44,241 nucleotides of DNA, taken from positions 1-44,241 of the forward strand of contig JAFUXE010000012.1 in NCBI GenBank assembly GCA_017477205.1, given 5' to 3'. The translations under genes and the position numbers were made by a program. Positions 1 through 44,241 of the stretch are shown in pieces. The first letter of the stretch is position 1. Each line of letters starts with the position of its first letter. The notes beneath the pieces are model-generated. The model was not told the DNA's origin. It saw only the letters and a list, made by a program, of their open reading frames with translations, and made no database searches. The stretch comes from Alloprevotella sp. Lineage in GTDB: Bacteria > Bacteroidota > Bacteroidia > Bacteroidales > Bacteroidaceae.

Positions 1-100
1 CAAGGGGAAGGTTTTCTTCGCGATAAAGACGATACACCTCTTGGCGCAAATGAACACGATCCATACGGGTACGTAGATAATCTCTTTCTGTTTTCATCAT
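1..100 (-). CDS. Unidentified protein, N-terminal fragment
   Basis: An open frame starts at a double ATG (98-100 and 95-97, minus strand) and runs off the left edge. The visible 33 residues begin MMKTERDYLRTRMDRVHLRQ and are rich in Arg, Glu and Leu, compatible with an amphipathic helix. I do not recognise the family. A DNA-binding or transposase N-terminus is possible from composition, but nothing in the sequence proves it. It is divergent from the dehydratase gene to the right and separated from it by non-coding DNA. Confidence 0.45.
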   Translation of the reverse strand, partial: MMKTERDYLRTRMDRVHLRQEVYRLYREENLPL

Positions 101-497
101 TTTTTGTGATTTAGGTGTCAACCCTATTTACAAAAAGACACGTCTGCAAAGAAGGCGGGTCTGTGCTGTTTGAGAGTAAGGACGGACCGTATCAGCCGTT
201 GGGTGAAGATGATATACTGAATTTATGACATATCTGAAAGTAGTCTGGCAGTTCTGCTCATATTTGCCTTGGCCTTAGTGGGGGAGGCATAAGATGTCTT
301 CTGATGTAAGAAGGGAGATGGGGGACGTGGGATGAAATCTGGTTGGCCAAATGCAATGGAGATATCCGTTTATATTTATAGAGACGAATAAATGGAATCC
401 CTCCAAATTCGATGGCGAAGAATGGGGATTCAAAGGTGGCAGATGCGATTTAAAAGTGAATTTTGCGCTAGTTTCAATAATTTTTTTTGGCAGGGTA
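101..497. other. Intergenic stretch with no convincing gene
   Basis: This roughly 400-bp stretch between the divergent edge gene and the dehydratase promoter has no long frame. A short plus-strand frame ending at a TGA at 226-228 reads like a protein C-terminus (it ends ...GPYQPLGEDDILNL). It has no plausible start, so it may be the leftover 3' end of a deleted gene. The rest looks non-coding. Confidence 0.4.
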
Positions 498-527
498 TTG
501 TGTGTCTGAAAAGAGTTGTTATTTTTG
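498..527 (+). promoter_or_regulatory. Bacteroidetes-type promoter of the dehydratase gene
   Basis: TTG at 498-500, a 19-bp gap, then TATTTTTG at 520-527 match the Bacteroidetes -33/-7 consensus (TTTG, 19-21 bp, TAnnTTTG). The predicted transcription start is near 534. That lies downstream of a possible TTG start codon at 516 and therefore argues for the ATG at 558. Confidence 0.75.
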
Positions 528-557
528 CAAACTGTAAATAGTAAAGAGTTAAGCGCT

Positions 558-2546
558 ATGACGGGTTGTATAAAGAAACTCTCAAACTGGTATTTCTCGA
601 AGCGGGTGCTGCCGTATTGGGCAATCCTGCTATTGGATACGACTATTATATTTGTATCTGCGATAGTAATTTATTGGCTGATACACCGCTCTCAGGTTAC
701 GTTTGAAAACCGCACCTCGCTGGTATGCTCTGCCGCCGCGTATGCCCTGCTGGGATGGTTGGGCGCCAGGGTTTTCCGCACTTATATGGGCGTGTTGCGC
801 TATTCAAGTTTCGTGGATTTGCTGAAGGTGATATATTCCAATTTGGTGACGCTGGTATTGGCTCTCATCGTTTCCGGCTCGGCAAAGTTGATGGGTGTGG
901 CGGCTCTCTCGGCCTTTACGGTAGGGAAAACCATCGTGGTGTTCATAGTAGCCACGTTGCTGATGTGGGCCCTGCGCGTCCTGGTGAAACTGACGTACGA
1001 CTCGTCGAATACCGGCAACCAGGCGATGCCTGTGCTGATATATGGTGCGCTGACGGGTGGGGTAGGCCTTGCCAAGAGTATCCGTGTGCAGAGTCCAATA
1101 CAATATGAGCTGAAGGGCTTCATCACCCATGAGCACCGTATCAGGGATATGCGCCTGATGGGCGTGCCTGTCTATACGTTGGATGACGATATTGCCGAAG
1201 TCGTGCGCCAGAAGAGAATCCGGGGTGTGCTGGTAAGTCCGCTTCGGGTTGACGACTTCCGCCGCAACCAGAAGATTCAGGACACGCTGATTGATGCCGG
1301 GGTGCGGATATACATGGCACAGGAAGTTGTGGAGGCGAACGTGAAGAATGGTGAGTTGACAGAAGAGGAAACGGGTTCCACACTGCAACTGCGCGAAGTG
1401 AGCGTGGAGGATCTGCTGCCCAGACAGGAGATACGTGTAGATATGAAGTCCGTCGGAGAGCAGCTGCAAGGCAAACGGGTGCTGATAACCGGCTCGGCAG
1501 GCTCTATAGGAATGGAAATCGTGAGACAAGTGGCGCAGTTCGGTCCTGAAAAAATGATGTTGATAGACCAGGCTGAGACTCCGCAACACGATGTGCGGCT
1601 CATGATGAACAAGGAATTTCCCAATGTGGCCTACGAGGCTGTGGTGACGAGCATCAGCCGCCGCACGCGAATGGAATATATATTCAACACGTTCAAACCG
1701 GAGTTTGTTTTCCATGCAGCGGCCTATAAGCATGTGCCGATGATGGAGGACAATCCTAGCGAGGCGATTTTGAATAATGTATATGGCACAAAGATTATTG
1801 CCGACCTGAGTGTGGCCTGCGGGGCAAAGAAATTCGTGATGATATCGACTGACAAAGCCGTGAACCCGACCAATGTGATGGGCTGCTCCAAGCGTATCTG
1901 TGAAATCTACGTGCAGAGTTTGGACCGTAAGCTGAAAATGAAGGCCTTGGCCGGATTCAAGGAGGGGCTGGGACATCAGGACTACACTCAATTCGTGACG
2001 ACGCGCTTCGGCAATGTGCTGGGGTCCAACGGCAGTGTGATACCGCTCTTCAAGGAGCAGATTAAAAATGGTGGGCCTGTGACGGTTACCGACGAACGTA
2101 TTGTTCGCTACTTTATGCTGATACCCGAGGCATGTAAGTTGGTGCTGGAGGCCGGCACCAAGGGCAACGGCGGCGAGATATTCGTCTTTGATATGGGCGA
2201 GCCTGTCAAGATTGCCGACTTGGCCAAGAGGATGATTGCTTTGTCAAATGCCAAGAACGTGAAGATCGAATACACCGGACTGCGTGAAGGTGAGAAACTA
2301 TACGAGGAAGTGCTGAACGAGTTGGAAGGCACTAAGCCTACCTTCCATGAGAAGATTCGTATCGCGCAGGTGAGGGAATATGACTATGATGCCGTGGAAC
2401 GCGATATTGACGAACTGGTGGAAATCTCCAGAAGGTATGATAACATGGAGACGGTTCGTAAGATGAAAGAGATTGTGCCTGAATACAAGAGCAACAACTC
2501 TGTGTATGAGGTGCTGGACGAAAAAGCGGATAAAGCAGAGGCGTAA
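558..2546 (+). CDS. Membrane nucleotide-sugar 4,6-dehydratase (CapD/PglF/WbpM-type)
   Basis: A 662-residue polysaccharide biosynthesis enzyme. Four hydrophobic segments lie in the first ~150 residues, followed by a CoA-binding-like Rossmann domain and then the catalytic SDR domain. The SDR domain carries the nucleotide-binding loop GSAGSIG and the motif STDKAVNPTNVMG. In PglF/FlaA1-type enzymes the Asp-Lys of this motif and the Met in place of the usual SDR Tyr are catalytic, so the expected reaction is NAD-dependent dehydration of UDP-GlcNAc or a related sugar to a 4-keto-6-deoxy sugar. It would feed capsule, O-antigen or glycoprotein glycan synthesis at the inner face of the cytoplasmic membrane. 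I chose the ATG at 558 because the promoter box at 520-527 overlaps the longer frame. It stands alone, with a terminator 30 bp after the stop. Confidence 0.9.
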   Translation: MTGCIKKLSNWYFSKRVLPYWAILLLDTTIIFVSAIVIYWLIHRSQVTFENRTSLVCSAAAYALLGWLGARVFRTYMGVLRYSSFVDLLKVIYSNLVTLVLALIVSGSAKLMGVAALSAFTVGKTIVVFIVATLLMWALRVLVKLTYDSSNTGNQAMPVLIYGALTGGVGLAKSIRVQSPIQYELKGFITHEHRIRDMRLMGVPVYTLDDDIAEVVRQKRIRGVLVSPLRVDDFRRNQKIQDTLIDAGVRIYMAQEVVEANVKNGELTEEETGSTLQLREVSVEDLLPRQEIRVDMKSVGEQLQGKRVLITGSAGSIGMEIVRQVAQFGPEKMMLIDQAETPQHDVRLMMNKEFPNVAYEAVVTSISRRTRMEYIFNTFKPEFVFHAAAYKHVPMMEDNPSEAILNNVYGTKIIADLSVACGAKKFVMISTDKAVNPTNVMGCSKRICEIYVQSLDRKLKMKALAGFKEGLGHQDYTQFVTTRFGNVLGSNGSVIPLFKEQIKNGGPVTVTDERIVRYFMLIPEACKLVLEAGTKGNGGEIFVFDMGEPVKIADLAKRMIALSNAKNVKIEYTGLREGEKLYEEVLNELEGTKPTFHEKIRIAQVREYDYDAVERDIDELVEISRRYDNMETVRKMKEIVPEYKSNNSVYEVLDEKADKAEA

Positions 2547-2575
2547 ACTCCGTATAGGGTATATAAAACAAAAGA

Positions 2576-2615
2576 AAACTGCGGGAAACACGTTGGATAG
2601 TTTCCCGCAGTTTTT
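2576..2615. terminator. Probably bidirectional intrinsic terminator
   Basis: A 14-bp perfect stem (AAACTGCGGGAAAC with its complement) has a 10-nt loop and is followed by a T run on the plus strand. A-rich sequence on the other side gives a T-rich run for the minus strand. It lies between the dehydratase stop and the 3' end of the minus-strand tRNA-Glu, so it can end both transcripts. Confidence 0.85.
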
Positions 2616-2616
2616 G

Positions 2617-2688
2617 TAGCGCCTACGGGAATCGAACCCGTGTTCCATGCGTGAGAGGCATGTGTCCTAGCCGCTAGACGAAAGCGCC
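2617..2688 (-). tRNA. tRNA-Glu (anticodon CTC)
   Basis: A 72-nt cloverleaf on the minus strand. The acceptor stem starts GGCGCTT, and the D arm contains CTAGCGGCTAG. The anticodon stem CATGC/GCATG encloses the loop CTCTCAC (anticodon CTC, reading GAG). The T arm is ACGGG-TTCGATT-CCCGT and the discriminator is A. CCA is not encoded. It lies 51 bp downstream of tRNA-Ser and is probably co-transcribed with it. Confidence 0.95.
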
Positions 2689-2739
2689 ATTCCTATTTTC
2701 TGCTTGACATTTTACAATTGAATTGTAGAAAGTCTTTTG

Positions 2740-2827
2740 CGGAAGCTGGGGGATTCGAACCCCCGGTACGGTAATCCCGTACGTCAGTTTAGCAAACTGG
2801 TGGTTTCAGCCACTCACCCAAACTTCC
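2740..2827 (-). tRNA. tRNA-Ser (anticodon GCT)
   Basis: An 88-nt minus-strand tRNA with the long variable arm typical of serine isoacceptors (a GTACGG...CCGTAC hairpin). It has a TTGCTAA anticodon loop (GCT, reading AGC/AGU), a GGGGG-TTCGAAT-CCCCC T arm and discriminator G. CCA is not encoded. A strong promoter lies 28-58 bp upstream. Confidence 0.95.
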
Positions 2828-2854
2828 TTGTCCAGCATTTTCGCAAATGCGGTG

Positions 2855-2885
2855 CAAAAGTAATGGATATTTTCATTACTCCAAA
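2855..2885 (-). promoter_or_regulatory. Promoter of the tRNA-Ser/tRNA-Glu unit
   Basis: On the minus strand, TTTG (2882-2885), a 19-bp gap and TACTTTTG (2855-2862) match the Bacteroidetes primary sigma consensus exactly. Transcription would begin near 2848, about 20 nt before tRNA-Ser. Confidence 0.8.
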
Positions 2886-2949
2886 GTTTTTGCAAAGATT
2901 TTTTTACTTAGGCGGCGATAAAAGTCCCAAACCCAATTCCGAAGGATGC

Positions 2950-3147
2950 CTAGAACGGGTCGTCGTCGGCCTGCAACCGACTGTGTTCTTCGATGATTCT
3001 GTCTGCGGTTTCGTCTATGGCGGCATCGTAGCCCGTCAGGGCGGCAAACGGTGCAAACTGTGCGGCACGGTCCCATACGGGCATGCGAGGATGGCGTAGC
3101 GAAACATGGTGTGGCAGATTGATGATATCCGAATAGTCTTCTTTCAT
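2950..3147 (-). CDS. YolD-like small protein partnered with the Y-family polymerase
   Basis: A 65-residue protein containing INLPHHVS and DRAAQFAPFAALTGYDA. These motifs are typical of the small proteins found next to UmuC/UvrX-like polymerases (YolD-like in Firmicutes, with Bacteroidetes relatives). Its start codon overlaps the polymerase stop by 4 bp (ATGA at 3144-3147), so the two are translationally coupled. The family is thought to assist or regulate the error-prone polymerase, but the mechanism is not established. The C-terminus is acidic (QADDDPF). Confidence 0.8.
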   Translation of the reverse strand: MKEDYSDIINLPHHVSLRHPRMPVWDRAAQFAPFAALTGYDAAIDETADRIIEEHSRLQADDDPF

Positions 3148-4694
3148 GCCTTGTGTCCTCCAATTTGTGCGTTTCTGGAAATGGCCGTTGCGCCTTCGTC
3201 GAAATTCAGCCCTTTGAGAATGGCGTTCTTTCCGTAGCGCTTGCGTATGGCAAGGCGGGCTTCCTGTAAGCGACGTTCCCTGTTCAGGCGTATGTTTTCC
3301 TGCTCTTTCTTTTTCTCTTCTGCCTCATAGTCCGTGAAAAGGTCGAGTTCCGTCACGTCGGCCTTCTTTTGTGCGAACGATTCTGTGACGACGTGGCCTA
3401 CGGTCAGGTACAGCCGTCGGATGAGAAGACGGGGGTTGGCGATTTGGTCGTAGATGTCCTCCACCGCCTTTGAAATCAAGGCAGAAGAGGAGGTATAATT
3501 CCCGATGTTTGCTGTACCTGTGGCGTGTTTGGGGACTTTTCGCCCGTAGTGGTCTGTCGTGACGGGGCCACTGTACACATTGTTTCCCGAAGAAGCTCTG
3601 GATGCTGAGGCGGATGGTCTTGAACCGGGTTTCTGCATAAGGCTTTCGACATCGTAACCGATGGTAATCACGATTTGGTCAGTCAAAAGCCGTTTCCGGA
3701 CGAGTTTCAGGGCCATGGCATCAGCCATTTCGCGTATGACGACGCGTGCCTTTTTCCAGTTATAGGGCTCCGTGAGTACCTGTCCGCTGCTGAAGGAGTT
3801 GGACTCCGGTACGTAGGCCTTCACTTGTCCAATGGTGCAAGGCTCCCAGCCCCACGCGTGGTCAATGAGCAATTCGGCATTTACGCCAAAGAGTTTATAG
3901 AGCAGCTCGTCGTTTTGCACGGACAGACGTGCGATTTTCCCCATCGTATCAATGCCATAGGGGGCAAGCCGCTTGGCGATGCCTCTCCCCACGCGCCAGA
4001 AGCTGGTCAGCGGACGATGGTTCCAGAGCTTTTCGCGGTATGTTTTCTCGTCCAGTTCCCCGATTCTCACTCCGTCCTGGTCGGCTGCCGTGTGTTTGGC
4101 CACGATGTCCATCGCCACCTTGCACAGATACATGTTGGTGCCAATACCGGCAGTGGCCGTGATGCCTGTTTGGCGGAGTACGTCGCGTATGATTGTGACC
4201 GCAAGCTCATGCGCCGTCATCTTGTAGGTCCACAGATAGTTTGTGACATCCATGAACACTTCGTCGATGCTGTAAACGTGAATGTCCTCTGGCGCGATAT
4301 ACTTGAGGTAGATTTCGTACACTTTCGTACTCACATCAATATAATACGCCATTCTTGGCGGTGCTATGATGTAGTCCAGTTCCCATTCCGGATGCGAGCG
4401 GAGTTCGTTGTCGTCCGAGGACTTTCCCGTGAACCTGCGTCCCCGGTTGGCCAGACGCTCCAAGTTGACCTCCCGTACGCGTTGGACAACTTCAAAGAGC
4501 CGTGCACGACCGGCTATCCCGTATGCTTTCAGCGAAGGGGACACTGCCAGGCAGATGGTTTTCTCCGTACGGCTTTTGTCCGCCACGACGAGGTTTGTCT
4601 TCAGCGGGTCAAGGCCTCTGTCAACACATTCAACCGAAGCGTAGAAAGACTTCAGGTCGATGGCGATGTATGTACGTGATGGCTCTGTCGGCAT
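3144..4694 (-). CDS. Y-family (error-prone) DNA polymerase, UmuC/UvrX-like
   Basis: A 516-residue translesion polymerase. The palm motif AIDLKSFYASVECVDRGL at the N-terminus supplies the first catalytic Asp, and YSIDEVFMDV at about residue 140 supplies the conserved Asp-Glu pair. A helix-hairpin-helix/little-finger region follows. The length exceeds DinB (about 350-400 aa). The C-terminal extension is charged (EEKKKEQENIRLNRERRL) and may contact the coupled YolD-like protein or the clamp. The start is MPTEPSRTYIAIDL. The mRNA has a structured leader of about 145 nt behind a consensus promoter at 4847-4876. I cannot see a LexA-type operator with confidence, so SOS control is only presumed. Confidence 0.88.
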   Translation of the reverse strand: MPTEPSRTYIAIDLKSFYASVECVDRGLDPLKTNLVVADKSRTEKTICLAVSPSLKAYGIAGRARLFEVVQRVREVNLERLANRGRRFTGKSSDDNELRSHPEWELDYIIAPPRMAYYIDVSTKVYEIYLKYIAPEDIHVYSIDEVFMDVTNYLWTYKMTAHELAVTIIRDVLRQTGITATAGIGTNMYLCKVAMDIVAKHTAADQDGVRIGELDEKTYREKLWNHRPLTSFWRVGRGIAKRLAPYGIDTMGKIARLSVQNDELLYKLFGVNAELLIDHAWGWEPCTIGQVKAYVPESNSFSSGQVLTEPYNWKKARVVIREMADAMALKLVRKRLLTDQIVITIGYDVESLMQKPGSRPSASASRASSGNNVYSGPVTTDHYGRKVPKHATGTANIGNYTSSSALISKAVEDIYDQIANPRLLIRRLYLTVGHVVTESFAQKKADVTELDLFTDYEAEEKKKEQENIRLNRERRLQEARLAIRKRYGKNAILKGLNFDEGATAISRNAQIGGHKA

Positions 4695-4753
4695 GGGAAG
4701 TGGTTGTTGGGTGGTTTTCGGTAAAACTAATTCTTAGAAACATACCTACAAGA

Positions 4754-4837
4754 TTAATGGGGACATGACGCAATGCGAGACCCCATTAACCAACACAAAA
4801 ACTAAACTAGACTTATCGCGAACTGTCTTCCCGACAG
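4754..4837 (-). promoter_or_regulatory. Two hairpins in the polymerase mRNA leader
   Basis: Between the predicted transcription start (about 4840) and the ATG (4694) lie two perfect stems. One is 9 bp (TTAATGGGG/CCCCATTAA, arms 4754-4762 and 4781-4789) and the other is 5 bp (CTGTC/GACAG, 4823-4837). Neither has a T run, so they are not obvious terminators. They could affect mRNA stability or translation. I do not recognise a known riboswitch. Confidence 0.4.
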
Positions 4838-4846
4838 CTTGCAGCG

Positions 4847-4876
4847 CAAATTTACGAAAAAATTTTGCCTCAGCAA
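4847..4876 (-). promoter_or_regulatory. Promoter of the Y-family polymerase operon
   Basis: On the minus strand, TTG (4874-4876), a 19-bp gap and TAAATTTG (4847-4854). The -33 box falls inside the last codons of aroC, so this promoter separates the polymerase unit from the dnaX-slyD-aroC run. Confidence 0.7.
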
Positions 4877-5976
4877 GTTTTTTTGTATGTTTTTTGAGAA
4901 AAAAGTTGTGTGGCGTTATCCAACAGGAGGAAATCAAGGGTGCACAGTGCTGCCATGGCCTCAACCACGGGCACGGCTCGCGGTACTACGCACGGGTCGT
5001 GGCGACCGGTGGCCGCGAGCGTGACGGCTTCCTTGGCATCGTTGAGGGTCGCCTGTGGCTTAAGGATGGTGGGCACAGGCTTGAATGCTATTCGCATTAC
5101 GACGTCTTCGCCGTTTGTGATGCCTCCCTGTATTCCGCCGCTGTGGTTTGTTCGCGTACGGACGCATCCGCTTTCGTCGGCATAGAACGTGTCGTTTACC
5201 TCCGAGCCTAGCTTTTCGGACAAGGCAAAACCGTCACCGATTTCAAAGCCTTTGGCGGCGTTGATGCCCATCATGGCAGAGGCAAGGGAGGCACTGAATT
5301 TCCCATAGACAGGTTCACCAAGTCCTGCGGGGCAGCCTTGTATGATGCATGTGACCACTCCTCCCAGCGAGTCCCCCTCCGAACGCACCGTTTGCGCCAG
5401 TTTTTCCATGCGCTGCGCCGTTGCTGGGTCAGGACAGCGTACGGCACTTGCGTCAACAGCCGTCAGGTTCAGGTCGCGATAGGCCGGCTCCAGCTTGATG
5501 TCTCCGATTTGGGAGGTGAAGGCGCTTATCTGTATGCCTTGGATGCGCAAAGCCTGCTTGGCGAAAGCTCCACCGACAACGCGGCATAGCGTTTCGCGTG
5601 CGGAGGCGCGTCCACCGCCTCGTGGGTCGCGGATGCCGTACTTGGCATCGTAGGTATAGTCGGCATGGGACGGCCTGTAGATGTGGCTCAAGGCGCCGTA
5701 GTCGGCAGAGCGCTGGTTGGTATTTTTCACGATGAAGCCTATGGGCGTCCCCGTGGTGCGTCCTTCATAGATGCCCGAGAGGACTTCTAGCGTGTCGGCT
5801 TCGTTGCGGGCGGTGGTCACGGAGCTTTGTCCTGGTCTTCTGCGGCTCAGTTCACGCTGCACTTCGTCGAGGTCAATGGCGATGCCCGCAGGAAAACCGT
5901 CGATGACGCCTCCCATCGCTTCGCCGTGACTTTCTCCGAATGTCGTGAGGCGCAAGATGTTGCCGAAGGTGTTCAT
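4870..5976 (-). CDS. aroC: Chorismate synthase
   Basis: A 368-residue enzyme of the last shikimate step: 5-enolpyruvylshikimate-3-phosphate to chorismate, dependent on reduced FMN. The N-terminal signature [17 protein letters not shown] and the [11 protein letters not shown] motif near residue 125-135 are diagnostic. The start [10 protein letters not shown] at 5976 is preferred. A longer frame from 6027 would run into slyD and adds a Pro/His-rich leader with no family match. It lies 26 bp after slyD and 600 bp after dnaX on the same strand, so it is likely the last gene of a dnaX-slyD-aroC operon. Confidence 0.96.
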
Positions 5977-6002
5977 GGTGGGATGGATAGTGGGGTGGGG
6001 GA

Positions 6003-6569
6003 TTAGTGGCAATGTCCGCAGCCGCAATGGCCGCCTTCGTGCTTGTCTTCACAGTGGCCGCCACATCCGCAGCCGCATTCTTCTCCGCTCATGCGGTTCA
6101 GGGCTCCCTGAAGTTCCTCCGCCGTGGCCGGACGTGCTTCCACGATGCGGCCTTTGAATTGCAGCGTTTGTCCTGCCAGGGGATGGTTGAGGTCGATGGT
6201 GACCTTCTCGGAATCTACGGCTTTCACGATGCCGTCAAAGCGCATGCCGTCCTCGTTGACGAGGGGAATCTCGGCACCGGGATATATGTGGTCGGCATCG
6301 AAGTGCCCGTCTATGCTGAACGTTTCGCGAGGCATCGAGATGACATGCTCCTCGGTGTATGCGCCGTAGGCTCTTTCGCAGGGAATGACGAAGTTGAATT
6401 CCTCCTCAGCCTCCAGTTCGGCAACTTGTTCCTCGAATGCGTCCAGCACCATTCCCAGACCGCTGATGAATTGGAAGGGTTGGTTGGCAGAGGTGCGTTC
6501 CACGAGCTCTTGTTTGCCTTCTTCGCTGATGGTGTAAAGGCTATAGCCTACTTTGATGAATTTGTTCAT
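6003..6569 (-). CDS. slyD: FKBP-type peptidyl-prolyl isomerase SlyD
   Basis: A 188-residue cytosolic isomerase and chaperone. The FKBP core has the inserted IF chaperone loop: [17 protein letters not shown], followed by [19 protein letters not shown], which is a SlyD hallmark. The C-terminus is a Cys/His/Gly tail ([18 protein letters not shown]) of the kind that binds nickel and zinc and can serve hydrogenase or urease maturation. The start [14 protein letters not shown] at 6569 gives a 25-bp gap after dnaX. An extension to 6644 would overlap dnaX and lacks homology. Confidence 0.95.
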
Positions 6570-6594
6570 GATGATATTTCGGTTTTTACTTTGG

Positions 6595-8364
6595 TTATGC
6601 AAGTTCCAGTTCCAATGCCTTGTGCAGCCGTGAGAATGCCTCACTTTTCTCGAGCATGTGGCTCAGTTGCTCGCGTTGGCTGAAGGCGCGGCGGGCTACG
6701 GTGTGCGCAGCTACCTCAAAGCGGACGTCCACGCGGCTGTTGTCAAGCTCGCGGCGCAGGAATCTGTGCAGCTGCGGCAGGACTGCATTCATGTCCGCCA
6801 GCACGGCTTCCGATTCCACGCAGGCCGTGATGCGCCCCTCTGCCTCCAGTTTCGGAGCCATGTTCTTCAGGCGGCCTGCCGTGGCGGCCTGCTCCTGCGG
6901 CAGCGATGCTGCGAAGAGCAGCCATTGGCGGTCAACATCGCTTTGGTCGAAGGGCTTGTTGCCGTATTGCGCGGGGGCTTCGGCCACGCTGGGCGTCGGA
7001 GTTGCTTCCACCGGCTTGGCGGGTTGGCTCGTCGTGTGAAGGGAAACGGTGCGCAGGCGTCCCTGGGCATTGTTTTTTGCGACTGTCGCCATGGTGGGCC
7101 TTGCCATAGGCGCCTGCTCCGTCGGCCTTGCAGCTGAAGAGGTGGGGGAGACGGGCTTTGCGATGGCGGCAACAGGCTGCTGCTGTACGGAACCTTGTTC
7201 CTGTTGCGCAGCGGGGAAAACGGGGTTTAGCTTCTTTGTAGGGCCAAGCCCCGAGCTGGGCGTATCGTCACCCTGAGCGGCTTGTGCCACTTCTATCAGG
7301 GTCAGTTCCACCAGCAGTCGCTTGTTGCGGCTTTGCCGGTAGTTGATGTCGCAGTCGTTGCAGAGGCGAAGGGCACGGTAGAGGAAGCGGGGCTGGCAGC
7401 GCAGCGCCTGTTCCTGGTAGTGCTGGCGTACGGTCTGGGAGACTTCCAGCAGGGGCAGCGTCTGGGCGTCGCGGCTCACGAGGAGGTCGCGGAAATGGCT
7501 GGCAAGACCTCCGATGAAGTGCTGTGCACTGAAGCCCTTCGCAAGGATTTCGTTCAGCGTGAGCAGCACCTGCGTCACTTCTCCTGCCAACAGGCTGTCC
7601 GTGATGCGGAAATAGTAGTCGTAGTCAAGGACGTTGAGGTTCTCGATTGCCTTCTGGTAGGTGATGTTCCCGCCCGTGAAACTGCTTATCTGGTCGAAGA
7701 TGGACAGGGCGTCGCGCATGCCGCCGTCGGCTTTCTGGGCAATGACGGCGAGTGCCTCCTCTTCGTAGGCGATGCCTTCCTTTTCGGCCACGCGGCGCAA
7801 GTGTCCCGTGATGTCCTCCGTCTCCATGCGGTTGAAGTCGTATATCTGGCAGCGGCTCAGGATGGTGGGGAGCACTTTGTGCTTCTCGGTCGTGGCGAGG
7901 ATGAAGATGGCGTGTGCAGGCGGCTCTTCAAGGGTTTTGAGGAACGCGTTGAAGGCTGCGGTGGAAAGCATGTGTACCTCGTCGATGATGAAGACCTTGT
8001 AGCGTCCTATCTGCGGGGGGATGCTGACCTGCTCTATGAGGGAGCGTATGTCGTCCACGGAGTTGTTCGATGCGGCATCCAGCTCGTGGATGTTGTAGCT
8101 GCGCCCTTCGTCGAAGGCCACACAGCTCTCGCAGTGTCCGCAGGCATCGCCTTCGGGCGTAGGCGTGAGGCAGTTGATGGTTTTTGCGAAGATGCGCGCA
8201 CATGTAGTCTTCCCGACGCCGCGCGGTCCGCAGAACAGGTAGGCGTGAGCCAGCTTGCCGCTTGCGATGGCGTTTCGCAGCGTCGTGGTCAGTGCGGACT
8301 GTCCCACGACGGCGTCGAAAGTCTGCGGGCGGTACTTCCGTGCTGAAACGATGTAGTTCTCCAT
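6595..8364 (-). CDS. dnaX: DNA polymerase III subunits gamma/tau
   Basis: A 589-residue clamp-loader ATPase. It has Walker A GPRGVGKTT at residues 46-54, a four-Cys zinc module (Cys65, 75, 78, 81), the Walker B-type DEVHML, and the sensor region TTEKHKVLPTILSRCQ. A Pro/Ala/Gln-rich linker at about residues 380-470 precedes a C-terminal tau-like domain. The start MENYIVSARKYRP at 8364 is the family start; 69 further upstream codons are low-complexity and sit over promoter DNA. A -7-like box with one mismatch (TATCTTCG, 8390-8397) lies just upstream. I did not find an obvious slippery frameshift site for a separate gamma form. Confidence 0.95.
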   Translation of the reverse strand: MENYIVSARKYRPQTFDAVVGQSALTTTLRNAIASGKLAHAYLFCGPRGVGKTTCARIFAKTINCLTPTPEGDACGHCESCVAFDEGRSYNIHELDAASNNSVDDIRSLIEQVSIPPQIGRYKVFIIDEVHMLSTAAFNAFLKTLEEPPAHAIFILATTEKHKVLPTILSRCQIYDFNRMETEDITGHLRRVAEKEGIAYEEEALAVIAQKADGGMRDALSIFDQISSFTGGNITYQKAIENLNVLDYDYYFRITDSLLAGEVTQVLLTLNEILAKGFSAQHFIGGLASHFRDLLVSRDAQTLPLLEVSQTVRQHYQEQALRCQPRFLYRALRLCNDCDINYRQSRNKRLLVELTLIEVAQAAQGDDTPSSGLGPTKKLNPVFPAAQQEQGSVQQQPVAAIAKPVSPTSSAARPTEQAPMARPTMATVAKNNAQGRLRTVSLHTTSQPAKPVEATPTPSVAEAPAQYGNKPFDQSDVDRQWLLFAASLPQEQAATAGRLKNMAPKLEAEGRITACVESEAVLADMNAVLPQLHRFLRRELDNSRVDVRFEVAAHTVARRAFSQREQLSHMLEKSEAFSRLHKALELELA

Positions 8365-8509
8365 GCTGGGGGTGTGTGTATTTTGAGCGCGAAGATACGA
8401 AAAAGGCCGCACGAAAAAAACTTTTTCCCGCACAAATCGCAAAAGAGTCCGCATTTCGGTTTGAAAAAGGTCGGCATGATGCTGCGGAGCGAAATTATTC
8501 GGGGAAGGA

Positions 8510-8541
8510 TTTGCTCGGATGTTTTCTCTTTTGTACTTTTG
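8510..8541 (+). promoter_or_regulatory. Promoter of the HD hydrolase gene
   Basis: TTTG (8510-8513), a 20-bp gap and TACTTTTG (8534-8541) match the Bacteroidetes consensus. The predicted start is near 8548, leaving a leader of about 44 nt before the ATG at 8592. It is divergent from dnaX. Confidence 0.8.
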
Positions 8542-8591
8542 CTTCGCAAAGCTACGCGTGCATGTGCGCACGTATATATTTATTGTATCCT

Positions 8592-9227
8592 ATGACAGAC
8601 TCAGAAATATCCCGGAACCGCGAGACATTCCAAAGCCTCTGTCGCGAATATATCCGTCGCGACGGGCTGGAGCGCTTGCTTGAATACCTGAACACGACGG
8701 ACTTCTACACGGCTCCCTCGTCCTCCATGTTCCACTTGAACGAGGACGGCGGCCTCTGTCTGCATTCCATCAACGTCTTTCGCACGGCCATGAAGCTCTA
8801 CGAGCAGGTGGGCGCGCCGGCAATGGCCTCCGGCAATGGGCCTTTCAAGGGGGAAATCTCCACGGAGAGCATTGCCATCAGCACCTTGTTCCACGACCTC
8901 TGCAAGATAGGCTTCTACCATAAGACTGAGCGTTGGAAGAAGGACGAGCACGGACGCTGGATGTCCTATCCGGGCTACGAGGTGAAGGACGAGCTTCCCC
9001 TGGGGCACGGCGAGAAGTCGGCCTACATCGTGCGCGGCTTCATCAAGCTGAACCGCGACGAACTCCTCGCCATCCGCTGGCACATGGGGATGTTCGACAT
9101 GGGCGACTCCGGCAGCAGCCTGATACGCTCATTCCGCGCCGCGCTGGAGCAGTCACCGCTCGTGAGCCTTGTCCACAGTGCGGACTTCCTGGCTTCGAAT
9201 CTTCTGGAGGTGACGACGAAGTATTGA
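8592..9227 (+). CDS. HD-domain phosphohydrolase
   Basis: A 211-residue protein of the HD superfamily. The expected metal ligands are visible: His in LHSINVFRTAMKL, the His-Asp pair in STLFHDLCKIGFY, a further His in AIRWHMGMFD, and Asp in LVHSADFLASN. The substrate is unknown; relatives hydrolyse nucleotides or phosphoesters. The ATG at 8592 is chosen because the promoter lies at 8510-8541, which excludes longer starts. It is divergent from dnaX and 74 bp upstream of dnaG. Confidence 0.85.
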   Translation: MTDSEISRNRETFQSLCREYIRRDGLERLLEYLNTTDFYTAPSSSMFHLNEDGGLCLHSINVFRTAMKLYEQVGAPAMASGNGPFKGEISTESIAISTLFHDLCKIGFYHKTERWKKDEHGRWMSYPGYEVKDELPLGHGEKSAYIVRGFIKLNRDELLAIRWHMGMFDMGDSGSSLIRSFRAALEQSPLVSLVHSADFLASNLLEVTTKY

Positions 9228-9301
9228 TATATCATCCGTTGCAGTATTAAAACATCTTTAACGCAGAATCAGATGCAGCATTGGCGCAGTATTAACGCAG
9301 C

Positions 9302-11338
9302 ATGATAGACAGGGCAACCATACAGCGCGTGATGGACGCCGCCGACATTGTGGAGGTGGTGCGCGACTTCGTGTCCCTCCGCAAGGCCGGTACGAACTAC
9401 AAGGGGCTCTGTCCTTTCCACAACGAGAAGACGCCGAGCTTCGTCGTGACGCCTGCGAAGCAGATATGCAAGTGCTTCGGCTGCGGAAAGGGCGGCGACG
9501 CGGTGCACTTCATCATGGAAATCGAGCAGCTTTCCTTCCCCGAGGCCATCAAGTGGCTCGGGAAGAAGTACGGCATCGAGGTCCGCGAGAAGGAGGAGAC
9601 CGAGGAGGAGAAGGCCGCCGCGAGCGTCCGCGAGGGCATGTTCGTCTTGAACGACTGGGCGTGCGAGTTCTTTGAACATACGCTTCATGACCATCCTGAT
9701 GGCATTGCGGTTGGCATGTCCTACCTGCGCGGCCGCGGCCTGCGCGACGACATCATACGGCGCTTCCGCCTGGGCTACAGCCTCGAGCAGAAGGACAGCC
9801 TCTGCACGGAGGCGCTCCGCAAGGGCTACAGCCGGGAGAACTTGCAGAAGACGGGGCTCGGCTACGAGACCGACGACCACCGCTTCATCGACAAATACCG
9901 TGCGCGCGTCATCTTCCCCATCTTCACCGTCAGCGGGCGCGTCGTCGGCTTTGGCGGGCGCATCCTCTCCAACGAGAAGAAGATGGCGAAGTACATCAAC
10001 TCGCCGGAAAGTGAGATATACAACAAGAGTCGCGAGCTCTACGGACTCTACCAGGCCAAGAAAGCCATCGTCCGCGAAAACCGCTGCTTCCTCGTGGAAG
10101 GCTATATGGACGTCATCTCCATGCACCAAAGCGGCGTGGAGAACGTCGTGGCCTCCAGCGGCACGTCCCTGACGGAGGGGCAGATACGCCTCGTCCACCG
10201 CTTCACGAACAACATCACGGTACTCTACGACGGCGACGCAGCCGGCATCCACGCCTCGCTGCGAGGCATTGACATGCTGCTGGCGGAGGGCATGAACATC
10301 AAGGTGTTGCTCCTGCCCGACGGCGAAGACCCCGACAGCTTTGCGCAGAGCCGCACGGCAGAGGACTTCAAAGCCTATATCGATGCGCACCAGACGGACT
10401 TCATCACCTTCAAGACAGACCTGCTGCTGAAGGGTACCGCCGGCGATCCGCTCCGCAAGGCGGAGGTCGTCTCGGACATTGTCCGCAGCATCAGCGTCAT
10501 CCCAGACGGCATCGTGCGGCAGACGTATGCCCACGAATGCTCCACGCGCATGCAGATGGACGAGGGACTCATCCTCAGCGAGGTCAGCAAGATGCGGCGT
10601 CGGCGCCTGGTTTCCGCCGCACCGTCCTACAGCGCCGAGGAGCGTCGCGGGACGGAGCACGGCGAAAGCCCTGCGGAGGGCGGGATGGAGAATGGGGCGG
10701 AGAATGCCGATTCCTCCCAGCCCTCAGCCCCCGCTCAGGAAGCGCGGACGGCGAGCGCCCTGCGCCCCCTTGCGCCCGCCACGAGTGCGGCCGCCGAGCT
10801 GCGTCTCGTGCAGCAGGTGATGCGCTACGGCGAGGTCGTCCTCCTGGATGCCGCTGCCGCCGAGGGCGCGGAGGCTGAGGAGCAGCCCGCGGTCACCGTG
10901 GCGGAATTCGTGGCTGACGACCTGGCGGCCGACGGCCTGGCCTTCGACGTGCCGCTGCATGCCCGCATCCTGCATGAGGCCGTGGAGCATGTCCGCGAGC
11001 CGGACTTCCATGCCGAGGGCTACTTCCTGACGCATCCGGACGCGGAGGTCAACACGCTTGCCCAGCAGCTCTGCCCCGAGCGCGTGCAGCTCAGCCGCCA
11101 GCAGCGGGAGCAGTACGGCGAGGAGCGCGAGCACCTCGTGGACATCGTGCCGCGCCTGCTCAACGACTTCAAGTACGAGTACGTCCGCCGCGAGATGAAG
11201 CAGGTGGAGCAGCAGATTCTCGCCCTTTCCTCGCAGGAGGACTACGAGGCCTGCATGCAGCTCATGGCGCGCTACAAGCAGCTTTCCGAGCTCCTCGCCG
11301 CCGTGAGCCAGGCCACCGGCGACCGCGTCGTCCTGTAA
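9302..11338 (+). CDS. dnaG: DNA primase
   Basis: A 678-residue replicative primase that makes RNA primers at the fork with the DnaB helicase. The N-terminal CHC2 zinc-binding domain has ligands Cys37, His40, Cys58 and Cys61. It is followed by the primase core, and then the TOPRIM fold beginning at [14 protein letters not shown] (Glu) with DGDAAGI and DPDSFA. A low-complexity Ala/Glu/Pro-rich linker (about residues 440-500) separates this from the C-terminal helicase-binding domain. The linker makes it longer than the roughly 600-aa norm. The ATG at 9302 directly precedes the conserved [19 protein letters not shown]. pyrB follows 22 bp later. Confidence 0.97.
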
Positions 11339-11360
11339 ACCAAACCAACCAAGCACATAT

Positions 11361-12287
11361 ATGCCAAACCTCATCACCATCAAAGGTCTCTCGCGCGACC
11401 GCCTGGAATACCTCCTCACGCTGGGCCGCGAGTTTGAGCGCCGCCCGAACCGCAAGATTCTGGACGGCCGTATCGTAGCCACGCTCTTCTTCGAGCCCAG
11501 CACGCGCACGCGCCTCTCCTTCGAGACGGCGGCGCAGCGCCTCGGCGCACGCGTCATCGGCTTCAGCGACCCGGCCGCCACGAGCAGCTCGAAGGGCGAG
11601 TCGCTGGAGGACACCATCCGCATGGTGGGCAACTATGCCGACGTCATCGTCATGCGCCACTACATCGAGGGCGCTGCCGAGCGTGCCGTGCGCGTGAGCC
11701 CCGTGCCCATCGTGAACGCGGGCGACGGCGCGAACCAGCATCCCACGCAGACGATGCTCGACCTCTACACCATCCTCCAGACGCAGGGGACGCTGGAGAA
11801 CCTGAACATCCACCTCGTGGGCGACCTGAAATACGGGCGCACGGTGCACTCCCTCCTGCAGGCGATGGGGCACTTCAACCCCACGTTCACCTTCATAGCG
11901 CCCCGCGAGCTGGCGATGCCGGAGAAGTACAAGGACTACTGCCGCGAGCATGGCATACGCTTCGCGGAGACGGAGCGCTTCGATGCCACGACGATAGGCG
12001 AGGCTGACATTCTCTATATGACGCGCGTGCAGCGCGAGCGCTTCGCCGACCTCGACGAGTACGAGCGCGTGAAGGACGTCTATATCCTCGTGGCGGACAT
12101 GCTCTCCCAGGCGCGTCCGAACATGAAGATTCTCCACCCCCTGCCCCGCGTGAACGAAATCAGCACCGACGTGGACGACTCTCCGCACGCCTACTACTTC
12201 CAGCAGGCCAAGAACGGCCTCTTCATGCGCCAGGCCATCCTCTGCGACGCCCTCGGCCTGACGCTCGAGGACGTCAGGAAAGATTAG
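11361..12287 (+). CDS. pyrB: Aspartate carbamoyltransferase, catalytic subunit
   Basis: A 308-residue enzyme of de novo pyrimidine synthesis: carbamoyl phosphate plus aspartate to N-carbamoyl-aspartate. The carbamoyl-phosphate loop [26 protein letters not shown] and the HPLPRVNEI aspartate-binding motif are all intact. In many Bacteroidales pyrB is followed by pyrI (the regulatory subunit). Here the next gene, 59 bp on, is glyA, and no pyrI is seen in the window. The gap contains short imperfect repeats (CTCCGAAAA, ATCAGATAA, TCTCCGAAA). Confidence 0.97.
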
Positions 12288-12346
12288 GCGAGAACTCCGA
12301 AAAATCAGATAATCTCCGAAAACCAAATAAACAAAACCAAAAGACT

Positions 12347-13627
12347 ATGCAAAAAGACACAGAAATCTTCCGCCTCATCGAGGAGGAACACCAGCGCCAG
12401 CTGCGCGGTATCGAACTCATCGCCTCCGAGAACTTCGTGAGCGAGCAGGTCATGCAGGCCATGGGCTCATGCCTGACGAACAAGTACGCCGAGGGCTATC
12501 CCGGCCACCGTTACTACGGCGGCTGCCAGATTGTGGACCAGACGGAGAACATCGCCATCGACCGCATCAAGCGCCTCTACGGTGCCGAGTACGCCAACGT
12601 GCAGCCCCACTCGGGAGCACAGGCCAACGCCGCCGTGCTGCTCGCCGTGCTGAAGCCCGGCGACACGTTCATGGGCCTGAACCTCGACCACGGCGGCCAC
12701 CTCAGCCACGGCTCCGCCGTCAACACCAGCGGCATACTCTACCGCCCCGTGGGCTACAACCTGAACCGCGAGACAGGCCGCGTAGATTACGACGAGATGG
12801 AGCAGCTCGCACTCCAGCACCGCCCCAAGCTCATTATCGGCGGCGGCTCCGCCTACAGCCGCGAGTGGGACTACGCCCGCATGCGCAAGATTGCCGATGA
12901 GGTGGGCGCCATCTTCATGGTCGATATGGCCCACCCCGCCGGACTCATCGCCGCCGGACTGCTGGACAACCCCGTCAAGTACGCCCACATCGTCACCTCC
13001 ACCACCCACAAGACGCTCCGCGGCCCGCGCGGCGGCATCATCCTCATGGGCAAGGACTTCGAGAACCCCTGGGGCCTGACCACGAAGAAGGGCGAGGTGC
13101 GCATGATGTCCAGCCTCCTGAACAGCGCCGTTTTCCCCGGCCAGCAGGGCGGCCCCCTGGAGCACGTCATCGCCGCCAAGGCCGTGGCCTTCGGCGAAGC
13201 CCTCGACCCCTCGTTCAAGGTCTATCAGACGCAGGTGAAGAAGAACGCCGTGCGCCTGGCCGAGGAGCTCGTCGCCCGCGGATTCGACATCGTTAGCGGC
13301 GGCACGGACAACCACTCCATGCTCGTTGACCTCCGCCCGAAGTACCCCGAGCTCACCGGCAAGGTGGCCGAGAACGCCCTCGTCAGCGCAGACATCACCG
13401 TGAACAAGAACATGGTGCCCTTCGACACCCGCTCCGCCTTCCAGACCAGCGGCATACGCCTCGGCACGCCCGCCATCACGACGCGCGGCGCCAAGGAAGA
13501 CTTCATGGCTGAGATTGCCGAGATGATAGAGACCGTCCTCAACGCGCCCACCGACGAAGCCGTCATCGCCAGCGTCCGCGCCCGCGTCAACGACACGATG
13601 AAGCAGTTCCCCATCTTTGCTTGGTAG
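12347..13627 (+). CDS. glyA: Serine hydroxymethyltransferase
   Basis: A 426-residue PLP enzyme that interconverts serine and glycine while loading one-carbon units onto tetrahydrofolate. It shows [11 protein letters not shown] near the N-terminus, [16 protein letters not shown], and the PLP-lysine motif [13 protein letters not shown]. It ends the plus-strand run that starts with the HD hydrolase and is convergent with aspS. Two hairpins and a heptamer repeat tract lie in the 244-bp gap after it. Confidence 0.97.
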
Positions 13628-13630
13628 GCA

Positions 13631-13679
13631 GTGACAAGTGACAAGTGACGAGTGACGAGCCGCGAGTTACAAGTTACGA
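13631..13679. repeat. Seven tandem 7-bp repeats after glyA
   Basis: The 49 bp divide exactly into seven heptamers: GTGACAA, GTGACAA, GTGACGA, GTGACGA, GCCGCGA, GTTACAA, GTTACGA. The tract begins 3 bp after the glyA stop. It is non-coding and its function is unknown. Confidence 0.8.
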
Positions 13680-13701
13680 GGCATTATAGAACAATCCCCG
13701 C

Positions 13702-13737
13702 AAGATGCGTACCCGCTTCCCGGTCGGTGCGCATCTT
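13702..13737. terminator. Hairpin between glyA and aspS
   Basis: An 8-bp perfect stem (AAGATGCG/CGCATCTT) has a GC-rich 20-nt interior and no T run. It is placed between convergent genes, so a role in ending glyA or aspS transcription is likely but unproven. Confidence 0.45.
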
Positions 13738-13805
13738 CGTATCTGCTCCGCCGCACGGGCGGCGAGGCCCCGGAGCCCGCCTGACGCCCGCTCTGTGCAG
13801 ACGCA

Positions 13806-13842
13806 GCAAGGGCCGCTCCCTGTCTCAGGGGGCGGCCCTTGC
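13806..13842. terminator. Strong GC-rich hairpin between glyA and aspS
   Basis: A 15-bp stem (GCAAGGGCCGCTCCC and its partner, one G-T pair) with a 7-nt loop TGTCTCA lies 29 bp past the aspS stop. There is no T run on either strand, so it may act as an mRNA 3' end or a Rho-assisted terminator. Confidence 0.55.
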
Positions 13843-13871
13843 CGTATCGGGGAAGGTCGGCGGCGCGCAGC

Positions 13872-15638
13872 TTACTCTCCGCGCGGCGCGAGGGCTATCT
13901 GCAGCTCGTCGAGCTGCTTCTGGTCAACGGCGCTGGGAGCGTCGAGCATGACGTCGCGCCCGGAGTTGTTCTTCGGGAAGGCGATGCAGTCGCGGATGCT
14001 GTCCAGCCCGGCGAAGAGGGACACGAAGCGGTCCAGGCCGTAGGCCAGGCCGCCGTGGGGCGGCGCGCCGTACTTGAAGGCGTTCATCAGGAAGCCGAAC
14101 TGCTCCTGCGCCTTCTCGGGCGTGAAGCCGAGCACCTCGAATATCTTCGCCTGCAGGACGGCGTCGTGGATACGGATGGAGCCGCCGCCGACTTCCACGC
14201 CGTTGCACACCATGTCGTAGGCATCGGCCAGGACGCTGGCGGGATCCGTGTCCAGCAGGGGCACGTCGCTGGGCTTCGGGGCGGTGAAGGGATGGTGCAT
14301 GGCCATGAGGCGCTGCTCCTCGTCGCTCCACTCGAACATGGGGAAATCGACTACCCAGAGCAGGGCGAATTTGTCTTTGTCGCGCAGGCCGAGGCGGCTT
14401 CCCATGAGCAGGCGCAGTTCGCAGAGCTGCTTGCGCGTGCGGTTGGCGTCATCGCCGCTGAGGATGAGGATGAGGTCGCCGGGCTTTGCCTGCATGGTTT
14501 CCTTCAGCTTCCCGAGCACCTCGGGGGCGTAGAACTTATCGACGCTGGACTTCACGGTGCCGTCCTCCTGGACGCGGGCATAGACGAGACCCTTGGCACC
14601 TATCTGCGGCGACTTGACGAAGTTCGTCAGCTCGTCCAGCTGCTTGCGCGTATAGACGGCGCAGCCCTCGGCGCAGATGCCGCCGATGTATGCTGCCTCG
14701 TTGAAGACGCCGAACTCGCCCGTGCCCCTGAGCACGTCCATGAGCTCCACGAACTCCATGCCGAAGCGCATGTCGGGCTTGTCGCTGCCGAAGCGGCGCA
14801 TGGCTTCGCTCCAGGGTAGGCGCAGGAAGGGCTCCTCGCCGAGGTCCACGCCGCGCACCGTCTTGAAGAGGTGCTTCGTCAACGCCTCGAAGGTGCGGAT
14901 GACGTCGTCCTGCTCCACGAAGCTCATCTCGCAGTCTATCTGCGTGAACTCGGGCTGGCGGTCGGCGCGCAGGTCCTCGTCGCGGAAGCATTTCACGATC
15001 TGGAAGTAGCGGTCCATGCCGGCCACCATGAGGAGCTGCTTCAGCGTCTGCGGGCTCTGCGGCAGGGCGTAGAACTGTCCGGGGTTCATGCGCGAGGGGA
15101 CGATGAAGTCGCGGGCTCCCTCGGGCGTGCTGCCCACGAGGACGGGGGTTTCAATCTCGAGGAAGCCGAGGCTGTCGAGGAAGTGGCGCGTCTCGATGCA
15201 GAACTTGTGGCGCAGCTCGAGGTTGCGGCGCACGCATTCGCGGCGCAGGTCGAGGTAGCGGTACTTCATGCGCAGGTCGTCGCCGCCGTCGGTCTGCTCC
15301 TCGATGGTGAAGGGCGGCGTGAGGGCCTCGTTCAGCACGCGGAAGTCCGTGACGATGATTTCCACGTCGCCCGTGGGCATCTTGTCGTTCTTCGAGAAGC
15401 GCTCGCTGACGACGCCCGTGGCCTGGATGACGTACTCGCGTCCGAGTTTGTTGGCGCGCTCGCAGAGGGGCGCGTCGGTTTCCTGGTTGAAAACAAGCTG
15501 CGTCAGGCCGTAGCGGTCGCGCAGGTCGATGAACGTCATGCCGCCCATCTTGCGGCTGCGCTGCACCCATCCGGCAAGCGTCACCTGCTCGCCGACGTTC
15601 TGGATGCGCAGTTCGCCGCATGTCTTTGATCTGTACAT
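13872..15638 (-). CDS. aspS: Aspartyl-tRNA synthetase
   Basis: A 588-residue class II synthetase of the bacterial type. An N-terminal OB-fold anticodon-binding domain is followed by the catalytic core. The bacterial GAD insertion is interrupted and resumed by the core, which ends with motif 3 [11 protein letters not shown]. It charges tRNA-Asp in the cytosol. The start [11 protein letters not shown] matches the family. It lies 84 bp downstream of prfC, and the gap holds a 9-bp repeat tract. Confidence 0.97.
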
Positions 15639-15664
15639 AGTGATATCGTTTTTTTCTGAGTTTT

Positions 15665-15719
15665 CTGAGTAATCGGAGTTTCCGGGTTATCCGGACTATC
15701 CGGAATCTCCGGGCTTTCC
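15665..15719. repeat. 9-bp tandem repeat tract between prfC and aspS
   Basis: The tract reads as nonamers, including TAATCGGAG, TTTCCGGGT, TATCCGGAC, TATCCGGAA and TCTCCGGGC, with TTTTCTGAG before them. Similar, more diverged units occur in the pyrB-glyA gap (12296-12335) and at 32343-32380. The role is unknown. Confidence 0.75.
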
Positions 15720-15722
15720 TTT

Positions 15723-17294
15723 TTAGAACTCGCTGGTGAAGTGGAAGCGGATGTGCTCGAAGTCCTGCTGCGCCATCTGGAGGACATAGCCGGAGTCGGC
15801 CAGGAATACGTCGCGGCCTTCCGTGTCCTTCGCCATGTACTGGTACTTGCGGCGTTTGAAGTTTTCGAGCTCCGCCTCGTCGTCGCTCTCTATCCAGCAG
15901 GCCTTGTAGAGTGAGACGGGTTCCCAGCGGCAGCGGGCGTTGTACTCGTGCTCAAGGCGGTACTGGATGACCTCGAACTGTAGCTGGCCTATGGTGCCGA
16001 TGATTTTGCGCCCGTTGAACTGGTTGACGAACATCTGGGCCACGCCCTCGTCCATCAATTGCGCGATGCCCTTCTCCAGCTGCTTGGCTTTCATGGGGTC
16101 GGCGTTCTCGATGTACTTGAACATCTCCGGCGAGAACGAGGGCAGGCCGCGGAAGTGGAGCTGCTCGCCCTCGGTCAGCGTGTCGCCTATCTTGAAGAGT
16201 CCGCCCGTGTCGGGAAGGCCCACGATGTCGCCCGGCCAAGCCTCGTCGATGGTCTCCTTGCGCTGCGCCATGAACTGCGTGGGCGAGGAGAAGCGCAGTG
16301 TCTTCTGCTGCCGCACGTGCAGGTAGGGCTGGTTGCGCAGGAAGCGTCCCGAGCACACCTTGCAGAAAGCGATGCAGGAGCGGTGGTTGGGGTCGATGTT
16401 AGCCGTAATCTTGAAGATGAAGCCCGTGAACTTCTGTTCTTCGGGCTGCACGTCGCGCTCCTCGGCCTTGACGGGGCGCGGGTAAGGGGCTATCTTCACG
16501 AAGCAGTCCAGTAGCTCCTTTACGCCGAAGTTGTTCAGCGCGGAGCCGAAGAACACGGGAGCCACGCTGGCGTCCAGATAGTCCTCCACGCGGAACGCTT
16601 CGTAAACGCCGTCCACGAGTTCGAGGTCGTCGCGGAGTTTCTGCGCATCGGCCTCGCCCACGTTCCTGTCGAGTTCTTCGCTGTCAATGTCCACGCGCAC
16701 CTTTTCCGTGACGCGTTGCTTGTCGGGCTGGTAGAGGTCGAGGCTCTGCTCATATATATTATATACGCCCTTGAAGCGCTGTCCTTGGTTGATGGGCCAG
16801 GAGAGCGGGCGCACGCCGATTTGCAGTTCCTGCTCCAGTTCGTCAAGGAGGTCGAAGGGGTCGCGTCCCTCGCGGTCCATCTTGTTGATGAAGATGATGA
16901 CGGGCGTCTTCCTCATGCGGCAGACGGTCATCAGCTTGCGGGTCTGTGCCTCCACGCCCTTCGCACCATCAACCACGATGATGGCTGAGTCCACGGCGGT
17001 CAGCGTGCGGAACGTGTCCTCGGCAAAGTCTTGGTGACCGGGCGTGTCGAGGATGTTCACTTTGTAGCCTTCGTAGTCGAACTCCATCACGCTGGTCGTG
17101 ACGCTGATGCCGCGCTGCTTCTCGATGTCCATCCAGTCGGAGGTGGCCGTCTTGCGTATCTTGTTGCTTTTCACGGCACCTGCCACCTGTATCTGTCCGC
17201 CGAAGAGCAGGAGCTTTTCGGTGAGCGTAGTCTTACCCGCGTCGGGGTGGGAGATGATGGCGAAGGTGCGCCGGCGTTGTATTTCTTGGTTCAT
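15723..17294 (-). CDS. prfC: Peptide chain release factor 3
   Basis: A 523-residue translational GTPase that removes RF1/RF2 from the ribosome after peptide release. G1 [17 protein letters not shown]3 DTPGHQDF and G4 NKMDR are intact, followed by the domain II region and an RF3-specific C-terminus. Its ATG overlaps the rfbD stop by 4 bp (17291-17294), indicating translational coupling. Confidence 0.96.
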
Positions 17295-18148
17295 ATCGTT
17301 TCAAGTTCTTGCAGGCATTCGCGGAGGCTGTCGGGCCACCAGGGGATGCTTATGCCGTAGGTTTCCTTTATCTTTGTCTTGTCCAGTACGGAGAAGTGGG
17401 GGCGCGGGGCCGGCGCGGGATATTCCTCCGTGTGGATTGGCTTCACGTTGCAGGTTGTGATGCCTGCCTGACGGTGGATTTCGCGCGTGAAGTCGTACCA
17501 TGAGGTGACGCCCTCGTTGGTATAGTGGTATATGCCGGGCACGAGGCCGTGCTCCACGATGGCGAGCAGGGCGGCCGCGAGGTCGCGGGCATACGTGGGC
17601 GTGCCGATCTGGTCGGCAACGACGCTGAGGTTCGTGCGCTCGCGTCCGAGGCGCAGCATCGTTTTTACGAAGTTGTTGCCGAAGGAGGAGTAGAGCCATG
17701 CCGTGCGCACGACGACGCTGTCGGGGCAGGCCTTGCGGACGGCCGTCTCGCCAAGGAGCTTCGTGCGGCCATAGACAGAGTTCGGGCAGGTGGGCGCGTC
17801 CTCGCGGTAGGGGACGTGTGCCGTCCCGTCGAAGACGTAGTCCGTGGAGACGTGGATCATGCTGCCGCCCGCTTCCGCCATCGCCTCCGCCAGCAGGCGC
17901 GGTGCCTGGTGGTTGAGCAGGTCGCAGAAGGCGGCTTCGCCCTCGGCCTTGTCCACCGCCGTGAAGGCGGCGCAGTTGATGAGCAGTTCTATGTCGTTCG
18001 CCGAAATGCATCGGCTGACGGCCTCGGCATCCGTGATGTCGAGTTCCTCCACGTCGGTGAAGACGAAGGCGTGCTTTTTGTGTTCAGGGGCCAGGCGGCG
18101 CAGTTCGCTGCCCAGCTGCCCGTTGGCGCCTGTGACAAGTATGTTCAT
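17291..18148 (-). CDS. rfbD: dTDP-4-dehydrorhamnose reductase
   Basis: A 285-residue SDR-family enzyme, the last step of dTDP-L-rhamnose synthesis. It has the NAD(P)-binding [10 protein letters not shown] at residues 7-16, the STDYVFDG motif, and the catalytic YGRTK (Tyr-x3-Lys). Four-base overlaps on both sides (with the upstream DUF4924 gene and the downstream prfC) show tight operon packing. The other rhamnose genes (rfbA, B, C) are not in the window. Confidence 0.95.
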
Positions 18149-18708
18149 AGTTCAAGCGGTTCTTGTTGGTCCTTGAGATAGTAGTCGGAGAGCTGTCCGA
18201 GCAGGGTGCTGATGTCCCTTGTGGCCTTGAGCGTCTGCTCCGTGACGGCTTTCCCCTGCATGCACAGTAGCAGCACGCCGTAGAGGGCGTTGAAGCAGGT
18301 CTCTATCTCGGAGGTGCCGGAGGCATCCTGCGCACCCGAGGGGCTGGCATTCTTCGCCCGCAGCTCCACGATATAGGGCAGCACCTTGTAGTACATCTCG
18401 CGATAATAGGGGAACGTCCCCGAGGCGAGCAGGCGGCGGTGAAGCTCCTCAAGGCTCGCCAAGGCGTTCTTGTTGATTTGCAAATGTCCGCCGTCCTTCA
18501 GGCCTTCTTCCGACATCATGCGGCAGAGGTTCCCATACCACTCTTCCATCTTGGCGCGTTCCTCGGGAGCGACCTGGAACTTCGGGAGATAGTGCTCGCG
18601 CACCTCGTCCATGTCAAGACGGTAGGCACGGAGGATATCCTCCACTTGCCACATGTACAATATATATTCTGCGCGGTTCGTCGTGCGCAGGCGGTCGGCA
18701 ATAATCAT
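18145..18708 (-). CDS. DUF4924 family protein
   Basis: A 187-residue soluble, mostly helical protein restricted to Bacteroidetes. It begins MIIADRLRTTNRAEYILYMW and contains the family-typical INKNALASLEELHRRLL. The function is unknown. Its persistent position next to rfbD and prfC suggests a conserved operon but gives no clear biochemical role. It overlaps rfbD by 4 bp and starts 15 bp after the LysE-type gene. Confidence 0.85.
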   Translation of the reverse strand: MIIADRLRTTNRAEYILYMWQVEDILRAYRLDMDEVREHYLPKFQVAPEERAKMEEWYGNLCRMMSEEGLKDGGHLQINKNALASLEELHRRLLASGTFPYYREMYYKVLPYIVELRAKNASPSGAQDASGTSEIETCFNALYGVLLLCMQGKAVTEQTLKATRDISTLLGQLSDYYLKDQQEPLEL

Positions 18709-18723
18709 CGGGTGTGGCAGGCG

Positions 18724-19410
18724 TTAGTAGATGGAAAGGTGGAAGATGGTCATGGCGGCGTAGATGACGGCGACGCTCAGCACAATGGTGCCGATGGTGC
18801 GGTTCAGGGCGAGGATGCCGTGGAGGTCGAACTTGCTCTTCATGCGTGTGATGACATACGTCAGGCCGTACCACCAGAGCATGGCACCCGCCACGATGCT
18901 GGCGTAGCCCAGCGCCGTGCCGTACCAGTTGCCTGGAATGACGAACGTGAACATGTTGAACAGTGCGATGAACAGGAAGATGATGAGCGGGTTCGAGATG
19001 GTGAGTCCGAAGGCCGACACCGCATTGCTCAGGAGCGTGCCTTTGTTCTCCGACTGCGAGGGACGGTAGCCCTTGCGCGGGTCGGTGCGCCACATCCACA
19101 CACCGAAGCAGAACAGCATGACGGCACCGACGACCTTCAGGTAGAAGAGATTCTGCTCATTGTCTATGAACTCCATCATCAGCGGCAGCATACCGGCACC
19201 CGTCACGAGGGCGTAGAACAGGTCGCTGAGTGCCGCTCCGGCTCCAGTGGCGATTCCGTACTCGCGGCCTTTTTGCAGCGTGCGGCGTATGCAGAGGATG
19301 CCCACAGGTCCCATCGGGGCGGAGCAGATGATGCCTATCAGGAGGCCCTTCAGGACGAGCTGGAAGGTGCTGATGTAGTCGGCAAATACACTTATGTCAA
19401 ACATATCCAT
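18724..19410 (-). CDS. LysE-family exporter
   Basis: A 228-residue inner-membrane protein with about six hydrophobic helices. The N-terminal part has the family motif APMGPVGILCIRRTL, with GAGAALSDLFYALVTGAG in the second segment. LysE/RhtB proteins export amino acids, but the substrate cannot be read from the sequence. It follows the EamA transporter by 21 bp in the mazG operon. Confidence 0.87.
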   Translation of the reverse strand: MDMFDISVFADYISTFQLVLKGLLIGIICSAPMGPVGILCIRRTLQKGREYGIATGAGAALSDLFYALVTGAGMLPLMMEFIDNEQNLFYLKVVGAVMLFCFGVWMWRTDPRKGYRPSQSENKGTLLSNAVSAFGLTISNPLIIFLFIALFNMFTFVIPGNWYGTALGYASIVAGAMLWWYGLTYVITRMKSKFDLHGILALNRTIGTIVLSVAVIYAAMTIFHLSIY

Positions 19411-19431
19411 GTTCTCTTGCTTTTTATTTCT

Positions 19432-20298
19432 TCAGTTTCGCGCCTTGTTCATCAGGCTCAGGTAAACTCCCGCTATCGTGCAAATACCGCCCAGAAGCAT
19501 CAGGGGCGTAACCTTCTCGCCAAGCAGCAGGTAGGCTGCGATGCACGTGACGAAGGGGTTCAGGTATAGATAGTTCGAGGACTTGACGCTGCCAATGCGC
19601 TCCATGACCACGTTCCACGCGTAGTAGCAGAAGCACGATGCCACGAGGCCCAGGAAGAGGAGGTTCGCCCATACCTTTGTCGTCGTGAGGACAGCGGGCA
19701 GTTCCGGAATCTCCATGATGACGAAGGGCAGGATGGTCAGCGTGCCGTAGCCGAACATCTTTCGTGTCACCATGCTGATGCCGTAGTGCTCGCTCAGGGG
19801 GGTCACGATGAGTTGATAGACACACCAGAGGAATGTGGATACCAGCGCAAGGGCATTGCCCAGCAGGGGATTCGATGCGGACTCAGGATCCGCCCCCACG
19901 ACGAAGCATGCCAGACCCAGCACGGCCACGAGTGCCCCAATCCAGATGTTCCAACTGCTCTCGCCGCCCGGGCGGAGTGCCGAGTAGATGGCGAGGAACA
20001 GAGGCGGCAATGCCGTGATGAACGAAACGTTGGCGGATTGCGTGTAGAGCAGGGCGTTGTTCTCCATCAGGAAGAAGAACGAGCCTCCGCTCACGCCTCC
20101 AAGCACCATCATCAGCTCGTCGCGCAGCGAGTCGCACCAGAGGCGCTTGTGGCTCAGCGGCAGCATGGCAAGGTATGCCACCAGGAAACGGAGGAAGAAT
20201 ACCATTGCCGGTGAAAGCCCGACGTTCAGCATGGCCTTTGTGGACACGAAGGTCACACCCCAGAAAATGCAGACGACGACGGCTAACGCGTAGTACAT
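19432..20298 (-). CDS. EamA-family DMT transporter
   Basis: A 288-residue protein with about ten hydrophobic helices in two repeated EamA halves: FWGVTFVSTKAML at the start of the first and TFLWCVYQLIVTPLSEHYG at the second. Drug/metabolite exporters of this family move amino acids, nucleosides or other small molecules; the substrate is unknown. The start MYYALAVVV at 20298 is preferred. The alternative at 20319 adds seven residues and overlaps mazG by 37 bp instead of 16. Confidence 0.85.
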   Translation of the reverse strand: MYYALAVVVCIFWGVTFVSTKAMLNVGLSPAMVFFLRFLVAYLAMLPLSHKRLWCDSLRDELMMVLGGVSGGSFFFLMENNALLYTQSANVSFITALPPLFLAIYSALRPGGESSWNIWIGALVAVLGLACFVVGADPESASNPLLGNALALVSTFLWCVYQLIVTPLSEHYGISMVTRKMFGYGTLTILPFVIMEIPELPAVLTTTKVWANLLFLGLVASCFCYYAWNVVMERIGSVKSSNYLYLNPFVTCIAAYLLLGEKVTPLMLLGGICTIAGVYLSLMNKARN

Positions 20299-21095
20299 AC
20301 CTTTTTCGCTTCTTCCCAAATCTCGTCCATCTCAGAGAGCGTCATGTCTGTCAGCTTACGCCCCTGTTTCAGAGTGTGTTCCTCCAGATAGTTGAATCGC
20401 TGGATGAACTTCTGGTTCGTGCGTTCAAGGGCGTTGTCGGGATTGATCTTGTAGAGGCGGGCTGCGTTGATGAGGCTGAAGAGTACGTCACCGAACTCCT
20501 GCTCGGCCTTCTCGCGGTCTATGTTCTCCACTTCCGCTTCGAACTCGCCCAGTTCTTCCTTCACCTTGTCCCACACCTGCGAGCGCTCTTCCCAGTCGAA
20601 GCCCACGCCGCGTGCCTTTTCCTGTATGCGGTAGGCCTTGATGAGCGAGGGCAAGGATGCGGGTACGCCGCTCAGCACGCTGCGGTTGCCGTCCTTCTCC
20701 CGCGTCTTGAGCTGTTCCCATTGCGAGAGCACTTTCTCCACGGTGTCGGCCTTCTGTCCGTCCCCGTTGCCCTCAGCGGGCGGATAGACGTGGGGATGGC
20801 GGAAGATGAGCTTGTCGCACAAACGATTGCAGACGTCGGCAATGTCAAACGCCCCTTTCTCTTGTCCGATAAGCGCATAGAAGACGATGTGGAGCAGGAC
20901 GTCGCCCAGCTCTTTGCAGATTTCGGGATTGTCTTCGCGCAGGAGTGCGTCGCAGAGTTCATAGGTTTCCTCGATGGTGTTCGGACGCAGGCTCTGGTTC
21001 GTCTGTTTGCGGTCCCAGGGACATTTTTCGCGTAGCGTGTCCATGACGTCCAGCAGGCGTCCGAAGGCTTCGAGCTTCTGTTCGCGTGTGTTCAT
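20283..21095 (-). CDS. mazG: Nucleoside triphosphate pyrophosphohydrolase MazG
   Basis: A 270-residue two-domain MazG enzyme that hydrolyses (d)NTPs to monophosphates. The N-terminal repeat has LREKCPWDRKQTNQSLRPNT followed by EETYEL, and the second repeat has EKAEQEFGDVLFSLINAAR. It is the first gene after a strong terminator and probably heads the operon mazG, EamA, LysE, DUF4924, rfbD, prfC (possibly aspS). Confidence 0.95.
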   Translation of the reverse strand: MNTREQKLEAFGRLLDVMDTLREKCPWDRKQTNQSLRPNTIEETYELCDALLREDNPEICKELGDVLLHIVFYALIGQEKGAFDIADVCNRLCDKLIFRHPHVYPPAEGNGDGQKADTVEKVLSQWEQLKTREKDGNRSVLSGVPASLPSLIKAYRIQEKARGVGFDWEERSQVWDKVKEELGEFEAEVENIDREKAEQEFGDVLFSLINAARLYKINPDNALERTNQKFIQRFNYLEEHTLKQGRKLTDMTLSEMDEIWEEAKKVCTTR

Positions 21096-21104
21096 CGTAT
21101 CAGA

Positions 21105-21151
21105 AAAAAGTTGAAAGTCCCGAACACGCTGTCGTGCCCAAGACTTTCAAC
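21105..21151 (-). terminator. Intrinsic terminator of the DUF4923 gene
   Basis: Minus-strand stem GTTGAAAGTC/GACTTTCAAC (arms 21142-21151 and 21110-21119, 10 bp) is followed directly by six Ts. It lies 12 bp after the lipoprotein stop and just upstream of mazG. Confidence 0.9.
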
Positions 21152-21162
21152 ATCATGTGAGT

Positions 21163-21852
21163 TTATTTGCTTTGTTTGTAGAGTTTCAGACCAATTTGCA
21201 TGCCATCATAGTTACCCAGAAGGCTTGAAACGGAGGACAGTGCGCTGCCTCCTGAGAGGGAGCCTGCAACCTGTGCAATCTGCAGCAGCTTGTTGCTCGG
21301 GAATACGAGGTTCAGCGTGGAAGTGCCGTTGCGCGTCACGTAGCACGTCACGTTGCCCAGTCCCAGAGCTACGGAAAGTGTCAGCTTGCCTTCACTCTCG
21401 TCCAGCGTGTAGTTGCCGCTGATTTTCTTGCTGTTGATGTAAGCCTCGAAGGTTCCCGTGTTGGAGGTGGTGCTTTGGGGGTAGAAGGTGAATTTGCAGG
21501 CTGACTGCGTGAAGCCCACTTTGGAGAGCTGTGTGTTCAGTTTGCTTTCCACTTCCGTGGCTGCTACCTGTCCGCCAATCTGTGCCAGTGCGTTTTCGCT
21601 TTCGAAGTACACTTTCGTGCCGTTGTATGTCCACGTGCCGCTCAAGTCGCTGTTTGTTACAGCTGAGCTCGTTGTAACTGCCCCCAACACAGACCCCAGG
21701 ATGTTGGCGGCTGTGCTTGTTTCTCCAGAATTCTGGAGTTCCGTGTTCATGTTGTTCAGGATGTCGTTGAGAAGAGCCTGTCCTGTGGCACCGCAGCCCG
21801 TGAGGCCGAAGCTTGCAGCGATAAACGCTACCATTGAGAAGTACTTAGTCAT
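21163..21852 (-). CDS. DUF4923-family lipoprotein
   Basis: A 229-residue predicted lipoprotein: a short hydrophobic signal (MTKYFSMVAFIAASFG) with the lipobox LTGC at residues 18-21. The mature part is Ser/Thr/Asn-rich. It contains a WTYNGTKVYFESENALAQ segment and paired hydrophobic strands, the pattern of Bacteroidetes DUF4923 proteins. Its function is unknown and the location is probably the outer membrane or periplasm. It stands alone, flanked by its own terminator and the 164-bp gap to fmt. Confidence 0.8.
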   Translation of the reverse strand: MTKYFSMVAFIAASFGLTGCGATGQALLNDILNNMNTELQNSGETSTAANILGSVLGAVTTSSAVTNSDLSGTWTYNGTKVYFESENALAQIGGQVAATEVESKLNTQLSKVGFTQSACKFTFYPQSTTSNTGTFEAYINSKKISGNYTLDESEGKLTLSVALGLGNVTCYVTRNGTSTLNLVFPSNKLLQIAQVAGSLSGGSALSSVSSLLGNYDGMQIGLKLYKQSK

Positions 21853-22016
21853 GTTGCTTTTGTTTTTGTTTGTTTTTTTGATTTTGGCTAATATGATGTT
21901 TTTGATGTTCCCATATTACCGTTTATGTTTCTTTTTCGCCGCGAATGTAAGACATTTTTTCGGAACGGTTAACATTTTTTTGCGAGAATATGCTTCGCGG
22001 AGTCGCATCTGCCGTC

Positions 22017-23012
22017 TTATGCGAGGCATTCGGAGCCTTCAAAGCGGTAGCCGCGCAGGAAGTCAGCGGCTGACATGCGGCGTTTTCCCGCCATCTGGAG
22101 CTCAAGGATTTCCAGTACGCCGTCCGGGAGCGTCACAAAGAGGCCGTCCTGCGTCGGGCCGCCTTTCCAGAGGGAGCCGGAAGCCGCCTGCCCGTCAGGG
22201 ACGCGCAGGTTCTTTGCGGGGCGTGCCTTGTATATTTTTATTGTGTGGGGTTCGGAAGTTGTGCCTTGCGTCAGGAGCTCCGTCCAGGCACCGGGGTAGG
22301 GGGAGAGGCCGCGCACGAAGTCGTGGCAGCGTTTCACGCCCGCATGCCAGGGGATGCGGCAGGTGTCCTTGAAGATTTTCGGTGCGGGGCGCAGGGCAAC
22401 ACCTTCGCAGAGCTCAGCCTGCGGCTGTGTCTGCACATCGCCGCGAAGGATGGCATCGACTGTTTCCACCACAAGGTCACCCCCCATGTGCATTAGGCGG
22501 TCATAGACGTCGCCCACGTTCTCGTCCTCCCCGATGGGCGTGCGGCGCTGGGCGATGATGTTGCCCGTGTCGATGTCGTGCTGCAGGAAGAAGGTCGTCA
22601 CGCCCGTCTCCTCCTCGCCGTTGATGACTGCCCAGTTGATGGGAGCCGCACCGCGATATTGCGGCAGCAGCGAGGCGTGGAGGTTGAAGGTACCAAGGCG
22701 CGGCATGTCCCACACCACTTCCGGCAACATCCTGAAAGCCACCACGATTTGCAGGTCGGCCCGCAGGGCGCGAAGTTCCTCGAGAAAGGCTTCGTCGCGA
22801 AGGCGCTCGGGCTGCATGACTTTCAGGCCCTGCGAGAGGGCGTATTTCTTCACTTCGCTTTGCGAGAGCGTGTCGTGGTGGCGTCCGACGGCCTTGTCAG
22901 GCATTGTGACGACACCCACCACGTTATATCCGCCTTCAACGAGTCGCCGCAGGCTTTCTACGGCGAACTCTGGCGTACCCATGTAGATGATTCTTAGTGC
23001 TTCTTTGTCCAT
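22017..23012 (-). CDS. fmt: Methionyl-tRNA formyltransferase
   Basis: A 331-residue enzyme that formylates initiator Met-tRNA using 10-formyl-THF. It has the Rossmann start RIIYMGTPEFAVESLRRLV, the catalytic region LHASLLPQYRGAAPINWAVI with a downstream HDIDTG, and a C-terminal OB-type domain. I chose MDKEALRI at 23012 over the ATG at 23027. A -7 box at 23032-23039 puts the transcription start almost on the upstream ATG, which would leave no leader. Confidence 0.95.
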   Translation of the reverse strand: MDKEALRIIYMGTPEFAVESLRRLVEGGYNVVGVVTMPDKAVGRHHDTLSQSEVKKYALSQGLKVMQPERLRDEAFLEELRALRADLQIVVAFRMLPEVVWDMPRLGTFNLHASLLPQYRGAAPINWAVINGEEETGVTTFFLQHDIDTGNIIAQRRTPIGEDENVGDVYDRLMHMGGDLVVETVDAILRGDVQTQPQAELCEGVALRPAPKIFKDTCRIPWHAGVKRCHDFVRGLSPYPGAWTELLTQGTTSEPHTIKIYKARPAKNLRVPDGQAASGSLWKGGPTQDGLFVTLPDGVLEILELQMAGKRRMSAADFLRGYRFEGSECLA

Positions 23013-23031
23013 GTTGTCTGCTTTCATGCTG

Positions 23032-23039
23032 CAAAGATA
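23032..23039 (-). promoter_or_regulatory. -7 box upstream of fmt
   Basis: TATCTTTG on the minus strand fits TAnnTTTG. No convincing -33 box lies 19-21 bp upstream, so confidence is moderate. Its position decides the fmt start codon. Confidence 0.5.
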
Positions 23040-23080
23040 CGGCTTTGCTTTGATTTTGGTGCCTGCCCGGCAAAAATAAG

Positions 23081-23175
23081 ATGCCTTGAAAAAGTTTTTT
23101 TTCGCCTTTAAAAAAGTTTTTTATGCCTTGAAAAAAATATCCAGATGCCTTAAAGATTTGTCCCTATGCCTTGAT
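23081..23175. repeat. Imperfect ~21-bp tandem repeats between hemW and fmt
   Basis: Five units begin near 23081, 23102, 23123, 23145 and 23166. They share ATGCCTTGAAAAAGTTTT-like sequence that decays to the right. The spacing is close to two helical turns, with A/T tracts in phase. No frame is open across the tract. Confidence 0.65.
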
Positions 23176-23194
23176 GCTGGGAAGGGCGAGGCAC

Positions 23195-24355
23195 CTAACA
23201 GCGCATGAGGTCGGAGAGAACGTCGTCCGAGACGAAGAGCGCGGCGCGCGTGAGGCGAAGGCTTTCATCTTCGAGCACGAGAAGCCCGCGTCGGAGGTGC
23301 GCTTCTGCGGAGCGGAGGAGCTCAGCGCGGTCTTTGGCAGAGAGGAGATGGAGGGGAAGTCCCTCGCGCGTGCGCATACGCGTCATTATTATTTCATTGT
23401 ACAGCTCGTCGTCGGAGAGACGTTCGTCCTCGTGGGGAGCATCGTGGCCGCAAAGTGTCGCGTGGACGTAGCTCGCAAGGTCGGGAAGGTTCACGCGGCG
23501 CAGTCGCCTGCCGTCGTAGGAGGCTGCGGAGGGACCAAGGCCGATGTAAGGCCGCTGCGCCCAGTAGGCGCTGTTGTGGCGCGAGCGGAATCCCGGGCGC
23601 GCGAAGTTTGAAATCTCGTAGTGTTCCCAGCCTTCTGCCGCAGCCGTGTCCATCAGGTCGGTGTACATAGCCAGCGAAGTCTCCTCGTCGGCCGGTTTCC
23701 AATCCCCGCTTTCCACGCGGCGTGCCATCAGCGTACCCGGTTCGATGCTCAGGGCGTAGGCGGAGAGGTGCGTGATTGGCAGGCGGAGCATAGCGAGGAG
23801 GTCCTTGTGGAATGCGCCTGTTGTCTGCATGGGGAGGCCGTAGATGAGGTCGGCAGAAATGTTGTCGAAGCCCGTGCGGTGGAGGGTTTCGATGGCAGCA
23901 ACGGCTTGCTGCGCATCGTGGCGGCGTTGCAGGAGGCGCAGCGTCCCGTCGTCAAGGCTTTGCACTCCGAGGCTCACGCGGTTCACACCTTGTGACTTCA
24001 GGCATCGTGCCAAGGCCGGCGTGACGTCGTCAGGGTTCAGCTCGACGGTTTGCTCAGCGGATGTGGGGAGATGAAAATGCGCATGGACGGCCTCGAAGGC
24101 CATGTGCCACTCCTCCTCGCTGAGCAGGGACGGCGTTCCGCCACCGAAGTAGAGGGAGTAAAGTCCGGGCTTCCCACCGTCGCTTCCAGCGGCTCCGGCT
24201 TCCCTTGCGCGCCCTTTCATTTCCTGCGTTAAGGCTTTGACGTACTGCGCCGTGGGAATCCCCGCGTCCTGCTTGTGGCAGGAGTAGAAATCGCAGTAGG
24301 CGCAACGGCTTTTGCAGTAGGGCACGTGGACGTAGAGGGCTGGGGAAAGTATCAT
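23195..24355 (-). CDS. hemW: HemW-like radical SAM heme chaperone
   Basis: A 386-residue protein of the HemN/HemW family. The radical-SAM cluster motif CKSRCAYC (Cys14, 18, 21) is followed by GGGTPSLL and a C-terminal HemN-like domain. HemW proteins are heme-transfer chaperones rather than true coproporphyrinogen oxidases. The short N-terminus without an extra Cys-containing extension fits HemW. The start MILSPALYVHVPYC at 24355 agrees with the promoter box at 24385-24392. Confidence 0.93.
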   Translation of the reverse strand: MILSPALYVHVPYCKSRCAYCDFYSCHKQDAGIPTAQYVKALTQEMKGRAREAGAAGSDGGKPGLYSLYFGGGTPSLLSEEEWHMAFEAVHAHFHLPTSAEQTVELNPDDVTPALARCLKSQGVNRVSLGVQSLDDGTLRLLQRRHDAQQAVAAIETLHRTGFDNISADLIYGLPMQTTGAFHKDLLAMLRLPITHLSAYALSIEPGTLMARRVESGDWKPADEETSLAMYTDLMDTAAAEGWEHYEISNFARPGFRSRHNSAYWAQRPYIGLGPSAASYDGRRLRRVNLPDLASYVHATLCGHDAPHEDERLSDDELYNEIIMTRMRTREGLPLHLLSAKDRAELLRSAEAHLRRGLLVLEDESLRLTRAALFVSDDVLSDLMRC

Positions 24356-24370
24356 AAACGCTCGGCTTTC

Positions 24371-24401
24371 TTGGATGATTCGTGCAAAAGTATTATTTTT
24401 G
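24371..24401 (+). promoter_or_regulatory. Promoter of the GH20 gene, overlapping the hemW promoter
   Basis: TTG (24371-24373), a 20-bp gap and TATTTTTG (24394-24401) point to a start near 24408 and a leader of about 25 nt before the GH20 ATG. Confidence 0.75.
24385..24392 (-). promoter_or_regulatory. -7 box of hemW
   Basis: TACTTTTG on the minus strand is 30 bp upstream of the hemW ATG and only 1 bp from the opposing GH20 -7 box. The nearest TTTG upstream is at a slightly long 23-bp spacing. Confidence 0.6.
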
Positions 24402-24432
24402 CCGTGAAATACACTCAAAACATCAAATAACT

Positions 24433-26763
24433 ATGCGAAAAAGCATTTTCCTCCTCCTGTCTTTCTGCCTCTTCTTGAGCATGAAGGCACAGCAAACCGA
24501 GTTTAACTTCATCCCGAAGCCGCGCATCGTGACCCCGCAGCAGGGAAGCTTCACGTTCAGCGCGCAGACACAAGTGGCCTGGCGCGGCGAAGAGGCTGAA
24601 GGCGTCGCCAAGTTCTTCTGCCAGAAACTGGAACGTGCCACGAGCCTCCGCAAGAAACCCGTGCGCCTGAAGAAAGAAGGCAAGAAGCAGCCCGTCACGA
24701 GCAACGTCGTGCGTTTCATCGTGGACGCAAACGTCGAAGGCCCGGAAACCTATCGCCTGGAAGTGACGCCCGAGGCCGTGACGGCCTATGCCTCCACCTC
24801 CGCAGGCCTTTTCTATGCCATGCAGACGCTCTTCCAGCTGATGCCGACGCGCATCGAGGCGCAGACGGCCATCACGACACCCGTCAACTGGCAACTGCCC
24901 TGTGTGACGGTGGACGATGCTCCCCGCTTCCGCTGGCGCGGCGTTCACCTTGACCCCTGCCGTCATTTCCTGCCCGTTGCGGCTGTGAAGAAGCAGATAG
25001 ACATGCTCGCCACGTTGAAGATCAACAAGCTCCACTTCCATCTCACCGACGACCAGGGCTGGCGCATTGAAATCAAGAAGTACCCTGAGCTCACTCGCGT
25101 GGGTGCCCGTCGCCTTGAGGGCGAGGGCACCTGGCACGAAGGCTTCTATACGCAGGAGCAGATACGTGATATCGTCAGCTACGCCGCAGAGCGTCACGTG
25201 GAAGTGGTTCCCGAGCTGGAACTTCCCGGCCACGGCCTTGCCGCCATTGCCGCCTATCCTGAGCTCTCCTGCCGGGGCGACAGCCTCACGCCGCGCATCA
25301 TCTGGGGCGTGGAGGACATCGTGATGTGCCCGGGCAAGGAGAACATGTTTACGTTCCTTCGCGACGTCATCGATGAGATGGTGCCGCTGTTTCCAAGCCA
25401 GTATTTCCACATCGGTGGCGACGAAAGCCCGCGTGGGGAATGGAAAACCTGCCCGCTTTGCCAGCAGCGCATGGCATCCCTGGGCTTTGAGCGCGAGGCT
25501 CAGCTTCAGGACTACGTCATCGAGCGTGTGGCGAAGTATCTCGCCACGAAGGGCAAGGCCATCATCGGATGGGACGAAATCCTTGAGGGCGGAAACCTCG
25601 AGCCTTCGGCCATCGTCATGTCGTGGCGAGGCGAGAAGGGCGGCATAGAGGCCGCCAACAAGGAGCATCGCGTCATCATGACGCCAAGCAGCCAGGGGCT
25701 CTACTTCGACCACTACCAGGGCGACCCCATCACGGAGCCTACGGCCATCGGTGGCTTCGCTCCCCTGGAGAAAGTCTATAGCTACGACCCCGTTCCCGAA
25801 GAGCTCAAGGCCAACGGCAAGGGCCGCTTCATCCTCGGTGTGCAGGGCAACAACTGGAGTGAGTACTACCGCGGCCCCTCGCAGATGGAGTACCACCTCT
25901 ATCCCCGTGCGCTGGCTCTGGCAGAGATTGCCTGGACACCCGCTGCGATGAAGGACTACGACGACTTCCTGCGTCGCGTGGACGGTGACGCCACGATGCG
26001 TCTGGCCGCCCACAACATCAACTTCCACATTCCGCAGCCCGAGATTCCGGGCGTCAGCAGCAACCGCCTGGCCTTCACCTCTACGATGAAGCTGCCGCTG
26101 ACGACGACGCGCCCCCTTCCCATCCTCTATACGACGGACGGCACCAGTCCGACGACTGACTCCCCGCGCTATACGGGACAGCTTGCCATTGACCGCACGA
26201 CGACCGTCAAGACGGCAGTCATGCTGCCCTGCGGCCTGATGGGCCCCGTCCGCACCATCTTCCTCTCCAAGCAGCAGCCCGCTCCGGCCGTGAAGCCCTC
26301 CAGCGTGAAGCCCGGCCTGGAGCTGACGAAGTATCGTGGCGACTTCCGCACGCCCGAACAGCTGCGCCACGCTGAGGCCACGCTTGACTCCGTGGTGACG
26401 GACCTTCGCGCCCTGCCGCGCCTCACGTACGTGCCGGGCAGCGTGCGCAACGTTGACAACTATGCAGCTGTGGCCGAGGGCTACGTGCGTATTCCCGAGG
26501 ACGGCGTGTACGAGTTCTCCACCTGCAACGCCCAGCTCATCATCGACGGACGCCTGCAGATAGACAACTCCCGCGTCTATGCCCCGCGCGACACGCGTGA
26601 GAACGTGGAGCTGGCGCTTGCCAAGGGACTTCACCGCGTGAAGGTCATCTTCCTTGGCGGCATCTTTGGCGGTTGGCCGACGTACTGGAACGACGGCACC
26701 GTCCGCATGCGTCCCTCGCGCGGCAAATGGCAGGAGCTGAAGGGCGACTTGCTCTGTCACTAA
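24433..26763 (+). CDS. Secreted beta-N-acetylhexosaminidase (GH20)
   Basis: A 776-residue exported glycoside hydrolase that releases terminal GlcNAc or GalNAc from glycans. It has a signal peptide (MRKSIFLLLSFCLFLSMKAQ) and an N-terminal GH20b-like domain to about residue 150. A TIM barrel follows, with FHLTDDQGWRIEIKKYPELT and the catalytic Asp-Glu of HIGGDESPRGEW. After this come a chitobiase C-terminal domain (LYTTDGTSPTTDSPRYTG) and a PA14-like beta region at the end (DGVYEFSTCNAQLIIDGRL). Host mucin or N-glycan use is the likely role. It has its own promoter divergent from hemW. Glutamine synthetase follows 48 bp later. Confidence 0.95.
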   Translation: MRKSIFLLLSFCLFLSMKAQQTEFNFIPKPRIVTPQQGSFTFSAQTQVAWRGEEAEGVAKFFCQKLERATSLRKKPVRLKKEGKKQPVTSNVVRFIVDANVEGPETYRLEVTPEAVTAYASTSAGLFYAMQTLFQLMPTRIEAQTAITTPVNWQLPCVTVDDAPRFRWRGVHLDPCRHFLPVAAVKKQIDMLATLKINKLHFHLTDDQGWRIEIKKYPELTRVGARRLEGEGTWHEGFYTQEQIRDIVSYAAERHVEVVPELELPGHGLAAIAAYPELSCRGDSLTPRIIWGVEDIVMCPGKENMFTFLRDVIDEMVPLFPSQYFHIGGDESPRGEWKTCPLCQQRMASLGFEREAQLQDYVIERVAKYLATKGKAIIGWDEILEGGNLEPSAIVMSWRGEKGGIEAANKEHRVIMTPSSQGLYFDHYQGDPITEPTAIGGFAPLEKVYSYDPVPEELKANGKGRFILGVQGNNWSEYYRGPSQMEYHLYPRALALAEIAWTPAAMKDYDDFLRRVDGDATMRLAAHNINFHIPQPEIPGVSSNRLAFTSTMKLPLTTTRPLPILYTTDGTSPTTDSPRYTGQLAIDRTTTVKTAVMLPCGLMGPVRTIFLSKQQPAPAVKPSSVKPGLELTKYRGDFRTPEQLRHAEATLDSVVTDLRALPRLTYVPGSVRNVDNYAAVAEGYVRIPEDGVYEFSTCNAQLIIDGRLQIDNSRVYAPRDTRENVELALAKGLHRVKVIFLGGIFGGWPTYWNDGTVRMRPSRGKWQELKGDLLCH

Positions 26764-26811
26764 TCCACTTTAAACCGATAATTTCCCGAAAACATACCTA
26801 ATCGAAAAACT

Positions 26812-28326
26812 ATGGACAAACAGATTCAGATGAATCCCAACGCGCTTGTCTGTGCGTTGCAGAAACGCCCCGAGGCCTTTACGAAGGCGGACATCCTGAG
26901 CTTCGTCGAGGAGCACGGCATCCGCATGGTGAACTTCATGTACCCCGGTGAGGACGGCCGCCTGAAGACGCTTAACTTCGTCGTCAACAACCGCCAGTAC
27001 CTCGAAACCATCCTGACGGAGGGCGAGCGCGTGGACGGCTCAAGCCTTTTCCCGAGCTTCGTGGAGGCCGGCAACAGCGACCTCTACGTCATCCCGCGCT
27101 TCCGCACGGCTTTCGTGGACCCCTTTGCCGAGATTCCCACCTTGGCGATGCTCTGCTCCTTCTACACCAAGGACGGCGAGCCCTTCGACGGCGCGCCCTA
27201 CGAAACCCTCCAGCGTGCTGCCGAGGCCTTCCGCCGCAAGACGGGACTTGAGTTTGAGGCGATGGGCGAGCTGGAGTACTACGTCATCACCGAGGAGGAG
27301 ACGCTCTTCCCTGCCACCGACCAGCGCGGCTACCACGAGAGCGCGCCTTTTGCCAAGCTCGGTGCCTTCCGCCAGCAGTGCATGGACTACGTTGCCCAGA
27401 CGGGCGGACAGATTAAGTACGGACATTCCGAGGTCGGCAACTTCACGCGCGACGGGAAGGTCTATGAGCAGAACGAGATTGAGTTCCTTCCCAGTCCCGT
27501 CTCCACTGCTGCCGACCAGCTCCTGCTGGCCAAGTGGGTCATCCGCAACCTGGCCTACGAATACGGCCTTGACGTGACGTTTGCCCCGAAGATTATCGTG
27601 GGCGAAGCCGGAAGCGGCCTGCATATCCACATGCGCATGACGCGTGACGGCCACAACCAGATGCTTGACGAGGAGCGCAAGCTTTCCGAGGTGGCACGCC
27701 GCAGCATTGCCGGCATGATGCTCCTGGCACCCGCCATCACGGCCTTCGGCAACAAGAATCCCACGAGCTACTTCCGCCTCGTGTCGCATCAGGAAGCCCC
27801 CACGAACGTATGCTGGGGCGACAGCAACCGTTCCGCCCTCGTTCGCGTACCTCTGGGATGGACCAGCGGCAAGGACATGTGCCGTGCCGCCAATCCGCTG
27901 GAGCCGGAGAGCGACACCGACACGCGCGAGAAGCAGACGTTCGAGATGCGCTCCCCGGACTGCTCTGCCGACATCTACCAGCTGATGGCCGGCCTCTGCG
28001 TCGCCGCCCGCGTGGGTCTGGAGATGGATCCCGACATCGCCCTGCAGCTGACGGCCTCAAAGTATGTTGCCGTCAACATCCATGCCGCAGAGCATGCCGA
28101 CAAGCTTGCCGAGCTTGACACGCTGCCCGCATGCTGTGCCGAGAGTGCCGACCGCCTGGAGCAGTGCCGCCACTATTTCGAGGCTGAAGGCGTCTTCCGC
28201 CCCCGCATGATAGACGGCATCCTCCGTGCCCTGCGTGCCTTCAACGACAAGAACCTCCACGCAGAGGCCGATGCCAACCCCACATTGATGCAGCAGCTCG
28301 TTTCGCAATACTTCTACTGCGGATGA
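26812..28326 (+). CDS. glnA: Glutamine synthetase, type I
   Basis: A 504-residue enzyme that condenses ammonia and glutamate with ATP. It has a beta-grasp N-terminal domain (MVNFMYPGEDGRLKTLNFVV) and the catalytic metal Glu in AMGELEYYV. It also has GEAGSGLHIHMRM and the ATP/glutamate motif GNKNPTSYFRLVSHQEAP. It is longer than the roughly 470-aa enterobacterial enzyme. The adenylylation motif NLYDLPPEE is not seen near the C-terminus, so control by adenylylation is unlikely. It may be co-transcribed with the GH20 gene and ends at a strong terminator. Confidence 0.93.
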   Translation: MDKQIQMNPNALVCALQKRPEAFTKADILSFVEEHGIRMVNFMYPGEDGRLKTLNFVVNNRQYLETILTEGERVDGSSLFPSFVEAGNSDLYVIPRFRTAFVDPFAEIPTLAMLCSFYTKDGEPFDGAPYETLQRAAEAFRRKTGLEFEAMGELEYYVITEEETLFPATDQRGYHESAPFAKLGAFRQQCMDYVAQTGGQIKYGHSEVGNFTRDGKVYEQNEIEFLPSPVSTAADQLLLAKWVIRNLAYEYGLDVTFAPKIIVGEAGSGLHIHMRMTRDGHNQMLDEERKLSEVARRSIAGMMLLAPAITAFGNKNPTSYFRLVSHQEAPTNVCWGDSNRSALVRVPLGWTSGKDMCRAANPLEPESDTDTREKQTFEMRSPDCSADIYQLMAGLCVAARVGLEMDPDIALQLTASKYVAVNIHAAEHADKLAELDTLPACCAESADRLEQCRHYFEAEGVFRPRMIDGILRALRAFNDKNLHAEADANPTLMQQLVSQYFYCG

Positions 28327-28349
28327 CGCTCCCGCAACAGCATTAAGCT

Positions 28350-28397
28350 ACGCCACCGGTAAAGGGACATTCCCCTCTAAGCCGGTGGCGTTTTTTT
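28350..28397 (+). terminator. Intrinsic terminator of glnA
   Basis: A 10-bp perfect stem ACGCCACCGG/CCGGTGGCGT (arms 28350-28359 and 28382-28391) runs directly into seven Ts. Confidence 0.92.
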
Positions 28398-28444
28398 CAA
28401 AAAAAGTCTCAATTGGGGAAGAGGGAAAGCTCAAACAGGGCGGA

Positions 28445-28491
28445 TAAAAAATCTCACCCGACGGAGACCTTCGTCTCTCTCGGGTGAGATT
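28445..28491 (-). terminator. Intrinsic terminator of folD
   Basis: A 12-bp perfect stem AATCTCACCCGA/TCGGGTGAGATT (28450-28461 and 28480-28491) has an inner GAGAC/GTCTC stem. A T run follows on the minus strand, 25 bp after the folD stop. Confidence 0.9.
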
Positions 28492-28515
28492 CCCTATGTG
28501 TGGAAAGGAAATGCG

Positions 28516-29406
28516 TTATAGATTGTAGTATTCCCTGTGCGCCGCAGCCAGCGTGTTCTGCATGAGCATGGCGATGGTCATGGGACCGACACCGCCCGGG
28601 ACGGGCGTTATGTAGGCGCATTTCGGTGCCACTTCGTCAAACTTCACGTCGCCGCAAAGGCGGAAGCCGCGAGGCCGCGAGGCATCGGGGACGCGCGTGG
28701 TGCCGACGTCAACGACCGTAGCGCCTTCGCGCACCATGTCGGCCGTGACGAACTCAGGCTGTCCGATGGCGGCAACAAGGATGTCCGCCGTGCGGCACAT
28801 CTCGGGAAGGTTCTCCGTGTGGCTGTGGCAGATGGTGACCGTGGCGTCGCCGTACGTGCGCTGCACCATGAGGCTTGCCAGGGGCTTGCCGACGATGTTC
28901 GAGCGGCCGAGGATGACGACGTGCCTGCCGCTTGTGCGCACGTCGTAGCGGCGCAACAGCTCAAGGATGCCCTTCGGGGTGGCGGAGACGAAGCCGGGGA
29001 GGCCAGCGGAAAGACGCCCCACGTTGATGGGGTGGAAACCGTCCACGTCCTTGCGGTAGTCGATGGATTCTACGACCTTCTGTTCGGAGATGTGGCGCGG
29101 CAGGGGCAGTTGCACGATGAAGCCGTCCACTTCGGGGTCCTCGTTGAGCTTCTGCACCTCGGCCAACAGCTCCTCTTCCGTGATGTCCGCCTCGAAGCGC
29201 AGCAGCGTGCTGCGGAAGCCGCAGGCCTCGCAGGCTTTCACCTTGTTGTTTACGTAGGTCTCGCTGCCGCCGTCGTGTCCCACGAGGATAGCTGCCAGGT
29301 GGGGACGTCGGCCGCCTGCGGTGACCATGTTCTCTACTTCCGCCGCAATCTCGCTGCGGATGTCGGCAGCAGTCTTCTTGCCGTCAAGGATGATGGGGTG
29401 TTCCAA
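28516..29406 (-). CDS. folD: Methylenetetrahydrofolate dehydrogenase/cyclohydrolase
   Basis: A 296-residue bifunctional one-carbon enzyme that interconverts 5,10-methylene-, methenyl- and 10-formyl-THF with NADP. The catalytic Lys is in [12 protein letters not shown]; the substrate motif [13 protein letters not shown], the NADP-binding [13 protein letters not shown] and the C-terminal [10 protein letters not shown] are all intact. It starts 33 bp after ffh and is probably the second gene of an ffh-folD operon. Its product 10-formyl-THF is the substrate of fmt, also in this window. Confidence 0.96.
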
Positions 29407-29439
29407 TTTTCTAATTTTTTATTTTTAATTCTATCTGTC

Positions 29440-30774
29440 TTATTTTCTTCGCTTCCCCGGCAGGTTGGGCATGAGGTTGGCCATTTTGCCGCCCTGCACC
29501 ATCTTCATCATCTTTCGCATCTGGTCGAACTGCTTCAGCAGGCGGTTCACCTCCTGAATCGTCGTGCCGCTGCCCTTTGCGATACGCTGCTTGCGGCTCG
29601 TGTTGAGGATTTCGGGGTGGTGGCGCTCCTTCGGGGTCATGCTGCGGATGATGGCCTCCACACCCTTGAAGGCGTTGTCGTCTATGTCGATGTCCTTCAG
29701 GGCCTTGCCCACACCGGGAATCATGGACGCGAGCTCCTTGATGTTGCCCATCTTCTTTATCTGCTGGATCTGGGCCAGGAAGTCGTCGAAGTCAAACTGG
29801 TTCTTGGCGATTTTCTTCGACAGGCGGCGGGCCTCTTCCTCGTCATACTGCTGCTGCGCACGCTCCACGAGGCTCACCACGTCGCCCATGCCGAGGATGC
29901 GGTCGGCCATGCGCTCGGGGTGGAACACGTCCAGCGCGTCCAGCTTCTCGCCCGTACCGATGAACTTGATGGGCTTCGTTACGACCGTGCGGATGCTGAG
30001 CGCAGCACCGCCGCGCGTGTCGCCGTCAAGCTTCGTCAGCACAACGCCGTCGAAGTCCAGGCGGTCGTTGAACTCCTTCGCCGTGTTCACGGCGTCCTGT
30101 CCCGTCATGGAATCCACCACGAAGAGCGTCTCCTGCGGCTGTATGGCCTCCTTGATGGCGCTGATTTCCTGCATCATCTGCTCGTCCACGGCCAGGCGTC
30201 CGGCCGTATCGACGATGACGAGGTCGTAGCTCTTCGCACGCGCTTCGCGAATGGCGTTCAGGGCAATCTGCACGGGGTCCTTGCTGTCCTCCTCGCTATA
30301 GACGGGCACCTCTATCTGTGCGCCAAGCGTCTTGAGCTGTTCGATGGCGGCAGGGCGATATACGTCGCAGGCCACCAGCAGCGGGCGCTTGTTGCGGCGC
30401 TTCTTCATCATCAGGGCGAGCTTTCCGCTCATCGTCGTCTTACCGGAACCCTGCAAGCCGGACATCAGCACCACGGCAGGACGTCCTTCCACGTTGAACT
30501 CTGCCGCTGTGCCGCCCATGAGCTGCGCCAGCTCGTCGTGGACAATCTTCACCATCAGCTGGCCGGGCTTCACGGATGTGAGCACGTTCTGGCCGAGGGC
30601 TTTCTGCTTCACCTCGTCGGTGAACGTCTTTGCCACCTTGTAGTTCACGTCCGCGTCAATGAGGGCGCGGCGTATGTCCTTCATGGTTTCGGCCACGTTG
30701 ATTTCAGAGATGCGGCCTTCGCCTTTCAGTATCTTGAATGACCTTTCAAGTCTTTCGGATAGGTTTTCAAACAT
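29440..30774 (-). CDS. ffh: Signal recognition particle protein Ffh
   Basis: A 444-residue SRP54 GTPase that binds 4.5S RNA and signal peptides. It has an N-terminal four-helix N domain and a G domain with GLQGSGKTTMSGKLA, VDTAGR and TKLDGD. The methionine-rich M domain includes the RNA-binding segment SRKQRIAKGSGTTIQEVNRL. It ends in a Gly/Lys/Arg-rich tail. No SRP RNA gene was recognised nearby. Confidence 0.96.
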   Translation of the reverse strand: MFENLSERLERSFKILKGEGRISEINVAETMKDIRRALIDADVNYKVAKTFTDEVKQKALGQNVLTSVKPGQLMVKIVHDELAQLMGGTAAEFNVEGRPAVVLMSGLQGSGKTTMSGKLALMMKKRRNKRPLLVACDVYRPAAIEQLKTLGAQIEVPVYSEEDSKDPVQIALNAIREARAKSYDLVIVDTAGRLAVDEQMMQEISAIKEAIQPQETLFVVDSMTGQDAVNTAKEFNDRLDFDGVVLTKLDGDTRGGAALSIRTVVTKPIKFIGTGEKLDALDVFHPERMADRILGMGDVVSLVERAQQQYDEEEARRLSKKIAKNQFDFDDFLAQIQQIKKMGNIKELASMIPGVGKALKDIDIDDNAFKGVEAIIRSMTPKERHHPEILNTSRKQRIAKGSGTTIQEVNRLLKQFDQMRKMMKMVQGGKMANLMPNLPGKRRK

Positions 30775-30846
30775 ATATTGACTAAATTATAAATTGAAAG
30801 TTAAGAATTCATTGTTCATTATCCATTAAAAACCCGCCTCGCCTAT

Positions 30847-30893
30847 AAAAAAGAAGATAGAACGTGGGTGGAGGGAGGTGAGGAATTCTATCT
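30847..30893 (-). terminator. Probable intrinsic terminator of the serine palmitoyltransferase gene
   Basis: An 8-bp stem AGATAGAA/TTCTATCT (arms 30855-30862 and 30886-30893) has a long purine-rich interior. It is followed on the minus strand by TCTTTTTTATA. It lies about 75 bp past the stop of the 30966-32150 gene. Confidence 0.6.
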
Positions 30894-30965
30894 CCATAGA
30901 AGGGGAAGTGGCGGGGCGGGTGGGGGGAGTGTTATTCTTCTGTTCGTGTATCCTGTCCTGTTATT

Positions 30966-32150
30966 TTATATAATGTCAAGCTGCTTGAATACATGTTTCA
31001 GGGCATCAACGCTGCGGTCTATTTGCTCCTTCGTGTGCGTGGCCATCAGGGCGTAGCGCACCAGCGTGTCCTGTGCGGCGCAGGCGGGCGGGATGACGGG
31101 ATTGATGAAGACGCCTTCCTGGAAGGCCATTGCCGTCACCATGAACGTCTTCTCCACGTCGCGCACGTAGAGGGGGATGATGGGGCTCTCCGTGTCACCG
31201 ATTTCGAAACCCTCTTCGCGGAAGCGCTTCAGGGCGTAGTTTGTCACGTCCCAGAGAGCCTGGATGCGTTCCGGCTCCTGCTGGATGATGTGCAGAGCCT
31301 CCCGTGCGGATGCCGTTGCGGCAGGCGTTGCGCTGGCACTGAAGATGTAGGTGCGGGCGTGGTGCTTCAGGTAGTTGATGATGACCTTGTCAGCAGCGAT
31401 GAAGCCACCGATGCTTGCCAGGCTCTTCGAGAAGGTGCCCATGATGAGGTCCACCTCGTCCGTGAGGCCGAAATGGTCGCAGACGCCGCGTCCCTGACGC
31501 CCGAAGACACCGATGCCGTGCGCTTCGTCCACCATGACGGTGGCACCGTATTTTTTCTTCAGCTCAATAATCTTGGGCAGGTTCGCCAGGTCACCCTCCA
31601 TGGAGAACACGCCGTCCACGACGATGAGCTTCACGGTGCCCTCCTCGCACTTCTGGAGCTGGCGTTCGAGGTCCTCCATGTCGTTGTGGCGGAATTTCAG
31701 GTACTTGGCGTGTGCCAGGCGTCGTCCGTCCACGATGCTCGCGTGGTCGCGCTCGTCGCAAAGGACATAGTCGTTACGTGAGAGCAGCTGCGGGATGACG
31801 CCGCTGTTCACGGTGAATCCCGTGGAGAAGCAGAGCGCTTCGTCCTTGCCCACGAAGTCGGCCAGTTCGCGCTCCAGCTGCACGTGAATGTCAAGTGTTC
31901 CGTTGAGGAAGCGTGAACCCGCGCAGCCGCTGCCATATTGGCGCATGGCTTTGACGCCGGCCTCAATGACGCGTTCGTCTCCGGTGAGTCCAGTGTAGGC
32001 GTTTGAGGCAAACATGAGGACTTTGTGGCCTCCCATTTCCACCTCTGTCCCCTGTTTTCCTTCGATTTCACGGAAATAGGGGTAGATGCCTTTGGCCATG
32101 AATTCCTGCGGAATTGTGTATTTGGCCAATCTATCGTGTAGTACGTCCAT
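30966..32150 (-). CDS. spt: Serine palmitoyltransferase (alpha-oxoamine synthase family)
   Basis: A 394-residue PLP enzyme closely resembling the Bacteroides/Porphyromonas enzyme that condenses serine with an acyl-CoA to start sphingolipid synthesis. It has EGKQGTEVEMGGH, SNAYTGLTGDERV, the DEAHGIGVFG cofactor motif and the PLP-lysine motif GTFSKSLASIGGF. Related alpha-oxoamine synthases (KBL, BioF) are the main alternatives, but the sequence follows the Bacteroidetes Spt pattern along its length. A -7 box lies 73 bp upstream and a terminator downstream, so it is monocistronic. Confidence 0.88.
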   Translation of the reverse strand: MDVLHDRLAKYTIPQEFMAKGIYPYFREIEGKQGTEVEMGGHKVLMFASNAYTGLTGDERVIEAGVKAMRQYGSGCAGSRFLNGTLDIHVQLERELADFVGKDEALCFSTGFTVNSGVIPQLLSRNDYVLCDERDHASIVDGRRLAHAKYLKFRHNDMEDLERQLQKCEEGTVKLIVVDGVFSMEGDLANLPKIIELKKKYGATVMVDEAHGIGVFGRQGRGVCDHFGLTDEVDLIMGTFSKSLASIGGFIAADKVIINYLKHHARTYIFSASATPAATASAREALHIIQQEPERIQALWDVTNYALKRFREEGFEIGDTESPIIPLYVRDVEKTFMVTAMAFQEGVFINPVIPPACAAQDTLVRYALMATHTKEQIDRSVDALKHVFKQLDII

Positions 32151-32222
32151 AGTCTTTACTTATATGTGTCATTTTCAGCACCTCCAAGGTTGTGGGGTTG
32201 CTTTTTGTCACACAAATCGCGG

Positions 32223-32230
32223 CAAAGATA
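32223..32230 (-). promoter_or_regulatory. -7 box upstream of spt
   Basis: TATCTTTG on the minus strand would place the start near 32216 and give a leader of about 65 nt. No good -33 box is seen. Confidence 0.45.
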
Positions 32231-32436
32231 GGGATTTTCTGGAAAAGGGATGCATAAACGCACAAAAAATTCACATTTGCGCATCTTTTTTGCCCATTAT
32301 CGCCCAGTTCGTGCAGTCTTTTGTTTTGCGCTGAACTAACAAGATTCCGGCAATTCTGATAATTCCGACAATTATTCTAAACAACATTTTGCTTGTTGTC
32401 TCTTATGGTATGCCATATTTAGAAATGCTACATCTC
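32231..32436. other. AT-rich junction between core and accessory DNA
   Basis: No gene is seen here. The stretch holds 9-bp repeat units at 32344-32380 (ATTCCGGCA, ATTCTGATA, ATTCCGACA, ATTATTCTA) related to the core nonamer tracts. To the right, gene composition becomes markedly AT-richer. Confidence 0.5.
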
Positions 32437-33240
32437 TCAGTCAAACTTAATTTCCCTAATCAGCTCTATGTGATTGAATAAGTGCTTTCTTCCGTTCACT
32501 ACCACAGTGTCTTTTCGTTTCTTGCTAACACCATAAATGTTGTGTCCTTCCCATTTGATTGTGCCTTCCGGGTAGGGACAATCTATAGTTTTCTTCTTGT
32601 AGTCGAACTCCGGATAGTCTGTCATGCGGAAATCTGTTTTATAAGGTGCATAATCAATCAGTACAGGCTTATCCTCAACCATTCGATATATATCATATTC
32701 ATCATGGTTTTTCACAGCTATGCTATAATGCACAATCACCAATTCCTTTGTTCCGTCAAAATCCATGTCTTTAAAAAAGAAAGGAGTATCACTCAACATG
32801 TTTCCCCTATTGTCGTTTGTTGCATGATAATCAGTTTTAATTACCTTATATCGATATTTCTTCATGATGTTAGAATTTCTCCCATCATCCATCCCCCAGC
32901 CACCATGATTGAATGTGCTGTCTGCGAATGAAGTTGTGTGAAGTGTAAACGACTTTCCGTTCTTTGTAAAAGTAATATCCGCTTGATTTATATTATATTT
33001 ATCCGCCTTAATCACAGCTTTCGCATGGAACCCATTTACAGGTTGGCGATATACCACGGTAAAACTGTCTGTGCTCGTCTTTTCTTCTTCTATTATTATA
33101 GAATCGTTTTTTTCTATTATAGAATCGCTTTCTTCTGTTATTATAGAATCGCTCGTTTTGTCAGCAGGATCCATCTTCACCCGGTTGTCACATGATAACA
33201 ACGAGATTATGATGATGGAGCCAAATATTTTCATTCTCAT
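32437..33240 (-). CDS. Putative lipoprotein with DSII repeats
   Basis: A 267-residue protein of unknown family. A hydrophobic signal ends in a lipobox-like LLSC (MRMKIFGSIIIISLLSC). An acidic repeated linker follows, in which the unit DSII recurs three times (SDSIIT, SDSIIE, NDSIII). The mature domain contains DMDFDGTKELVI, a Ca-binding-loop-like motif seen in FG-GAP/VCBS-type surface proteins. I use the ATG at 33240, which has AAAGGG upstream. An ATG at 33270 overlaps the stop of the small fragment before it. Surface or periplasmic location is inferred. Confidence 0.65.
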   Translation of the reverse strand: MRMKIFGSIIIISLLSCDNRVKMDPADKTSDSIITEESDSIIEKNDSIIIEEEKTSTDSFTVVYRQPVNGFHAKAVIKADKYNINQADITFTKNGKSFTLHTTSFADSTFNHGGWGMDDGRNSNIMKKYRYKVIKTDYHATNDNRGNMLSDTPFFFKDMDFDGTKELVIVHYSIAVKNHDEYDIYRMVEDKPVLIDYAPYKTDFRMTDYPEFDYKKKTIDCPYPEGTIKWEGHNIYGVSKKRKDTVVVNGRKHLFNHIELIREIKFD

Positions 33241-33266
33241 TTCTATGCCCTTTCTTTTATTCTGTA

Positions 33267-33368
33267 TCATGTCGTTAGTAGTTTACGCCATATTTGTTGT
33301 GGATCCTTAAACTGAACCCGTGTCTGCTCAGCCGTGTCCTGTGCCCTCAGAACATCTTCTTTAGTCAT
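33267..33368 (-). pseudogene. 33-codon gene fragment, AlbA-like start
   Basis: A short frame begins MTKEDVLRAQDTAEQTRVQF and stops 34 codons later, overlapping the next possible start as ATGA. The leader and first codons (QKRYSDMTKEDV in the ATG frame) resemble those of the AlbA gene at 34378 and the ORF start at 43813. The TRVQFK segment is reminiscent of AlbA_2-domain N-termini. I read it as the truncated 5' end of an AlbA-type gene, though a small real peptide is not excluded. Confidence 0.4.
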
Positions 33369-33402
33369 ATCTGAATAGCGTTTTTGTTTCTTGTTATATT
33401 AT

Positions 33403-33756
33403 CTATTTGTCTCCTTTCTCAAACCTCTCACGCAGATACGGCGCCCAAAAACGACGATCTCGGGTAATCTTCCAGTCGTTCATTAACTCACCATTCTCAT
33501 ACAGTTCGAAACAAACATAATTATATTCTTTGTCGCCAAATTCTTGAAGAATAATCCTTGTCGAAGACTTGTAAACACCTATATGCGATACATGGTAAGT
33601 TCTGCCAATTTCCAGTTCTGGATATTCCTCATAAACCCATGATTCGGATATGTTACGCAGACACTTTGCTGTCAGAGAGTTCACCTCGTTGAAGTTCTCT
33701 TTGAAATAATTCTCTTTGCTTATTCCATATTTTCTAATGTACTCGTCATTCGTCAT
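33403..33756 (-). CDS. Hypothetical protein, 117 aa
   Basis: A small soluble protein with no signal or membrane segment. It starts MTNDEYIRKYGISKENYF. The middle (IGRTYHVSHIGVYKSSTRIIL, then YNYVCFELYENGEL) looks like an alternating beta fold, and the C-terminus is basic (RDRRFWAPYLRERFEKGDK). I do not recognise the family. It starts 25 bp after the AlbA-wHTH gene and is probably co-transcribed. An immunity or accessory role is only a guess. Confidence 0.6.
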   Translation of the reverse strand: MTNDEYIRKYGISKENYFKENFNEVNSLTAKCLRNISESWVYEEYPELEIGRTYHVSHIGVYKSSTRIILQEFGDKEYNYVCFELYENGELMNDWKITRDRRFWAPYLRERFEKGDK

Positions 33757-33781
33757 ATTTCATTACAAATTTCAACATAGA

Positions 33782-34378
33782 TTACTCTTCAATAACCTCC
33801 CAATAACCGCCATTGTCTGGCCCGACACGGCGGATGAGACCCTTTTCTTGCATTTGCTTCAACTGCCACTTAATGCCATCACTGGAAATACCGCAAAGTT
33901 CTGTAAGTTCTTTTCTTGTTACAGATGCATTCTCATGGATTGCTTTTAAGATAATCTGGGTAGTTTTCTGGGTAGTTTTCTGGGTAGTTTTCTCAGATAT
34001 TGCAACATGTGAGACTGAATGGGCGTTGCTCTCACCTTGTAGTTCATCCAATTTCTTCAAAGGTAGCACCAGTTCAACTTCATCTAGGTCCATCTTATTC
34101 TCCAGCACAGGTTCTCCCCAACCTGCTTCTTTCCAAGCAGCGACAATTTCCGGAAAGCCTATCTCAGCATCCTCCACACCATGAATCTCATAACGCTTGG
34201 CCAGATCTTTCTCCTTGCGATGTTCTTCCACACCAAGCAGAATGATTCCACCAATAGTGTTGGCAAATGCCGAATATGTATCCCAAACAGACTTTGGGAC
34301 ATCCTTCTCTGCCAGCTTTGCTTCCAAGGTAACTCTTTCACCTCTCAGCAACAATGCTTTTATTTCTTCGCTCGTCAT
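33782..34378 (-). CDS. Compact AlbA-like plus winged-helix protein
   Basis: A 198-residue protein. Residues 1-65 (GERVTLEAKLAEKDVPKSVW, AFANTIGGIILLGVEE) match the AlbA_2/Schlafen-type N-terminal domain of RecG-like or RNA-binding proteins. Residues ~130-142 hold three KTTQ units. The C-terminus (ASVTRKELTELCGISSDGIKW and LIRRVG) is a winged helix. Full-length relatives are usually 400-500 aa with a C-terminal ATP-binding-like region between these parts, and that part is missing. It is either a miniaturised regulator or an in-frame deletion product. The start context is repeated near two other genes here. Confidence 0.7.
   Translation of the reverse strand: MTSEEIKALLLRGERVTLEAKLAEKDVPKSVWDTYSAFANTIGGIILLGVEEHRKEKDLAKRYEIHGVEDAEIGFPEIVAAWKEAGWGEPVLENKMDLDEVELVLPLKKLDELQGESNAHSVSHVAISEKTTQKTTQKTTQIILKAIHENASVTRKELTELCGISSDGIKWQLKQMQEKGLIRRVGPDNGGYWEVIEE
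33960..33995 (-). repeat. 12-bp tandem repeat encoding KTTQ
   Basis: Three near-identical copies of TGGGTAGTTTTC (plus strand) encode KTTQKTTQKTTQ inside the AlbA-winged-helix protein. Such KTTQ runs are frequent in this family between the AlbA and winged-helix parts and may vary in copy number. Confidence 0.8.
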
Positions 34379-34405
34379 ATCTTTATAACGTTTTTGTTCC
34401 TTGAT

Positions 34406-36586
34406 CTATTGCCTCTTCAATTGTTCAATATATTTTAGTTCACCTTCAGCAAATTCTTTGCACAAAGGATCTTTAATCATTTCTCTTAGCAGTCGTTCTG
34501 CTTCTGATAGTTCCCCTTTATCAATTAGAATATAAGCTTTTCGCCTTTTGAGAAAAGCCATGTGATAATTCCAGTGATTTATTTTTTCTTCTGTTTCAGG
34601 CTTTGGTGAATGTTCTATTACTTCATTTACAACTTCCAATGCTTGAGGGTCCATCAAGTTAGCAAGACAATTGATATACTCTTGTATATGTTCGTATCCT
34701 TTATCATTACTTGCAATTTCAAGATAGTAAGCTGCAACTTGTGGCTTATCCAGTTCCATCATACAGAAGCCAATTCTGTAACTTGACTCGATGAAAATTT
34801 CCCAAAGTAGCGGATCGTCTTCTTCACTGAAATTAAGTCCCTTTTCGTCTTTAATTAGGTGTAAAGTGCAATCATACACCCATTTCGCCAACTTATAAGC
34901 TTCAATGAACTGCCTTTCCTTCTCTAAAACAATTGCTTTCTTTATGGCTTCAAGCAAATCCTCTTTACTAGTAGAATAATTGTAGCCCTTAGATAGGCCA
35001 ATACAGAATGTCGTATTTAACGGAGTGTTTATCTTCTCCCTCTGCCTCTTATCATCATCGTTCGCAAAATTGCAACGCATGATATCAACTCGCATGGCAG
35101 CAGCTGAATCTTTTGTTTTTATTGAATGAGTTGAAATGATAATGGGGGCATTAATACAGAGAATTGACACATCTTCTTTGTCATCTGTGTTATAGTACAC
35201 ATGTGTACACGATAGTACGAACACTTTATCTTTTGCCTGTTCAACATTCAAAGAATAATTCGTTATGGCTTCCTTATCCTCCATCTTGGTAAGGAATTGA
35301 TTGGTTGCCATGTCATAAATAAACATACAATTAGCCAGATTCTTTTGCTTGATTCCAAACAGCCTGTCAAGAACAAAGCCCAGCGATATAATACCATCAT
35401 AACGATGCGAAGACGCAAAATGGGCTTCTATCTCCTTTTTACTCTTGACAAGCGCAACAGGAACATCTACGCTAAATTGTTTGATTGCTTCACTCCAATT
35501 CTTGTGGTCTCCATATTTTTTAGCAACCATCATAAGCCAATTGTTCATCAACCACATTCCAGAGGGATCACCTAATCTTGCCTTGCAAAGTGCCAAGTTG
35601 TTTGGTTGTTCAAGGGTAAGTTTTGGAACACCTTGTTTATAATAATACGCTGCTTCATCCTCTCTACCCAACTTTGACAAACAAGCCCCTATCATATTGC
35701 ATGTTTCATAATAGGCTTCCATCCAACTTTCATCACATCTATTAAGATAGGGTTTCAAATAGTTATAGAATCGCTCCAAAGTAATATAACTATCGAAGAA
35801 TCGATTCTGCCCATATAGATATTTCCCATAGCCGTAATAGTAGTCCTGTCTAAATTCATCCATTCCATGGGTGTACTCTTCCTCAACTTCGTCTATTTCA
35901 TCAAACTTATCAAGCGATTTAAGCTTTTCTCTTGTGCTACTCTCAATCTTATCAAATAAATCCAGCTCTGGATTTTCCTCCATTTCACTATAAGACAGAA
36001 TAAAGCTAATAATTATCGGCTTGTTGTTCGACTTCAGCGAGATACAATCATCTGTCTCACTATTATCTGGCGACATTAAAGTGACTCGAAGATATTTGAG
36101 CGTGTCAATACCTCCAATACTTGTAATAGTCAAAATGTAATTCCTTTCTTTACATTTTACAACTAAGGTCGTCTCATGAAATAGTCCCTGAGTATAATGT
36201 CCATCCTCTGTCTTGTTTTTTAGGATATATGCAAAAAGGTCGTAATTCCAAATAGCATCTGTATCATAGAGAATAGTTTCATCAACAGATTTTTCTTTCG
36301 CATAATCAAGATGATACATGACAGCCATTGATTCTATTGACGTACCATCTATCTTGAACAGACCTGCGAGAATTTCACCAAGAGCTATTCTGTTCGTTTC
36401 AGTAGCTCTTCGAAAGACAATCTCTTGATGCCTGTACGCAGATTCCAAGTAAACCAAAACCTTCTTATGCATCACATCAAAATCAATGTAATGCTTGTCA
36501 TTTTCAGGATGTTCATCAGAAACAGTCTGATTAGATTGCTTAGAGTATCCCTCTTTCTTTCCAAATAGTTTTTTGAAGATTCCCAT
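34406..36586 (-). CDS. Large TPR-like protein of unknown function
   Basis: A 726-residue soluble protein. After a basic N-terminus (MGIFKKLFGKKEG) and an alpha/beta region come helical repeat segments. Examples are RFFDSYITLERFYNYL, MIGACLSKLGREDEAAYYYKQG and, near the end, RKAYILIDKGELSEAERLLREM. These have the A/G/Y spacing of tetratricopeptide repeats. The middle (about 390-560) looks globular. No catalytic motif was recognised. The start at 36586 avoids overlap with the upstream gene. With the two genes before it (37459 to 36607) it likely forms one transcript. Confidence 0.7.
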   Translation of the reverse strand: MGIFKKLFGKKEGYSKQSNQTVSDEHPENDKHYIDFDVMHKKVLVYLESAYRHQEIVFRRATETNRIALGEILAGLFKIDGTSIESMAVMYHLDYAKEKSVDETILYDTDAIWNYDLFAYILKNKTEDGHYTQGLFHETTLVVKCKERNYILTITSIGGIDTLKYLRVTLMSPDNSETDDCISLKSNNKPIIISFILSYSEMEENPELDLFDKIESSTREKLKSLDKFDEIDEVEEEYTHGMDEFRQDYYYGYGKYLYGQNRFFDSYITLERFYNYLKPYLNRCDESWMEAYYETCNMIGACLSKLGREDEAAYYYKQGVPKLTLEQPNNLALCKARLGDPSGMWLMNNWLMMVAKKYGDHKNWSEAIKQFSVDVPVALVKSKKEIEAHFASSHRYDGIISLGFVLDRLFGIKQKNLANCMFIYDMATNQFLTKMEDKEAITNYSLNVEQAKDKVFVLSCTHVYYNTDDKEDVSILCINAPIIISTHSIKTKDSAAAMRVDIMRCNFANDDDKRQREKINTPLNTTFCIGLSKGYNYSTSKEDLLEAIKKAIVLEKERQFIEAYKLAKWVYDCTLHLIKDEKGLNFSEEDDPLLWEIFIESSYRIGFCMMELDKPQVAAYYLEIASNDKGYEHIQEYINCLANLMDPQALEVVNEVIEHSPKPETEEKINHWNYHMAFLKRRKAYILIDKGELSEAERLLREMIKDPLCKEFAEGELKYIEQLKRQ

Positions 36587-36606
36587 AATCATTGTTTTTA
36601 TTCTCA

Positions 36607-37194
36607 TCAATACTCCCAATTCTCACTTGCCTTTTCCAATGACACAAATCGAGCACCATCCATTATACACGCGAATTCCATCTTGCCAGTTTGCTTCCCT
36701 TCTCTATTTACGTTCTCATAGAATTCAACCAATATCCTATATGGGGAATAGATAATAAATGCTCCCAATGTTGTATCATAAACACAATCATCTTTCTTAT
36801 TCTCTGGTGATGAAACAACGGATTCCAATCTCTCCCTGTCAGCTTTTCTTTTATCGTAGTTATTCCATCGCTTCATCTCTACAGCCAACAAGTTATTATC
36901 AGCGTTTCTTTTATGGACGATAAGATCACTTACCATAAGAAGTGACACTTTCTTATCACCTTCGGAATGTTTAATGGTTCCATCATTCTTGCGGTTATAT
37001 TCCACATCAGCGTAATAATCTTTATACTGATTACTCTCATGCATTATAATCTCCATGTGATGTGCTTGCCTTGCACAGATATTACGCTCAGACACTCCAA
37101 TACGGATGTTGTTGTAATCCATCTCATACAGCACGTGTAATGAAGAAATTAAGATGTCATTAATGATAATGCCCCTTTTTTCTTTATCTGTCAT
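36607..37194 (-). CDS. PD-(D/E)XK-like nuclease candidate
   Basis: A 195-residue protein with the order expected of small restriction-like folds. There is an N-terminal SERNICARQAHHM helix (possible Glu ligand at 36) and a VEYNRKNDG strand. Asp90 follows in MVSDLIVHKR, and then comes NLLAVEMKRW with Glu106 and Lys108 (E-x-K). These are the residues of a PD-(D/E)XK active site. Similar small proteins are found in bacterial accessory regions, usually without known function. It overlaps the upstream 91-aa gene by 11 bp, so the two are tightly coupled. Nuclease activity is inferred from motifs only. Confidence 0.65.
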   Translation of the reverse strand: MTDKEKRGIIINDILISSLHVLYEMDYNNIRIGVSERNICARQAHHMEIIMHESNQYKDYYADVEYNRKNDGTIKHSEGDKKVSLLMVSDLIVHKRNADNNLLAVEMKRWNNYDKRKADRERLESVVSSPENKKDDCVYDTTLGAFIIYSPYRILVEFYENVNREGKQTGKMEFACIMDGARFVSLEKASENWEY

Positions 37195-37459
37195 ATTCTT
37201 TAATTAATTTATCCAATATACCTAGGCATTCAGGTATGTCATCAGCATGTTGATAGTTTAGAGCATTTGCTCCAACTTCACGATAAAAAGAAGCCATAAT
37301 CTCTGTGGGAATCGTTTGAGAATAATCAGAAATAGCTTGTCTTGCTTCCCTTATATTCTTTTCACGTCTTCTACCATCTTTAGTGCGTTGTGCTAAATAA
37401 TAACTTGTGTATAAGTCTTCCAATTTGGACTTTATACTTAATAATAATTCTTTTGTCAT
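37184..37459 (-). CDS. Small helical protein, 91 aa, partner of the ExK protein
   Basis: A 91-residue charged, probably all-helical protein (MTKELLLSIKSKLEDLYTSY, then RREKNIREARQAISDYSQTI). No family was recognised. Its stop overlaps the start of the ExK-motif protein by 11 bp, and it is the first gene behind a consensus promoter at 37486-37517. A small protein upstream of a nuclease could be an inhibitor or a targeting subunit, but this is inference. Confidence 0.65.
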   Translation of the reverse strand: MTKELLLSIKSKLEDLYTSYYLAQRTKDGRRREKNIREARQAISDYSQTIPTEIMASFYREVGANALNYQHADDIPECLGILDKLIKEYDR

Positions 37460-37485
37460 ATGCTTATCTCTTAATTAATCGCCGT

Positions 37486-37517
37486 CAAAAATACAAAAGT
37501 ATTCTTGTTGTGCCAAA
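37486..37517 (-). promoter_or_regulatory. Promoter of the 91-aa/ExK/TPR operon
   Basis: On the minus strand, TTTG (37514-37517), a 20-bp gap and TATTTTTG (37486-37493). A second -7-like box, TACTTTTG, lies 2 bp upstream of it. The start is predicted near 37479, 20 nt before the ATG at 37459. It shows that this operon is transcribed independently of the LRR gene upstream. Confidence 0.75.
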
Positions 37518-37542
37518 CATCTTATTCTGGCTATTAGTCAAT

Positions 37543-38913
37543 CTAAACAAGTTCATAAGATGTATGTTCTTTCAGCTTGTCTTTATATTCAGGTAACAAT
37601 TCTTCAAATTTCTTTTTTGTACCATTGGGAATAAAAATACTCTCTATATTCGTGCAACCCGAAAAGACTTTCTCACCAAAGCGTATTACACTCCCATTAA
37701 AAGTGACCGAAGATAGTTCAACACACTCACTAAAAGCCATATAATCTACGAATTTAACACTTGGGGGAATAGTGATATGAGATAAGGTTTTACAACCGGA
37801 AAAAGTACATAAGCCTATCACTTCAACCCCTTTTGGAATATGGATTGATTCTAAATTATCACAATTATGAAAAGCGAAATCACAAATAGCCAATGTATCT
37901 TTATTTATAGTGTACTCTCTAATATCTTTTGGAAGAGCATATTCCTGATGTTTTTTATAATAGTCTTGGCGAAAGCATGCTCTTTGGATTGGGTCCTTTA
38001 TTACTTTGTCAAGTACGTCAAGATTATCCAAACTATACATGGAATCAAGCCACCTATCTGTATAGGAATAATCCTTTTGGAATTTAGGAGATACTAACAA
38101 GCGCTTTTTATCTTTGCTGTATTTTACTCCATATCCGTCAGTCCATGCATTGGCCAAATCATCCTCTGTAACCTCGGTGCTGAGATCCTCTCCATCCCGT
38201 TTTCTAAGATAGCTGTTTTTCTGTTCCTCAGACACCCATACATCATATCTGACAATGGGCTTTTGGCCAATCTTATGTAACTCTTGACCATATATAAGGT
38301 TAATCTTTATTTTGTCACCCTCCTCATAGCCTTTTAGAATACCTTTACCTGCCTTCAATTCTGTCTTAGTACCATCTTTAAAGGGGATGGCTATGCGAAG
38401 TGTTGATGACCCATCAGCGAACTCTATTCCAATAAGTTCCGCCTCATCCCCAAGGATGTCACCATAATTGAACATGCCAGTTTCGTCACAGATTTCTTTC
38501 AATGTGAAGGCATCGCCAACAGGTGTCCATTTATTGTAAGGAACCTCCTCTATAGAATTAATTATATTGACATTGTCTTCTGATGACATCTCTTCATTGT
38601 CTATAGGCATAACTGATGAGTAACCCTTTTTTACATCTTCACCAACAGATTCCGAATCGTCAACATTGTGGTCTGTTCCAACCTTACTATTATTTGATTT
38701 GTCTCGTGAATTACTTAGAGAGCCTTTTATAGCAATATAAGCAAAGTATAACACAATTAAGCCTACTATAAATAGGAAAGACCACAAATCGTCATCTACG
38801 CTATGATGACTACCTCCTCCATCAATGTCCCAGTGTGGTCGGACTTTACCCCTTTGAGCAAAAGTGACCATGTGAGACATTATTATGATTAATATGGAAA
38901 CAACTTTTTTCAT
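37543..38913 (-). CDS. Membrane-anchored leucine-rich-repeat protein (BspA-type)
   Basis: A 456-residue protein. A signal-like N-terminus (MKKVVSILIIIMSHMVTFAQ) is followed by a Gly/His stretch and a transmembrane helix (FLFIVGLIVLYFAYIAI, about 45-61). Then come a long soluble part and BspA/LRR_5-type repeats at about 345-435 (FAFHNCDNLESIHIPKGVEVI, FSGCKTLSHITIPPSV, FSECVELSSV, FSGCTNIESIFIPNG). If the signal is cleaved, the repeats face the cytoplasm; if it acts as a second helix, they are also cytoplasmic. The ATG at 38913 is preferred to a TTG at 38928 that overlaps the upstream gene. It begins 5 bp after the PrimPol-exonuclease stop and is probably coupled to it. Confidence 0.72.
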   Translation of the reverse strand: MKKVVSILIIIMSHMVTFAQRGKVRPHWDIDGGGSHHSVDDDLWSFLFIVGLIVLYFAYIAIKGSLSNSRDKSNNSKVGTDHNVDDSESVGEDVKKGYSSVMPIDNEEMSSEDNVNIINSIEEVPYNKWTPVGDAFTLKEICDETGMFNYGDILGDEAELIGIEFADGSSTLRIAIPFKDGTKTELKAGKGILKGYEEGDKIKINLIYGQELHKIGQKPIVRYDVWVSEEQKNSYLRKRDGEDLSTEVTEDDLANAWTDGYGVKYSKDKKRLLVSPKFQKDYSYTDRWLDSMYSLDNLDVLDKVIKDPIQRACFRQDYYKKHQEYALPKDIREYTINKDTLAICDFAFHNCDNLESIHIPKGVEVIGLCTFSGCKTLSHITIPPSVKFVDYMAFSECVELSSVTFNGSVIRFGEKVFSGCTNIESIFIPNGTKKKFEELLPEYKDKLKEHTSYELV

Positions 38914-38917
38914 AAAA

Positions 38918-41167
38918 TTATTCTTCAACTCTTGTTATATCATTACTCCCTTTACGACTTAAAGTTAACACCTTACCTGTTGATAAATCAAAGGTATCAC
39001 CCACGCTTAATCTGCTATTAATACTTAAGGGAATATGTGTCTGGCCTCCTGCTCTCATATAAAAGCAGACACTTTTGCCGTATTGAGAAGCAACAACTTC
39101 AGACTTACTAACAGCCTCCTGTTCTTCTTTAGTAAATGACCGTACTTGTCGTGTCTGCCATTTGTCTTTGCAATTATTTCGCCAGACAACATCATCTATA
39201 ACAAAAGAATCCGCTTCAAAATTTATTTGGGCGATTTTAATCTTTGAAATTGCAATGGCCTGGGTACAAATGAAAAAATACTCACATTGATTCAATCCAT
39301 ACAAATTCAATTTAGATGAAGATGAATCTTCAAGTTGTACTCCTTTGCTCGACAACTCTAATAGTAGCGGTATCTTTATTATTCGGTCTTTCATCAATAT
39401 GGCTTTAACAAGCCACATTTCATTACTCCTGTATACTTGCCATCTTTCCACACAAGACAATATATTGTCATTTAAAATGTTTGTTGCCTTGTATTTTAAG
39501 GTTATAATATTATCATAAGTTTTATCGGTAGGTTTGTACGTTATAACTTTTCTTTTTATTAGCTCAAAGAAGCATTTAGCAGTTGCTTCGATATCTGCAT
39601 TCGCATCATGTGCATTGTCGAATCTTTCATCAAATAGAAATTCATACAATTCTATAAGTTTGGGGAATTTATATTTGTACTCTCGTGGATGTCTTAGAGA
39701 ATACGATAAATATTGTGAGAAGTTTCTTATATATGCAGCCTCAGTAGGGAGTTTACAGTAATCCACAGATAGTCGCATAGTGCAGTAATATGGTATTTCA
39801 TGAATAGCGTTTGTGATATTAAGTCGTTTTAGTTCCCCTCTTAAAACTTGAATATCAAAGGACACATTATGACCAACTAATGCATTACAACTATTCAAGT
39901 CTGCAAGGAATAAGGATATTGCCTCTTTTATAAGGATGCCATCTCTCATCGCTTTCTCTTTTGTAATGCCATGCACTTTAACCGCTTCGTCGGAAATGTC
40001 AAAATCAACAGGTTTGATTAAACAGCCAAACCTTTTCTGAACATTCCCATCCTCATCAGCCACTATCCAGCTTAATTGAACGACTCTGGGTTGGTCCGTG
40101 ATGTCATGATAATATTTGGAAGGTAAGCCGTTTGTTTCTGTGTCAAAGAACATCAATCTATTAGACAGTCTACAATTTAGCTGAGCTAGCTTTTCTAACT
40201 TGTCATACCCATCAGCAGTAAGAATACCTTCTTCAAGTAGTTCTTTTAATTGCTTATTAACTTTCGTATAACTTGTCTCGATGTAGCCTACTGCCATAAG
40301 GCTGACCATATTAACTCTTGCATTGTTACATCTCGAACTCTTCAATAATACTAATGATAGCTCTTTATTTACAGCTAAGAAATTTTTGCCCTCATCACAT
40401 TGCATAAGCAATCCTCTGCAATCGTTATAACTAATATTTTGTGATGGATAGCCGTACCCCATCCCAAGTAAACATTCTCTACAGAACAGTTCATAATCAT
40501 TATTTTTGTATCTGTAACTATACAATCTATCATCAGCGCACCATTTAAAAAACATATTTGCTAAATTTTCGTTAGAAATATGATTTGGGGCTTTTTTAGG
40601 TAAATCCTCCCATTTCCAAAAACCATAGCTTTGTTTATTAGGATAGAGCAAACTACATGATGGAGGTAGAACTAAGAAATAATTCCATGAAAGTTCAATA
40701 CGGTCGAATGCGCGATATCGATTTCTTAAATAACCTTCCATGAAAGAGCCGGGAAGGAATGGATAATTCTCAACATCCATCTCAGGAATATCATCATTCT
40801 TAAAAATAATATGACATCCCGTTCCACTGCCACTTAATACTAACCACTCATAATTTATTGGTAGCCCAAGGTCTTCCAAGATAACTCCAAGAAATCTATT
40901 CTTGAAGAAAACTGTTAAGAAATCATCTTTAACGCCATCAATATCAATTGCCCTAAATCCATTATATCCAGTTATCAAACCAATCCCCGTAGCATCTGAC
41001 CAATTGAAAGACATAATATCTTCAATAGTCTGTCTTTCTTTATGCCATTTATCAATATCAATTCCGGGGTTCTTGAATGATGAGGGATCATCTTCACGCC
41101 CATAAATTGGAGCAATATTCATGCCCATAGAATGATAATACGTTGCTTGTAATTGAAGATCGTTCAT
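38918..41167 (-). CDS. PrimPol-DEDDh exonuclease fusion protein
   Basis: A 749-residue two-enzyme fusion. Residues 1-~210 match bifunctional primase-polymerase (archaeo-eukaryotic primase) domains. GIGLITGYNG precedes the metal motif DID (Asp75, Asp77), SGSGTGCH has His119, and RIEL leads into the characteristic WNYFLVLPPS at 161-170. A helical Cys-containing linker follows (to ~335). Residues ~338-540 form a DnaQ-like DEDDh 3'-5' exonuclease: FDTETNG (Asp342, Glu344), GHNVSFD (Asp438) and HDANAD (His520, Asp525). All five catalytic residues are present. The last 200 residues end in a small beta domain of unknown type. A plausible role is primer or DNA synthesis with built-in proofreading or end trimming. 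It precedes the LRR gene by 5 bp. Confidence 0.78.
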   Translation of the reverse strand: MNDLQLQATYYHSMGMNIAPIYGREDDPSSFKNPGIDIDKWHKERQTIEDIMSFNWSDATGIGLITGYNGFRAIDIDGVKDDFLTVFFKNRFLGVILEDLGLPINYEWLVLSGSGTGCHIIFKNDDIPEMDVENYPFLPGSFMEGYLRNRYRAFDRIELSWNYFLVLPPSCSLLYPNKQSYGFWKWEDLPKKAPNHISNENLANMFFKWCADDRLYSYRYKNNDYELFCRECLLGMGYGYPSQNISYNDCRGLLMQCDEGKNFLAVNKELSLVLLKSSRCNNARVNMVSLMAVGYIETSYTKVNKQLKELLEEGILTADGYDKLEKLAQLNCRLSNRLMFFDTETNGLPSKYYHDITDQPRVVQLSWIVADEDGNVQKRFGCLIKPVDFDISDEAVKVHGITKEKAMRDGILIKEAISLFLADLNSCNALVGHNVSFDIQVLRGELKRLNITNAIHEIPYYCTMRLSVDYCKLPTEAAYIRNFSQYLSYSLRHPREYKYKFPKLIELYEFLFDERFDNAHDANADIEATAKCFFELIKRKVITYKPTDKTYDNIITLKYKATNILNDNILSCVERWQVYRSNEMWLVKAILMKDRIIKIPLLLELSSKGVQLEDSSSSKLNLYGLNQCEYFFICTQAIAISKIKIAQINFEADSFVIDDVVWRNNCKDKWQTRQVRSFTKEEQEAVSKSEVVASQYGKSVCFYMRAGGQTHIPLSINSRLSVGDTFDLSTGKVLTLSRKGSNDITRVEE

Positions 41168-41174
41168 ATTGTTA

Positions 41175-41250
41175 ATACTTCTTTTTCGTTATACCCATCA
41201 ATTTCAGCGTGTCGTTTTGCAGCGCATACGTCTCGATGGTTTTTATTCCG
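41175..41250 (-). repeat. Direct repeat copy 1, 3'-gene-end remnant
   Basis: In one minus-strand frame this reads TIETYALQNDTLKLMGITKKKY and then stops, just before the PrimPol ATG. It is about 75-80% identical to 42482-42560. Both look like the last codons of a lost gene and they flank the DUF1016 gene. Confidence 0.6.
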
Positions 41251-41254
41251 CGCT

Positions 41255-42448
41255 TTATTCTTCCGTTATTAGTCGTTTCATGTCTTCCTCTGGCGGCAGC
41301 AGTTCACGCAGGCGGTTTTGCATCTGCTGATAGGTTGCCACGCCCATAGGCTTCAGGTAGTCTTGAAGGACATAGTCAACGTATGCTTTGTCGGCTTTCT
41401 TACAGAGTATGATTCCGACAGAAGGATTCTCACCCGGCAATTTCTCTTCATCGTCAAGAATACGAAGATAGGCTGCAAGTTGGCCAAGATAAGAGGGTTT
41501 GAACTGGCCCTTCTTCAGCTCTACTACCACCAAGGATTGCAGTTCGCGATTGAAGAACAGCAGGTCTATCCAATGGTCGTGGCCAAACTTGTCATAATGA
41601 ACCTGATGACCTTTGTAAGTGAACGACCGGCCAAAGGTCATGATGAAGTTCTTGATATTCATCACAATTTTACTCTCAATCACACTCTCATCGACGTCCA
41701 TCGGGTCTGAAGCGTCGATGTCTTCCACATTGATGTAGTCCAGCAGGTAGGAGTCCTTGAACATTTGTATCGTGCGCATTGCCAATGCTTTGTCGGGAAT
41801 CGTCTTGAAGAAATTGTTGGGCAAGGACGCCCGATGGTTATAGACGTGGGCCTTTATCATCTCTTCCAAGTCGTCCACCTTTAGTCGTTGGTTGTAGGCC
41901 AACTGAATATAGTATTTCCGCTCGTCGTATGTCTTTGCATAACGGAATATGGCCACATGGTGCGAGAACGAGATATTCAGAAAGGCTGTGATGGGGAAAG
42001 TATCATCAGTGGTGAGTTGCAACTGGCGAATTGCATCCGACTTGGAATCAACCATTTGTAATTCGGTAGACGCGTCTACCGAATTTTCAGTCATCTGTGG
42101 GACAGCGATTTGTGGTATTTCGGTAGTCCTGTCTACCGATTTAGCTTCAATATCTTTCCAAGCCTCATAAAGACGGCGCATCAGCTTGATGTTTTCCTCC
42201 GAAAAGCCTTTCAATCCTGGCAGTTCAGATTTCAGTTGTTTGCTGATTCTGGCAATGGCGCCCGTGCCCCAATAACCCTCTCGTGAATGTTCCGAGATAT
42301 AGCGACCAATGCCATAGTAGAGCGACAGTTGTTCGCCATTAATCATCTGGGCCGCACGAGCCTGACTCTGCAGGATAGCCGCCTTGATGGTCTTAACTGC
42401 ACTTTGCAGTTCTTGTGTTAACACTTTGCTATTACTTTTTTCTACCAT
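41255..42448 (-). CDS. DUF1016/YhcG-type PDDEXK nuclease-domain protein
   Basis: A 397-residue protein. The N-terminal DUF1016 domain (YYGIGRYISEHSREGYWGTG and LPGLKGFSEENIKLMRRLYE) is followed by a variable linker (about 102-140). The C-terminal PDDEXK domain has Asp295 in HDHWIDLLFFNRE, Glu310 and Lys312 in VVVELKKGQF, and YLGQLAAYLRIL. The family is linked to recombination, restriction and defence islands; biochemistry is sparse. The linker contains the duplicated segment SVD(R/A)(T/S)TE, whose DNA includes a 26-bp perfect palindrome. A TATATTTG box lies about 147 bp upstream, and the gene is bracketed by direct repeats. Confidence 0.88.
   Translation of the reverse strand: MVEKSNSKVLTQELQSAVKTIKAAILQSQARAAQMINGEQLSLYYGIGRYISEHSREGYWGTGAIARISKQLKSELPGLKGFSEENIKLMRRLYEAWKDIEAKSVDRTTEIPQIAVPQMTENSVDASTELQMVDSKSDAIRQLQLTTDDTFPITAFLNISFSHHVAIFRYAKTYDERKYYIQLAYNQRLKVDDLEEMIKAHVYNHRASLPNNFFKTIPDKALAMRTIQMFKDSYLLDYINVEDIDASDPMDVDESVIESKIVMNIKNFIMTFGRSFTYKGHQVHYDKFGHDHWIDLLFFNRELQSLVVVELKKGQFKPSYLGQLAAYLRILDDEEKLPGENPSVGIILCKKADKAYVDYVLQDYLKPMGVATYQQMQNRLRELLPPEEDMKRLITEE
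42060..42085. repeat. 26-bp perfect palindrome inside the DUF1016 gene
   Basis: AATTCGGTAGACG is followed immediately by its reverse complement. A second, imperfect copy (CGGTAG-TCCTGT-CTACCG, about 42121-42138) lies 36 bp to the right. Both sit in the linker between the two protein domains. Confidence 0.85.
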
Positions 42449-42481
42449 AGCCTTATGTAAAAATGTTCAGGTTTAAATTCA

Positions 42482-42560
42482 TTAATACCCCGGTTTCATT
42501 ATACCTACCATCTTCAGCGTATCGTTTTGGAGCGTATACGTCCCGATGGTTCCTGTTCCG
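42482..42560 (-). repeat. Direct repeat copy 2, 3'-gene-end remnant
   Basis: In one minus-strand frame this reads TIGTYTLQNDTLKMVGIMKPGY and then stops, about 35 bp before the DUF1016 ATG. It matches the copy at 41175-41250 in DNA and in frame. Confidence 0.6.
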
Positions 42561-42594
42561 CATTCCTTGGCCTGCCAAAAACGGAATTTGCTCG

Positions 42595-42602
42595 CAAATA
42601 TA
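42595..42602 (-). promoter_or_regulatory. -7 box upstream of the DUF1016 gene
   Basis: TATATTTG on the minus strand fits TAnnTTTG, with no clear -33 box. It would start a transcript near 42588 that reads through the remnant repeat into the DUF1016 gene. Confidence 0.4.
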
Positions 42603-42652
42603 CAAGGTTTTCCCGAAATAATAAAACATGGCGGGAATATACTCCATAGGGA

Positions 42653-43762
42653 TTATAAAAACATGGGGTACCATTCCCGATCCTTCAGGTGTTTTTCCCA
42701 CACCTTGTCAAAGCCGGGATATTCCAAAAGTGCTTTGTCCGAGCAGTCATCAGGTAGCATGCATTTATAAATCTCGTCATTGCTCATGCCCAGTCCCTGA
42801 TTTTGGTTTTTCACCTGAAACAGTTTTATGCGCTTCATTTGGTTTGTGCATTCATAATATACTTCTTTCTGCGCTTTTGGCAAATTCTGTGATAGCTTCC
42901 TTCGGCAACTCATCCAGTTTTCCCAGCATTTCTGCTCAGCACGAATAGCGCGCTGATATGCAGCCCCGTTTACCTCATCATCGTCTTTGCCTACGGCATT
43001 GATGAAGGCGAGATATGCATCGTTAATCATTTTATCGGTGAAACTTCGTGGGCTGCATTTCGTGTTCTTCCTTTTGTTCCGTCCCGTTGGTACCCCAAAC
43101 TCCAGAGTTTCTTGCGGGATTTGAGTAACCACGTATTCCGTTTGTTCGTCTGCCAGAATATCCAGGAACATTTTCACCCTCGCAAAATATTCGCGGACGG
43201 AGGTAAGACAGGCCCGCCCAGACTTGGGCATCTGAGCATTGTATGCCTGAATGTTCTCCACATCCAGTCCCAGATGCTCTGTCTGGTAGATGGCCCGCTC
43301 GTTATGGAACTTCTGGGAGATAATCGTAAAGCTCTTCAGTCCAAACACTTTGTTGGCATTCACCACAGAGCAGATCGTCCTGTAGCCCTTACCGTCAAGA
43401 ATAATTGCATCGGCAGGAACTCCCCTTGCTACAAGAGAATCCCTCATGCTCTCCGGTTCATTCACCCCATCCAAACTATGCTCGTCTCCGCTAATCAGAA
43501 TCTTCTCAATCTTACCAGCCTTATACAACAGCTCTGCTGCATCGATGCGATAGACGAAGAAGTAGTTCCTGCCGCCATCGCGGGCCTGTGGCGTAGTACC
43601 AAGCAGCAGCCCCACTTCACTATATTTAATGCTGTCGATGTCAGAGAATACTTTGCCTTTGGCGTTGCTGACCACAAGTTGGTTGCATACCATCAAGATG
43701 GTTATACAAAGTAAAGCCAAGATACCTGCCGTCCATGCGGTTATTTTTACGGATTTCTTCAT
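42653..43762 (-). CDS. sanA: SanA-like DUF218 membrane protein with C-terminal extension
   Basis: A 369-residue protein. An N-terminal membrane helix (WTAGILALLCITILMVCNQ) precedes a DUF218/SanA domain. Family motifs include GLLLGTTPQARDGG, YRIDAAELLYKAGKI, ILISGDEHSL, RGVPADAIILD and TIISQKFHNERA. SanA proteins affect envelope permeability and act at the inner membrane. The usual length is about 210-240 aa. Here about 150 residues are added, including an AEQKCWENWMSCRRKL and YYECTNQMKRIKL segment with Cys/Trp spacing that weakly recalls LprI/DUF1311. I prefer MKKSVKITAW at 43762. A longer start at 43813 would use an N-terminus (MTSGEILKEKG) shared with the AlbA gene. Confidence 0.82.
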   Translation of the reverse strand: MKKSVKITAWTAGILALLCITILMVCNQLVVSNAKGKVFSDIDSIKYSEVGLLLGTTPQARDGGRNYFFVYRIDAAELLYKAGKIEKILISGDEHSLDGVNEPESMRDSLVARGVPADAIILDGKGYRTICSVVNANKVFGLKSFTIISQKFHNERAIYQTEHLGLDVENIQAYNAQMPKSGRACLTSVREYFARVKMFLDILADEQTEYVVTQIPQETLEFGVPTGRNKRKNTKCSPRSFTDKMINDAYLAFINAVGKDDDEVNGAAYQRAIRAEQKCWENWMSCRRKLSQNLPKAQKEVYYECTNQMKRIKLFQVKNQNQGLGMSNDEIYKCMLPDDCSDKALLEYPGFDKVWEKHLKDREWYPMFL

Positions 43763-43790
43763 TTTCGTTTTCCTTTGCTTACCTTTTTCC

Positions 43791-43960
43791 TTAAGAATCT
43801 CTCCACTCGTCATATCTTTGTAACGTTTTTGCTCGTTGCTTTATTGTCGCATCAACCTTTTCACTCAGCCTTTAGCCAGCCTCTTAGGTTCCTTCCATCC
43901 AGCTTTCTGCCTTACTCTTGGCATACTCATGAGTAAGGGTAGAAGCAGTGTAGAGTATGG
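43791..43960 (-). pseudogene. Decayed reading frame upstream of the SanA-like gene
   Basis: One minus-strand frame reads LYTASTLTHEYAKSKAESWM up to a stop, then a short run, another stop, and then RLSEKVDATIKQRAKTLQRY to a final stop. Composition is protein-like but two internal stops interrupt it. I cannot name the family. It overlaps the shared gene-start repeat near 43813 in a different frame. Confidence 0.4.
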
Positions 43961-44122
43961 CTACACCTTGGGAGGAATATGCAAGCACCTCACCGTTCCA
44001 GGCTCCATGCTGTCAAGCAGTCCGCTCTCTATCAGCGTGTAAGCCTTCTTCTTGCTCTGCCCATCGATGCTGTTGTCGCTATAGGTGAACCATTCAAGGA
44101 ACTTGTTGGTTGAATTAACTAA
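43961..44122 (-). pseudogene. Fic-family protein fragment
   Basis: The minus-strand frame reads NSTNKFLEWFTYSDNSIDGQ, then SKKKAYTLIESGLLDSMEPG and TVRCLHIPPKV before a stop. The first part matches N-termini of Fic/cell-filamentation-type proteins. The protein then departs from the family (expected LQQIHKYLF-like sequence) and lacks the Fic catalytic motif entirely. Upstream there is no start codon before a stop. It is a truncated remnant, apparently cut at its 5' side near the AT-rich start of the next element. Confidence 0.65.
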
Positions 44123-44145
44123 GTTTTTTGTTTATGTTAAAAAAG

Positions 44146-44176
44146 TTGCACATGTCACAGATTTTCAGTAACTTTG
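44146..44176 (+). promoter_or_regulatory. Promoter at the right edge
   Basis: TTG (44146-44148), a 20-bp gap and TAACTTTG (44169-44176) match the Bacteroidetes consensus. The predicted start near 44183 leaves a leader of about 30 nt before the ATG at 44212. Confidence 0.7.
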
Positions 44177-44211
44177 TAGTGTCCAAGCTATTAAGTACTA
44201 TCATCATAGCC

Positions 44212-44241
44212 ATGCACAACTTCTCTGCAAAGTTCCGTAAA
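44212..44241 (+). CDS. Start of a gene running off the window, possibly a transposase
   Basis: Only ten codons are visible (MHNFSAKFRK). They sit behind a consensus promoter and oppose the broken Fic fragment. The basic, aromatic N-terminus and the position next to a truncated gene would fit an insertion-sequence transposase (IS982-like N-termini look similar), but ten residues are not enough for an assignment. Confidence 0.4.
   Translation, partial: MHNFSAKFRK

Follow-up and report, generated by a model that had tools for sequence, protein, structure and literature searches.

A conserved fusion of a PrimPol domain with a predicted DEDDh exonuclease, found sporadically in Bacteroidota

The presence of a primase-polymerase (PrimPol) and a DEDDh exonuclease in one predicted polypeptide raises the question of whether the fusion is genuine and what such an enzyme could do. 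The gene lies in a 44,241-nucleotide stretch of an Alloprevotella sp. contig (JAFUXE010000012.1), hereafter the window, and a first-pass annotation of its sequence had proposed a self-proofreading or primer-trimming enzyme. Two Pfam profiles, from a public library independent of our family alignment, matched the 749-amino-acid protein above their respective cut-offs (Prim-Pol at residues 10-186, RNase_T at residues 340-533). A multiple alignment of 53 family members revealed that D75, D77, H119, E158 and L167-S170 on the PrimPol side, and D342, E344, D438, H520 and D525 on the exonuclease side, are conserved at 90% or more, so that the active-site positions given in the first-pass annotation are exact. 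Given the Pfam matches, the two folds described below and the completeness of both sites, the fusion is real. The features of the locus are listed in Table 1.

Table 1. Features of the PrimPol-DEDDh locus and its neighbours (window positions)
Feature	Position	Strand	Basis
PrimPol-DEDDh gene, 749 aa	38918..41167	(-)	ORF; Pfam PF09250 and PF00929, both above cut-off
PrimPol (AEP) domain, residues 1-230	40478..41167	(-)	Pfam match, AF2 model, conserved residues
PrimPol site codons	D75/D77 40937-40945; H119 40811-40813; E158 40694-40696	(-)	
Linker, residues 231-334, mainly helical	40166..40477	(-)	AF2 helices
DEDDh exonuclease domain, residues 335-547	39527..40165	(-)	
Exonuclease site codons	D342 40142-40144; E344 40136-40138; D438 39854-39856	(-)	
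Exonuclease site codons	H520 39608-39610; D525 39593-39595	(-)	
C-terminal region, residues 548-749	38921..39526	(-)	pLDDT mostly low
LRR gene: N-terminal hydrophobic segments (own reading), then BspA-type LRR	37543..38913	(-)	LRR_5 E 7e-24
YhcG/DUF1016 PDDEXK nuclease	41255..42448	(-)	PF06250 E 8.7e-40; PADLOC candidate PDC-S02 E 6.3e-105
195-aa gene (context)	36607..37194	(-)	Weak PD-Lambda-3_A similarity, PADLOC E 1.3e-6
AlbA_2 + winged HTH protein (context)	33782..34378	(-)	PF04326 E 3.5e-6, PF13412 E 5.1e-9

The PF09250 profile scored 27.7 bits on the protein, against a curated cut-off of 22.8. Because PDB comparisons with the whole model were filled by exonucleases, the PrimPol domain was folded separately, and the best PDB match of the AF2 model of residues 1-229 was pRN1 ORF904 (1rni, E 4.5e-8), as expected if the N-terminal ~210 residues adopt an AEP fold. 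PDB ranks 1-11 were all PrimPol entries, eight of them at E ≤0.001, and the CRISPR-associated Prim-Pol (CAPP) structure 7nqd was a weak match (E 2.4e-2). The conserved D,D,H,E set corresponds to a DxD motif, a His and an acidic third metal ligand; we take D75, D77, H119 and E158 to be the metal ligands, with E158, within IELSW, likely the third one. By profile, site residues and modelled fold, the protein is a member of the Prim-Pol/AEP superfamily, with predicted priming or polymerase activity.

The exonuclease part is closest in fold to DnaQ, and its five catalytic residues are correctly placed within that fold. These residues and the modelled fold identify a DEDDh exonuclease, for which 3'-5' activity is predicted. 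It scores below the Pol III epsilon equivalog cut-off of NCBIfam (best 48.8 bits for a cut-off of 236), and all 20 NCBIfam models matched scored far below their cut-offs. PADLOC models matching this part were DEDDh (E 2.2e-23), the candidate PDC-S48 (E 3.4e-16) and, more weakly, Effector and Cas7; PADLOC reported no named complete defence system at the gene. In P0066, P0070, P0071 and P0076-P0081, the relative of the exonuclease is the N-terminus of PHP-domain proteins, some with PolIII alpha. As for the remaining regions, the linker is weakly Sel1-like in some relatives (Sel1 just below the Pfam cut-off in P0021 and P0053), and a homology search with the C-terminal region returned the protein itself and P0015.

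Protein searches retrieved at least 86 proteins with the window protein (among the 7995 candidates sharing most words) and 134 with a short prophage form, of which the best 120 were used. This gave 204 distinct proteins including both queries; the PrimPol model matched 182 of them, the exonuclease model 189, and 167 were matched by both. As 25 members of this set had served to build the models, the counts describe the retrieved set rather than a random sample. The PrimPol precedes the exonuclease in 167/167, so that the architecture, in the order first described, recurs in other proteins. D,D,H,E was read in 152/167, D,E,D,H,D in 153/167 and both sites intact in 143/167, D at the E158 position being counted as intact; 11 proteins keep the PrimPol site with an incomplete exonuclease site and 10 show the reverse, several of these 21 having gaps as in fragments. 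Two forms recur, a short one of ~420-480 amino acids and a longer one with linker and additions. Among the 86 relatives of the window protein, the additions are LRR_5 (PF13306; 21 proteins, 17 with both PrimPol and exonuclease domains), FGE-sulfatase (5) and Sel1 (5), while relatives of the short form add Fib_succ_major and TPR, and also ExoX-like_C where the exonuclease model found no match. The FGE tails could have been targets of a diversity-generating retroelement (DGR); we rejected this reading, RVT_1 being detected in neither of two genomes (G002, G082) and in 3/14 control genomes, and the 181-base 3' end in G002 matching itself plus stretches of 39 and 42 bases (82 and 76%) instead of a template repeat. 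Public names of members include 'bifunctional DNA primase/polymerase', 'DNA polymerase III epsilon subunit-like protein' and 'hypothetical protein'.

The usual state of PrimPols, alone or fused to a helicase, fits other relatives: P0084 carries PriCT-2 in our Pfam scan, as do P0085-P0086 in a precomputed list, and no exonuclease match was obtained at a further 16 PrimPol loci of Bacteroidota (L205-L220), whose open frames measure 699-813 amino acids, 680-704 of them covered by the loci. P0083 has a PLD nuclease domain, DrmC- and MkoB-like by PADLOC, joined straight to its PrimPol, and no exonuclease match was found in it.

G002 and G082 carry the gene at the same chromosomal place, and this synteny indicates vertical inheritance. 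Between these genomes, dN/dS values, with dS near saturation, were 0.089/1.715 for the PrimPol, 0.092/1.397 for the linker, 0.162/1.504 for the DEDDh domain, 0.564/0.761 for the tail and 0.226/1.012 for FGE; the yardstick was a set of five flanking genes (0.127/3.981, 0.031/0.518, 0.062/0.662, 0.269/1.038 and 0.172/0.856). As judged from these substitution rates, the PrimPol-DEDDh pair is under purifying selection. Ten loci combine DNA context with both parts (the window, L001, L002, L003, L195, L196, L197, L198, L222 and L225). Both sites are intact in six; in L195, L198 and L222 D,D,H,E is retained and exonuclease residues are lost, and L003 (genome G003) has E,D,V,I where D,D,H,E is expected, its exonuclease being intact.

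A tree was built from 129 exonuclease domains (265 before thinning), and the PrimPol-exonuclease proteins do not form one clade in it: 12 label changes were counted, at least five of them forced by well-supported branches. Its bootstrap is unsettled, and L195 and L198 are very long branches. Six proteins without significant PrimPol match (P0059, P0061, P0062, P0063, P0065 and P0068) are nested among the fused ones, which points to repeated loss, replacement or gain of the PrimPol. This history argues against an obligate proofreading pair but not against trimming. Thus, of the enzyme proposed in the first-pass annotation, the two folds, the sites and the fusion stand, while a strict proofreading pair is disfavoured by the one-site losses and the nested PrimPol-less exonucleases. 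These six proteins have N-terminal LRR, Sel1 or weak WG matches in the PrimPol's stead. Shuffling of cassettes, at first read from P0059 and P0022, was rejected as a general feature: among close pairs, defined by near-identical exonuclease domains, only 3/140 had unrelated N-termini, all involving P0059.

The family is sporadic in Bacteroidota. In partly overlapping genome samples, both parts were found at one place in at least 5/393 genomes of the Parabacteroides order (G001, G002, G082, G333 and G356; a lower bound, at most three candidates being scored per genome), in 2/395 of a phylum sample (G001, G486), in 1/397 of the family of G003 (G003 itself), in 1/296 (G1590) of the order to which the Chryseobacterium genome G1176 belongs, a sample that also yielded a PrimPol-only gene in G1520, and in 0/291 of the order of the Hymenobacter genome G1175, a sample without positive control. 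Genome contigs gave no match in a single-protein search and at least 228 relatives in an alignment search, with both domains in three of the best 80 loci (L001-L003). The same alignment retrieved at least 95 relatives in a viral scan, with a PrimPol in none of the best 80 loci; the PrimPol alignment gave one distant viral match (a 186-amino-acid ORF), and no phage record covers 80% of the window protein or of the short prophage form. One of eight matching plasmid records matched over the PrimPol part, the exonuclease of that member being decayed, and a DNA search of the core against plasmids yielded only the proximity of the window to Bacteroidales-type ffh/folD DNA.

In the window, the ATG of the LRR gene lies 4 nt past the PrimPol-DEDDh stop, in the same direction (the automatic ORF start was a TTG at 38928); since relatives have LRR fused to the PrimPol-DEDDh core, its product is a possible partner. 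The co-directional YhcG gene, 87 nt upstream, is a context gene, and the AlbA_2-HTH gene is farther downstream than the LRR gene. The 195-amino-acid gene overlaps both a 91-amino-acid gene (37184-37459) and a 737-amino-acid gene (34406-36619), with gaps of -11 and -13; TPR matches in the 737-amino-acid protein are below the Pfam cut-off. A Pfam scan of the protein and nine neighbouring proteins detected neither a helicase nor a PriCT or Rep domain, in agreement with the non-plasmid setting noted at first.

Among the other loci, L197 is a three-gene cassette in which each gene overlaps the next by 4 bp, antisense to surrounding prophage genes (head maturation protease phrog_53, E 1.5e-46). It encodes a PLD nuclease (DrmC-like, E 8.5e-7; PLDc_2) with a weak J-like region (DnaJ E 0.068), the PrimPol-DEDDh protein and a 294-amino-acid protein with no Pfam match and, in our reading, a HEPN-like RNNLYH motif; the prophage itself encodes a primase-like protein (phrog_6088, E 8.4e-4), on the opposite strand. 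L222 adjoins a type I restriction enzyme, IetS, IetA and an Orf5/HEC-06 gene, L195, on plasmid pHsw1, is flanked by an ATPase/helicase (TmtA- and MkoA-like parts) and a DinG-like helicase, and in L198 HEPN_LA2681 is the second gene downstream. By our reading, five of the ten loci (in genomes G001, G002, G003, G082 and G1590) are mostly amid housekeeping genes, namely L002, L196, L225 and L003 as well as L001, which lies among core genes near nucleotidyltransferase/HEPN-like pairs. Clear defence-like neighbours are found at four loci, and L197 is the one among these that keeps both sites intact; in the window both are intact and the neighbours are less clearly defence-like.

The folds, the complete sites, the conservation of the pair and the purifying selection on it are established. 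For its function we propose, with a probability of roughly 0.45, a prime-and-trim enzyme acting on DNA 3' ends within accessory, probably anti-mobile-element, modules. The ORF904-like PrimPol would start or extend a DNA strand that the DnaQ-like 3'-5' exonuclease of the same chain would shorten, and both sites would be active on the same 3' end. The enzyme would serve accessory anti-mobile-element modules, and repeat modules (LRR, FGE, TPR/Sel1, Fib_succ_major), whether attached or encoded nearby, could determine its trigger or target, a role that in the window may fall to the LRR gene as recognition module. In favour of this reading are the attached modules, the settings of L197, L222, L195 and L198, the PLD fusion of P0083 and the PDC-S48 match; against it are the five loci amid housekeeping genes, the vertical inheritance in G002 and G082, the loss of one site at three of the four loci with defence-like neighbours, the lack of a named complete PADLOC system at the gene, a PLD partnership that is not conserved and the rarity of near-identical exonuclease domains on unrelated N-termini. 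A bolder version, which we hold to be rather unlikely, would see a Bacteroidota-wide modular immune enzyme whose core writes, then erases DNA on invading or damaged templates, with these modules as triggers in cis or from an adjacent gene. In one lineage the trigger would come through a PLD/J-domain-like partner, a kind of protein whose partners at other loci are beta-propeller, TPR or Fib_succ_major proteins.

A host repair polymerase, in which the PrimPol would reprime or bypass lesions and the DEDDh domain clear the 3' end of mismatched or excess nucleotides, in the way epsilon serves Pol III, would explain the 143/167 proteins with both sites intact, a PrimPol better conserved than any other part in the G002-G082 comparison, the stable chromosomal synteny, the DnaQ-like fold and the exonuclease relatives at the N-termini of PHP/PolIII-alpha-like proteins (P0066, P0071). 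We nevertheless find it doubtful, as members with one dead site persist at 4/10 loci, PrimPol-less exonucleases nest within the family, its occurrence is sporadic (at least 5/393 Parabacteroides-order genomes), and the repeat modules are variable and the settings partly defence-like. The loss of the PrimPol ligands in L003, together with PrimPol-free exonuclease relatives carrying LRR, Sel1 or weak WG matches, would suit a PrimPol that is mainly a nucleic-acid sensor or clamp, with the exonuclease as sole effector; this appears improbable given D,D,H,E in 152/167, a PrimPol more conserved than the exonuclease between G002 and G082, and three loci that keep the PrimPol and lose the exonuclease. 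Quite improbable, finally, is a replication initiator of mobile elements like other PF09250 PrimPols: relatives with PriCT-2 (P0084-P0086), the prophage copy of L197 and the pHsw1 copy of L195 with its adjacent helicase gene point that way, but helicase, PriCT and Rep are absent from the protein and the nine neighbours scanned, the L197 prophage has a separate primase-like gene, the fusion occurs in none of the best 80 of at least 95 viral relatives, and neither query is covered to 80% by any phage record.

The prime-and-trim reading can be set against known systems. ORF904 is a plasmid replication protein with a helicase part; as a PF09250-type PrimPol it has the AEP fold, DxD, His, acidic third ligand and LPPS in common with the query, which instead has an exonuclease after the PrimPol and no helicase among the neighbours scanned. 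The exonuclease domains of DnaQ/Pol III epsilon, PolC and DinG act with C-family polymerases or are fused to a helicase, whereas the partner of the query's exonuclease is a PrimPol. Bacterial LigD combines an AEP polymerase, a 3' phosphoesterase and a ligase in one chain. It resembles the query in principle, as an AEP polymerase with a 3'-end-processing nuclease; its nuclease family differs from DEDDh, and Pfam found no ligase or Ku domain in the query and its nine neighbours. WP_044000439.1 of Hymenobacter swuensis pHsw1 ('bifunctional DNA primase/polymerase') is a family member with PrimPol and exonuclease-like parts, but its exonuclease site is lost and its gene lies between ATPase/helicase and DinG-like genes. 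To our knowledge, no AEP enzyme has a proofreading exonuclease in cis.

Rep, related to ORF904, is an AEP fused to a putative helicase (PMC4538821), and AEPs fused to helicases, PriCT and HTH are reported (PMC5862659); the word 'exonuclease' occurs in neither text. CAPPs place a PrimPol in immunity, with a Bacteroidetes clade (PMC8211822), and are similar to the query in AEP fold. Unlike them, the query has no repeat array within 30800-44241 and no clear Cas gene among nine neighbours (Pfam) or six (PADLOC), Csa3/CARF matches being weak (E 1e-4 or worse) and confined to the HTH part of 33782-34378; a CRISPR-linked reading was therefore dropped. FGS/repeat-module conflict systems join variable superstructure-forming and FGS modules to effectors (eLife 2020, PMC7159879), a likeness to the variable modules of the PrimPol-DEDDh family, but 'primase', 'exonuclease' and 'DnaQ' are absent from that main text. 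We recognised no account of a PrimPol-DEDDh fusion among the matches listed in the open-licence literature (titles and abstract starts), which is weak evidence of absence.

The domains are known and the conserved architecture is new; both parent enzyme families being known, the novelty lies in the architecture and the family, not in the chemistry. A conserved DnaQ-type exonuclease in cis makes editing or trimming of PrimPol products directly testable. A role for the family in conflicts involving phages and other mobile DNA is possible, and, if the anti-mobile-element reading is true, a primase-polymerase with its own eraser would join the DNA-synthesising immune enzymes.

Several minor observations were made along the way. 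Full-length relatives of the PLD/J-like gene (L197 8980-10356, minus strand) occur in G110 and G144, at 51 and 44%. The relatives in G119, G1702, G043 and G066 are partial and match the J-like half, two further short matches cover the PLD part, and a viral scan with the gene's product gave two loci. Neither PrimPol nor exonuclease was found beside its relatives at six further loci (L238-L243), so that the PLD partnership is not conserved. The partners there are Fib_succ_major in L238, where an LRR_4-like gene (match below cut-off) lies to the opposite side, TPR in L239 and beta-propellers in L240 and L241 (Pfam) and in L242 and L243 (by eye). With such exchangeable neighbours, PrimPol-DEDDh among them, the PLD/J-like proteins look like a modular system. 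A short N-terminal motif of the type GNxIKITDKxL, which we treat as a lead, is common to the L238-L242 partners, the L197 PrimPol-DEDDh protein and P0088-P0092, and absent from L243; a pattern drawn up post hoc matched 9/2947 ORFs, seven being PrimPol-DEDDh proteins or such partners. In G1520 (L226 6364-9553), a PrimPol-only gene of 249 amino acids adjoins a P-loop-like gene (own reading), a DUF285 repeat protein and a gene with weak similarity to the EcoO109I nuclease. In the window, a small protein (33403-33756) resembles by eye the N-terminus of the L003 11632-12780 product, whose gene directly follows PrimPol-DEDDh in L003. Finally, a 59-nt repeat at 33352-33410, 34362-34420 and 43797-43855 (copies 71 and 81% like the reference) spans the starts of two minus-strand ORFs, the third copy lying elsewhere.
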